Shown piece by piece: positions 1 through 64,000 of a DNA stretch of 64,000 nt. Position numbers and translations under genes: made by a program. Below the pieces are notes generated by a model. The model saw nothing but the letters and a program-made list of their open reading frames with translations, made no database searches and was not told the DNA's origin. Source of the DNA: Dictyophora rubrovolvata (lineage: Eukaryota; Basidiomycota; Agaricomycetes; Phallales; Phallaceae). Location: NCBI GenBank assembly GCA_029959195.1, contig CP114124.1, positions 1,178,001-1,242,000 on the forward strand, given 5' to 3'. Every line of letters starts with the position of its first letter. Position 1 is the first letter of the stretch.

Positions 1-1719
1 AATCGTCACCCTCATCGACTTCGGCATCGGCTGCTACATCAGTACCATCGAGCTTAACCGCGACTCCAGGGCAATCGAAACAAGAACCTATGGAAAAGGA
101 AGATTTCGCCTGTGGCATCTGTTTCGAAGAGAAGCCTGCACTGTATGGATTACTGAGTACGTGACGAAGGCAAAACCTCATATCTCGTTCTTACGTATAT
201 TTTCGTAGACGGATGTTCACACGCATTTTGTCTAACAGTATGTGCCACAATGTAGTAGCTTTCTTGTCCTTGAATTCACTTTTTATTTTTAGTGTATTCG
301 CCGATGGCGCGACCCTGAAGGCAAAGGCATGGATCTTACCGAATCCGGGATGCACAAGACCTGCCCAATGTGTCGTACCAAGAGTAAATTCGTTGCGCCA
401 TCTAGTATATTCTTCCCGCAAGACGACCCGCGTAAAGTTGCCGTCGTCGAGAACTACAAACAAAGCATGTCACGCGTTCCCTGTCGATATTTTGTAAAAT
501 CGACCCCTGAAAACAGATTTTGTCCTTTCGGTAAGATTTTTCCTTTGTGGGACGCTTTTTGTTCATGTATCCTTTAACTCTGGATTTGTTTAGGCAAGGA
601 TTGCTTTTATCAGCACCTCAATGAAGACGGGACTCCATATGTTTTTACAGAAGGCGTGGATGCTATGATGGTTTGTTTCACACTCGCCTTGTTTTTGTTC
701 CAGTTGTAAACGTTTTCACAGCGTCGTCGTCGTCGGGAAAATGACGTTGGTAACGTCTGGGATACTGATCCATTCCAAATTGTGCTGGAAGCCCTGGAAG
801 ATTCCATAGGTCTACCATTGCCCAATGACGGCGAAGAACACGAAACTTCAGATACCGCCCTTGCCATCAACATTGAAACAAGTGCTGTGGAGACCAATTC
901 GGACAGTAACAACGGCGAATTAAACGACAACGTAAGTACATGCATTCTGTTATCTTCTACAAGTGTATAAATTGGAATGCTGACTTTTAGTTTTGGATGA
1001 ATTTTTTATACATTGCCCGTCGCTCTTGAAATCCCTGTTCTTCCTACACATTTTTCCCTTTATCCTGTTCTAACATTGTTACAATTACGTGAACTGATCC
1101 ATTTATTTATCTCCGTGTTATCATCATCTCCAAATGTTGTTGTTGTTTTATTTTACTATTGTGCTTTTAGATTCGTCGCGAAGTTTTCAATCTGCATCTA
1201 GGGCAGATGATGAGAACGATGGGACATTCTTGTTCTGGAACAGGCATGACTATGTCATCTGCTATCGATATAGAGGCTCTTCTCGCAGAATCGTTATCAT
1301 CCGAATATGACGAAGAGAGTTGGGATGAAGACGAACCGTTGGTTGTGTACACCGGTGACCTTTGTGGCGAAGATGCTGATGATGAAGACGATGGAGAAGA
1401 AGAATCTGGCTCATATTGGGACGATCTTCTGTCGAATCCAACAGTTACTTCTGTCGCTCCGAAACCATTCGCAGTGCTGCAAATTGGGGAAGACGAGGAG
1501 GACGATTATTTCGACTCGGAAGCTTTCCTGGACAGCCCTGCTGAGCTGGAGTCTGAGTCGGAGCCAGAAGAGTCGGAAATAGAAACGGAAATCGAAGATG
1601 CCATCGATGTTTCGAATGTCACAGCTACCGCCCTATCTTGCCTTCCTGTCGTCGACGAGCAGTGGGATATCTCTTTACTCGCCGATGAAAGCTCGCGATT
1701 CGTGGACCAACGGTGGTGA
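1..1719 (+). CDS. Makorin-like RING/CCCH E3 ubiquitin ligase, 5' end outside window
   Basis: The reading frame is open at the left edge, so the N-terminus is missing. Six exons fit: 3-157, 209-237, 293-530, 594-670, 722-931 and 1171-1719. The first three build a C3HC4 RING finger: CGIC, then GCSHAFCLTC, then CPMCR. A CCCH finger follows, built on RFCPFGKDCFYQH. RING followed by CCCH is the C-terminal signature of makorins, which transfer ubiquitin to protein substrates. The last 200 residues are strongly acidic (runs of D and E) and resemble nothing I know. The intron 932-1170 (239 nt) is far longer than its neighbours and holds an internal acceptor at 990 that would give a short alternative C-terminus. 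Family call is firm; substrate unknown. Confidence 0.85.
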
Positions 1720-2644
1720 ACCCCTACCCTACCCCCTTTGCTAAGTTAGCCGCAGCATCTTCCTCCCTTTGTCATTCTTATCATCATTATCTCTTGTCCT
1801 CTTGCAATTCAAACGTTACGCACACGCCTGAACCCCCAATCTTTTCACCAATATCCTATCGTACAACTAAATTTCTTTTTATTAGACTGTTTCGTTGTTT
1901 TTCCTGCTCTGTTTTTCTTTTCCTGTTGGCTCTCGGTCTGCTCAATTCTCTCTATTCACTCATATCTGCTTTCGTTCTTTTTTTTCTCACGTCCCTTTTC
2001 CCTCATTACATTAGTCTGTATCCAAAGGGGGTGGATTCATTTTCTTACTAGGAGTATAATCGGAAGGTGGCACGGGTAGCATTAGCATATCTCCTTACTT
2101 TAGACACTTCCGCGGACTGCGGCGTTCTATCCAGGAACCGGAGCTGGCCATTTATAACAACAATATCTTTGGCTTCTGGCCGACGTGGATTCTAACGGGG
2201 ATTCGGTACCGTACTGTAGTGGTTTATTAATGGTGTGGCCAGACTGTAGCCTTAGAAAACAAAAGATATGGGTATATGAGTATGAATATGAGCCTATGGA
2301 ACATGATATGCTTTTCGTTTCATTTTTTAAACAAAATCCATTGGATGTATTGATACAGAGCGTGAAACACATGAGCGTTGGTACTATGTAAGCAGCGTGG
2401 TGTAGATGGATGCATGGATGTTGTTACAAATCAAGTTTTGTTTGAGGACGTAGGTACTGTTGAAATGGAAACAAGGACATGTGCTTCTTTTAAGACGAAG
2501 ACAAAACTTTTGAGTCAAGAATACAGAAAAGTACGGTTGTATAATCGCAATAGATCGTATGGGTCTAGATGAACGCAGGGAAAAAAAAACTGAAGAGAAA
2601 TAACGTTAATGAAATCCAGCACGCTCCCTTGAGGTTTGGTATGT
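1720..2644. other. Intergenic, 3' flanks of convergent genes
   Basis: About 920 bases between the stop codons of the makorin-like gene and the phosphatase gene. The first 300 bases are T/C-rich, as in a 3' UTR. Short open frames are present on both strands but none shows a domain or consistent splice structure. I see no RNA gene or repeat. Confidence 0.5.
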
Positions 2645-3301
2645 CTATTTGGTACTCCACTCGTCTTCCATATCACATTCTGCCTTAACGAGGGCTTCGT
2701 ACTGGCGAAGTTGACGTATGAAACCTTGATTGGGATTTACACAAGGTCGCCTGGAACGAATAAAATCGATCGCTTTTTCGGCGGTTATACCGGATGTATG
2801 TGTATAGGCATGGGAAGAAGATGAACAATGTGCTTTGATATAATATGCAGCAACAATGCTTGGGGAGCGTGATACGCCTTGCCAACAATGGATAAGGATC
2901 CGAGGTCGAGGGGTAGTTCCGATGGATGATTGTTCGTTGTCGTCATCATCTTGATCGTTGTCATCCTGAAGGAAACACCGGCATTTCCCCCCAATCTTGC
3001 GCTTGGCTTCACAACTGCCCAGAATTTCTTCCATCCAAGCTGTTGCTCTCCTGACAGCACTTAGGAGATCCTCGAAAGGAGAGTCATCAAGTGGAAGGTC
3101 TAGACATGTGACCCAGTCGGGAAATTTAGGTCGAAAGCGCAAGATTGAAGGTCCGAGGATGCTTATGACATGTGTAATACCAAGACTGCGCAATGCAGCG
3201 GGCGAACAGGCCGTCCGTGCATCTGAAATAAAAACGTTGGATGAGATTTTGGATGCACCGCAGCGTGGTGGAACTATAAAAGGCTGTCGAAAGGGATACA
3301 A
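2645..3301 (-). CDS. Dual-specificity protein phosphatase
   Basis: A single-exon frame of 218 residues. The active-site loop HCWQGVSRSPS (HCx5R) lies near residue 140. It is preceded by SNVFISDA and LGITHVISI, typical N-terminal blocks of the DSPc fold, and followed by AIDFIRSRRPCVNPNQGF, the usual helix after the catalytic loop. Such enzymes remove phosphate from Ser/Thr and Tyr. Between the general-acid region and the HC loop sits an acidic low-complexity insert (about residues 95-135, with DDNDQDDDDNEQ) absent from most family members. The insert stays in frame, so it may be a loop or an unrecognised intron. The conserved Cys and Arg are intact, so the enzyme should be active. Confidence 0.88.
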   Translation of the reverse strand: MYPFRQPFIVPPRCGASKISSNVFISDARTACSPAALRSLGITHVISILGPSILRFRPKFPDWVTCLDLPLDDSPFEDLLSAVRRATAWMEEILGSCEAKRKIGGKCRCFLQDDNDQDDDDNEQSSIGTTPRPRILIHCWQGVSRSPSIVAAYYIKAHCSSSSHAYTHTSGITAEKAIDFIRSRRPCVNPNQGFIRQLRQYEALVKAECDMEDEWSTK

Positions 3302-4991
3302 TGTCTGAATTGTTGTTCTGCCTTTAAGAGAGCAAGAAGTTTACTTTAGATTTTCCGGCTGAAAAAGAGGTGATAGATGTTGCTGCTGTCGAAATGGGCA
3401 TGGATGGGGGGATAGCAGGAGAGGTCTGGACGTTCATCTCGGCTTATAGTGGAGATGGCCTCTTATGCAATCGCCGTTGTTTATGAACAGAGGATGGAAG
3501 AAATGCTTAAATAGAGGTGGTGGTGTTACATAAAGGAAGCAAAGGAAAGGAAAGAAAGAAATAAATCAAGGATGTTGGTGCATTGGGCCGTCTCGGATGA
3601 GCAACTCAAATGGGCGTCTATTATTTTTTGACGTCGCGAGACTGCGTTTACAGCTCAGCCTGTATACGCAGCGTTCCTGAAGCCCGGATCCCAAGACTCG
3701 AGCCCTGAAGCTTGAAGGCCTGAGATCTGAATTTCGGAAATATATCATCGATTAGTTTTTGTTGACTGGCTCAAAAATGCTTAGTGCTAATACTAATTAA
3801 GATTGTCTTATTATTTACACAGCTCCCAATTTCCAAAGATTCCCAAGCCTGCTCGAAGATATGGATATATTGCTTACCTAATTATAACCGTGAGAAGCCA
3901 TATTTTTCCGGTTCCATCGTGTGCCAGGGCGTTTATGGGCGTGTCCGCATAAGAGATTGCAGATCAATTTCAGATTGAAATCCACTTAAAAGAGCAAAGG
4001 CTTCTTCCGGTTTTGAGACTTTCTTTTGTGACTACGCAAGACCATAGCTTGAGATTTATTTCTACGAAATTAAAGCCTGTCAACATATATTTTCCCATAT
4101 GGCTTTCATCTTCTGTATCGGTTGCTCAACGAGATCCGGGATGATTCACGACGGTTGCGACTTAATAGCTGGATAGGAGGGCTATACCCTTCTTTCTATT
4201 TCAAATTAAAGATGAGACGAATTTGCCCTTTTTGTACGTACACAAGTTGACGATATTAAACCAACGTGTCAGAACGAACTTGCGAAAGCACCCTACATCG
4301 GAAGGTTAATGTTGATTGAGGAGTTCGAGGAGAAATACGACACGTATTGACTGGCCATGAGAATTAAATGACTTGGGAAAGAAGTTGGGTCTAGGTGCAC
4401 CTCCTAAACTAAACTTTCAAAGTCTAAAGCCAAGTCCAAATCCAACACTCAGAAGCAGCCCGTCCCGGTAGTCTAACATTATTAAACTCGCGCTCGGGTC
4501 GTCCTTCACGAATGACGGTAATCACTCTCCGAAGAATTATGGGAAAATGCGTGGCATCCGCATGGCCTTTTCTTGACGCCGATTGAGTTGCATGCTTGAA
4601 AAATCACGTATACATTGACAGCACATTCGAGCTTCTAAAAGCATGAGTGGGAAACCTGGTATAATTTGGATGATGAGCATGTTTTGGACTGACGATGACG
4701 TTCACGCTCTTTGATGTTGGCTGATGACATGCACTGGCCAGGCTGTACGAGGGGATAATCAATACTGGTTTATTTTTACATATATCGTTACAGTTCTATA
4801 TCGATTTCTGCAATTTCAAGCTTTTGTCGTGAAAACTAGACACTTAGGATCATCTCCATTGGACACGCTAAATAGCAGAGCGTCTAGCGTTACCTAAACT
4901 CTGAAGCGCTATGAAGTCAATGTCGCCCTCGTCGTCGGGTGGTACAACTTCTGTCGTCATAGAATTTGTACTGGCTCCCTAACCATATGTC
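3302..4991. other. Intergenic region of 1.7 kb, no gene recognised
   Basis: Between the divergent phosphatase and APN2 start codons. Only short frames are present (60-64 residues) without domain or splice support. No tRNA-like cloverleaf, tandem repeat or match to the other repeats in this window was seen. It is long for this gene-dense genome. Confidence 0.5.
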
Positions 4992-7141
4992 ATGCGAATA
5001 CTGACTTGGAATGTTGTAAGCTTTATGAACCCCCTCTTGGGAATTCACCCTCTTATGAACCTTTAGAATGGAATTAGAACCTTACCTCAATATCATCCGT
5101 ATGTCGAGTCACTTATCCTTTCCTCACACATTGCGCTCATGGGGCATGATTACTCTCCAGCTGGAATTCTTTAAAAACCTCAGATGCTATCCTGGACGAA
5201 CTTAAAGCCGATATAATATGTTTTCAAGGTCTGTTTTTTGTTCGTTTTCTACGGAAGCGACACTGTCTGAAAGAAACCATTTCTTAAAGAGATGAAAACG
5301 CAGCGCAACCTATTGCCAAAATGCTTTCCACTTCCCAAGAAATACGACTCATTTCTGTCTTTCCCTCTTAATAAGGGAGGATATAGTGGCGTCGCGGTAT
5401 ACACAAAAACTCGTTCTACGGCGCCTCTAAAAGCTGAAGAAGGTTTGACCGGAAAGCTACAACCAAAGCCGCCGTTTGATACCACTGAACGAATATCATC
5501 ATCTTACCCTCTACTCGCCGATCTACCTATCTACCCCGAAGACGACGGGTCCAAACTATCCAGCCTGATAGACTTGGACTCCGAGGGACGAACTCTGATG
5601 CTAGATCTCGGTCTCTTCGTTCTTATAAACGTTTATTGTCCGGCGGAAACATCAGAAACGCGTCTTCCGTACAAGATGAATTTTCACGTACTTCTCCAGG
5701 AAAGAGTCCGCAAACTGATTGAAGAAGAAAAGAGACAGGTTATTGTCGTAGGAGATATCAACGCCGCCGCTGCGCCGATCGATCATTGCGATGGAAACCT
5801 TCCGAGTAATTTTACAACGTTTTGGGAGAGACCACCACGTGCTTGGTTTAAAAACTGGCTGTTCCCTCTAGGTCCTATGGTTGATGTTGTACGGAAATCA
5901 TGGCCCGATCGAAAGGGAATGTACACATGTAGGTTATGCAAAATTGGTTGAAAATGTTTCAGCTCTCAAAAAAGATGCAAATTGGGCTACAGGCTGGAAT
6001 ACTCGAATATCCGCACGTGATTCCAATTATGGAAGCAGGGTGGATTATATTCTCTTGACAGAGGGTCTTCTTCCGTGGGTGAGATGTGGTGATATCCAGC
6101 CTTCGATAAAGGGTTCAGACCATTGCCCGGTTTTTATTGATCTATACGATGAAATACGTTTGGAATCTGGTGAAACCCTTACTCTGAAAGATGCGATGCA
6201 GTATGACGTAGCAAACCGGCGTGCTCCGCGAATTGCAGCTAGGTTTTGGGACGAATACAAACAAAAGAATTTGTCGTCGTTTTTCGTGTCGAAAAAGAAG
6301 AACGAGTATTCATCTTCTTCTGGGTCCAGTCCATCGACTACTCCGCCAGAGGACGTTCAGAAGAAAACTCTCACGACGAAGGTAGAAACTACTATGGAGA
6401 TTGAAACGGCGGATCCAGTGCAATTGTCATCTCAAGAACATTTATCATTACCTTCTTCGAGTTCTACCTCCACACTAGCGAGTTCTCAGACGACGACAAC
6501 TGTCAAGCCGCATCACAAAAGGAGTCGAGACGACCAAAAAGATGAATCCAAGCGGAAAAAGCAAAAGATTAGCCAAGCGAAAATCTCATCATTCTTTATA
6601 AAGGATGGTGGAAAGTCGTCATCATTGTCGTCAGTGCCTTCCTTCAAGGTTGAAAACGAGGTTATTAGCATTGACGAAGCTGAACCGTCCGAGCGTCAGA
6701 TCGAGGAAGACCGGTTGTTAGCCTTGCAGTTGTCGCAGTGGGAAGAAAATCTCGATGTTGCTGTCGAATCTACCAGTACCTCGTCTTCGGCGCCGTTGAA
6801 TTCCCAGAGTAAGGCCGCGTGGAGTGAGATGCTGGCACCCATTCAACCTCCCAGATGTGATGTCCACAGCGAGCTTTGTAAGGAATGGACCGTCAATAAA
6901 CCAGGTCCGAATAAAGGCAAAACATTCTTTCTCTGTTCACGGTGCGACAAATTTATCTTATGGTTGTTTTCTTTTGAACTTCAGCTTATTCTTCGTTAGA
7001 CCTGTAGGGCCAGGTTATGACAAAGGTAGGACGGAACGACTAAGAGAAGAAGTTGATACCCGATACCGCTGCAATTATTTCAAGTGGTCGAGCGAAATCA
7101 AAAGAGAAAGTCAGAAGACAAATGTAAAACAGAAGCGGTAG
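4992..7141 (+). CDS. APN2: AP endonuclease 2 (Apn2), base-excision repair
   Basis: Six exons: 4992-5015, 5067-5098, 5161-5228, 5290-5928, 5993-6941 and 7000-7141. They sum to 1854 nt (617 aa). The start is fixed by MRILTWNV and NGIRTLPQYHPWNS, the family N-terminus. Later ExoIII-type motifs are QEMKTQRN, VVGDINAAAAPIDHCD, SNYGSRVDYILLTEG and GSDHCPVFIDL, so the nuclease core looks complete. It cleaves DNA 5' of abasic sites and trims blocked 3' ends. Two PCNA-binding (PIP-box) candidates follow, QKNLSSFF and QAKISSFF, separated by a Ser/Lys-rich linker. The C-terminus carries a zf-GRF finger split by the last intron (CSRPVGPG ... RCNYFKWSSE), as in vertebrate APE2. The gene ends only about 50 bp before the direct repeat of the A/B island. 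Confidence 0.95.
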
Positions 7142-7189
7142 TCTTGGCGGTAGTGTATTTTATATTACATTGTATATATATAAATATAT

Positions 7190-7950
7190 AGTGGCAGTGT
7201 CTCGGAAGATGGGGAAGATAATGGAGATGGTGATGACAATTATGGCGACGACAGATAGGATGAAGACGGTAAAGATAATGGAGAAGAAGACGAGAGAGAA
7301 GTAGTGATGACGATGATGATGGTAAGCCTGAAGTCTAGCTCAATAACGTGTTATATATCGTAACTCACAATGTCCACCATTCCATTGATGGAGAGGATAA
7401 TGGAGACGGAGATGACGATTATGCTGAGGACGGTATAGATGACACAGAGGGTAGAAATAATGGAGAAGTAACCGAAAGAAGCAGTGATAACGATGATAAT
7501 GGTAAGCCTGACGTCTGGCTCGATAATCTATTATATATCGAAGCTCACAATATGCCATCACTCCATCACTCCCTCTTTGCATTTATGGGACCCCTGGTCA
7601 ACATAGACGTGTCGTTATTGAGGTGATACTTGGTGAATCATCATCCTTTCATAGCACATATAGATACGTTCGCTGATATGGTGTTTGTTTGCAATTAGGT
7701 TGCAACAATTGAAGAACCTCACGCCCCGTGGATGCCCGCGGTATTAAACCTATGATGGGTTTAATTGAACGCTAAAAATGGCTATACATGTTTGAACATG
7801 GAATTTTAGATTTATCTCAACCCAATGACGAGCGGCACGGCAATGAGGGATTCACCGACCTGAATATCGTTTCAGGTTATCTTCAAACATCATTTTTGTC
7901 GTGTGCCGTAGATGTTAGTACATAAGAATGAGGCATAGACTTCTGAGCAA
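7190..7950 (+). repeat. Left direct repeat, copy of gene B 3' end and flank
   Basis: Closely resembles 12785-13545. Shared blocks include the GTCTCGGAAGATGG start of the acidic segment, GGTAAGCCTGA just before the gene B stop, TTATATATCG after it, and about 400 bp of 3' flank (TGTTTGTTTGCAATTAGG and further). The acidic coding piece with its stop context occurs twice here in tandem (about 7195-7385 and 7386-7570), with in-frame stops, so it is not a working gene. It marks the left side of the A/B island in the same orientation as the right copy. Confidence 0.8.
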
Positions 7951-8070
7951 TTCAATGACAACTGTCTGTTGTGCATATCACCTGGCTCCGATTGTTTCTC
8001 TATCTGCAAAGTAGTTGGAAGACAGTAATGTCATTACAAGAAATTAATCAAGCCCATGTACGCCACACTC

Positions 8071-9750
8071 TTAATCCAAAAACTCCTCTGGCCACCTTTT
8101 CACTGATTTCATCTTTTCTGTCAGCCTCTTGGCGTGCTGTTGTATCATCAGAAGGACTTTAGCCAACTTAAAGCGAATTTGGATATTGTGCTCTTCAAAG
8201 ACGTCGGAAAAATCTCTGCAGGCTAAAACTGACATAAATCCCCACTTCGAGGGGAAGTTGTTTTTGTCCCAGCTCTTGATATACGGAAAAAATGCATAAA
8301 TGAGAAGCCCATTCGAGGCGTATCCAATTCCGTAGATAATGGCATATTCGGGAATCTTATAATCCTGTAATCATATGAGTATCCTCCACTCGTCGGAAGT
8401 AAAAAATCAATACTTCAGGTTGAGGTGTCCGACCTTTCCGTGCGGGAGGTTTGTCCTGCCATTCAGTAATTAAGGACGCGATGATCATAACCAGGGACGA
8501 GTGTGCCGAAAATGCAAGCTGTGCTGCCATCGGAAGCTTGGCGGCTCTAGAATTGTTTCCATCTATAACGGGGATACGAAGTCCCATGGAGGCTTCCGAC
8601 GGGACCTGAAGACGAGCTGAATCTTGCTCTTCATGTGTTATCTTCTTTGATCCTCGAGAAACTCGCTTTTTTGTTTCTCCAAGAGCAGTAACTGGATACA
8701 AATCATAATTTAGGCGTTTTACTGGGATAGTTCCGCGTCTAATTCTAGCCATGTAATCGGGTTTTGGATGAGATCCGAAGCAGAGCAGTTCGTCTCGGAA
8801 GGAAAGCTTGACATTCCTGGACATATCATAAACTAATGATGGGTAGAAGATTCAGATATGGGGACTTACGAGGTTGTTTCACAACCTGGGACATTAAAAA
8901 AACCACTTAGAGGAGTACCATGCAAACGTTCTACTTCTAATTCAGATTTAGGGCCCAGACCTGCCTGCATTATAAAGGTTGGTAAAGCTAATAGGTTGGT
9001 GAGACTCCATGCAATCCCACCACCTTCAAGGTTTTGGTTATTCATGTTGAAAATGTTTGAGACAGGGAACTCAGCAGCCTGTATGTCTTTCTGAGGACGC
9101 AACTTGACATAATGCTGGTTGGGATCATGTGTACTCAGAATAGTTCGGAGAGCTTGGCGCCAAAGAGCTTCGTCGTCTTTGGAAGATACTGAAATTGAAG
9201 ACTACAAAAACAATGAACACTTCTTAACAATCACAATTTAAAGCTCTAATGCAAACCCCTTCAGGTGTAAACCATTCTGCCGGAAGGCTAAACGCGTGGT
9301 GTGGTTCCGACTCAGAGTCTTGGTCTTCCTTTGGTTCAAATAATTTAACTAGCTTGTTTAGGAGGTTTCTGTGGCTAATATTTCCTGTAGCAGCCAAAGC
9401 CAGATCATCAGCAGCCGACGCCTGAAATGACCAGTCGTAATACCGCTCGAGTTCTTGTGTCGTTACATTACTGAAGTACATCATATTGAACTTCAGCACA
9501 TCTCATGGTCTACGGTGGAACAAAGTAGCAACCTAGCTGTGATACTGGACCCTGATTGTGTATTAGGATCACCGCTTGCTCCTTTCTTCCGGGATCCAGT
9601 GTTGAAAGGGATTCCATATCGCTTCAGCCACAGCGTCAACCGACTTGGAATCGGAGCTGCTGGTCCTGCTTGTTCGTGTTCCGTTCGTGGCTGCTCAGTA
9701 CTCGGTCTTTGGATTTCAACTTTAGGTATCGCTTGTTTAGCAGGAGGCAT
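8071..9750 (-). CDS. Gene A: uncharacterised protein, divergent partner of gene B
   Basis: Start MPPAKQAIPKVEIQRP at 9750, stop at 8071. Exons recovered include 9750 to about 9531, about 9475 to 9240, an exon ending with the block SDEALWR-like to VPGCETTS (about 9200-8866), 8824 to about 8418, and about 8362 to 8071. Notable blocks are SRLTLWLKRYGIPFNTG near the N-terminus and DYKIPEYAIIYGIGYASNG with IYAFFPYIKSW near the C-terminus. No known domain, signal peptide or clear membrane segment is recognised. The gene is about 450 residues and looks intact. A decayed second copy lies on the plus strand at 30590-31071 and 31890-32115, which supports its being a real gene with an evolutionary history. 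Exon limits are approximate and the function is unknown. Confidence 0.6.
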
Positions 9751-9902
9751 AATGAATGCCGCTGAAGGAGTTGCGGTGAGGAAAGTCCTTATATGTCATG
9801 TATCTCAGCCCATGATTTCCATTTGAGTTACAATCGATATCGATGGTTTAGTAATATACGTCTTGTTGGCTGCTCTGCTGGAGCGGCTCAGGGTCATGCA
9901 CG
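9751..9902. promoter_or_regulatory. Shared bidirectional promoter of genes A and B
   Basis: Only 152 bp separate the two divergent start codons, so both promoters must overlap here. It holds a palindromic ATCGATATCGAT core around 9833. Its relic is recognisable at about 30590-30680 (TGTCGATTG, then AAGATACATGACAT), so this spacer travelled with the pair. Confidence 0.5.
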
Positions 9903-12900
9903 ATGTGTGACACAGTCGTGACGACCTTTGGCATGGTTCAAAACTTCGACATCGCAGCAAATCGAAGGTAAGTAATCACATTATTGGTTAAGGTAAAAAC
10001 TGACTGTCTTGATCAGGACTTATCCGCATTCGCAAATTTGGAAAGCATACTCAAGATACCCTTATGACTATCCAAGAGGGACGTCCGACGCTATTAAACA
10101 AGCCCTATATGAGTATAAAGCCTATATGGGTTCTTTCACACATAATCTCTTAATTCCTGAGGAATGGAAGGTAGATTGAGCATTAAGCATCCAAATTATT
10201 CATTTCATGATGATATCAGACTTTACTCGAGGATAGTGACAAACTTTCCACCATCCTTTGCAAATCCCTGAAGAGATACTTTGACTACCTTTCACACTTA
10301 TCCGAATATTGGGATCGTCCATATTTTTCGTATGCCCATACGACCAAGATTGAAAAACTTGCATTCCCAAAGCCACAAATCATCCCTGACGCATTGGATC
10401 CCTTGAAATACTACACAAATTTGTCTAAAGCATTACTACACATTTTTTCATATCCTGGCTTGACTACATGTCGCTGTGAAATGGACGCTGATCGGAATAT
10501 CTCGTTACTTCTATTCACCTTATTTGACTGGTTTGGGATTGTCCAGCCCGGGTATGGTTTTCATATTTCGCCATTGACACATTCTGTTACAGCCCTTTTA
10601 GATCTTCAAAGCATAAGATAATTGACTCCATCCGCGTTTTTAAACGGAACTCTCACCCACGATGGACAAGATATGGGCTGGTTCCGATCGTTTTCTTTCC
10701 CCAACGCTTACACCCTATCGGCGAACAAAGAGCGATTGCAGAAGCCCTACAAAACAATGAAGTTAAGGACAATCGGGTTCCAGAGACTCTGGTCCCTCTA
10801 CTGGCGGCCGTCGAACCAACATTAACATTATTACTCGGCCGCGCGATCATTAATTGGAAAGAAAAACGAAAAACTTCTAATGTAGGATGCGTGTTTGTTA
10901 AATCAAAGTGATTGAGAGACTCACTATTTTTAGGAAAGATTTGCGCTTCCTGAATGGTTATTTATTCATGGGATAGTTTATGACGCTATTCGAATTGATT
11001 TTTATACATTTTTGCCAAAAATCCTGGAGTGCGACGATGATGGCGGACCGTTGAAGTGGGAATTTATCTGCATTCCAATTCCCTTTGGATTCGATATTTT
11101 TTATTCGCGGGGTGTTTTGAAACGTGCTAGTTATGCTGCTGTTTTGTTGGCAATTCAACGGCACACAAATAGGATTTGCCTAGCACTTGATGATGTGGAC
11201 CTCCCTGCCATCTCGCCAGTCGTTTCTGAGTCGGATACGCTCGAGGACCCCAAGCCCTGTGAAGAAGAGCTGTTTACAGATGACAAAATAGAGAATGTCA
11301 CTGCTAATATGCAAAACGAGGCCGCCTCTCAATGTCTGTTAGATTGCATTCGTCGCACAAGTCTGAATTCATTTCAGTAAGTGACAACTGATCCTTCTCG
11401 AACATCCCCTGAAATAGCCAAGGAAGTTGTGCATCTAACTGGTCTCTTTTCGAGAGTGTTTCCCAAATGCAGGCGCTAGGCCCTCAAAAAGATTTTCTCC
11501 TCAGCTTCATTAACAATTGGCAATCTCGGTCCGGGAAGATTTCGCTCCCTGAAGATTGGTTGTCGGCAACTGCTTCGGAAAAATATCAAGTTGTATCTAA
11601 TTACAAGCCTAAAAATTCTCATTTCTGATCATTGCTACAGCCATATATGGACCCGTGGGATTTATTCCAAATTCTGCCCAAGCTAATACTGCAAACATGG
11701 GTATCCCATCGAAAAAAAAGTTTTATCCCGCTAACGGAAGAAGAGTTGCGAGCGCGGCATTTTGATCCTCAATCATTCTCCCCTGATTTTTACCTCTCAA
11801 CTCCTGCCCGCAAAGAACGAAGCAATGTCTATAAGATTCCGATGCAAAACCTCCTACCTGATACCATTCATTGTTTAGAACATTTTAAAGACGTGTTTCA
11901 GTACCTATCTCACGAACTCGACGCCAAGATGGCTATATCGAGTCCTTTTATGTGCACGCCGGGGTGCTGGCTAAAATAGTATGGTCTTTTAACTTGGTCA
12001 AAACATCATCCTGACCCATATCCCAGTGATATTGAGTCACGCTTTCCGACTGCGCTAAGTACTGATTCTTCCCCTGTCGATTTTGCGCTGCTCCTACATC
12101 CCATTCAAACCGTCCCAATCGAAATGGTGCCACTTACACCCGATGTGAATCTTCGAGCAACAATTCTGAATCCAGCTTTGGTAGTGGGTATTCAAGGACC
12201 AGTCGCATGGCCTGAAGAATTGTCGTGCTCGCCGGCATCGTCGCATTTACGACCGAAAAACAAATCTGAAGCGTTGCGTCAATTAGCCAAAGCGATCGAA
12301 CCAAGCTTGAAGACTCATATTATAAATTGGCAATTGCGTTTTGAACAAGGACTCGTTCCTACGAAAGACCTACCGTCATGGTTCATGTTATTTGGGTTGT
12401 TATACGACGCGAAAGAAGTCAACGTTGTTGCGCACATACCTTATATGAATGAGAACTCTCAATACTCATTCATCTCGTGTATTGTAGACACCATATCTTT
12501 TCCGCCAGTCAATGGATCCTCTAAAGTGACAGACTCGTGGTTCCTGGACCGATTTCGTGTGGGACTAGCCCTGTTGTCATTGCAAAAGCACGCGTTCCAT
12601 ATGGCCGGCCTTTGGGAATGCGTGATATGGCCTAACGAACTAGTTTCTTGGGAGGAGATTTTGGAACGGGAGTATCTTGGGCCTGTGCTGACACCATCCG
12701 AGAGAGGATACATGGTGGAACCTCATCCTATGTCGGAACTGTACCGGGAATTGCACGGATCTGATGAGACTCTTGGCGAGTATAGTGATAACGTCTCGGA
12801 AGATGGAGATGACAATTATGACAAGGATGATAGTGCTAATGACGACGGCGGAGATGACGAAGATGGTAGTGATAATGGAGAAAGAGACGGTATCGGTAAT

Positions 12901-13077
12901 GGAGAAAAAGAGGGTATCGATGATAGAGAAAAAGACGATAGCGATAATGGGGAAGAAGACGGTATCGATAATGGGGAAAAAGACGGTATCGATAATGGAC
13001 AAGAAGACGGTGGGCATAATAGAAGTGATGACGAGAGAAGCAGTGATGACGATGATAATGGTAAGCCTGAAGTTTAG
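9903..13077 (+). CDS. Gene B: uncharacterised 947-residue protein with acidic repeat tail
   Basis: Eight exons fit: 9903-9967, 10017-10170, 10220-10551, 10593-10881, 10934-11376, 11418-11589, 11641-11978 and 12027-13077. They sum to 2844 nt. A TAG at 11977-11979 is removed because a 48 nt intron starts inside it (TA|GTATGG ... CTGAC ... CCCAG). No known domain is recognised. Conserved-looking blocks are FPQRLHPIGEQRA, ALPEWLFIHGIVYDAIRIDF, FICIPIPFGFDIFYSRGV and HMAGLWECVIWPNELVSWEE. The last 110 residues are an acidic repeat of DNGEKDGI-like units. A relic of the C-terminal third lies inverted at 29915-30575, and the 3' end is duplicated at 7190-7950. Intact-looking here; the function is unknown. 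Confidence 0.65.
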
Positions 13078-13545
13078 CTCGATAACGTATTATATATCGG
13101 AGCTCACTATATACCATCATTCCATTTACCCCTCTTTGCATATATGGGACATATCATTTCACGATCAACACAGACTCTCTCGTTATCGAGGAGGTGAAGC
13201 GTCTTGATTACTTACGTACTTGGTGAATTCCCATCATCTTTTCACAGTACATAAACACGTTTGCTGACATTGTGTTTGTTTGCAATTAGGTTGCAACGAT
13301 CGAAGAACTTCACGCTCGTGGATACCCATGATATTAGACCTGAAAATCTTATGATGGGTTTGGTTGAAAACTAAAACCGCCTATGTGTTTGAACATGTAA
13401 TTGAGTTAGATCCATCCCCACTCAATGACGAGCAGCACGGCAACTAGTAATTCATCGACCTGAATGTTACTTTTAAACATCGTTTTCGTCGTATGCCGCA
13501 GATAGCATACAACAATAAGACATAGACTACAATATACGTGCATTC
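12785..13545 (+). repeat. Right direct repeat and acidic simple-sequence tract of gene B
   Basis: Right-hand copy of the 7190-7950 repeat. Its first 290 bp encode the acidic tail of gene B, a degenerate 18-24 bp repeat (GATAATGGGGAAAAAGACGG-like) that has expanded relative to the left copy. The remainder is 3' flank. Together with the left copy it brackets the A/B pair in direct orientation. From 13546 to 13842 I see nothing beyond the MED4 5' flank. Confidence 0.8.
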
Positions 13546-13842
13546 AAGTACGGAGTGACTCGAAGCTTAGCCTAGCTATAAGATTAATTTTACTGACCCG
13601 CTGTCGTGAACCGTTGTTTTCATACCAGTTGGTTGTTTCTTTCGGTGGATTACTTCTACAATGGTCTTGTTACTCCCAAAACAAAATGTACTTCGAACGC
13701 TCCCGCTCTAGAACAACTTCAACTTGAACTTCAAAACATCACCCCGGCCGCGTTACATAAGACCCAACTAGAAACTTGAACCTCTCGGCCAACGCCTATA
13801 AAGTTTTTCTAAATACCAATTGCATGGGATTGGTAGTTCGGA

Positions 13843-14686
13843 ATGGTCGAAGACCATATACCATCGATGACAGAAACACTATTAGAGCCTTTGAATAGAA
13901 TGCAAGGTCTTGCCGAGGCTTTGTTTCTCTCTCTTTCACCTCCTGCCACGCGACCTCCTCCTCCTCCCGCTACTTCATTATTCATAGAATGCGATGCAGA
14001 TATGGCTAACTCTGTTCGAAAAGCACGAGTTCATCAACTCAAGCAAAATAGGATTGAAGAGCTGAAGGCAGAAATCTTGTCCTTGGACGACGAGTTATAT
14101 GAAATCTGGAGCACTCTTGAGCAAGGGAAACAGGAGCTAGAAGCCATTTTAGACGAAGGCAAGGAACGTTTGGAAGCCATTGACCAGGCAAAGCGAGGTA
14201 CCCGAAATATTATCTTTTTTATCGTTACTGTGATCTCATACTCTCGCAGCCGCTATCCCTTACTCTGACTTATTGGCTTACGCCCAGAGCCTAGCTCCAT
14301 TTACTTCTGCACCTCCAGGACTTCCTGATATTGTGAAAAATGGTACTACTGAGAGTTCCCAACTTGCTCAATTCCCTCCCTTCTTCCCGCCATTTCCGAA
14401 TGAAGTACGGATGCGCCGAGGAAGACTCAATGCCGAGGCTCCTCTGGGACCATTGGGCGAAACACACTCAGTCGCACGTCGTAAGCCATGTATTTCATTG
14501 ATATTGACCATATTGACCTGATGCTTCTTATTTAAAACAGCTCCAAGCAAATCTCCAGAAGCTTCGGTCAATCAACCAGTTCCATCAGCTCATACAATGC
14601 GTGACAGTCTTCGCCAGTCCACGCGTCCACCTCCTCTGCCTGTTATTGATTTCGGGCTGGATCTTAACGATGACGACGATCTTTAA
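13843..14686 (+). CDS. MED4: Mediator complex subunit 4
   Basis: Three exons: 13843-14197, 14250-14480 and 14541-14686, totalling 732 nt (243 aa). An N-terminal helical stretch (RIEELKAEILSLDDELYEIW) with a predicted coiled coil leads into AAIPYSDLLAYAQSLAPFTS-APP, the Med4 hallmark. The protein ends PVIDFGLDLNDDDDL, the short acidic tail seen in fungal Med4. Med4 belongs to the Mediator middle module, which links activators to RNA polymerase II. The gene converges with the kinesin gene; the stop codons are 94 bp apart. Confidence 0.9.
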
Positions 14687-14780
14687 CTGAGTTTTCAATG
14701 GTTTTCAATAATTGTTACAAAGTATACAACTACTCTACTACGCATGTGCACCAAAGCAAAAAGCACTATGATGAAAACTA

Positions 14781-17351
14781 TTACAACGAGGTTTTCAACT
14801 GTTTCCTTGCGGTCCCTATAGTTGTACTATTGACCTAAAAGCGATGTCAGTCGACCGCACGATCTATGATTTTATCAAAGTAGGCGTACCTTCGTTGCAA
14901 AACGTAGGGAACACAAGGACTCGTTTAGATGAGCCGCTAGCGGCGAGAGGTTCAAAAACATGAGCGTTTTTGAATTGCCACTTAATGAATTTTGTAGCAT
15001 ATATGTTAACTGTTGGGTTATAAATTTCAGTTTTTTTACTAGGACAGACGGAACGGTAGTTACCTTTGAATTTCTGTAGGGTATGTGCTTGTCGCCTTGA
15101 CCTGGAGGTGCATTACCTAGAGCAGCAATGACATCACCTAAAGCACTGAGGCTCCGGTTAATGTTTTGTGTTTCTTTTAACCTCCCTTTATTACTTCCTG
15201 CCCCACTTGAATTCAATCGTTCCGACCCCGCTAGGTCTACGAGGTTGAGTGATCCCTCACAGGACTCTTTGGTCAATGGATTGGTTCCGCTAATACGAAG
15301 AGTGAAAACGGAATGAGAACGTGATGAGCGCTCGTTCATTAGTGTAGATGCAATTGTTCTTCGGGATTGAGCACGTAGGAGAAGATTCCGAACTTGGGAA
15401 GGTGTTTCCAGAGCAACTGTTAAACTGAGTTAAATAAATTTATGGAATGGTTTAGCTTCATGTTACTAACCAGCCACGACATCTGTTACCCGTGTTGTAC
15501 CCCTATCGTGTTTAATCTCATGTTTCTTCTTGTCCAGTTCACCATTTCCAAGTAAATCATTGATCGTTTCATTATACTACATTCGTTCTGTAAGGAAAAC
15601 AGCACAGGTTAGAGTCGAAAGCTTACAATCTCCAAAAATTGTCCTTCCACCTTGTAAACCCAACCTTTAGTACTGAGCTCGCCAGTAGCTTTGAATACCA
15701 ATTCAATAGCTCGAGGGATTACTCCCACTGTTTCTGCTGCCTTTTCAAAAGAATAAATAAATGTCAGCTAATTTCAAAAACAATTACTCACTGCACCACC
15801 TTCCATCGTGTATGATTTTCCTGACCTAGTGAAACGTTAGAAACGTAATACGGTCATCGTTTGAGAGTTACCCAGTTTGCCCGTAAGCAAATATGCAAAC
15901 GTTATATCCATCAACACAACTTTGAACAAGTTGTGAGATTTCCTCGAAAACCGCCTCTTGTGTTGATTCAGGTTCGAACACCTAATCACAACAATCTAGC
16001 CGATAGTACGCATAAAAAAGGGAAAGACCTACTCTGTCGAATTTGAATTTCCAATGCTCTTTTCTTTCTGCGCCTGTAGCTGACTCACTGGTAGCACTGA
16101 GTGCAATTTCATCGTGATCTCCCTTGCTTGGGAATTCAATATTCGCGAGTAACGAGTTTGGATCGTCAGGGTTGAGAGGCTTATCTAACAATAACGGTGG
16201 TCTGACTCTACAGAAAACTCTAAGAGAAATCAGAAGTCAGTAACAAACCGGTGGCTTGGCATGATAATAAGTAAAACTGACCGAATATTGCCCTTCAGCT
16301 CTTGGACCATGTTGTGCAACTTCCTCCGGATGGTTTCGGCTTGGCGAAGTTCTTGCTCCAGCTCGTTAATTTTCGAAGCTGCTCGCTCAAGTTCAAGATT
16401 GACATTGCCAGTCAATGAATTTGCTACGGCAAGGGATGCGTTGAGAGAACTATTTGAGGCCTCTAAGGCACTGACTTGCGCCTCTAGTGTCATCTGAGTA
16501 GTAGTTTGTTGAGATATCTTGTTCTATAGACTGTCGTTAGTTTAGGAAAAAGGATGGGCTGCTCAATATATCGACCTTCAGCACTGAAGACAACTCCCTT
16601 TCTCTTTCGAGTTCTCCTTTACTCGATGCAACTTCTTCTTGGAGATCTCGGACTTGTCTTTGCAGTTTTGTCCTGTCCAATTCCAGCTCCATTACGTTCT
16701 TAGCGTGTTTCTTTTTCAGTTCATCCAGCTCATCTGAGACATTCATAAGATGTCGTCTTTGTTCAATCTCCTGCGACTTCGAGTCCGCCAATTGTTTCGA
16801 TAGCTGAAGGTGGAATGTTTTTAACTCCCGAACTTTGCCTCGTTCAGCATCCATATCAGCGGAGACTACGTTTATTCAATAGAAGGTCTCAGAGAAGTTT
16901 AGACGAAAGTAGTTTCATACGAACCCTTAGCAACGTCAGCAGCACGGGCTGATTCTACCTGGTGATAGCTCTCTTCAAGACGTTCATCCACAATTGGGCC
17001 GAATTTATCGACTAATGCTCCAGGTTTGAACAGCGATGATTTTGATAGTGTGTTTATCACAGCGCCTGATTTGGTGGGCGGCGCACTGACAGATCGCTTG
17101 GATCTTTGAGTAATGGTGCTGGCAAGTGATGGTTGAGGCTTATTCAAGTTGTATGGCGAGCGAGGGCCTAACGCAAAATGTGCGCGATTGTTGAATTGAA
17201 GATTAGATATTAGAGAAGGCTTAAGAACGCGCCCTGCCATGGTCGGGATCTTTGCTGGAACAGGGTTTTCATCGTCGGAGGCTTTCCTCTTCAAAGTGAT
17301 AGAATCAGGGAGAGCTCTGTCGGGAGAACCAGCTCTGGGTATTTTTGACAT
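14781..17351 (-). CDS. Kinesin-14 (Kar3-type) minus-end microtubule motor
   Basis: Starts [11 protein letters not shown] at 17351 and stops at 14781, with about ten introns. A basic N-terminal tail (with [14 protein letters not shown], a likely nuclear signal and microtubule-binding region) leads into a coiled coil of about 200 residues, then the neck [16 protein letters not shown]. The motor head is at the C-terminus, which defines kinesin-14. P-loop [16 protein letters not shown] is split by an intron; switch [12 protein letters not shown] and switch [11 protein letters not shown] are intact. The last exon gives [12 protein letters not shown], the usual end of the motor. Such motors focus spindle poles and drive karyogamy. 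Internal exon limits were not all fixed. Confidence 0.92.
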
Positions 17352-17572
17352 TCCCTTCTTTTCGACAGCTTGTGTCTATAGATTGGTAATGTCAACTTGT
17401 TAGCTCGGTGTGTAGTAATGTGAACTTGGTGAGGTGTACGGTTGAATTCGTCGTTTCGTGTGGACGCGTCGGGTCACGTGAGTCTTAATGTTTGTGGCTC
17501 AGCTCGCCGAGTTGCCGGCCTCAAGCGGGTGTAAAGAAATCAAGGTTCAACGACGTCAACAACAGCGACAAA

Positions 17573-18265
17573 ATGGTGAGTTCACGCCAATTTTTAACTT
17601 GATACGGGGTGTGTCTGGTGGATGTTTGCATATCATGCTCTGTTTTGGTGAATTTAACGTGCAAGGTTGGATGGATGCTGACAATCTATCATGGATGACA
17701 CCCAAATCTCTGAACTAACTACTGACTTCTGACTATTTCATTTTTTTTAGACAAAAGGTTCGTTTTCATGCTCTGAACATAAACTTCCACGTAGTAACAT
17801 CCATTAACTCTGTGAAGGTACCTCGTCCTTTGGGTACGTCCTCAGCTCTATTAAATTTTTTCTTGCTCACAGTCAAATCTGAATGTCGTTTCCAGTAAGA
17901 GACACACAAAATCCCACACTCTATGCAGACGGTGCGGAAACCGTGCTTTCCATCGTCAACACAAAAGTGAGTTGGATTGTACATTTTAGAACTATTTCTG
18001 GTGTATTAATCATTATCGTAGCATGTGCCTCTTGTGGGTACCCAGCAGCGAAGATGCGGTCATACAACTGGGGCCAGAAAGCTAAGAGACGGAGGACAAC
18101 TGGTACAGGTCGCATGAAATATTTGAAGGATGTACCCAGGCGATTTAAGAACGGCTTCCGGTGTGTTTTTGTCACTGATGCTCCGAGAAACTTCGTACTG
18201 ACCTATACATCCCTAGCGAGAACACTGTAGCCAAGAAGAGAACCCGTTCTACAACTGAAGCTTGA
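17573..18265 (+). CDS. RPL37: 60S ribosomal protein eL37
   Basis: Six coding exons: 17573-17575, 17751-17757, 17818-17833, 17896-17966, 18022-18160 and 18217-18265. They total 285 nt (94 aa). The first coding exon is just ATG and the second is a 7 nt microexon (ACAAAAG); together with the 16 nt third exon they spell MTKGTSSFG, the universal eL37 start. The zinc ribbon [20 protein letters not shown] and the basic stretch [20 protein letters not shown] are intact. Five introns in a 94-residue protein is dense even for a fungal ribosomal protein gene. It is divergent from the kinesin gene (221 bp apart). Confidence 0.95.
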
Positions 18266-18420
18266 TTTAATATGAATTACGTCAGACTGTGTTGCGGTTG
18301 ACAGTACAAAATTCTCGCGCGATATGCAATGTGCTTAGGATTATTGCAATAATATGATATTATCTAGGCCGAATGATGCAAAATGACATTCTGCTTCTCT
18401 ATTACTTCGCTTTATACTTT

Positions 18421-20213
18421 TCAAGTTTCCAACGTGCCAAATAACCCTCTAACAAATTGGCGGGCGTTCCCGCTTGATTCCGTATATTTGGAATGAAAGA
18501 GCTCATCATCAACCCCTAGATGACGCAAATCAGCAAAATTATGAAGGAGCGAAAATCTATTTACCTGTATGCAGTGCCAGGTGGCTTGACCATAAATCGA
18601 ACAATCCCATGGCTTCGGGGATACCAAGTTTCGCGGGTAGATGGAATGGTTTTAGTCCACTAGCATACTGAACTAACGCTGATGCCCTTGACTCGTATGG
18701 GCTTGGTAGCTCCTGGCCCGTCAGCTGTAGAGCTTCTCGTAGTTCCAGCGGAGCCCGGAACCTGCTGTCGGCGGTCGACATCGCACCTAGTACAGCACCT
18801 TTTTTCTGGTTGCACTGGTTAAAAAATGTACCTTAGCGCCAAAAGGATTTTACCCACAAAGGATTTCAAACCACTAGCGTAATCTAGAAGCAAACGAGGC
18901 ACTGACAAGTGATAGCTTAGTATTCGGTTATAGTCGGGGTCGCGGTATTCCGATGTACAATATAACGCTTGAAAGTCATCCGCTGCAAGCAAAATTGGAT
19001 AACTGAACAAATGGGCGGTTTGAAAAGCAAAGCACAAGAAAGGGTTGAAAAGGATTCGTACTCAGTTTGATGTTCTAATTGCTCCAGTGTCGCCGATAGC
19101 ACATCGGATGAGATTTTTGGGTCTTTAATACCTGCGTCTATTAGTTGGACGAGAGGTGTTCCGATCTGAAAATGGCTGAGTACGCCAACATCTATAGGCC
19201 GCACTATCTTCAAACGTTTCAGGGCAGGGTTATTTACTGAAAGGAACCGCCGCAGGAGCTGCCGAGAGGTAGCCGGCTGGTGAAATATTCGTGTTCGTGA
19301 GTCGTATTCATATGGTGTAGATGAATCAAGAAAAGAGATAGCTGTAAGGATAAATCAATGAATATATGGTAGGGTAACTAAACAACGAGCAAAGACCTCG
19401 AGGAATGTATAAGACAATCCATCCCGACTGTAAGGCATAATTGATAGCTTGGAAGAGAATAACGCTCTTTCCGCAACCAGGATCTCCGGCTAAGAAGGGT
19501 CAGAAAAAAACAAAATACACATCCAATGCTGAACACACACTTAAAACTATCCGCGATTTCAGACTGTTTTCTTCCTTCGCCCGGTCTAGAATATTCATAG
19601 CCTTTAAAGTCGATTCACGTACGACGGAACAGGGCTTGAGGAGTAGTCGAAACTGTAGGAATAGATAAAGGAAAGTTTTCAAAGTTTAATGCACAAACCT
19701 ACATCCATTAAGATATTTCGTGGTAATCCGAATGCGTTGAACGAGCCCTGGGGTTCCTTCAAGGTCACGATTGTTCCAATGGACGAAGTGGAGATGTTTT
19801 CCTAAGTCTCGTGTTGAGTGATATCTCATAAGATGTGCTTGGACACCTTACGGAGGTGAAAAGAGGAAAGTTCAATTCGGGTGTTCGTGGCCCAAATATG
19901 GAAACTGGCAAAGACGAAGGGGACAAAGACTTGAATAACTGTGCACAATTTATGAATTCGCAGCTTTAAGCACAATGATTGATACATACAAAATTTTTAC
20001 CGCTTTTTTCGAACCCTTGTTGATCTTCTGGGGGTCCTTTTGACTTCTTAACTATAGTCGTCTTTTTTTCTGTAAACGGATAGTCAGCTGGATTGCACAC
20101 GCCCTGATCTTCAATAACGCACTGGGCTGGCTTGTCTGTTTGGCGTAGCATCTGACACAGACATTACTATTAACTTGGAGGGACCGTAGACGTATCTTCG
20201 AAAGTGCGAGCGA
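18421..20213 (-). CDS. DAP3: Mitochondrial small-subunit ribosomal protein mS29 (DAP3), GTPase-like
   Basis: Stop at 18421 after [10 protein letters not shown]. Ordered blocks are [53 protein letters not shown], the P-loop [38 protein letters not shown] and a C-terminal [12 protein letters not shown]. This is the mS29/Rsm23 order: a P-loop protein in the head of the mitochondrial small subunit. The N-terminus is uncertain. An ATG at 20213 opens an Arg-rich presequence-like peptide ([13 protein letters not shown]), but its frame differs by one from the conserved body, whose first in-frame ATG is at 20151. Either a splice site was missed or the true start is at 20151. Confidence 0.88.
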
Positions 20214-20424
20214 CATGGAGCTGAAAGCCCAACAGACGCGTTCCGTGAGACCGGCTACGCACCGGCAAGCACTATGTGAGCGTCTGTAAACACAGATAAT
20301 ATTGCAGTTGATCATTCAATCTAGGAAATATCTTTATACATTTACAGCCACATAACCAAAGTATTTCGATTTGGAACACATTGTATGAAGAAATTTTCAA
20401 GAGACAGATATAGACGGTCCCTTA

Positions 20425-22810
20425 TCAGTAGATATACCCCCTGCAATTTTCAGTCCCACAATGGCACTCTAATGAGCTGTCCGCTACTTTCTGTTTACCC
20501 TTCCCTCTTCTGTTGTAACTGGGGTCGTAGTCAAGCGTTAATTCGGTAAGCGCCAATATGTCTTTTTTGGCAACAAGGGCGAGTTTTGGTTGATGGATCT
20601 AAAAACCAAAGAAAGGTTCGACGATTGGAAACAAGATAAATCCCTGTTTACCTCTGGAACAGAGTCGTATATAGCGGCATATAGTTTGCATAATGGGTCA
20701 CAGGAATGACTGCCAGGTAAGGATTATCAATAATCATTTTCTGTTAGCGTCCAATACTAGTAGTACCTGAATGCACGTACTTCACAAATCGAGTCCAGTT
20801 ACCTGACAAGCAAATACATAAATCAACAAAAACTTCCCCGGAAGATGAAAGGTAAATTTACCGGAAGTATGTGCATTGACTGTGTATCCTGCATCGTTTC
20901 CACTAACATCTTCGTGAAAATCCAAGTCACAAAGATATCTGGCATCGTCAGCAGGTATATTTCGCGCAGTCTTCCGTTCTCTACGAATCGCAGCATAATC
21001 ATACATAAATGAAGTAGATGTCACGAACTCACAGCAACGTCCTTTTTATAATGAAATTAATGCGCGTTATCGCTTCGAAACACAGTCTTGAAAACGTACC
21101 CTGTGTATAATCCCAGGACGGTTCCCATAGGTATATCCACCGACGACCGTACGCCCCATCCACATTCGACAGTGCGAAATATTTCAATAGGAATTTTTCG
21201 CGGTTTTTGCGCGACACGAGAAGGACAGCTCGGGCCACATGAGCATTTCTAATGAATAGAGTATTAAAAACCATCCACTCATGTTGAAAAACATAACGGA
21301 CCTCGTTGCATTCGAAAACATAGCTGCTCACATTGAGATCAAACATGAATAAGCCCTGCGGCAAAGATGGATAATCTATGCAATGAGGTGATAAGTATGA
21401 ATTTTACCTTGGAATCATACATAAATCTCTTGTTATCGTCATCATCGAATATCATTGAATCTTCCTGGCAAGTACATGTCTTCGGTTCGCAAGCTCCAGC
21501 TGGACAATCACAGGAGTGAAGAAAATTAGGGTCGGGACGGGGAATATCATCACCACTGAATTCCATTTAACGTTTGGACAATTTGTTACAGATAGCAATA
21601 CGCACTACATGTATGTTTTTTCTAAATACTGAAACGTGTTGATGCTGATGGGTGGAATATCATCGTCGTTCACTTCATTCGCCAAGGTTATTGGTGCCGC
21701 TCGAGCTCGTTGAACAATTTTTGACCATGTTCTTTGAAGTAGCTGGCGGAGGGTCAATAGGGGCTGGGGCGTGGCGATTACGGTAGATTGAGAGGGCCTT
21801 ATAGGATAATTAACTGTAGTCGAGATGGACGCCTTCGGGGTTGTAAATGAGGAACTTGCAACTTGAACTGGAGGAGGAGTAGGTGAAATTAATTTTTGGG
21901 AAGGCTACACATAAAATGTAGAGTGAAGTTCTCGTCTCAAACATTTGTGATGGGCTCACCAATGAGATTTCTTTAAGTTTTAGATTGGCCATGCGTTCCT
22001 GCATGTTATTCTGGGTTTTGACTCGAATACGATTAGCTTCAGAAGGAAGGGCAGCACGACCGAAGCCCAAAAGATTGTCATGAAAGGCAATGTGAATATC
22101 AACTTTTAATTCGTCAAATTGGCGCTGCCTCGATTGTCTCAGTTTGGTGAGTAGGTTTTCAGCTAAAGGCAAAGCCTCCGAATAAGTTCTTGGCCGCCGA
22201 TCTATTTGTTTTAACTTCGCGTCAACGAATAACTCGCTAGCCTGCTGTGGAATTTCGGTAAACAAATAAGCAAATCGTTTTTTTTTATATTTAGGCGCAG
22301 TGACGTTTTGTTTGTTGTTATGCTCGGAGTCTCCCTCGTTTTCGTCATCCACAGAAATCCGACAAGCCGAATAAGGGGTTACGAGTGGATCTTTGGCACT
22401 GATTGACTCTTCTCGAGTACGTTTGCTGTCGAATTGTCTGATAGTGCGTCGGGCATCCTGAGTCGCTACACCTCCTTCACGCTCCCACGTATGGCTAGTA
22501 TCATCAACACGTCTCCATTGATCCCAGTCAAACTGACATTGATAAGATTACACAGAGTTATCAGAGAATAGTGATATTTTACCTTCAAACTAATATTTAT
22601 TAATGACATCCAGCAAGACATTGTATGTACCTACTAACGAGGTCCTCGAGGAGGCTGATATTCCCCATCTATGTCGCGCACAACCCAGTGAATATCCTCG
22701 TCCCACTCTTCGACTTCGGACGAAGAATCCTGGTATATGAAAGCATCGCTGTCTGAATTACTATCTTGTTCGCTGCCACTGCCTCGTGCTTCGCTTTCTT
22801 GAGCTGACAT
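20425..22810 (-). CDS. SUV39/Clr4-type histone H3 lysine-9 methyltransferase
   Basis: Starts [15 protein letters not shown] at 22810, stops at 20425. The pre-SET part has [15 protein letters not shown] and [11 protein letters not shown] zinc-cluster cysteines. The SET domain follows: [50 protein letters not shown] and [10 protein letters not shown]. Post-SET Cys are in [14 protein letters not shown] at the very end. Key SET residues (NHSCD, YDP) are present. An N-terminal stretch [18 protein letters not shown] looks like the back half of a divergent chromodomain, but the splicing there is unsure. Such enzymes write H3K9 methylation in heterochromatin. The start codon is 97 bp from that of HFI1. 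Confidence 0.92.
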
Positions 22811-22907
22811 GGAGTGAGGGAGTGCGGCGTGTCGATATTATGGGTTCTTGTTGACGCGTATGTAATTTGCTTCCGTCCTCGTCCCAGTGCTCTTCCACCC
22901 TGCTTGG
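22811..22907. promoter_or_regulatory. 97 bp divergent promoter, SET methyltransferase / HFI1
   Basis: The two genes start back to back with 97 bp between ATGs. No TATA-like sequence is evident. Confidence 0.5.
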
Positions 22908-24002
22908 ATGGAGACAACACTGAATCCATCCATCATCCGGGGCAAACTTGCCAATGCGCTCGGGCCAAACAGGCGATATTACTGGAACACGCTTTCTTTA
23001 TATCTCAACGGAGAGATACCCCGCTCAGAATTCGACGAATCCATCCGAGAACACATCAATACCCCCGACATAGGTAATGCTGTCTTTATCACGCATTGCT
23101 CGGACAATATTAATCTTATACGAACAATTAGCACAGCTACATAATGCCCTAATCATTGCGCTATTATCTAATGCTGCTATAGTCAAGCCACCCTCTCCCC
23201 CTCCGGATCCCAAACCTCATCGGAAGCGTAGCGGCTCCGGCCGTGAAAGCCATTTAAAGTCATGGATTGTCGGAATGAACAAGAAAGAACGAGAAAGAAT
23301 CAAAGCTCTGGATGCCTTGTCTGCGTCCATTTCTCTGAAACCTAGAGCAGAGCGAGACGAAATTCTTGCCGGTCGAGCCGTAAGAATAATTTCAGAAAAC
23401 AAAGGTATGCTTCCTGTCTCTTAAGGTATCGTTGTCCCTCGTATTGAGAAAATCATTGAAAAGAATCCTCTGGATTACGCAATACCCGACCGCTATGTTC
23501 CGTTACTCGCAGCATAACCGAACAGAATATTGCAGAAAGAGTCGCTTTTATTGCTGCACAGAATAGCGTGGCTCTGTCTCAGGGTGGCACTGTACCCCAA
23601 CTTATCCTTTTAGCTCTTGAAGTAAGACTTTACTTATCCCTTTACATTCATTTCATCGAATCATTGGGATCTTTTCAGGCGAAATTAAAGCATTTAGTCA
23701 CCCACGCAATTTCCCTAACATCTACTTCAAGAACTGTCTCGTCCATTCAAACAACATCGTCGCATGGACCCAAATCTTTATCTGTTGCTTCATTTGATGC
23801 CCTCTTTACTGTGGCACCTGCAGTATTGCCGTATCGTTCAGCTGCGGCGTTGCGCCTCTCCCTTGGCGAGAACATCTTTAGCTGGGAAGAGGAAGAGAGC
23901 AGAAGACAAGAGGGACGTACAGAAGGCCCACAGGGTCAATTAACAGCAATTTTACGGGGTAAGGCCAAAATTTGGGATGCAATTACTAACAGAGGGCGGT
24001 GA
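22908..24002 (+). CDS. HFI1: SAGA core subunit Hfi1/Ada1 (TADA1 family)
   Basis: Four exons: 22908-23073, 23132-23404, 23464-23621 and 23679-24002, totalling 921 nt (306 aa). The N-terminus has YYWNTLSLYLNGEIPRSEFD, followed by AQLHNALIIALLSNAA, together the SAGA-Tad1 signature (histone-fold region that pairs with Taf12). The middle part includes LCSVTRSITEQNIAERV. Exon 3 uses an acceptor at 23462-23463; an alternative acceptor at 23424 gives a frame that stops early. SAGA acetylates and deubiquitinates histones at promoters. Hfi1 scaffolds its core. Confidence 0.87.
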
Positions 24003-24150
24003 AGACAACGTTTCTTTTTTTCTTCTTCCAAAGTTACTGTATCTATAGTGCATTTTTAAATGGTTATAATGATATGTATTGCTCTTGGTAACAGAATAAA
24101 TATAGTATGGGGTAACATATGAGAATTACAAACACATAGCTAAAAAGACG

Positions 24151-26235
24151 TTAGCGTCTTTTCCAAAAACTTCCCCGTGAAGGGGCCTGAGCTGGCGATG
24201 GCAAGTTCCTTTCCGGATACACAGTGCGGTACTGAATCACTGGACCACCAGGGGAACTGACTGCAGGTGAAACAGATGAAGACGCAGGTCTAGAAAACAG
24301 TCGTGATATGAAGTCTGAAAAATTGGGATCAAATGAATGGGACTCACGAAACTGGTAAAGGCCGTGGGGAATGTGTCCGCGTGCTTGAAGACCTTAAACC
24401 ATTCAACGAAGGCGAGATTTTCAAATTAGGACGAAGTGATGATGAAGGTTCTGAAGCGACCGGTGAAAGCTTGCTGGTATAGGAATTCACGCCTAGAGTA
24501 GGCGAGCGTGATAAAGTAACGTCTGATGGGTAAACAACTTATAAGGATCTTTCGCCCGATGCTTCCAAGTAAAAAGGAAATCAGACCTTGAGATATATGG
24601 GAATGATGATGTGATCTTCCCTTTGTGTCATGCCCGCTTATCTTTAGACTCCCGACGTTCAATTCCGATAGATGATGTTTATGACCCTTGTAATGTCCAT
24701 GATGTTCATGTTTTTCTTTGTCAGGTTTCCTCGTCGGAGAAGGTTCCCTTACAACAAGCCTAGGGTTCTTTCCCGTCGCCTTTGGTTCCAATTCCGGCAT
24801 AGATATTTTGCTGAGATGAATGACTAGAGAATCCGGTGGTTGGTAAGGTGTGATTGACTGCGAAGGTGTGCTAGCTATTGCTGGATCATCCAAGTTAATT
24901 ATTCGACGGCCTTTTCCTTTTTTGGGAGCCGATTCGAGATCGTCAAATGATGGATTGACATATTGATGCAGTTCTTCATCATAACCGCTAGTTTTATACC
25001 ACGATCGCTTCGTAGCTTCTGCAACTTGGACAACTTTGGACACACTTGCGGTGGTCTGAGAACGAAGAGTAATATAGAGAAGTGATTCATCCTGTTATGC
25101 AAAATGAAGGTGCAGGAAGGACTTGAATGTATAATGTAACTCACGCTAAGCAGAGAGACGCAGTGCTTAACATAATCATCCCGCATGCCCACATCTCCTA
25201 CCACAATCTCGTTGACATCTCGCTAAGAATCAAGAGGATAATGCATAACAATACCATAAGATAGTACATCAAACAAAATCATACCTGTTCTTTAGCTTGT
25301 AAAATGGCTATCTTGTCTCCAACCCATCCATCAGGCTTCGGAGGTGGTGGTGGCGGTGGTCCTGAAGGCAATGAAGGCTGCGGATGAGACAGCGGCTGTG
25401 CTATCTGTGGCTGAGGAAGAGGAGCAGCACTTCCCTGAGCTTTCGCTCTTAATTGCTCCGAATAGTCAGGGAAGGTTAATAAAGCTGTCAGAATTGCAAT
25501 TTCCAACCCTGGTTAAAGGTGTTATTCACTCGGATTATATTCTGAATGACAATCATTACCTTTTCGATCCTGAATATCGAATCTGATCGAAGGATGATTT
25601 GAATACATCTAAATGTGATTTTTGGTAAGATAGATTCACCTTTGGATGTTATAATCCAAGATTTGGACTGTTGATGTCTTTATCTTGCCAGGTGGCTCCT
25701 TCGTAACGGCGACTAAGACGGGTGGATCCGGCTTTCGAATCATGTAACACTCCTCCCTCTTCCAGTCAAACTGATTCCTAAATGCTATCTGAATCGGTGG
25801 GCTTTTTACAAGAAAAAGGGGGAATATCGACGTACCCTTCCCAGGTGAAAGTCCATTTGAAAGATCTGTCGCGTCATTAGGAGCCGTCAACGGAAGAAGG
25901 ACATTAAAACGGTATTTACAGTAAACCGGTATAGTTCAGATGTATTGAAACCGACGGATTGTGCAGCTCAATCAGCTTTTGCTTGCTAGTGGCTGAGGGT
26001 GCCGTTACGGTAGCCAAAACAGACCCGGAGAGAGGGTCTGATAAGAATTGAGTATGAGATTCATTAATGGACTGGGACAATTACCGCAGAGAGAGAAACA
26101 ATAGGCCTCCTTGTTATTTGGGACCCATACTTTTCTGTAATGAACAACTCCAGAAGGTTCCACGAGGTCAATGCCATCAGGCGAGGTCTTGCTTGGTTCA
26201 AGCTTGAGAGTAAATAGGTTTTGGTCCAAAGCCAT
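24151..26235 (-). CDS. Conserved hypothetical protein with basic Pro/Ser-rich C-terminus
   Basis: Starts MALDQNLFTLKLEPSK at 26235 and ends GSFWKRR at 24151, with about eight introns. The N-terminal 200 residues look like a beta-rich single domain: GVVHYRKVWVPNN, DPLSGSVLATVTAPSATSKQ, FDWKREECYMIRKPDPP, KTSTVQILDYNIQR. The layout recalls tubby-C-terminal-like/scramblase folds, but no catalytic or binding motif is visible, so this is only a guess. A poly-Pro loop (GPPPPPPPKPD) and a His-rich segment (HHGHYKGHKHHLSE) follow, then a Ser/Pro-rich tail. Function unknown. Confidence 0.65.
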
Positions 26236-26887
26236 ATTATGAAGGGAAGGGAAGGCGTTAAAAAGTACGTTGTCTTAGCAGATTAACTTGGAGACCATGG
26301 ATAACCAGTACTTGAACTGCGCTTGGCACTGGCAGCAAATGCTAGCGATTCGGCGGCAATGCTTATTAGTGCTTGCTATTTTCGGCGAGGACCGTGCCGA
26401 GGCATTGATTAACATGACACTCACTTCTTCCACGGCCATTAAGTATGTGAATCCTCTTACTATCATCCTATGGAGAAAAGTATGTACAGAAGAAATTGGC
26501 ATCGACAAGTGTTTTTATTATTATACACGGCTCATACCGCCATTCCTCCGTCGTTACTTGACTTATTTAATTTTTTGCTTGTGTCGCCATGTTGTCATTT
26601 TTGGAAAGCTCCACTCACCCCAAATGCTTATCGTGATCGATCAGAACCTGGAGTGAATGATTGTCAGAATGTATTCTGCTCCACAAAACGACTATTGGTC
26701 TCTGTTCAACGGGTGTACAAAGCTTATTATTACTTCGCTGGAGAGCCATGCTGCCGGGTCACTCTCCCATGATCCAATACAATTTTCGCAAGTGTCTTAA
26801 TTACACCCTCCCTCTTTTTTTTCATAAATGATATTTGTTGTCATCGTCTTCTCCTCCTCCTCCTCGTCGCTGTCCGACTGCGGCTGA
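26236..26887. other. Divergent intergenic region
   Basis: 650 bp between the divergent ATGs of the hypothetical gene and the MscS channel. Plus-strand frames at 26288-26656 and 26470-26772 are long but show no domain. The last 60 bp before 26888 are pyrimidine-rich with TCCTCC repeats, a plausible 5' UTR. Confidence 0.4.
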
Positions 26888-29793
26888 ATGAGTAGCACAA
26901 CCATGCCACACATTAGGTCTAAGACAGCTCCCGCCACCCTCCACGATGACTTTGAGACCCCACCGATAGCTCCCGAATACCATGACGAAGCACAGACCAG
27001 GTCGCCCTCCAGTGACAGCTCTACGAACTCCAGCGATGAGTTTTGGGAAGATGCTGCCAAAGAGGCCGGTGAAGTTAAAATCTTTGATGATCTACGAGCT
27101 AAACGAGGTCGTTGGCTCTATCTATCCTTCATGCGACTTTATCGACCGGTTCGAATACTCTTAATCGCAACCATAGTGTCAGGCATCTTGATTACCCCTT
27201 ACATTGTTTTTAAATTATCGTTTCCCAATCTACCTACATTCCCGCATGTAAGGGCATGGTCTATCTGGTTCACTGTTTCTTGGGCATGCATGGTTGGCCT
27301 ATCAATTCTGGTCGACACTTTACCCCGGTTGATTATCTATGTCTATTTGACCCTACTTGGTAAACCTCGGGACCGTCTGACAATCGAACTAGAGGCATAT
27401 ATCTTTTTGTTCTCACCCAAACTGCAAGTTGCTAAACAAGTTGTTACAGATTATCCTAGCAGTAGTGGGCTGGCTCAAACTCACGTTGTATTCGGCTACG
27501 CTATGGATTGCTCTGTCTCTAATGCGAGCTATTTTACACCCTCCCGGCTCTTACTGGATTATAATCAACAGAGTCGTAGCCGTGAGTTTGAAATATTCAT
27601 TCACCTCTCGCTTCTAATTCACTTAAATACGATAATCTTCTTTTAGACCTTATTCATTGCGACTATGATTCTACTCATTGAGAAATGTTTCCTTCATTTC
27701 GTTGCTATACAGTTTCACAAGAAAGCACTCTCAGTAAGCTTATCTCGTAAGACAGCTACCTCCATTCTAGTCTAACAGCAACATGTCAGGATCGTATCTT
27801 GGAAAATAAATTCGCCTTAAAAGCTTTGGATAAACTTTCATCTGCGCAACCACCAGCAGGCAGAAGGATGCCAGGTTTTGGGCGTAGAAAAACTCCCAGA
27901 CCCACTTCAGCTACTGTTTCTCGAGACCCGTCGTATGAAGTTCTTAATGAACTTCCGAGTCATTTTCAACAACAACAGCCGCTCTCAAGCCCTCAATCGC
28001 CCGACATTATCATAGACGTTGGAACCAAGAATGTGAAGCATTCGAAAAAGAAGCGCAGAGCAGTTGCAAGCATGCTACTTGATCAAGTCGGAGAGGCGAT
28101 TAGTTCTCTGACAGTCAAGGATTTAAACTACCACAAAAGAGGGATGGGTTCCACACATTCAGCCCGTCTTTTGGCTAGGAAGGTGTTTGCAGCGCTGTCC
28201 GATGCTTATCCCCCACGAAATCTCGTTGTATCTGGTATCTGATTGTCTCCATTTATTCGACGTATATTCTATGACTCATCGCGATTTGTAGATTTTTACC
28301 CTTATTTTCCCTCTCGTGAAGAAGCTGTAAGTTATCAGCACATCAAAGTGCACGTTATGTTGATTACCATTCATTTCCGTGAAGGAAATTGCATTCCATT
28401 TAATAGACCAGGATGGAAACGGTGATATCTCTCGGCGAGAAATGCGCGAGAGCGTACAGAGAATATATCGCGAACGAAAGGCTATAGCTTCTAGTTTAAA
28501 GGTACAATGCAACTTTGTCTTCTTCAGCCGCCTTTTCTCAAGACATACCTAGGATGTCGGAAATATAGTCGCGAAGTTGGATGGGGTTCTCATCGCCATT
28601 GGACTACTCATTCTAATATTCGCTGCTTTGCTCATTTTCGACCGAACAAACACGCTATCCTCGCTGGTCCCTCTAGCGACGATCGTCTTGGGCTTCTCCT
28701 TTATCTTCGGAAACTCTGCTCAAAATTTGTTCAACTCGGTATGTAGTTCACAAATGTCTAAATCAACAAAACCGTATAACTCATTTTCTACCCAGCTTAT
28801 ATTTATCTTTTCAACGCATGTTTTTGATATAGGAGACTTGATTATGATCGATGACCAGGTCTGTCATTGCTGTAAGACTCGTCGAGTTGACTGATGATGC
28901 TTATTTATTGGTCAGGTTTTAACTGTCACTGAATTTGGATTGTTTTCGACGACTTTCAGACGTGTCGATGGGCAAGAGATTATAGCGCCCAATACTCTTC
29001 TAGCTAGGTAAATCAGATCATTTCTATCGTGTTTCTAGAATCCATTAATCGTTTTCAACAGCAACAAGTTAATTTATAACCTTCGACGTAGTAGTTCTAT
29101 GTAAGTTTCCGTAATCTGCAACCTTGCACAAACCTAACCTATGGTCAGGTGGGAAACTACCTCAATTATGATTGACTACAAAACACCTTTGGAGGTACGT
29201 GGCCTTTATTATAGTTCCACGAGCTATATTTGAGGTTTTGATATAGGCTGTTGAAGAGCTTAGGGTGAGTGCTCCCTTTTCTTTTCTCTTGCGAAAATCT
29301 CATGGCTTGTTTTGAAAGACACGTCTTAAAGCATATATGAACACAAACAATCGAGAATGGTCAGATTTGACTATTAACATCAACAAAATGAATTATCAAA
29401 ACACTATTTACCTGGATATTAACATGCAACGTACGTTGCCAAAGATCACATACTCTTGTCGTCGTCACACTTACTTATTCATCAAATGCAGACAAATCCA
29501 ACTGGCAAGACTGGGGAGGGAGATGGGCACGCCGAACAGCGTTCATGCGACATCTAAAAATGATTCTCGAAGAACTCGAAATAACTTATTCAAAGCCTTT
29601 ACAGCCTGTTATTTTACATCGGCAGGACAGTCCTGTGCAGTTGCGGCATACTCAGGCTCTTCGCTCTTCTCGAGAACCCAGATCTCCGGATTCTGCGGCA
29701 CTGGGAAATGCAGGCCACTTTTCCAATACTACGCAGCCTGCATTTCCACCGTCGACCAGAGGATTGAGTGAAGGGCCCGATCAGTTTTCATAA
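26888..29793 (+). CDS. MscS-family mechanosensitive channel with EF hand (Msy1/Msy2-like)
   Basis: The N-terminal cytosolic 90 residues (acidic, STNSSDEFWED) are followed by several membrane segments: ILLIATIVSGILITPYIVF, WFTVSWACMVGLSILV, LTLYSATLWIALSLM and FIATMILLIEKCFLHFVAIQ. A calcium-binding EF hand lies in DQDGNGDISRREM. The pore-lining MscS helix and beta domain are in LVPLATIVLGFSFIFGNSAQ, FDIGDLIMIDDQ and GQEIIAPNTLLASNKLIYNL. Fission yeast Msy1/Msy2 have this order and sit in the ER/nuclear envelope, releasing calcium on hypo-osmotic swelling. The cytosolic tail ends LSEGPDQFS. About ten introns; internal exon limits were not all fixed. Confidence 0.9.
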
Positions 29794-29914
29794 CCGTGAG
29801 GTCCTTTGTATTCATGGACGTGTAATAATATCATCAGCGCATCTACATGTAATCTAGAGACAATCTATCAGCTGCATTTAGAATAAACTATAATACACAT
29901 TTTTTTGAAGAGAG

Positions 29915-30575
29915 ATCTCACATCCATTATCTTCTCCATCTGCCGAGACAAGATCACTATACTCGTCAAGAGTCTCATCAGATCCGTGCAATTTCCGATA
30001 CAGTTCCGACTAGAATGAGATTCCACCATGTGTCCTCTCCGACGGCGTTAGCACAGGCCCAAGATACTCCCGTTCTAATATCTCCTCCCAAGGAATCAGC
30101 TCGTTAGGCCATACCACGCATTCCCAAAGTCCGGCCATATAGAACGCGTGCTTTTGCAATGACAACAGGGCTCGATACGGGAGGTAGCATCAGCTTGAGT
30201 GGTCGGTCCAGGAACCACTGGCACGAATCTGTCACCTTAGAGGATCCACTGACTAGTGGAAAAGATAGTGTTGATGATACACGAAATGAATGAGTATTGA
30301 GAGTTCTCATTCATATAAGGTATGTGCGCAACAACGTTGACTTTTTCCGCGTCGTATAAGTTAACCCAAATAACATGAACCATGACGGTAAGTCTTTCGT
30401 TGGAACGAGTCCTTGTTCAAAACGCAACTGCCAATTTATAAGAGGAGCCTTCAAGCTTGGTTCGATCGCCTTGGCTAATTGACGCAACGCTTCCGATTTG
30501 TCTTTCGGTCGTATTTAGATGTGACGATGCTGACGAGCACGCCAATTCGTCAGGCCATGCGGCAGGTCCTTGAGT
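29915..30575 (-). pseudogene. Relic of gene B, C-terminal third (inverted copy)
   Basis: Minus-strand DNA matches gene B from about 12186 to 12800. Recognisable blocks are AHIPYMNENSQYSFISCI, GSSKVTDS, GNAWYGLTS (for CVIWPNELVS) and the GATCTGATGAGACTCTTG stretch near the end. Frameshifts, a TAA in the equivalent of LRFEQ and further stops rule out function. At 30575 homology stops and jumps to the A/B spacer, so gene B before codon 600 has been deleted here. Confidence 0.8.
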
Positions 30576-31071
30576 ATATCAATACACAATTGATGTCGAT
30601 TGTAATGAAAGAAATAAATGGCCTTTATCGGCCAAGATACATGACATAGAAGGATTCTTCTCCACTATGCCTCCCGCTATATAAGCGATACCTAAAATCG
30701 CAATCCAAAGATCAAGTGCCATACTGAGCTGCCACTGACGAACAGAACACAGACAGGCGACACAAGCGGCACCAGCAGCTCAGGCTCCGAGTTCGTTGAC
30801 GCAGTGGCTTAAGCAGCATGGCATTCCCTTCACCACTGGACGCCAGAAGAAAGGAACGAGTGCAAGTTGTGGCTTAGATTTCCGTCCAAAACGTCAACTC
30901 CGATATCCTACTTCTTGTTCAAGTATGCTCCGTCTCGTAATGGTCCAGCATCACAGCTAGGCAAGTGCTTTTCCTCTGTTGTAGGCTCTGAGTTATGCTG
31001 AAGTTCCATATGATGTACATCAACAATGTAACAACAGCTGAACTTGAGAGGCATCACAACGGGTCATTCAC
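30576..31071 (+). pseudogene. Relic of gene A 5' half with promoter (inverted copy)
   Basis: The A/B spacer relic (30590-30680) leads into ATGCCTCCCGCTATATAAGC at about 30681, aligning with gene A's start but with a TAA at codon 6. The stretch LTQWLKQHGIPFTTG matches LTLWLKRYGIPFNTG of gene A. The first gene A intron is also retained (TGCTGAAGTTC.ATATGATGTAC). Similarity ends at CGGGTCATT near 31070, where the helicase relic begins. Confidence 0.8.
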
Positions 31072-31403
31072 TAAAAGCTAAAGGAGCAGCAAGTTCGATC
31101 GGGTTCTCACGGCATAAATCACTACTGTAACAGACTGTACTAGGTTTGGCACAAGACCGAGGGTCCTGACCACTGGATAAGATGCAAAAGCAACTATGAC
31201 TGATTTCTTTATCATTGCATCCTAGTGCTGTTGCCTCCGCTGACACAAGAATACATAATTTTCCATTCTTAGAATCATCCCACATCATTGTCTTCGCTTG
31301 TTCTGAAATTCCGGCAGAGAAAAAACATATACAGCTCCGATAGCTTGGGAGGCACTTGTGGAATTCATAGACAAACGTTTCGCATAGACGTGGTACGCCC
31401 AAG
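31064..31403 (-). pseudogene. Relic of RecQ-like helicase, C-terminal motifs
   Basis: A minus-strand frame reads GVPRLCETFVYEFHKCLPSY, then CICFFSAGISEQAKTMMWDD, then LCILVSAEATALGCNDKEIS and LSSGQDPRS. These resemble helicase motifs IV to VI of RecQ-like enzymes abundant in Agaricomycetes. The motif VI region (usually QRxGRxxR) is garbled, and the frame carries no start context or motif I. It lies inside the gene A relic and faces away from its own N-terminal half. Confidence 0.6.
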
Positions 31404-31875
31404 TAAATAGGGTCTTCGGAATCTCTGCTGGTGAGATATTGATTGACAAATCCTTTGTTTTTTTTTGGTGATTAAAGTTCGCGGATAGTATAAAAGAGAT
31501 CTAATTCTCCATTCACTCTGCGTTGGAAGGATGAAAACTTCATGCGTCGAATAGGAGGGATCTTCATTGACGAAGCGCACCCGTATCCACGAATGGGGAC
31601 TGCAAGATTTTCGAAAGGAGTACTTACTGCTCAGAATTCAAAGAACTTGGGTTTTATTCCACTAATTGCTTGTTCAGCTAGTACAACGTCAACAGAAACG
31701 TTCAATGCCGTTTGGGAAAGCTGTAGTACAATTCGGGCACCGTCCATTTTGGTGTTTAGATGTTGGGACAATTCGACCAGTCCCTAATATAAATTCAATT
31801 GAATTGAATCGTCAGCCAATAACATGCCTCGGAAGCAATTTTTGTCTGATATGGTAGACGGAGTAATCAATGAGT
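31404..31875 (+). pseudogene. Relic of RecQ-like helicase, DEAH-box part, frameshifted
   Basis: In one frame the DNA reads GGIFIDEAH (motif II) and later FIPLIACSASTTSTETFNAV (motif III). Two other frames give IHEWGLQDFRKEY and FGHRPFWCLDVGTIRP, blocks that follow in such helicases. At least three frameshifts are needed to join them. Orientation is opposite to the C-terminal half at 31064-31403, so the gene was also inverted internally. Confidence 0.6.
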
Positions 31876-31889
31876 ATTAAATACAAAAT

Positions 31890-32115
31890 CTGAACTGTAT
31901 CCAGTCGTTTCTCTTGCAGAAACAAAAAGCTGGATTCTTCGAATATTGAAAAAACGACAGCCTGCTTGAAGAGCAGAACTCAATTTGTACCCCAAGTCCC
32001 ATCAGACGGAACATTCCCCGTTCTAGGCTAAACAACTTTCCTGGGGCCATGACAGCACAGCTTGCATTTTTGGCATACCTATCGCTGGTTACAACCATCG
32101 CATCTTCAGGCTTAT
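31890..32115 (+). pseudogene. Relic of gene A, middle part (resumes after helicase relic)
   Basis: Plus-strand DNA resembles gene A about 8690 down to 8470: GCAGAAACAAAAAGC, CAAGTCCCATCAGACGGA and then AMTAQLAFLAYLSLVTTIAS, matching PMAAQLAFSAHSSLVMIIAS. Several frameshifts and stops are present. Similarity stops at about 32115. Confidence 0.7.
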
Positions 32116-32288
32116 AATTATTGAATATTGAATGGTCTCACCTTCCTTCCACATTGGTATCGAAAGGCTGATTTCTATCTACTCTAGACGAGTCGAACGT
32201 GAATGGCATATTTACATGTAAACACTATGAGTGCATTCAGACTCATTGTTTCCGTTATCATTACTGAAACTACAAAGAAAAAAATAAA

Positions 32289-32373
32289 TCTCCGGAACCG
32301 GGTTCGAACCAGTGACATTCAGATATAAGTTATCCATTACAGTCTGACGCTCTTCCAACTGAGCTACCCAGAG
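32289..32373 (-). tRNA. tRNA-Tyr (GTA) with short intron
   Basis: The minus strand folds as a cloverleaf. Acceptor CTCTGGG pairs with TCCGGAG (C1-G72, the eukaryotic tRNA-Tyr identity pair). D-arm GCTC..GAGC, anticodon stem TCAGA/TCTGA and T-arm ACTGG TTCGAAC CCGGT are present. Anticodon loop CTGTAA holds GTA. A 12 nt intron (TGGATAACTTAT) sits one base 3' of the anticodon, the canonical position. It lies about 175 bp beyond the end of the gene A relic. Confidence 0.9.
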
Positions 32374-32775
32374 CTTAGACCATCCGGGCCCAGAAACATC
32401 ACAGAGCTTACCCACAAAGGAAGTTTTAATTTAAAAACGATTGCCAGGTAGCCGAGTTAAAGAGCGATATATGCGTACATGTAAGTCTCTATCATTTTTG
32501 ATTCATTGCTAATAACTTGTTTAAGATTTGGGAACTAAAGTACAATGAAACATTAATTGAATTGCCTAGCGGAGTAAGGTTGTCAACAAAGATGAGCAAT
32601 GCGTCGGTAAAACAGAAGTGTAAGATTAGCAGCCTTTACTTTATTATTTTATCACTTTGACTTTACTACAACTTGATATATATATAATATAATCCTGCAG
32701 TAAAAAAGAACGGTTTCAGCGTTCACCGATTTTAAGATTCTATAAAGTGTAATTCCTTACACGAATGACTTCCAG
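32374..32775. other. Intergenic, A/T-rich
   Basis: 400 bp between the tRNA and the UBA3 stop codon, A/T-rich with a TATATATATAATATAA run near 32676-32692. No gene seen. Confidence 0.4.
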
Positions 32776-34415
32776 TTAGACATAATGAACTCGGATGGTG
32801 AGGCTGAATGGTAACGATGTGGAAGTAACTGAAATTTCACCGCCTTCCGATACCAAATCAATGAGTTTCTTCTCTAAATTCGGTCGTGTTTCTAGTTCAA
32901 ATTGGGGGGGTGCTTGGAAATACAACCGAGTCTTCCCAGAAATGACTGGTGTGGATGTAGAAAGTGATGGTTTTTTTATTTGGCTGGTAGACATGTTAAC
33001 CCCTATGTTTTGGAAATAAACCGAATAACGTACAAATCTTGTCGCTCAGTAAGCGATTCAATGAACCGTTCCAGAGTCCATTCTTTGCTAATGTCAATAT
33101 TTCGAGATTCTCCTCCGCAAACTGGACAGTCGGGACGACGTTCATATTCGAAAGTGTAAGAATAGACACCATCAGTCCCTATGAGCATGAAATAATTATC
33201 CAAGTACGGGGCTGATGTCGTTGCAATTTTAAAGGCCTCGTTGCAACATGAAGCAGCGATAATTGCGTTTGTAGAAGCAATAGCCGGAATGATGTTTTTC
33301 ACCACGCCTTGAGTTAATGACCATGTGACACCTTCGATATTGAATTCTTTAGCTCTGGCAGAGGCTGTTTTGAATAGCCACCCGATGTGATCAGGATTAT
33401 CGGTATCAAGCTTCTTATCTACAAAAGGGGGGATCGGTCGAGTTTTTTTTTTAATTCCTCTATAGTCCTACCTTTAAATATCCGAGGCCATTCAAGAACG
33501 GAAGCCCATTCGATGCAATGTTCTGGTAAACGAGGAGTGTTGGCAATAGTGCAAATAGGGAAAGTCGTGGGTTTGTTCAGCATGTCCAACGAACATTCGT
33601 AGCAGGATGTCACATCCGGGAGAATTACTCTTGCTTGACCTTTGAATCCTGGGAGAAAAATGAAAGGAATATTAGAACAAGAGATAATAATTATCATCAT
33701 CATAGAAATCAAACCTTCTGTTCCTCCGTCAATTAGTGGTTTGATAGAGTCTGGATTTTCGGGATCAGCCATTTGATACAAGGTTGCGTTAATCCAGCGT
33801 CGAGCTTCCACGGAGTCTAGACCACAAATGATGATGTTAAACTGCATATAATAGCTTTCGTCCTTGTCTTGAATTTTGCCAAAATATCTTTTAGCGCAAA
33901 TAAGGATGAGTTTTCGAAACAGCTTTAGGTTCATACGCACGGCGACACTTGAACACCCGGGACACGCTTCATGATATACTCAGCCGCTACAATAGCTTTC
34001 GGTCTTCCAACGTCCGCAGGTCTACAAATAATCCATATTATCCAGAAGTAATGCCGATTTTTGTTTTCCAATGATCTTACCTGAACAAGAATTGCCGATT
34101 CAAATTGCTAATGTCGATCGTATCCATATCAATGACATGAATATCTTTAAATCCCGTGAGAGCCAAATTGGCAAGAATCTCGCATCCCAAACCACCAGCC
34201 CCGATGCACAAAATCTTGCACTCGCTTCTCAGAAAACTTTTGACCTAATGGTGAGTATCAGTGTGGTGCGCTCGCAAGGTACACCACGGGAACCTAACTG
34301 TGTCTCCTGCCATGAACTGAGGATCCGTCCTTGGACCTGGACGATCTAAAATTTGATCGACATGATGATATCGTCCTGGCCAATCATCTGATTCTGGATG
34401 CGCCTCCCCGTTCAT
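32776..34415 (-). CDS. UBA3: NEDD8-activating enzyme E1 catalytic subunit
   Basis: Start taken at [12 protein letters not shown] (34415); an upstream in-frame ATG at 34529 would add 38 residues. Ordered motifs are the nucleotide-binding [56 protein letters not shown] (zinc), the active-site cysteine block [33 protein letters not shown] and CPVCGGE (second zinc pair). The C-terminus is a ubiquitin-fold domain that recruits the E2 Ubc12. With Ula1/NAE1 it charges NEDD8 for cullin activation. About six introns. All catalytic residues visible are intact. Confidence 0.93.
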
Positions 34416-34566
34416 AATGGCGACGTTCACTTGCGCAGTGCTAGGTTGTGACAAGTAAAGTATTGTCACGCTCTTTCCGATCAGCTTCACCACCAAGTCT
34501 ACTATGTCTACACGAATCCCCGATTTCATTTACACATGTTATAGATTACAGCTTTGAACTTTACAA

Positions 34567-35481
34567 TCACATCGTCCCCGCGGTATCCGTTGGTGATACA
34601 CTACTGTCTTCTGGTACACCGTTGGGGCCTTGCGAAAAAATAATAAAAGCATCGATGAGACCGGGAACAATGAACGGATGTGTCATCTCTCGTCGAATGT
34701 CCTTCTCTAGCTTTTCAGCTTGTAATCTTAAATGATGCTCCGACGCCAGCTCTTGTTTGAAATTCTCAATTTCCTTCTGATGGGCAGCCTTCAAATTTAG
34801 CATTTCGCCTTTCTTCGCGTTCCACTCCTGAACTAACGTTTTAGATCGGAATTTCTCGGCCTCCAAAGCTTTCTCAGTCGACGTTATTTTCTGCTCCCGA
34901 TTCTCTAATGTAGCTCGAAGTTCAGATATTGTGTCTTGAAGTGGCTTCTGCTTTTGCTTCAAATCTGCATAATGTTGAAGGAGCACTAAATATTTGGCCA
35001 GAGGCTGAGAAAAACCGAAATCACTAAGGGAAACGCGACGGGACGGGTGAAAATAACAAAATACCACAGATTCAACGCCTTGACCGGGTTCTGCAACTTT
35101 AAGCCTTTTCACAAGTGGACCAACATCTTTCTCATCATCCGAGAGTGTACGCTTCCTTTGGGACGGAGCTGGCGACGGTAGCGTCTCACTTTCGTTTGAG
35201 GGTTGAGACGGACGAACCGTTGTATGCGTTCTTGCATTACATCAAATTAGACGTACTGATTATGCTTTGAGATTCTTCCAAGGACAAACTTACTTTGCAT
35301 CGGCTCCCGGTGGGATGTGGAGGGTAGGCTGGGTTTGAGCAACCTTCATTGGAACCGAAGATGGAGTGGAAATGGATCTAGCTTGTAAGCTAGAATTGGC
35401 CTTAGGAGGGATCTGGCTGGTAGGAGGGCTGACATGGACAGGATGAGTAGCTGTCCGGGGGAAAAAGTGAGGACAGCGCAC
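34567..35481 (-). CDS. Coiled-coil protein, 5' end unresolved in a tandem repeat array
   Basis: Stops at 34567 (PTDTAGTM). The main exon includes LVKRLKVAEPGQGVES and a coiled coil (LKQKQKPLQDTISELRATL, LVQEWNAKKGEMLNLKAAHQ) of about 100 residues, then EMTHPFIVPGLIDAFIIF. Upstream exons are PSPAPSQRKRTLSDDEK (near 35160) and a Pro/Ser-rich exon inside repeat unit 1 (THPVHVSPPTSQIPPKANSS, 35290-35445). The true start codon lies further upstream, possibly at 36635 (MSLVSKELADPKC), with the repeat array in between. No domain beyond the coiled coil is recognised. Confidence 0.55.
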
Positions 35482-36560
35482 CGTGACGGGGTTACGGGAA
35501 TACCAACTTGCTGTCTAACAAGACTTCAGGTCCTACATTAACGATACCCAGTAGTGTATGCCATCCAAAACTTACGGGTTCAGGGTTTGCTCTGGAGTTG
35601 AAGTGGCTCTATCTTGTAAGCTAGAATTGGCCTTAGGAGGGGCCTGGTTGATAGGAGAAACCTGGCTGGTAAGAGGGCTGACATGGGTAAGGTGATTAGC
35701 TGTCGGGTAGAAAAAGTGAGAGAATACCGTACCGTGACAGGGTTATGGGAATACCAACTTGTTGCCTAACAAGATTTCAGACCCTACATTAATGAAACCC
35801 TGTAGCGTATGCCATCAAGAACTCACGGAATCAGGGTTTGCTTTGGAGTGGAAGTAGTTCTATCTTGTAAGCTAGAACTGGCCTTGGGGGGGACCTGACT
35901 AGGAGGACTAACATGGACAAGATGATTAGCTGTCCGAGAAAAAAAGCGAGAGGACAGCGCACCGTGGCGGGGTTATGGGAATACCAGCTTGTTGTCTAAC
36001 AAGATTTCAGACCCTACATCAACGATGACCAGTAGTGTATGCCATCAAGAACTCACGGGATCGGGGTTTGCTTTACAGTAGAAGTGGTTCTATCTCGTAA
36101 GTTATAATTGGCCTTAGGAGGGGCCTGACTAGTAGGAGGGCTGACATGGGCAAGATGATTAGCTGTCCGGGAGAGAAGCGAGAGGACAGCGCACCGTGGC
36201 GGGGTTATGGGAATACCAGCTTGTTGCCTAACAGGATTTCAGACCCTACATTAAGTAGTGTATGCCATCAGGAACTTACGGAATCAGGGTTTGCTTTGGA
36301 GTGGAAGTAATTCTATCTCGTAAGTTATAATTGGCCTTAGGAGGGACCTGGCCAGTAGGAGGGACCTGACTAGTAGGAGGACATGGACAAGATGATTAAT
36401 GATTAGTTGTCCGGAGAAAAAAGCGAGAGGACACCGCACCATGACGGGGTTATGGGAACACCAATTTGCTGTCTAGCAAGATTTTAGACCTTTCATTAAC
36501 AATACCCCGTAGCGTATGCCATCAAAAACTCACGGAATCAGAGTTTGCCTTTTGTTTTTG
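35290..36560 (-). repeat. Tandem array of about five 235 bp exon-like units
   Basis: The unit recurs near 35290, 35570, 35825, 36055 and 36280, with a partial one at 36530. Each carries, on the minus strand, a pyrimidine-rich acceptor (..CGGACAG), about 103 nt of Pro/Ser-rich coding-like sequence (PPKANSSLQDRTTSTP-like) and a donor GTGAGTTCTTGATGGC, followed by intron-like sequence (TACAGGG.., TTTCAGACC). Splice sites are conserved better than some codons. 103 nt is not a multiple of three, so joining successive units would shift frame; at most one is likely used per transcript. Confidence 0.75.
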
Positions 36561-36635
36561 ATAGTTAGGAATAATTGAAACACTTGGTATTATGACGCAC
36601 TTCGGGTCTGCTAACTCCTTTGAAACCAGTGACAT

Positions 36636-37125
36636 GGCATCTCTTCAGAAGAGGAAGGTAAGGTTAGCTTGGGTCTGAAAAAGTTACAAATGATGATATG
36701 TACAAATTATATGGCACGAATCGAGCTTTTTCGTCTGGACTTGGGTTTACTAGTAGCCTTTTCAGTTTTTGAAAGATCTATGTTAAACTAGTTAGCAATA
36801 GTCGAGATATTAGACATTGAATATTTTACGCTGGGTGAGCATGACATCTTTTTGATTAATATGATATTCGGGTGAAGCTGTTGAACATCAGCACGAGCTG
36901 GAGTTGCCAAGCCCAAGCCTTGGGCAACACTCCGTATCCTATCATAACAGTCCGTAGAGTCAATGTGCGATGTAAACCTAAGTTTGAGGGAGACGATGGT
37001 ATTGACGTCATTTCTAATAAGTGCATAAGCCATGAGACAACTTGAACGAGCGTAGTAGTATAAAGTCAACTTGAAAGTCACCCCGAGGCAACTCGGAGGC
37101 GCCGGATTCGGAGCTGACGTGACTT
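36636..37125. other. Divergent intergenic region upstream of ATG10
   Basis: 490 bp between the candidate start of the coiled-coil gene and ATG10. A 97-residue minus-strand frame at 36788-37081 has no recognised domain. Nothing else seen. Confidence 0.4.
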
Positions 37126-37903
37126 ATGGCGGCGTTGACGCGGTCTTCGTTTGCACAGGCTTGTCAGAAATTCATCTCAGTAAAGAACGACAACGACAAT
37201 CAAAACGAGTTTCTGGCGCGTGGATCTCGAGGATGGAAGTGGGTAAATCACTCGGTTCGTCGTCCTCCTCAGACCTCATCAGTAAACGTGTTTTATTCAC
37301 ATTTTTTTAGACTATAGTACACGGTCACTATCTAGGATATCTTGAGCGCATCGGATACACGTCTAGACTGTCACAAGCACAGCGCGAGATTCCAGTCGAT
37401 GAGGAGACGAGCAACGTTGTAGAAGACGAGGACGAAAGCACTGCAGTGCAGGACCTGAGCTCATCAGAGTTGCTGACTGTGCAGCAGCACATTGCTTTCT
37501 CCCCAACGTTTCAAACGCCTGTGTTCTATTTTCTAATCTATTCACAAGGTACGTTTGATCATCTTTCCTCTATTCTATTACTCAGCAAGACGCTTTCTCA
37601 GACGGTGCGGTATTGCCTCTGTCAGAGGTAATGCAAACCACATTCTTCAGTGGAGACGCTCTTCCCTCAGATGCGCAAATAACTCCTCATGGAATCTCAT
37701 TTCACAATTCCAACTTTCCCGTACTTTCGCTCGGTGATCATCCGGTTCTAAATGAACCCTATTGGTACCTCCACCCGTGTCAGTCCTCCACTGCTGTAGA
37801 TGAGCTCATGCAAGCCAGGCCTCAATGCGATAATGAAGACCCTTTGCTTTCGTGGCTTGAAACATGGTTTTTGGTACTTCGATCGATTGTGGACATCAGA
37901 TGA
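37126..37903 (+). CDS. ATG10: Autophagy E2-like conjugating enzyme Atg10
   Basis: Three exons: 37126-37242, 37311-37548 and 37590-37903, totalling 669 nt (222 aa). The catalytic block NEPYWYLHPCQSS carries the HPC cysteine that binds Atg12. It is preceded by TPVFYFLIYSQ and FHNSNFPVLSLGDHP, both typical of the family. The acceptor at 37588-37589 was chosen because it keeps frame; the nearby AG at 37584-37585 does not. Atg10 transfers Atg12 to Atg5 during autophagosome formation. An acidic insert (VVEDEDESTAV) lies before the core. Confidence 0.9.
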
Positions 37904-38344
37904 ATAAATGGATGACATTCATAACATGGTGAAACAGACAGTCTCGAGTTGAAGCGCTCCCGGAACGGATATTAGCCAGGCACGATTCGGTTATAGAAGT
38001 CGAGATCTCTCTTAAACCGGTAGCCCTCACTACTTTATGACGAGACTTCAAATGACACATTTCCAATACAGTCCGACATGCTAGGGATTACATACTAGTG
38101 TATGTATTTATAGTACAAACTTCGTATCAAAGGTCCAGGCTTGACCAAGTAGTCCGTATGAAGCGTTGACCCCAAAAACGCGGTCTTTTCTACAAAGAGA
38201 TCAACTATTCCAATTATAACTATCCCTCTAAAATCACGAAGACTCTACACTATACTTATCGAGCCTTCTTACCGTGATTCGCCCATATTGCTCAAGGCCG
38301 CTGTGATATGTCCAACTGTACTACAGCCGGCACTACTTTCTGCT
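37904..38344. other. Intergenic, convergent 3' flanks
   Basis: 440 bp with no frame or structured RNA that I can support. Confidence 0.4.
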
Positions 38345-38734
38345 TTATAATCGTTCACGACATGTCAATTTACTATACACCGTCAGATTTGACATAGGAA
38401 CAAACAAACAATCATGACTGACCGACGTTGAAGGTCCAATCTGAGGACCAGAACTTGACTCGAGACTCATCGGTCCAACAACGGGCTTTCCACGAAATCG
38501 TTTCCGCATATCTAACTGAATAGAATATTAGTTCCGTGCATTATTTCAGAAAAGGAGGGAACATACTTGGCTACGTTTGCAGTCAAACACCGCTCGTCGT
38601 AGCGTTTGACATTCTTGAGGAAGCTCGTTCATATGTTCTTTGAGACAGATTGAAGGCAAAATTTTATCCTTAACGACACAATCCGAGCGCAACAAGCATG
38701 CTTTCAATGCGTTCAACAGAGGTTCACAGGACAT
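38345..38734 (-). CDS. PET191: Cytochrome c oxidase assembly factor Pet191/COA5
   Basis: Two exons: 38567-38734 and 38345-38515, 339 nt in total (112 aa). Starts MSCEPLLNALKACLLRSDC, giving a first CX9C pair. The second CX9C is CQTLRRAVFDC. Exon 2 begins LDMRKRFRGK, the conserved end of the family core. Twin CX9C proteins fold by disulfides in the mitochondrial intermembrane space; Pet191 is needed for complex IV assembly. The C-terminus is about 30 residues longer than usual, so the last exon may end earlier by splicing. The start codon is 77 bp from that of IBA57. Confidence 0.88.
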
Positions 38735-38811
38735 GCCGACTGCTTTGGCTCCACGAAGGGTATGGTTTTTTGTTTATCTAATCAGAATTTGTAAGCAGGA
38801 CAACATGGAAT
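38735..38811. promoter_or_regulatory. 77 bp divergent promoter, PET191 / IBA57
   Basis: Smallest divergent spacer in the window. Both flanking products act in mitochondria. Confidence 0.45.
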
Positions 38812-40141
38812 ATGTCATTTAACTGCTGCACTCGCATTCCTCATCGAGCATTTCTTTCAGTCCTCGGATCACATTCAACGCAATTCTTACATGGAATATT
38901 AAGTGTTGGCCCACCCATCCCGTCAAAAGGTGCTTTCTTTACTGCTTTCTTACATGCCCAGGTCAGCCGCACCTCAAAGCAACCAACCATCAACAACTAA
39001 CTCTTTCTAATATATATATTTTACTCGTGATATCTAATTAGGGCAGAGTGCTCTATGATGCTTTTGTATATCGACATCCTAACACAGATGAAGGATATCT
39101 GGTCGAATTTGATTCGAGAGCTTCCGATGCACCGCCGTTATTGCCTTTACTGAAACGTTACGTTTTACGGTCCAAAGTGAAGATTACGGATGTCACTGAT
39201 CAATGGGATGTTTGGGCTGCTTGGGGCGGTAATCCTGAAAACCATGGTTTTGATGATCGAACATGGAGATGGTCTCGAAGTGGCGCTGTAGAACCGGTAT
39301 GGGAGACAGATGAATGGCCGTGGAATGGCGTCGAAAACCGGTTGCTCGTCCGAGATAGAAGAGCACATGCTATGGGTAAAAGAAGGGTCATTGAAAAGGG
39401 GCTAAAACGTTGGTAATTTCATCAGATATTACCGTATTTCTCATGACTTTTTTGAAATTATAATATTTTTTTTCAGCCCCAGAATTTACAAATTGTGATG
39501 TCGTATCTTCGACTGATTACGCTCTTCACAGAGTGGAACAATGTGTCCCAGAAGGAATAGACGACATTCCCCCTCTTCAAGCGTTTCCCATGGAATCCAA
39601 TTTAGACATGATGGGTGGCCGTATGTTATTTCACGGATGTTCTAAACAAAGGAATTTTGTACCTAAAAATTACTGTTATTCCAGTCGACTTCCGAAAGGG
39701 GTGCTATGTCGGTCAAGAATTAACAGTCCGCGTGTATCACACCGGAACGGTTCGAAAAAGAATTTATCCAGTTGTTCTCGAACACAGCAACACAGGGTAT
39801 GAATTTCCATTAAATAATAATCGCCGCTGTCCTCTCCCCTTCCCCTTTTTCTTCTTCTTCTTACATTTCCATTTAGAGGAGAAGAATTGCCACCGACAAC
39901 CTTAAACCCAGGAATGGATATCACTGCTGTTCAGCCTGGAAGACCTCAAGGGGATACCGCACGACCTCGAGCGAGTGGTAAACTCCTCACTACAGTGGGT
40001 AACCGAGGACTGGCACTACTGCGAACTGAACAAGTCGAGAGTCCTAATCGACACTCTTTCGTATTGGTTGCAGATAGGTCAATACGGTTAACACCTTTTC
40101 GACCTTCATATTGGCCTGTTCCAGAAGAACGGGCTTCATGA
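38812..40141 (+). CDS. IBA57: Iron-sulfur cluster assembly factor Iba57 (YgfZ/GcvT family)
   Basis: Five exons: 38812-38961, 39042-39375, 39477-39620, 39685-39796 and 39877-40141, 1005 nt in total (334 aa). The folate-binding-fold N-terminus reads [20 protein letters not shown]. The family signature [15 protein letters not shown] with its cysteine is split from MMGG by an intron. The second exon uses the donor after ATGG at 39375; the later GT at 39413 would give an early stop. Iba57 works with Isa1/Isa2 to build [4Fe-4S] clusters in the mitochondrial matrix. A clear cleavable presequence is not obvious after the chosen ATG. Confidence 0.92.
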
Positions 40142-40298
40142 TAGACATAATATGTGTGGTCTTGTAACTTCCAGTTCAGATCTCGTGATTTTCATATCAT
40201 CATACAATCGCTCACCACGCGCTCACTAAAAAATCATCATGAGAAATGCTTTGGTTTTTTAATTTTTAATTTTTAATTTTTTGCTTGTTTTGTTATTA

Positions 40299-42251
40299 TT
40301 ACATGTTTGACTGGCTGTTCCTTTTCAACCCTATCATTTCAAGCAGAAAGGTCAAACAACCCGCCACGGACATTATGAACCACAAAATATAAATAAAAGC
40401 TTTACCCTTCCAGGTGGAAACATCCATCTCGGCAGAACGGTTGCTAGCATTCACCCACCCGAAAGCTCTTGGTAACATTTCTGACTCAAATTTTTCACTA
40501 GTGAGCTGTACTAGTTGCGAAATCTCTTCTGGGCCTGCGTTTTGAAAAGAACGGGCGAGGTTGGCGATATAAGGAAGTAAGCCTGCGGCATCACGAAGAG
40601 CCTAAAAGAAGGTTATTTTCCAACGCGTTTTATAGACATGTAGAAATTAAAACAATGGCAAACCTGGTTTGCGCCCATCCCTCGACCAGCTGAGTTCGCG
40701 AGTCAGCTCCAAAGAAAGAATATTACATAGACAAACTCGTGAAATCTCACGTGTCATTGGATGCATGCTATCACCAATGAGAAAGACGCGGGGGTGTCCG
40801 CCGTTTTTTCCGATCCATCGCTGTGCGAGTTCTCGCCAATTATGCGGTGGCTGAACGCTCGTTTCCATTTCCGCCGTCAACCGTATTGTGTCGACAGGAC
40901 CAATGTCGAGAACATCAATAATTGATTGGTGGATACCTTTCGAGCGCATCAGTTCTTTCGCATGATTCCGCTGGGCCATTTTTAGATCGACGTCACTGGC
41001 ATTATTAAATCGAGGTGATATATGACCAGGGAATGATATGGCCCAGTAGATGTGTGGCTGTGAAGGTGATATAGAAACTATCAGAGAATAATAAATGAAT
41101 GTATTCTCTTACATCTTGATAGTATGGTTTATCTGAAGCTGTTGTTAAATCTCCTGGGTCTTCTGTGCGATACGTGGATATAAAACCGAAAATTCCTGAC
41201 CCGAAAAAACTCTAAAAATTAAAATATAATGTGAAGATAAACCCGCTCTAACCGAAAGTAAAAGAACGAAATAAAAAGATTATGTTTACTTACGATAGCA
41301 CCGTCATTTTGCAAGACTCGTGGTAATTTGGCTAGGACAACGTCGTTTACAGGGCCACGAGACGCGATATGGTAACCACCATGTACATGCGTCCGATTAT
41401 TCAAGCCAATTTGATCGGCAATCTAAAAATGCACGTAAGAAATGAGTATATAGATGGTAAACCGGAATCCTTTATAAGAAGAAATTTCTCACATTACTTT
41501 TCGACCCATCAGCAGCAACCAAAACATCCCCCAATTCGAATGTACCATCATCAAAAAATATCTTTACATGTTCACCTTCTTGGTCATAAACAATGTCGTA
41601 AGCAACGACCCGTCTTGAGAATCGCATAACGTTAGAGGCGATGACTTTGCGCAAAAGGAATGCGCGCAAGACTCCACGAGACATGGCTCTTGCTTTTGCG
41701 TATATTCTGAACGATGAAAAACGAAGTAGAGGTTCCGCAGTTTTTGGGTCTATCAGTGTCGGTGCCTCAGGCACGCCTGTTGTCATTATCATAGCTTTGA
41801 GTTATATTTGTGAGTGGATCTAGCGAAAAGGAAACCATGCCTGCTCCGTATCTGCATTTGAGCTCGGCGTATGTGACATCGTCCAGACACTCTTTGAGAC
41901 TCGAGATGCCATCTTGAGCGAGCTGTGATAGGGTCAACAGTCGATATTAACAAGATTAATTGAGCGGCGGTCGAGTTTGATTAGACTGACACGAATTTGA
42001 TAACCCCCACGCTCTTTCAAATACTCGACTTGATCTTTTTCGAAAACTGTGATGTCGAGAGGTACGAAAGGAGCAGCATTGAGCAGCCCATTCGCAAGAG
42101 TTAGACCGCCTGACATGAAACAAAATATGAGTTTTGCTTTTCTCGATCTGCCATAGTAACGACGACTCGTACTGAGACCACCGCCAACGATGAGCACTCG
42201 CAAACGTCTTTGAAGCGTTGAACTTGATGTCGACGACGAGGCAGACTGCAT
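40299..42251 (-). CDS. FAD-dependent monooxygenase with C-terminal membrane anchor
   Basis: Starts MQSASSSTSSSTLQRRLRV at 42251. The Rossmann motif VLIVGGG-GLTLANGLL is split by an intron and followed by DITVFEKDQ. The DG motif is DVLVAADGSKS. The second FAD motif is RVFLIGDSMHPMT, then RGMGANQALRDA. This is the salicylate-hydroxylase-like (PHZM/UbiH) class, which hydroxylates aromatic or polyketide substrates using NAD(P)H. The C-terminus has a hydrophobic segment (AFIYILWFIMSVAGCLTFLL), suggesting a membrane anchor. No biosynthetic cluster surrounds it. Substrate unknown. About eight introns. Confidence 0.85.
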
Positions 42252-42649
42252 GTCGAACTAAGAAGGAAAAGGGACAAAGGAAAGATAAAGAAGGGAAGGT
42301 AGTTTCGTGTTAAAAATGCTAAGATTTCTCATTGCCTTTATCGGGAAGCGCTGGACTTCCAACAAGCGTCATGAGTTTTTTCAAAAATCGGTGACGGGAT
42401 TTCCGACGTGTCGGAAATGGCACGAATAATAAATTAGCTAATATACAAGTCATATACAAGTCACACATCTGTTGCGTGTCACACGACCGACCTGGACCCC
42501 TTGTCAGGTGCCTTCCCATCTTGTGACATGTGTGACCTTTTCAATTTCTTTTTTCCTTCGCTCTCGACTCCCGCTGAACGTTGTGAAACATTTCTTGACG
42601 TGCAGGGCAGCAGAGAGATAACTTTTTCGACGTTTGCTTTTGCTCAATA
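42252..42649. promoter_or_regulatory. Divergent intergenic, FAD monooxygenase / PHD-SPOC gene
   Basis: 398 bp between divergent ATGs, containing several GTGTGACA/TGTCACAC-type short inverted repeats around 42460-42535. No gene seen. Confidence 0.4.
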
Positions 42650-45600
42650 ATGGCATCGCGTGTCACTCGTAGTAATAACAATAGTGGCCGCAGGCTGTCT
42701 TCTGCATCTTCTGCTACAACGCGCTCAAAAACCGCCACCTCCAAGTCACAGGCACTTAGTTCTCGACAGGATCCCCCTGCCTCCAGCGGCAAAAGGAAGG
42801 TTTCTTTAGGTAAGGCTCAGGATGTGTGGTGTACCTGCAAACAACCAGACGACGGGACGCCAATGATAAGGTGTGAATCGTGTGCGGACTGGTGAATAAA
42901 ATTTCCATTTTAGAATGAATTCTCTTACCGTCTGTGTCTTTTCAGGTTCCATTTTTCTTGCATTCAACTATCCGAACGTGATGCGGAGGATATTCGTAAG
43001 TTTACTACTCCTTTTACGGAGTTGGGTATGTGATTCTAATCTCCTTTCCCCCAGAAGTGTACATATGTGATGCATGTCACGACAAAACTAAACTATCAAC
43101 AGTCCGTGAGTTTACGCTTCCTTCCTATGTTTTCTTTGATATACAACAATACTCCATCGTACGATTGTTTATCTACTCTCTTCTACGAGCGGATGACTCA
43201 TTTATCCATCGCCAATGAATCGACTCTCAGTGAGATTGGTGATCAAATGCTATGCCCTACCCGGTGCACTTTCATCTCTTCCGTCATATCGGCTTAACAG
43301 CTGCGTGGTGTACTTAAGAAGTCCCCATTCTATGATTGTCTTTTGAGAGCAGTGCATTGAGTATGCAGAAGAGTAAACAACGATGACGATCGATACTGAT
43401 GGATAATACTATGTCTCTATCGTTTTTTTCTTGAGTTCTTTGCATGAGTTACCGTCGTAGTAGTGCTATTATTTCATAGAATTTGATACCATTGCTTGTT
43501 CCTTTTTTTCGTGTGAACTCTCATATACTAACAAGCCTTTTTCTAACATCTAGATGAATGGGAAGGACCTGAGACCATCGAGAAAGTACGGCAAGCACTC
43601 GACCACGGTAAGAACCGCGACACGAAATCTGTTACTCCTTATCGAAGGGCTCGAAGCGCCAGCGAAATTCCGCCGGACTCGCCAATAATAGACGACGATG
43701 ACGATGACGACGACGGTGTTGCAAGTGGGGATGATTATCGGGAAGAGGCAGACGAGGAAATAAAAAGTTGGAGAAAAGGAGGGAATCGGGTGCGTCATTA
43801 CTTCCGTGAGAACGGTACTTTTTTTTCTAACACTCTTTCACTTAGATCGCATCATCGGATGAGGACGACAAAGATAGCGACGACGACGGGTCCTCTCACC
43901 GTAATTCCCGTTTAAAACGGAAACGCAGCAGGAAGGAGGCGCAACAGCGCAAACGGACACGTAAATCAACGACACCCGCCGAAGTATCAGATGATGAAAC
44001 CGCTGAAGACTCAGGACTTCGCCGACTAAAGAAAAGGTCTCCTCAGGCCAAGGACCACTCTGACTCTGCGCTGGATGCAACTCGTAAATACTGTTTGTCG
44101 AAATTGCAAGAAGTCTTAACACCCATGTTTTTGGAATTCGCCAAACATACGACAGACGACGTTTCCGATACCACCAAGGAAGTTCCAGAGCTCACTGAAG
44201 ACGAAAAACAAGCCGTTGAAGAGAGAGCGCTCAAGTATTCTCATGAGCTAGAAAAATGTCTATATGACATTTACGGCGAGATAGATAAGAATGGTCAAAA
44301 AGCTGCTGTTGGAAAGTACAAGTAAGTGTGTTTCTTTTTACAAGAAAACGTTTGCGGCAGCGTTGACGTTACCCTTGACAGAGATCGATTCCGTATGCTT
44401 ACGTTTAACTTATCTCAAAAAGACCGATATCATCTACGTAAATCTATTGGAACAAATTCACTTCCGGAGATTGAATTATCAAAAATGTCCAGCGTCGATC
44501 TCGCGAATGAGACAATTAAACAAAGGGTTGAAGCCGCCAACCGAGAGTCGCTACATCATTCCATCTTGACGGAACGACCTACCCTGCCTCGAGCAAAGAT
44601 AACCCACAAAGGGGAAGAGATAATTGAAGATATTGAAGGCTTCGATATTGGCAAACGATTTCGAGAAGAGGAAATGCTGGAACGGGAAAGAGAGCGAGAA
44701 AAGGCGTCTAGAGAGAAGGTCAAAGCCCCATCTATCTCACCTGTTTCCCCTGTCCGACCATCGTTCGGTCCGCAAGATATTCTGGCTCAACAGCATACTG
44801 TTGCTTCTCAGATGGCTGCTCAAGCTTTGGCTGTACAAACCGCTAACCTTGCGCAAGCACATACGAAAGTTGATACACCCACAGAGCCAAGCTTCAGATT
44901 GGATGATCTTATTGCGATTGACCTCCCTGACTCTCCGAATCAAGGTCCTACTGAATTACCCGCTACTAGCGAAGCCCCTTCCGTCGATGAAAAAGTTCAT
45001 AAAGGATCTTCTTCCGAATCTCAGACTGAGCAGCAGGAATCCATGTCACCAACTACGGCGTTTGATCTAAAAAATGTCTGGTCTGGTAATGAAAGTACGC
45101 CACAGGAGTCGTCTGGATCGCCTATCGTTTCAGCAAGGCCTGATGACGGAAATGATCTTCCACACGTAGATATTGACTTGGGTACTGCAACCCACGATGA
45201 AGATTTTGATATGTTTTTGGCTGAAACCGAACCACCACACGCGACCGCACCCGTGCTTAGCGGGCCAGAGCGTGAGCAAGCAGCCTTTGAAAGTATACCA
45301 ATTGTTTGGAACGGAAACGTAAGCATCATTTCGCTTATAGGAATATGTCATCGTGCTGATTCATTATTACTGGATTTTAGATTCTCATGCCAGACTCAGA
45401 GCAATGTCCCAAAGTGCAGGCTCGACAAGTTGGAGGAAGACCAATTGATTCACTCTCATCTCAATGGAGCATATTATTTCCAACTCCTTCTCATCAGTTA
45501 AGAATTGAAGGAAGAGTACCTGTTAATGATTCCGCCAAATATATAACGCAGAATAGATTGAATGTTTCGCGTGAATTAGTTGTGGTTGCTTTCACACCTG

Positions 45601-46504
45601 CGGATGAACGTAAAGAGTACGATGAACTGCTGTCTATTCTCATTAGTAGAGGGTAAGTTAATATCATTGCAAGTTTACTATGCACTCGTTCATTCACTTC
45701 TTCAGGCGTCATGCGGTAATTCATCCATGGGGTTCGCGTCCAACTCCAGATGCACCAGGAAAGGAACTATATCTCGTCCCAGTTGTCTCAAAGCAACCTC
45801 TTCCGGACTACGTGGAATTACTGGATCTCACTCAGTTTCCAAAACAATCAGATGAAAATAGACTACTGGGAGTTTTTATTCTGAATAAAGGCAAATTTGC
45901 CGCTCCAGCAGCATACACCCAACCGCTCGCGCCACTACCGCCATCTGGACTACCACTCCCACATACAGTCCCTAATCTATTAACGAATTTGTCCGCTACG
46001 TTACCCCCTCCTATTCCATCAATTCCATCGGTAATTTCGAATGTAAATCAAAACCCGCCCCTCAACCCAGATCTAGTATCCAAACTCTCAGCAGAACAAA
46101 TTGAATCACTTCTCCAAAGCGTTCTCGCCAACAATGGCGGTCTTCCAACTTCTTTACCAATCTCTACTCCAGCTGTTCCAACACCGTTCGCACCTCTACC
46201 TACCTCGATTGCTAATTTACTACAACCTCTCGCTCATCCTTCTGCACCATACCCTTATTCTCCAACGCAGCAAGGACCGCCTAATACACATCCCAATTCA
46301 TTTACCTTTAGTCCGCGTGGGGATTCTGGCTCAGAAAGAGATAGATCCGCCCCTCCGTATGAAAGGCATAATGATCGAAGTGAAAGGGGGCGTGGACGTG
46401 GAAGAGGGTTTGAAAAGACACGAGATGGCGGCTGGGCCGGCAGAGCAAGAGCTAGAGGACGAGGTAACAAAGGCGGTGGTGGAGGACCACACGCGTGGTC
46501 ATGA
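42650..46504 (+). CDS. PHD-TFIIS central-SPOC domain transcription regulator (Bye1/PHF3-like)
   Basis: A PHD finger starts at WCTCKQPDDGTPMIRCESC, continues over an intron with FHFSCIQL and ends YICDACH. After acidic and basic linkers comes a TFIIS central domain (YCLSKLQEVLTPMFLEFAKH, KDRYHLRKSIGTNSLPEIEL, MSSVDLANE). A SPOC domain follows (IPIVWNGN, WSILFPTPSHQLRIEGRVP, VIHPWGSRP, LYLVPVVSKQPLPDYVELL). The C-terminus is Pro-rich and ends in RG/RGG repeats. Bye1 binds H3K4me and elongating RNA polymerase II. The intron at about 43107-43552 is roughly 440 nt, by far the longest in the gene. Confidence 0.9.
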
Positions 46505-46803
46505 AGTTGTCCACCTTCGTGCCTTCGTTTTCTTTTTTTTGATCCACCCCATTTATCGTCTTTTTACTTGTATCCCGACTCTTCTCATTCTTATTTTGTA
46601 TTCATGTGTATCATAACAACAGCAGGAAATCTTACAATAAAACATAATGTTGCGCGATTGAATTAGCTGATATTAACTAAGTCGAAAGATTTGTGTCAGA
46701 AAGTAATAAAGTTATTAATGAAGTCATAACATATTGAATGCGGAAACAAGGATGGTCATTAATCTCATGGCATTCTGTCTACCGATAAGAACTCCTTCGT
46801 TAA
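46505..46803. other. Convergent 3' flanks
   Basis: 299 bp with AATAAA-like signals near 46637 and 46707 (plus strand). No gene. Confidence 0.4.
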
Positions 46804-49800
46804 TCAGTCTTTTCTGGATGCAAGATTTGCAAGGAGGGCTTCTATCCTCATTTGACTTTCCTCCAATCTTGCCAACCGTCTTTCAATTTCCAACGAAACG
46901 TGCGATTCGGACCCGTCCATATTCAATTCGTTCTCGCTTTCGAGTTGTGTGACCTTTTTTGGCCCATAAACAGTTTTTGGGGGGGCATGGTCGCCCGCAA
47001 AGGAAGATGCCTTCGCAACACTAGAAGTGGCACGGGTCGAGACGGACGGCTTCTTTGGGAGAAGTTTTCGCGAAGTAATAGGGGTTTGCTGTAAAAGCGA
47101 GTTCGATAATGCAGCTTCATCTTCGACGGGATTTTCTCCCACAGATTGAACCCCACCGTTATAAGACTGCGCCAAAGGGCTGAGGCTGATATCCGGAATG
47201 CCCATCGTTCTATGAGACACGGCCCTTTGTCGTAGCGGAGACTCCGTGTCAGGCGGCGCACGACCAGCGGACGGTCGGCGTGCTACAGGCGTCGAGAAGT
47301 GGCGTAAAGGGCGCAAACGGGGAGAAGGAGAAGCAGTGACAGGCCCGATCGTCTGACCACTGTCAATTTGGATAGATGAAGTACGAGACTCTAGAGCATA
47401 TTCATTTTGCTCGTAAGCAATTTCATCTTCTATATCGAAAACCTATACACATGATCAGTAAGGTTTTCCAAACATGGATATATGGTTTTGGTTTTACTGC
47501 ATCGATTTCAGCCCCAGATCTCGAGAATCCTTCGAAAATGGCTATGATCCCTTGTTGATATGAGAGATTAAATAGGAAGACACTTTTATACAACGATACC
47601 TAGTTTCCTCAGTCCCTTGGGCAGTGAATCCAGAATTTCTTCCAGCGCGGACGTAATATATTCGTAGAAGGTGGTGGCACCGGAAATATCCTTACGCCTT
47701 TCATAGAAGGAAATGCACAAAAGGACCGGAAAGCTCGTTACTCTACAAATCTTCCTCTTAGTTGGAATACAGATAAAAAAGGACGGAACCAACCGTATCA
47801 TAAAGACGTTTACTTTATGAAACCACCGAGGGCTGAGTATATAAGACGCCGGAAACATGACGACAAGGGCGACGAGATTTAAAGGTGGTTGATATGAGAA
47901 TAAGACATCGGCCTTGACACCTTCAATAGTTGAGACTGCGCGACGGTACATAGCCTAATACAAAAATTGGGTTAACATTAAGTCCTGAGAAATATACCTT
48001 GCGGCTTACTTCTGCTGCAGCATCAGAACTTATGGTTGAAAAGGTATATGACAGTATCTTTGTGACATTCATATTAAATGAAAGTCTCTAATCAACATTG
48101 AGATACACACCGAAACAAGAACTTAGATAATATTTATCAGCGGGCGAAGTTCAATGGAGGCCATGACATACCTGTGAGGAGTAATGTGTTACTGAGACAC
48201 GCATAGGTTATCATTAGGACTGGTCCATAAATCGGATGAAAGGTTGCAGCTTGGTTAAAACCACTGCTATCTAAACCGAAGACTTGAAGCTACATTTAGT
48301 ATAAACAGCAGTCACTCAGTACGAAATATCGTACATAAATCAAGCATCCACCATGCAATTTCACTGTGAGTAATCAGCTAAACGAAAAAACCGACGATAT
48401 GTCCACTATAACTTACCCAGGCGGATATTCAGGACCACTGCGACTTAGTCTAATGGAAAAACATACTAATGAGAGATGAGTTACTCGAACGGGATGAATT
48501 GCTTACGTCCATAGCGCATAAAGAAAACTTTGTTGATAAGATGAAACAAAGAAGGTAAGTACCATCTAGAGGTGGTGATAACGAAAGAATTTACCCAGCG
48601 AAACAGAAAGCGGCAATTGTCATAAGAACGGCAAATTCCGCGAACATAGAGCGAAGGGATCTTAAGACGGTTAAAGCTCGAAGAGACTAGCTATCAAAGG
48701 ATTAAAAATTACAAGATCATGAGATTATTTGACAGTGTGACAAAGGCGAGTCTATAACAAGGGGTAAGCGAGATATTGGGAATCATACAATAATATTTTC
48801 AAACCTTGGAAAGATCAAACAAGCAGCTAAAGCTAAACAGTCCATTCCAGCGGCAAGGGCCCACGGATTGGAATACATGATGCCCCATAGTCGTAAAACT
48901 AAATAAGCCGCATATACAGATATGAACAAAACGTCAAAACCATTCCAAGTCCCGGTCACGTATACTTTTGAAAAAAAAACCTGAATATGCGAAAGAATTG
49001 TATAACGACTCAAACCAACTGACCTCGCAGACCATGTTCCTGCATGCTGGCAATTTTATCCAAGGAAAATCCCAGAGCAAAAACCATGAATAAACCCTCA
49101 GGAAAATTGATACGATCAATGGTACCGAATTCGAGTACGATGACGAATAATACGAAAAGGACCACGAAGCTACACATAAAGAATATAAGGGAAAACCATA
49201 CAGAAATCTGATTAAAAACCCAACTTGATATATTCAAGGATCGAACGGATAGCCGGAACTTTGAGACGGTAGTGATCCAACAAAGGAGCAGCATGGGGGT
49301 TGTAGATATGAACCGGTGTGCGCTTGTAAGTCTAGTAATACGACTGGTAAGAAAAGCAAGCCTAAAGTATAATGCTCATACATCAGAAAGAATAGAATGA
49401 GAGCTATCCGCCTGGTATACACATTTACCACTATATTCATCCCATAAGCAGGCATCCAGTTGTGTTATTTTACTCAAAGCTTACCTCCAGATCGCGTCGA
49501 TAACCTTTTGACAAGGGGAGCTCTTGATGAATCTCTTCGCTTTCCCCAGGATGGCCATTTCTATAGCGTTGCCAGCACTTTCGTCTGGGTCCATGTTTTC
49601 TTCTTCGTCGGCACGTTTCAAAACTTCTGGTCTTGCACCAGCAAAAAGTGGCCAACTTGTGGTTAGAACGGTCGTCAGCTCAAGCATATTATCTGCATGT
49701 ATACGCATTGCCCTAATAGCTAAAATTTCACAAAGTGCAGCCCGTGACCGTGATAGAGCTGCTATGGAAAACGAGTCGTCCCGAAGAAAGTGCACTCGGT

Positions 49801-50216
49801 TGATTAGATAGCAAAATACGATTGATAGATTTCCTTCGCGCTGTAATTTGATATATTTATCCTCCAAGGGTTTCACAAGACGATATGTAAGTTCCGGACT
49901 TAAAAGCTGAAAGCAGCAGAATGAGTACTAATTTTGACTTTTCGAGACGGGTCAAAAAAATTACCGCTTCATAAGTCAGTGGATTGTCTGAACTCAGAAC
50001 TATTAGAAACAGGGGTGATATAGACTAGTGTTAAATGATCGTACCAACGTATAACTATGCACGAATTAGTTTGCTGGTACGACAAAGGGTGAAGACACTT
50101 ACTATGACGTCCTGCCGAATCCAATGAATTACCGGATAAACTTGGGTGCTTTCTATCTCCTCAATGCCCAGCAACGGAGTAGTTTCCTCTCTTGTCACTC
50201 CATGTCGCGTTCCCAT
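46804..50216 (-). CDS. YVC1: TRP-type calcium channel, Yvc1-like
   Basis: Starts MGTRHGVTREETTPLLG at 50216, stops at 46804; many introns. The N-terminal region YRLVKPLEDKYIKLQREGNL and SRSRAALCEILAIRAMR are typical of fungal vacuolar TRP channels. Membrane segments include MFVVLFVLFVIVLEFG-like and TWNGFDVLFISVYAAYLVLR, then CLALAACLIFPRF. The C-terminal cytosolic tail is Pro/Ser-rich and ends with a short coiled coil (LEIERRLARLEESQMRIEA). Yvc1 releases calcium from the vacuole on osmotic or mechanical stress. The pore exon region (47950-48780) is cut by many short introns and was not fully reconstructed. Confidence 0.85.
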
Positions 50217-50493
50217 GAAGAGCCTCAGTTGAAAGAGTTGCAACAGTGCAACGGTTCAATCGGAGATTGCACTGGCCGTTTAAATGAAAGAAGTGGGGTA
50301 CCGAGGCCCGGAACAAAGAAATATCAGTATAAATGATTGCTAAACATGCGGCATTTTCGTATCAAATAAAAAAATAAGAAAGTTTTAAACGAGAATCAAC
50401 GAGATCAACTGGGCATGTGTATTTTCGAAATTCGCGACATTCAGAGACTTGGAAGGTCCCTCGAAGGCGTGCTGAGGTAAGCAATGTGGATTC

Positions 50494-52446
50494 ATGCCTG
50501 ATCTTACTTTAGAAACACTCGTTGATGATGGCCAATATGCCTCGGAGCGTGCTCGAATCGAGAATCAGCTTGTTCTAGATGAATTAGAGAGGAAGAAAAA
50601 GGCGCGAACAACAGCTGTTCCTACCGATGATAACCGCGTCAAAGCCAGGCTTCGAGAGATTGGTGAACCTATCACATTGTTTGGTGAAAGAGTACGTCTT
50701 CTGTGCCAATACTTTTTTCGAAAATTATGTGGCCTAATCTTTCATTCAGGCTGCGGACCGTCGGGATCGTCTTATATATGTCCTGTCGCAGATCAATGCA
50801 GCTCGTGGTGAGGATGCCGGGGTAATGGAAAGCGAATCGTCTGAGAGTGAAGAAGAGGAGGTAAACTTAATTATTATCCAAAATTTACGTCGACCTTATT
50901 ATATTCAACTTTGTACAGAAACAAGAAGAATTCTATACTCCCGGTTCTCTAGAGCTTCTTGAGGCTCGCCGACGTATAGCAGAATATTCTCTCCCGAGGT
51001 CCGCTTTTTTACGATGCCTATACGTTGATTAGAAGGTGCCTATGTGCTCATTTTTTTCTTGTATTTGGACAGAGCTCAAAAACGTATCGCCCAACAGCGA
51101 CAAGAACATTTAATGCCATTAAGTCAGATATTAGACATACGCAAACAAGTATTTGCGCACATCAAGGTATATAATTATAATGCAATTTACTTGCATCACC
51201 AAAGTTTTACATATTATCACAGAAATTTGCAAACATTGGTTCTCAAATAGGTGATGAACGGCCCATCTCTCAAGTCCGCTTTTCGCCCAATAGTCAATAT
51301 CTTGCAACTGGCAGTTGGTCGGGTAATGTGAGAGTATGGAATATACCAGCTTGTACACCCGTGACGACATTGAAAGGTACGTATAAAAGCTATTTCATAG
51401 TCGAAAAATCGAAGAACCAGAATAGGCCACAGCGATCGTGTGGGTGGCGTGGCATGGCATCCTCAAGCTACATTGACGCAATCTGAAGAAGCTGTGAACC
51501 TTGCAAGTGGTGGAGGTGACTCCACTGTTATTTTATGGTCTCTAAAAAGGTATGAGTTTTGCTGTTTCTCAGTTCTCACGTTTCAACATTCCCCCCTCAC
51601 AGTCAAGCCCCGCTGTCCATCTTGAAAGGTCATCAAGACAGAGTATGTCGAATAGCCTTTCATCCTTCAGGGAATTACGTAGCAAGCGCCAGTTTTGACA
51701 CTACATGGCGATTATGGGACGTTGAAACCTCAACTGAACTTCTTTTACAAGAAGGTCACTCAAGGGAAGTATATGTTGTGGAGTGTCAAGATGACGGCGC
51801 ACTCGTTGCTTCGGGGTAAGTCGTTTTTCTCCAGGATACCTGAATCAATTGATCTCTGCGATAGTGGTCTTGACGGTATCGGTCGTGTTTGGGACTTACG
51901 GACTGGGCGAACTGCAATGGTTCTCGACGGACATGTGAATACGATTTTTTCCATCAGTTTCTCACCCAATGGGTACGCTCTGTTGTTATTTCGGAAGCGG
52001 GTCCATCGCTTACTATATTAAAATACAGATATCAAATAGCTACTGGAGCGGGAGACGATACCATCCGTGTTTGGGATATGCGTTCCTTGAAGGCCCTGTA
52101 TACTATTCCAGCACACAAATCCAATGTTTCAGATGTACGCTTCGTTCGGCTGACATCGAATGAGATATCGATGCAAAATGGGCTTATGGAAGTGGATAGC
52201 ACAGAAGGCATAAGAGCCAAAACAAATCATATTGCAGAGTTATACAAGTCCGGTTTATATCTCGCTAGTGCAGGATATGACGGATATATTAAGCTCTGGA
52301 GTGCAGATGATTGGCAGCTGCAGCGTTCAATAGCTGTCGATGCAGGAAAGGTTATGTCGGTGGACCTGTCTTCGGATGGCAAGTACATTGCCTCAGGATC
52401 GTGGAACCGTAGTTATCAGCTGTTTTCGCCCGAGGATTCGATCTAG
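50494..52446 (+). CDS. PRP4: U4/U6 snRNP protein Prp4 (WD40)
   Basis: N-terminal SFM domain: [19 protein letters not shown], with AADRRDRL in the next exon. A linker helix ([20 protein letters not shown]) leads into seven WD40 blades: [92 protein letters not shown] and [13 protein letters not shown]. Prp4 with Prp3 binds U4/U6 snRNA in the tri-snRNP. About nine introns. The start is 277 bp from the divergent TRP channel gene. Confidence 0.94.
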
Positions 52447-52582
52447 CCAAAATACAGACCCAAAAACGCAAAGAAACAAAGGGATGGGAGATTTGGGGCC
52501 GTAACTGATATCAGTATCATTAAATATTTCCTTCTCGAACCTATCATAACAAAGACTATGAAAAACACAATAAAGATCGAAA

Positions 52583-55245
52583 TTAAGTTCCTGATACCTT
52601 CTGCATGAAACCTGCCACACGTCCTAGGTCTATAATCTGTGGTTCACTCTCGACCGCAATAACTAAGTTCTCTAACATCTAAAAATTGCTCAACAACCAA
52701 CCCTTTTCATGACTTATAGGACATACCTGTTCAACTTGATTGAGAGGTACCCCCGTGCAAAGCGATACAATTCTTTTGCACTGAAATTCTTTTTCGGCAC
52801 TCGCTCCTTGTAATTCCTTTAACCTCAGTTCCATCATCTCTCCCGTTCTTGATAACCATAACTTCATTCTTCGCATTTTGATGAGCGCGTCATGAGTGTT
52901 TTCTTCGGGAACGGGAGGCTCGAAGTCCAGAGAATTAGTGGCCATATCGTCAAAGCCAACACCGACAAGTGTTGACTCTGGACCACGGTACACAAAAGGT
53001 CCTGCGGTGTTGGGCCTACCGTCGATGACAGTACGACCCGTCCAATCTACACGGTCCTCGAGTGCCAATGCACGTTCAATATTCCGAATCCGCTGCTGCA
53101 CTTGATCCAATTCGCCACATTTGGACTGCCATGATTGTATTTGCCTTCGCTGCTCGGCCAAACTGCGTGTTGAGAGGCGTAATCTGTTTTGAACAGATGC
53201 TAAAACATCCTGTTTCGCTTTAAGCTCTGTCTGGAATTCCGTACTTAAGTCATTGATCATAGCTGTCATATCTAGACGGAACATTAAGAAAACCTCTAAG
53301 AAGGAAAAAAAGATTTTTTTGGACTTACCAGCAATGATGGCCTTGCTTTTTTGTATCGGAACAGCCGGGACGGCTCGCAATTGAGCGAGGAAATCATCGG
53401 CTTTGGGAGGCAACTGAAGAGGATCCTAGAAAAATAAGTATAAGTTGGATCCAAGCCGTGCCCGATTGCCACCTACATCGCCGTCTAAACCAAAATCACT
53501 AGGCCTGAGACCTAGCTTGTTGGACATCATGCGGTTTGCTCCACAATCGAGCAGCGTTTTGACCAAACTACGATTACCGACACGGGCAGCAATATTTAGT
53601 GCAGTGTCGCCATGAATGTCTTGAATATCCACCAAACTCTTAAAGTCACCACCCTCATGTTCCGCTATCCACATTAAGACGCCCTCCAGGTAATACCGGG
53701 CAGCGGCCGCGCGACCACGTATGCCAGCAATATGCGCAATATGGTGCAAGACACTAGAATGAGAGCCATCCAAAGTTCGTATAGATGGATGTAAGGTTGA
53801 AACCAAGACAGGAAAGTTTTGGGCCTGAAAACTTCCAAGAGAAAGAATCGTACGCATCAAAGGCGTCTCCCCAGCATAATTGCCCGTACAAGGATTGGCG
53901 CCATGCTGAACCAGCAATTGTGCCAGTGTATCGTTTCCTAACGAGGCTGCAAGATGCAAAGATGCGTGTCCTTGATCATCCAGCACCACATCCATGTCAG
54001 CAGGCACACCACTGGCAGAATCATGGTTATCCAGTATAAGATTGATCACTTGATGCGGATCGGCTTGTGGAATGATAGCACTAAGAATGGCGTTACGTTT
54101 CGCGTTATGCAATGGGGCGAGCTTATCTCCGGGCATCGCTCCCGGCGTTGGCTTGTTTGCCATACGAACCGTATGGGCTGTTGCAGGAGCAGCTTCCTCT
54201 GAAGCTTGCAAGCTGGGTTGAATACGATTGGCCTCATATCCAGGCACACCTGGTTGCGTCCCATTAGCCTTAGAGGGTGACATAGGTTCGAGGCGCTGGC
54301 GTTTGGCTGGCGAGGGCTGCCCTTCCGTTTCGAAACTTGTTGAGGGAACACTTGTAGCAAATACATTCTCCCCATCTAGACGTATGTTCTGTGAACTAGG
54401 TGGGCGGGGAACGTCGGTTGATCGGGGTCGTTTAAGACTGGGAGAGAAAGTACAAGTAGGACTTGGAACAGGTGCTGGCGGTTGCAACGGAGTAGCTGGC
54501 ATTGAGACAGGTTGAACAGGAGTCGGGGCTGCCGGACGCGAGGGATAAGAAACGAAATTTGGACTATAAAAAATACACGAGTAATTCATTATTAAGTCCA
54601 TCCCCTATGTCGTAGGCTGGAGAGTGTCTTACCTAGGCAGCATGGGTGGAGCCAATTGGTTCGGTTGTTGAGCATGCTGCGGATTTGCGAAATACCCAAC
54701 ATATGGAGAAGGAAACCCTGGAGGTCCGGAGGGTGGCCTGGCAGGTGCGAGAGCAGGTAGTGTTGGAAAGGAGGTTAGAGTCGAGGCAGTGGGCATGTAG
54801 TCAAAGAGAGGTGTAAGAAGGTGGGCGACACCATACTGCGCGGCAACATCCCGACCACGTTGTAGAGGTATCCTACGAGGATAAGAGTTTGAATTACATT
54901 GTAGATAATTGGAGCCAGTAGGACGCACCAGGTGCCCTGATACTTTCCGTATCCGCCTTGAACGATCTCGTGTTTTCCCGGAAGAATCTCTTTCTCCAAA
55001 ATTTTCGTTCTTCTACCTTTGTCTATACCGGCCACTTTCAAGATCTGAGTGGCATTTACATATGAATCTACGCGTCGACGCATAACGGCTATACCACGTA
55101 TCATGCACTCGTATACCTGTCCATTGGCGTGTGAAACCCTTTAACGTCAGAATCAGTGCATAATAATCTACGTTACCTGAACAGAGGAATATACAGCATT
55201 GTATATCCTGATTCCGGTAGATGGTCGTGTTTGGTTTGTTGCCAT
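52583..55245 (-). CDS. MBP1: APSES/ankyrin cell-cycle transcription factor Mbp1-like
   Basis: Starts [20 protein letters not shown] at 55245. The KilA-N/APSES DNA-binding domain has [40 protein letters not shown] and [18 protein letters not shown] Pro/Ser-rich linker with KRPRSTD and AKRQRLE nuclear-signal-like stretches leads to ankyrin repeats ([50 protein letters not shown]). The C-terminus is a coiled coil. This is the fungal MBF/SBF subunit that drives G1/S genes through MCB elements with Swi6. The last exon adds a 30-residue end after VEQ; stop at 52583. Confidence 0.93.
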
Positions 55246-55445
55246 CGCAGCCGCTCTGTAGTCGAAAAGGAGAGGAGGGGGAGGGGAGGGGAAGAGTGGG
55301 GCGAATAGTGAAGAAAGGAACGCGCCGCACCCACGGGCGAAACGCGTCGTACTCATTAAGCGCTTGTGCCGGTACTCGGCAATGCAATACATAACATTTA
55401 AAAAAAAACAAAGCTGAATATTTATCGTAGTAAACTAACTATTTC

Positions 55446-58400
55446 TCAAATGTCGCGATGCTCCAAAGTGCGGGATAAATTAAATGCAGCAGATATCAGG
55501 GTAACATGCGTAAACCCCTGTACCGCGTTTCCCAGACCTTCTCCCGCTAATCCAATCTCTTCAGTGCACAATCCGAGGTGATTGGTGTATTGCAGGAACT
55601 CCTAAAATCAAATGAAAACCTATAGTGGAGCGTGTGTATGAACAGCCTAACCTCGAACATCTTTCTGGCTTTGAGCAATAAATCAGCGTCGTATTTTCCT
55701 GCGCGAGTCAACGCTTCTACCGCCCTAATACGCCAATCAAACTAATTCTTGTCTGAACAAAATAATCTCGAACACACCACAGAGTGCCTTGAAAGTCGAG
55801 ATTATGAATGTTTGTCTTGAAATTATAAAAATGCGCTTACATAGGCAGAATGTACCCTCTTCGCCTCCGACTCCGTCACTGGCCTTGGTAACATCATAAC
55901 GATAAACCAGACTCTATAAAATGTTTGCAATAAGCTTTCATTTCAAAGAGGCACCGTGAGCGTTACGTTAGCTGTGAGCCCTCCTCTTTCTGGTGATCTT
56001 AAAATGCGATGAAGAGTACTCAGGAACCTCTCGTCCGTCTACGGAACTAGTCAAAACCATGAAGGAGTGAGCCGGAGAAGCTACGTACAGCAGAAGAGAA
56101 AAACACCAGAGGCATAATGAGAACAGCTGAATCGAGAGTATCGATGGCTTCATAACTCTGGGCGAAAAATTTCTCTTCTTTGTTCCAAGCACGACTCATG
56201 ATATCTTCGTAAATTTGATCCCTCACCCTATACCACTCGAGGCGATTAGGACAAGGGAAGGAGCGTTTATCGGCCAAACGGATAGCTCTGTCGATGGCAA
56301 CCCACATCATTATCTTGAAACAATGTTAGTTTATGAAATACATGGTTTTATTGGTCATGCCTTTGAGTACTAAATAGATAGGTTAACGACAATACAAAAG
56401 ATAATCGGCATGATTCACATACAGTGAAATTGCGTTTGGTATCCCTCACTTCCCTGGAAAAACTGAGGGTTTGATTGAATACATAAAAAGGATACAATAC
56501 CATATAGATCTAAAAATTTTAATTAGGACTAAAATAGAGAAACAGAGAGAAACACGTACAGATCGGGATCATTATAGTGTTTTACAACATCTACACGAGA
56601 AAGTGTCATATTATAGACAATGACTAGCTTCTTTTTTTAACTTACACTCCGTTCTATAGCAATAATTAGATTAAAAGACAGCCAAATACAATTATACGCA
56701 CAAATCTCGTACAGCAACCCTTTTGTCTCGCATGAGGGAGAAAAATATTGATGAAGACTGTTTACTTACCATATATCATAGGACAATGGTTTTCCAAACT
56801 AGAGATGATCTTTAATTGAGTTATAAAAACCAGAACAGTCAGGAAGAAGTTACCTTTTGACTCAGATAGATACAGTCCAATCTATAAACCGTAAATGGCA
56901 ATCTCGAAATTAGCAACGGATTACGCGCTATGAACTTCGTGACATCAATATTTAGTTTGAAAAGTGTAACATAGTGACTCACCGAAAATCAACGCACAAT
57001 TCTCCGTAAATATCCTATGTTGGCATAGGAATTAGTAAGCGAATAGACATAGCTCCATTAATCTAACCAGTTGCAAATGATCCGCCGCGCCATTCCCAAT
57101 TCTGCAATTTCGTGAGTGGTAACTCCCAAATAAAAGATTTATTTTACCTCACTGGCTTGGAGCTAAAATAGAGCGTTAGGCAGATTTCAATTTGTTTTTT
57201 TTTTGTAAAAAAATCACCCTTTATGACCATCAAGATGCGTCAGTTCTATCTCCTCCAAATCCTTTCCGCCTAGAAACAAGTTTTAGACTCTCATTTTGCC
57301 TTGTAAAATAACTATCCAACCATGTATAGTATACCTATGAAACTATAAATTCCATCGAAAGTGAGGTAGTGAGGTATAAATCTACTTACATTATCTGCAA
57401 CGACCCGTCTTCATTGCGGTGTTGCAATCGTGAAAATATAAACTCCATATATGCTAATGAGCGTTGTGAGCGACCAGAGAAAAACTATGCTGCGAAGTTT
57501 CACGATTTACCATTAGCTTCATCAGTAAATCCCAATCGAATTAGAGCGTAGAGCGTGAAGGAAGAATCACGGATCCAGGATGCCCTATAATCCCAGTTCC
57601 GAGTACCGCCTATCATTTCAGGAAGAGAAAAGGTAGGACTTGCGACAATAGCGCCAGTAGGTTCGAAAATGAGTAATTTCAAAGCAAGAGCACTACGGTG
57701 TACCGCCTCTCTCCATAGACCTTGATATGTGGATTTTCTAATCCAGTTGTTCCAGAAGTCATTCGTATTCTATTTATTAATTAGTGCAAATCATTACAGC
57801 ACAATTTGCAATTCTGACCTCGAAAAGCACACTCAATAGACGCTAATGGAATGCATATTTACTTCATCAAAAAAATAGAAGCGAAACACGTACTCTAGTC
57901 AGGATAGGATCGTCTGTGGCGCGTAGTTTAGATTCACCCAAAACAAGAGCTAGATTTCTCGGTTAGTACTTCATGAAAAAATGAAACATTCCAAAAGTAA
58001 TTGTCACCTTCTAGGCTGACACCTAATTCTTTAGCTCGTTCTACAGTAGGAAAGTGATATTTAGATATATCAGCTTTTTTAGGGGGGACCCGCAGAATAA
58101 ACCTATGCAGATTTTGAGGACCACGACAAGGACTTGTGACGAAACATTTACCAGACAGCTTGACCCTCTTCTAGGAGAATATCGGAGCAAACAGAAATCC
58201 CTAGATGACCTTGCTTGCGGAGGTCTAATGGTTTCAAATTCACTTCAGGAAGCGGGGCAAAATCCCCTAAAATGTCGGGTACAAAGCGTAGATCAAGCTC
58301 TGTTTGAGCTTCAAGAGAAGAGAAGTAGGCCCTGTTATGTGGCTGGGGCGCTTTTATCGTCGGGTCAGCGCTATAATCTGGCAAAAGCTCAAGAGTATGG

Positions 58401-59276
58401 GACGAGCGAGCATAATTGAAGGCGGGAGCACATTCCATGCGAATGGGGACTTTCCCTCGTATGACCTAAGTGATCCAGATGAAAATTCGAGCTGAAAATC
58501 CTGTTGTATTGACACCTACTTCTACTTTTCTAACAAGCCAGAATAATAAAGGCTTTTCTTTAGACTCGTTCAACGGTAAGAAGTCTACGCATAATACTGC
58601 AGCTGAAACAAGATCAAGAAATTGCAAATACAAACCGATGACTTGCGCAACGCCTGAGGCATGAAGGAACCTACAATATTAGTTGCAGAAGATTTGAGTT
58701 GAATATATTTGAATGAGCGCTCACTTTGTAGTTAAAATCTTTTGCACTTTTAGTGAAGCCAATGCAAATAAGTTTATATAAAATCAACACACGTTTGAAC
58801 TAGGCAAGTAAGCCTGCTTGATGCTGTAGCCTTCACAAGCCGGGGAAATAGAGAAGTGACCACCCTATCAGAGACATATTATGACGAGTTCGGTAAGTAA
58901 ACGGTATGGTTGGACCTTATCCTTGTCCAAAATTCGTGCGAAAATGGAAGGCGAGTCGAAGTGTGGCACGCAGTAACTTTCCACTGAAAAGCGATCATGA
59001 GGGAACGTGAGACCAATGACGACATGGCAAGGCTATTTACCGGATCCGTCAATGCTGATCTTCAAGGTAAATACGTCAACTCTTACGGAGGAACATACCG
59101 AAGTGAGGAAGAAAGATATTTACTCACCATTGCCGCGGTTCTCATGTTACCGACCCTGTTTCGGGAAACAATCAGTCAGCTTCTGATTGAATGAGCACAT
59201 GGAGCTTCAGCATATACAAGCCATGATCTTGAATTTCAAGGTATCCAGTCTGGGACCTAACGGATGGGTTCGTCAT
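55446..59276 (-). CDS. Glycoside hydrolase family 15 protein (glucoamylase/trehalase-like)
   Basis: Start at 59276 from [19 protein letters not shown], continuing over introns to [10 protein letters not shown] and [19 protein letters not shown], the family N-terminus. The core [20 protein letters not shown] holds the conserved WIRD block. Further on, [19 protein letters not shown] and [19 protein letters not shown] are typical. The protein ends [11 protein letters not shown]15 proteins of this intracellular class act on alpha-glucosides or trehalose; no secretion signal is visible. The gene has at least 15 introns, many flanking exons of under 60 nt, unusual for this window. Most internal exon limits were not fixed. 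Confidence 0.85.
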
Positions 59277-59535
59277 CGAGCAAGTAAGAGATGATATCTG
59301 ACTCAGAGCAGAAGATGTGCTTGTATTAACGAGGCATCTGATGATGGTTTACGTTTCGCGCCCAACTACCGTACCGTGTAACCGGCGCTTGTCAGGGTGT
59401 CATCACGTGCATCAATGTCGCGTTACAGATTGATCATCTTTCCATCTTCTTAATCTTGCAAATTGAATTGACCCATGCAAGCCCATGCAGTCAGTTCCAA
59501 AAACAAATAAATACTCAGCGCGGTATTGTACAAAC

Positions 59536-60333
59536 ATGCCCGTCACCGCGACCGCCACTGTTGCGGACTTCCCTGCTTTCTCCAGGTTTGTTTCACTCGC
59601 GGATTAACAAGTCGAAGTGGCATTCCCTTACTTTGCGAAAGCAATTTTCAAGACATCATGAGTCAGAACGTCGCCAAGGCAGCTCAGTTCGAACAAAGAC
59701 TAGGAGCCTTGCAGGTAGATACTCCTTGGAGATGTATTGTTTCAGCAGCCGAGACCTAACTATCAAAGGATGCTCTGACCGCCAACTTGAAAGAAGCCGG
59801 GGATGTCCTTGCGTTATACAATAGGAAGAAGACATTGATGGTGGTGAAGTAGCTTCATGTCGCTCTTTCAAGTTGACCTCATTGCTAGACAGGAGTACAC
59901 CGTCAATGCCAAACAGCGAGATAGTCTCGACGTTCCCATGATACGTCGGGCTGCTGACAAGACCCTTGATGTTGTCCACAATGTCGAATGGAAATTACCC
60001 GACATTCTGTCTCAGCTGATTGATATAAAGAGAGTCTACGACCTAGGACGTAGAAGGGTAAGAACATGTGATTTAGCTGCTAGATCATTTTGATTTACGA
60101 GTTGATTTCGCATATTGTTATTGTAGGCGCAAGTGCTACAAGCAGAGCTTGAATGGATGGCCAAGTCAGATTTTGAACGATGGCGATCAACTCTTCTGGG
60201 AAAAAGTCCCTTGTCCGCACAGCAAGTGAAACGAGAATGGAAATGGCTGTTCAAGAGGCTGACGCTCTTCGTTTTATTCATCTGCACGTTACTTCTCTAT
60301 TTTTTGCGAAGAGTTTTAAACCGGACTACTTGA
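59536..60333 (+). CDS. Hypothetical protein with C-terminal membrane anchor
   Basis: Five exons: 59536-59585, 59642-59714, 59769-59840, 59893-60057 and 60127-60333, 567 nt in total (188 aa). Starts MPVTATATVADFPAFSSNFQ. Helical, amphipathic body (KAAQFEQRLGALQDALTANL, NVEWKLPDILSQLIDIKRVY) and one membrane segment at the very end (LTLFVLFICTLLLYFL) with basic residues on both sides, so probably tail-anchored. Coiled-coil plus tail anchor is SNARE-like in layout, but no SNARE zero layer is evident. Not recognised. Confidence 0.65.
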
Positions 60334-60788
60334 CTAATAATGTAAAGCTGCATCCTGTACCATACTACCATACACATCGAGATCCATTACTAAGATTCCT
60401 ACATTTCATAGGCATAGTTACACAATATATACATACCAGTTAAATTCCAGTTAAATTAAGTAAAGTAGTCGAGGTCACGCTTGCAGCAGGCACCGGGTTG
60501 CGAAACTTTTGAGTATTACGATACTACGAGAACAAACAGACAAACTGCTACACAAATTCAACCATCCGATGAAGGAAGCCAAAAGACAAAAATGCGCGCA
60601 TATAACATATAAACTAGCGGTCACAAAGGGGGAAGCATACAGTTATAACATCACTGTTCGTGAAGTCTACAGAAGACGGGCATAAACGAAGGTAACACTC
60701 GGTAGAAAGGAACCCATGAAGATGAACTATAAACAAAAAAGCAAAATATGGGTATATCAGGTAGAATCTTTCGACCGAATCCCACTTT
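60334..60788. other. Convergent 3' flanks
   Basis: 455 bp with no supported gene. Confidence 0.4.
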
Positions 60789-61499
60789 TTAGGACGTCAA
60801 CGGTTCCGGAGCCGGAACAATACGAATGTCACCACGTCGGGAAGCAGGAGGATCGACGACGGGGCGCATTCCAGCGTAGGTTCTTCTCCTGGGGGAAAAG
60901 AAGCCGGAGATACGAGCAGGAGTGTTAGGAACGGGGGAGACATTGCGGGTGGAAGAAAGTACGGGTATATCAGGTTGGGAATGCTCTTCGGATAATAGAT
61001 TTGCTAGTGCTAGACTACGTGATGTAACTGATGTCCCTGCACGCACGTTCGTTGCTACCGGAGTACTATTATTGGTTGAAGTTGTGGGCTGACGTTCAGA
61101 AGATGCTTCTGAGCCATCGAGGACGTATGACATGGGTCGCGGACTGGCAACAAGTTGGACATCGGTATCGGACCATACTCCCGCGTTTGGTTGTCCATCG
61201 TTCGAAATGTCGGCATGACCCAACACATCCATGATGCGACGCGCTGTGAGTCTCTCGTATCGCTGAGCTTCGTCGCGAGCCGTAATTTCTTCTTCTGTCA
61301 AAAATGCTTCGTAGACGGCATCTTCAGCTTGAAAAAATTCATCAGAGTCAGGATCGAAAGCATTCCACCGACTCCATTTTTCGATTACTGGGCACTCAGT
61401 CTGCGCCGTGGCGTTCTCTGTCGGCGGCGAGGGCCGAGTCGCGGCCTGTTCGGTCACCCGACGCGTCGTCAATAATGTAGAATACAGTGGTCGGCCCAT
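60789..61499 (-). CDS. Hypothetical protein, low complexity
   Basis: Single exon, 236 residues from MGRPLYSTLLTTRRV; the frame is open further upstream but this ATG follows a plausible 5' UTR. An acidic helix (DSDEFFQAEDAVYEAFLTEE) is followed by Ser/Thr-rich sequence. The end RISGFFSPRRRTYAGMRPVV may be a short conserved motif. No domain recognised. Confidence 0.6.
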   Translation of the reverse strand: MGRPLYSTLLTTRRVTEQAATRPSPPTENATAQTECPVIEKWSRWNAFDPDSDEFFQAEDAVYEAFLTEEEITARDEAQRYERLTARRIMDVLGHADISNDGQPNAGVWSDTDVQLVASPRPMSYVLDGSEASSERQPTTSTNNSTPVATNVRAGTSVTSRSLALANLLSEEHSQPDIPVLSSTRNVSPVPNTPARISGFFSPRRRTYAGMRPVVDPPASRRGDIRIVPAPEPLTS

Positions 61500-61870
61500 T
61501 TTGTTTTGAAAGATTAGAGAAAATGAGTACTGTTGTACAAGTGATTTTGCGGGGAAGGGGTAAAAGAGGTTGAGAGAATTGCTGTGATGGCGCGGCCAGG
61601 TTCCTTTTTGCAAGAAAAAAAAGTTACACAGGGTCACAAGATCACGTTACACAGCCTTCGGCAATTCCGCGGCGTGTGACAAGACAGTCACGCATCAAGA
61701 ATCGAGCTCGCTTAATTCTGAAGACGCTGCGGCTATTTGCCAAAGTAAGCAAGTAAGCCAGTCCTGTTCAAATTGAGCAAATCAATAAAACGACGTGCCT
61801 GCTGTGTTATCGTCGTACACCGAAAGCTAACAACATCAACATTCACTTATGGGTTTATAAAGGTTGCAGA
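61500..61870. other. Intergenic, 5' flank of the hypothetical gene
   Basis: 371 bp; contains several short GTGTGACA/TCACAGTC-like motifs near 61630-61690. No gene. Confidence 0.4.
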
Positions 61871-64000
61871 TTAACAAACCTGCTGATCGGGGGTTATACT
61901 AGTAGTAGTAGACTCAACCTCCTTGCCTTTATCTTCAGGATCTTCCATCTCTGCTATAGCATCCCTAAGAAAGCTGCTCACTAGGTCCGCACAGCATCTG
62001 TATTTTAATACGAACCTATACGCCTTCCGACAGGTCTGCCGCATCCGAGCTGTGCGGAAATTTTGCATTTTCCCTCGTCCAGCCAGGAGCATTTCATCAA
62101 GGTCTATACAACATCAGTGGCACGAAACAAACCTGCCATATGACCGAGCACCTTTGTCTTCACCAAGTAGCCTTAAATTAACTGTTTCCAACCATTGCCT
62201 GAAAAAATTATCGATCATCTCAGAAGGCATGGAAACACAGTAAATGTACCATGATCTTGATTTGTCGAAAAACTGGACTAGAACCAAAGGCCCTCCTTCT
62301 GTTCGAATTGCATTTCCCTTACTTTGCAACACGTCGATCGGTACGCCCTTGGTATCTTCTTCCCAAACGACTGCAGCCCACCAAGGGTATGACTCTATAT
62401 CTCTGGTCGGTATATCCTGCCAAATTAAAGTGTTGACGGAGAATTTGCGTACCCATTTTAGCCCAGACTGAAATAGAAGAGAACATCAGAGCGTCATCAA
62501 ATATTTATATTCGGTAATGAGATGCACACCTAGTGTACCACCAGGTAAACTTCCTCCTTCCTGCAACGTAATAACACCCGCCGATGATTTTGGAGCCTTA
62601 GGACGCGGGGGTGCCGGTTTCTTCGCTTTGCTATGGGATTTAGACGCAGCCCGTCGACTTGGTCGGCCTAGTTTGTCGCTCGTGATGATGCTTGTACTCC
62701 GTTTGCTTATTAGCTCATCTATCGAATTTCGGTTAGTTTCTGTATCCATGCCGTTGGGTTTCGTCTCCTCTTCGGCCTGCTCATCAAGAGCGACTGTCAA
62801 TACAAAATCTTTGTCGGCAGAAACTTTCTCTCTATCCCGGTCTATAAACCATGAGTGATGAGTTGGTCCTAATCAGAAATAAAAACCTACCCAATCGCTG
62901 ACGCTTTTTGGGTGGTTGAGTATCCCGGCTGACAGATTCCTGTCCAACACGCCCATGCCTCCTGGATCCCGAAGTCAGTATCCACCCGCGATCGAAGTTT
63001 TTAAAGGAATCGATATCATCCATTGATTCAACCATATTAGGTACACCCTGACCTGGCAACACCAAGTGCTCCCTTCTCCAGCTACGTGGTTTCACAGAGG
63101 GAGTGACAGGTTCTTCTCCTTCTACAGCCGCAGTTGGGGGCATCTGCGATGCTTCAGCTTGAATCTCGCTCCTTTCATCAACGAGATTCGTTGATGTCGA
63201 CCATCGGGCCGGCTGCGTTAGTAGACTGATGTCCATGTTTACAAGAGGAACATTGCTACTGCGTGTTGATCTTGGTGCACGGAAGCCTGGAGTCGTATTA
63301 AGAAGCGCCGCAGTATCGGCAGCCAATGCAGCATGGGCCTCCTTCCGTCTTTGCCTTTCAAGTTTATAGTCTCGCTTAGGCTTCTCCCCTCTCGGCTGTT
63401 TCTCTTTCTTTGGCTTGGGCACCTTAAGAGGTATTGTCGGCGGCGGGGTCGGCGGCGAGGGTTTGTAAACTGGTTGTTCAATTCGAAGTAACGACGTAAT
63501 GGGATCTGCGTTGAGTACGAGTCTCGTCTCATCCTTGAAATCATCATCAGAAATCAGTAACTTCAATGTATCTAGCTCGGCTTCTAAGTTTCCAACAGCG
63601 TGTTCTTCGGAAAATCCGGATTCGTCGCCAGTATCTCGGCGTATGGTGGGTAATTGGTAGAGAGAATCAATGATATTGGCAGTAGCAATTTTGAGCCTCG
63701 CCGCTGTTTTATAGAAAAGGGTGTCACGCTTGTTGTAAAGCATTGCATTGTCAAAGATCAATTCTATATCAGCCTGTCCAAAAGTATGTTGAGCGAGGAT
63801 TTTTGAAAGAGAAGTTAGCCGTCAAACCTTGAACGAATCGAGATGAGTGTATTCTCCTGCGTTTAATTTATCCTCGATCGTCATGAAACACATAGGATTT
63901 TTGATGATATCAAAATAATCCGGAGCCTCCGACCTTGTTACCGGCCGATAAAACAGCTCATTTCTGTCTAGGCTGAAAGAAACATGTAACTAGAAATATG
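61871..64000 (-). CDS. NTO1: Nto1/BRPF-like bromodomain-PWWP protein, 5' end outside window
   Basis: The gene enters from the right edge and stops at 61871 (SITPDQQVC). From N to C: a bromodomain (ELFYRPVTRSEAPDYFDIIK, NPMCFMTIEDKLNAGEYTHL, LIFDNAMLYNKRDTLFYKTA), a long basic/Pro-rich linker (KVPKPKKEKQPRGEKPKRDY), and a PWWP domain (ESYPWWAAVVWEED, WYIYCVSM). Bromodomain before PWWP is the BRPF/Nto1 order, whose PHD fingers would lie upstream, outside this window. Nto1 is a subunit of the NuA3 histone H3 acetyltransferase. Not a complete gene here. Confidence 0.85.

Follow-up and report, generated by a model that had tools for sequence, protein, structure and literature searches.

The PD-(D/E)XK superfamily combines an alpha-beta-beta-beta-alpha-beta core fold with metal-dependent nuclease activity. 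MUS81-EME1 is a heterodimer of an active and an inactive nuclease. HD1 and HD2 of basidiomycetes are head-to-head mating-type genes for unlike related proteins, with several diverged units per genome and a short shared intergenic region. Two genes, A and B, found in the window (the whole 64,000-nt stretch of DNA analyzed here, on contig C8), resemble each of these systems in part. A contains P-D...E-x-K, which we take as a likeness to the PD-(D/E)XK superfamily and notably to the fungal family PDDEXK_12, but it has no Pfam match up to E 10. A and B are transcribed divergently and are unlike but related, as HD1 and HD2 are, whereas a homeodomain was sought in both and found in neither. The A/B pair would be similar to MUS81-EME1 in joining a proposed catalytic subunit to a paralogous inactive partner. 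The differences are that B has two signature-less domains, that the genes are divergent neighbors, and that the partnership of A and B is putative.

Gene A is located at 8071..9750 on the minus strand. Its five exons (9750-9533, 9470-9257, 9201-8870, 8816-8414, and 8364-8071), modeled with GT-AG splice sites, join into an open frame of 486 aa, and the stop codon lies exactly at 8071. Among the matches listed in the protein database, one homolog was found, P0001, a protein of 480 aa that is 56% identical to A at 99% coverage (E 1.9e-150). The exon joins of A are supported because P0001 is uninterrupted across all four introns and matches all four joins. The C-terminal domain (8071..8815, minus strand, exons 4-5) is putatively PD-(D/E)XK-like, with P-D at residues 274-275 and E-x-K at residues 302-304. 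Both motifs are invariant in all four A proteins compared, one of which is P0001, from outside this genome search; a Q after E-x-K is invariant as well. These residues are typical of PD-(D/E)XK nucleases. The active-site residues P-D...(D/E)-x-K appear to be present in A, although a motif alone is weak evidence. So short a motif can arise by chance, and the nuclease assignment is putative.

Gene B is located at 9933..13077 on the plus strand. Its GT-AG model has eight exons (9933-9967, 10017-10170, 10220-10551, 10593-10881, 10934-11376, 11418-11592, 11641-11978, and 12027-13077) and an open frame of 938 aa, with the stop codon exactly at 13077. The introns are at matching places in four copies on contig C10, three of which have open frames to beyond residue 800, the fourth being frameshifted. 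A disabling stop near 11977 was considered and rejected; the site is a 48-bp GT-AG intron (11979-12026) with matching introns in the C10 copies. B consists of two domains similar to the C-terminal domain of A and an acidic repetitive tail. Domain 1 (10593..11200, plus strand, exon 4 and part of exon 5) is devoid of both P-D and E-x-K, and domain 2 (12027..12660, plus strand, exon 8) is devoid of E-x-K, in all four aligned copies. At the position of P-D in A, domain 2 has D-F in 4/4 copies, and therefore it is not wholly stripped of the signature. The pair, described earlier as intact-looking and multi-exon, is indeed composed of two divergent genes with open frames, of 5 and 8 exons.

The preliminary description regarded A and B as two unrelated genes, which is contradicted by profile comparison. 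A from residue 74 onward and the first half of B (unit 1) score 100.5 over 303 columns, while the largest of 15 column-shuffled scores is 20.0; BLASTP between A and B gives 4e-10. The C-terminal domain of A is homologous to both B domains and occurs a second time within B. Domain 1 has a profile score of 78.1 (largest of 15 shuffles, 17.0). For domain 2, the profile score is 36.7 with A and 40.6 with domain 1, where the shuffles reach at most 16.6 and 19.2, respectively. When only the N-terminal halves of A and B are compared, the score is close to the shuffled values. Judged from sequence comparison, A and B are ancient, distant paralogs that belong to a single, rapidly evolving family of fungal proteins.

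This family is undescribed as far as the searches reach, in agreement with the preliminary description, which recognized no domain. No Pfam family is above the cut-off for A or for B minus the acidic tail, and neither the window A nor P0001 nor the C10 copies A1 and A6, read over the A domain, have a match up to E 10. The Pfam nuclease families match none of the members of the A/B family. Sub-threshold Pfam matches to Gallidermin (E 0.069 and 0.096, the latter for B) and to AAA_35 (E 0.21) were judged to be chance. For A, NCBIfam and PHROGs contain no family and the plasmid collection no match; for B, no homolog is present among the protein database matches listed. The PDB searched by sequence yielded nothing significant, with one insignificant match to a ribosomal protein and none for two other profiles. 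A genome search with PDDEXK_12 gave no match, and its controls were equally silent. AlphaFold models of B exon 8 (mean pLDDT 42.6) and of P0001 together with three exon pieces from the window (mean pLDDT 32.6) are too low in confidence for use; a fold search with the former returned nothing at E 0.001, a result that carries no weight with such a model. Among the papers listed, titles and opening parts of abstracts do not mention such a gene pair.

The two genes share an intergenic spacer (9751..9932, no strand), a putative bidirectional promoter. The sharing was noted before, and its length must be corrected from 152 bp to 182 bp between the start codons; the shorter figure results if B is started at the ATG at 9903, which runs into a stop. 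The spacer contains a 23-bp element, ATCGATATCGATGGTTTAGTAAT, that includes a 12-bp palindrome, at 9833..9855 on the plus strand, 82 nt from the start codon of A and 77 nt from that of B. Allowing up to 3 mismatches, the element is seen at four places in the 28.2 Mb of contigs, all four in A/B spacers, and the reversed-pattern control in the same genome has no match. The window contains one match, against none in 100 shuffles. The element is the only part conserved between the spacers of the two loci: when it is masked, the window and C10 spacers score 16-20 against each other, with a shuffled mean of about 18. A sigma-70 scan of the spacer found nothing, and that model is not apt for a fungus.

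Relatives of A and B are present at no fewer than two loci, the window on C8 and an array of about 50 kb on C10, and as a remnant on C1. The genome searches (contigs totaling 28.2 Mb) give lower bounds. At these two loci and on C1, seven A-like and nine B-like places occur in direct and inverted order; they were grouped by hand, and tail-only remnants were excluded from the counts. The paralogous array on C10 had been missed by the preliminary description, as had a second, decayed B 3' tail with 3' flank at 7187..7941 (plus strand), the remnant of an older tandem unit. This tail is a direct repeat of approximately 12780-13528 and sits on the other side of A from B; its main stretch, 7429-7941, is 72% identical to the end of B itself. 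On C10, the units A5/B5b and A6/B6 (approximately C10:1612.9-1622.3 kb) are in direct order with homologous 3' flanks. Direct-order units with homologous flanks on C10 and a direct repeat at the window pair show that tandem segmental duplication took place.

Inverted copies accompany the tandem ones at both loci. The one in the window (29926..32147, minus strand) is decayed and is composed of a remnant of the last exon of B (30576-29926, 85% DNA identity), a spacer remnant of 86 bp (30577-30662), and pieces of A, whose head starts from 30663 with 75% identity and whose scattered pieces extend to about 32.1 kb. The spacer remnant is 69% identical over spacer bases 28-106, the A-proximal part only, and keeps 17 of the 23 bases of the element. 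The earlier view that the pair with its spacer was copied as a unit to 29.9-32.1 kb is right as to an inverted, decayed copy. This copy does not preserve the complete pair, because only the A-proximal spacer and the last exon of B are matched. The alternative raised at the same time, a locus under recurrent duplication, is supported by the copies at the two loci, some tandem and some inverted.

The proteins of both genes are under purifying selection. Between the loci, dN/dS is 0.22-0.24 for A (window versus two C10 copies) and 0.13-0.16 for B, at a saturated dS of 1.7-2.2; within C10 it is 0.23-0.29.

The explanation we prefer, with about an even chance of being correct, is that A is a putative nuclease and B its pseudo-nuclease partner, expressed from one bidirectional promoter and expanded by duplication. 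A would be catalytically active, as a PD-(D/E)XK-type nuclease that cuts DNA or RNA, and B, with two copies of the same domain lacking ExK, would bind A and restrain or direct it. The palindromic element might be a protein-binding site that couples the expression of both genes, and it is perhaps bound by the A/B pair itself. Multiplication of the pair would proceed via unequal crossing-over together with inverted segmental duplication rather than via transposition. It can be speculated further, as a quite improbable extension, that the system is self-regulating, with a sequence-specific nuclease A and a tandem pseudo-nuclease B recognizing the palindrome in their own promoter, as a restriction- or killer-style module spread within chromosomes by duplication. 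In this orphan fungal pair, a single family has divided into one member with the signature and one without it, and a private 23-bp promoter element has kept the two together across deep divergence. If the proposed roles are true, a new nuclease/pseudo-nuclease system is added, and a single genome is enough to trace its expansion and its uneven decay, in which A was lost more frequently than B.

A rival explanation is a selfish toxin-antidote (killer) pair, in which the nuclease A would be self-harming and B would serve as its antidote; A could then be lost without harm, but B could not. Of the seven A-like places, just the window A is fully intact, while four of the nine B-like places (window, B1, B5b, and B6) have frames open to beyond residue 800, and the A protein diverges faster between the loci (dN 0.47-0.48 versus 0.26-0.27). 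These numbers are small, however, the damage in the C10 copies A1 and A6 is confined to about the last 30-45 residues, and A is likewise under purifying selection; we consider such a killer pair unlikely. A pair that resembles HD1/HD2 and serves non-self recognition or regulation, with dimerizing products of divergent unlike paralogs that were multiplied and diversified, would suit the several head-to-head units and the 23-bp element private to them. It is decidedly unlikely given the lack of a homeodomain in A and B; moreover, four homeobox matches are on C3 and one is on C7, and the STE3 matches are on C11. The mating-type locus itself was rejected as an identity for the pair, which is on C8 and C10.

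That A and B are ordinary duplicated genes sharing a short spacer by chance, with neither nuclease nor partnership, fits their lack of a domain assignment. It is very improbable for divergent paralogs that have stayed together at dS of about 2 and share a conserved element private to them. The least probable reading, with only a slight chance, is the mobile unit suggested in the preliminary description, which would carry A/B as cargo or as its own nuclease. Several copies, one of them inverted, and the putative nuclease in A would be expected of it. It is not supported because the edges of the window pair, the one pair examined, have no terminal inverted repeats (the best minus-strand matches are 10 bp, E 1.6), because the direct repeat flanking the left edge is the leftover tandem B tail, and because the copies are confined to at least two loci and one remnant. 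A dispersed repeat in the same C10 array has a different distribution: for the 561-bp insert in the C10 copy A1, 40 matches were scored, and they are spread over all 11 contigs.

A and B form a real, conserved and duplicated divergent gene pair. The genome searched comprises 28.2 Mb in 11 contigs, and the window corresponds to C8:1178001–1242000. Gene A (8071–9750, minus strand) has five exons and encodes 486 aa. Gene B (9933–13077, plus strand) has eight exons and encodes 938 aa. Both frames are open, and the introns are GT-AG introns of 41–62 bp. These outer coordinates agree with the preliminary description, and its spacer size is replaced by 182 bp, counted from start codon to start codon. 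In a protein database of 5.8 billion, where scores were computed for the 7,996 candidates with the most words in common, a single homolog of A is found (P0001, 480 aa, 56% identity, E = 1.9e-150). P0001 is continuous across all four introns of A, and the splice model of A is thus independently supported. It is encoded on a 2,873-base contig and may be derived from a transcript. In the last exon of B, a 24-bp repeat at 12860–13011 codes for part of an acidic D/G/N/E tail, from which the tails of the B copies on contig C10 differ.

Relatives were searched for genome-wide with a DNA query and four protein queries, and the counts are lower bounds. They are found only at the window locus, in an array at about C10:1572–1622 kb, and on C1, where the DNA query hits one short decayed B remnant. 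Places were grouped by hand, and B remnants with the tail only (7187–7941 in the window and two on C10) were excluded. There are at least seven A-like places (the window gene, a decayed copy in the window and five on C10) and at least nine B-like places (the window gene, the decayed window copy, six on C10 and one on C1). Five of the seven A-like places are head-to-head with a B, including one A fragment and the decayed window copy. A4 is about 3 kb away from its divergent B, with an intervening frame that is presumably APH-like. A3 is fragmented across a repeat-rich region of about 4.7 kb and has a truncated B as its tail-to-tail neighbor. Frames at about C10:1597–1600 kb (stretch L012), which resemble an RNA14/CSTF77-type gene, separate the left and right A/B groups of the array.

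DNA identity on C10 is 82–90% among full-length B copies and 72–84% in A-A matches. The window gene is the only fully intact A among the seven places. A6 has a frame change near its end. In A1, a 561-bp insert (L010:2556–3116, corresponding to C10:1577556–1578116) with a short direct repeat at both sides breaks the gene shortly before the end. The family of this insert shows 40 scored matches of 80–100% identity on all 11 contigs; from the TG start and the direct repeat, one could guess that it is LTR-like. B frames are open beyond residue 800 in the window gene, B1, B5b and B6. The stop of B1 is at residue 893, and B5b and B6 run without a stop within the extracted stretch. B5a carries a frameshift.

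Values of dN/dS (Nei-Gojobori) were obtained from three A (window, A1, A6) and four B (window, B1, B5b, B6) sequences; A1 and A6 were trimmed ahead of damage, and B5a and every fragment were excluded. Between loci, dN/dS is 0.13–0.16 for B and 0.22–0.24 for A at a saturated dS of 1.7–2.2. Among C10 copies, it is 0.23–0.29 at dS 0.23–0.66. Protein-level change is faster in A than in B.

The two genes were at first considered unrelated; they are instead paralogs. The C-terminal part of A matches B residues 258–341 (BLASTP, 4e-10), and more weakly residues 691–782. An early A-domain query, which retained some intron-read residues, hit exon 5 of B in the genome search (6e-7). Profiles were built from four A and four B proteins, with 15 column shuffles as controls. 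A from residue 74 onward scores 100.5 over 303 columns against B unit 1 (maximum of 15 shuffles, 20.0). The C-terminal domain of A scores 78.1 against B domain 1 (control maximum 17.0) and 36.7 against B domain 2 (16.6), and the two B domains score 40.6 against each other (19.2). The N-terminal parts alone are around the control level in three comparisons (24.9, 21.7 and 18.7 versus 18.4, 20.3 and 15.9). B unit 1 is thus A-like along its length once the domain anchors the alignment, and for B unit 2 this is shown in the C-terminal domain only.

The puzzle of unrelated genes moving jointly dissolves, because A and B are paralogs in a duplicating array. Two explanations had been offered for their spread, a mobile unit and a locus under recurrent duplication. 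On the A side of the window pair, a decayed B tail with 3' flank (7187–7941) stands in direct orientation to the end of B and repeats about 12780–13528, the main stretch being 72% identical. This direct order marks an older tandem unit. The decayed copy at 29.9–32.1 kb is inverted and contains the last exon of B (85% identity) together with pieces of A and some of the spacer. The C10 array likewise contains units of both kinds, tandem and inverted. At the edges of the window pair, no terminal inverted repeat is found, and the C10 units were compared for flank homology only; transposition of the pair is not supported. Recurrent local duplication fits the tandem and inverted units at both loci. 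Directly left of the decayed B tail, 5271–6996 contains parts of a gene of the endonuclease/exonuclease/phosphatase type that has a GRF zinc finger and resembles AP endonuclease 2. A tRNA gene (32289–32373, minus strand) is located about 140 bp past the outer edge of the decayed copy. At 35408–36548, a 230-bp unit is repeated in tandem about 4.8 times (78% matches).

The spacers share a single stretch, ATCGATATCGATGGYTTAGTAAT, common to the window and the three C10 spacers compared, with two mismatches in one C10 spacer. Both mismatches fall within its palindrome, in the C10 pair having the A fragment (a single case). Its orientation relative to A and B is identical in all four spacers, about 68–112 nt upstream of the A start, which is approximate in the pair with the A fragment. 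At up to three mismatches, it occurs at four places genome-wide, all in A/B spacers, and the reversed pattern at none. Its 13-bp core has seven genome occurrences, three in A/B spacers and four without the second half of the element. When the element is masked, window-C10 spacer scores of 16–20 are at the shuffle level (mean about 18); the C10 spacers are similar to one another outside it too. The decayed copy keeps 17 of the 23 bases, comparable to the remainder of its spacer (69%). The element may be a bidirectional control site, and its interest is that it is a putative promoter element found solely alongside the A/B pair.

As the preliminary description noted, neither protein shows a domain that is recognized, and none of the libraries searched gives them a name. 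In Pfam, A and P0001 have no match up to E 10, and the one match of B is below threshold. The family is of interest for having no named relative, and for its split into a member with a nuclease-type signature and a member without it. P-D and E-x-K, then Q, are invariant in all four A proteins compared (window, two C10 copies and P0001). When A and B are aligned jointly, B domain 1 retains the neighboring P-x-V-F-[LF] strand of the C10 A copies and lacks the D after P and the E-x-K in all four copies. E-x-K is also absent from B domain 2 in all four, although the placement of this domain around E-x-K varies with alignment settings, and D-F is aligned at the P-D place in all four. In B5a, outside this alignment, this D reads N. 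P-D...E-x-K is a weak motif, and two structure predictions gave no usable fold for the nuclease reading. A nuclease function is only slightly less likely than not, and whether A and B act as a complex is evenly balanced. The signature pattern is the one to be expected if a nuclease were paired with a paralog that has lost activity. MUS81-EME1 is such a pair and could serve as a functional analogue of the proposed arrangement.

Elsewhere in the genome, homeobox matches are seen on C3 (four) and C7 (one), and STE3-type receptor matches on C11. Together with the shortness of the spliceosomal introns, these matches suggest a basidiomycete. Those on C3 form two groups about 50 kb apart (C3:2064–2114 kb), and C11:864–1013 kb contains 17 STE3 receptor matches, counted exon-wise. 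The C3 groups and the C11 matches are likely the mating loci of this genome.
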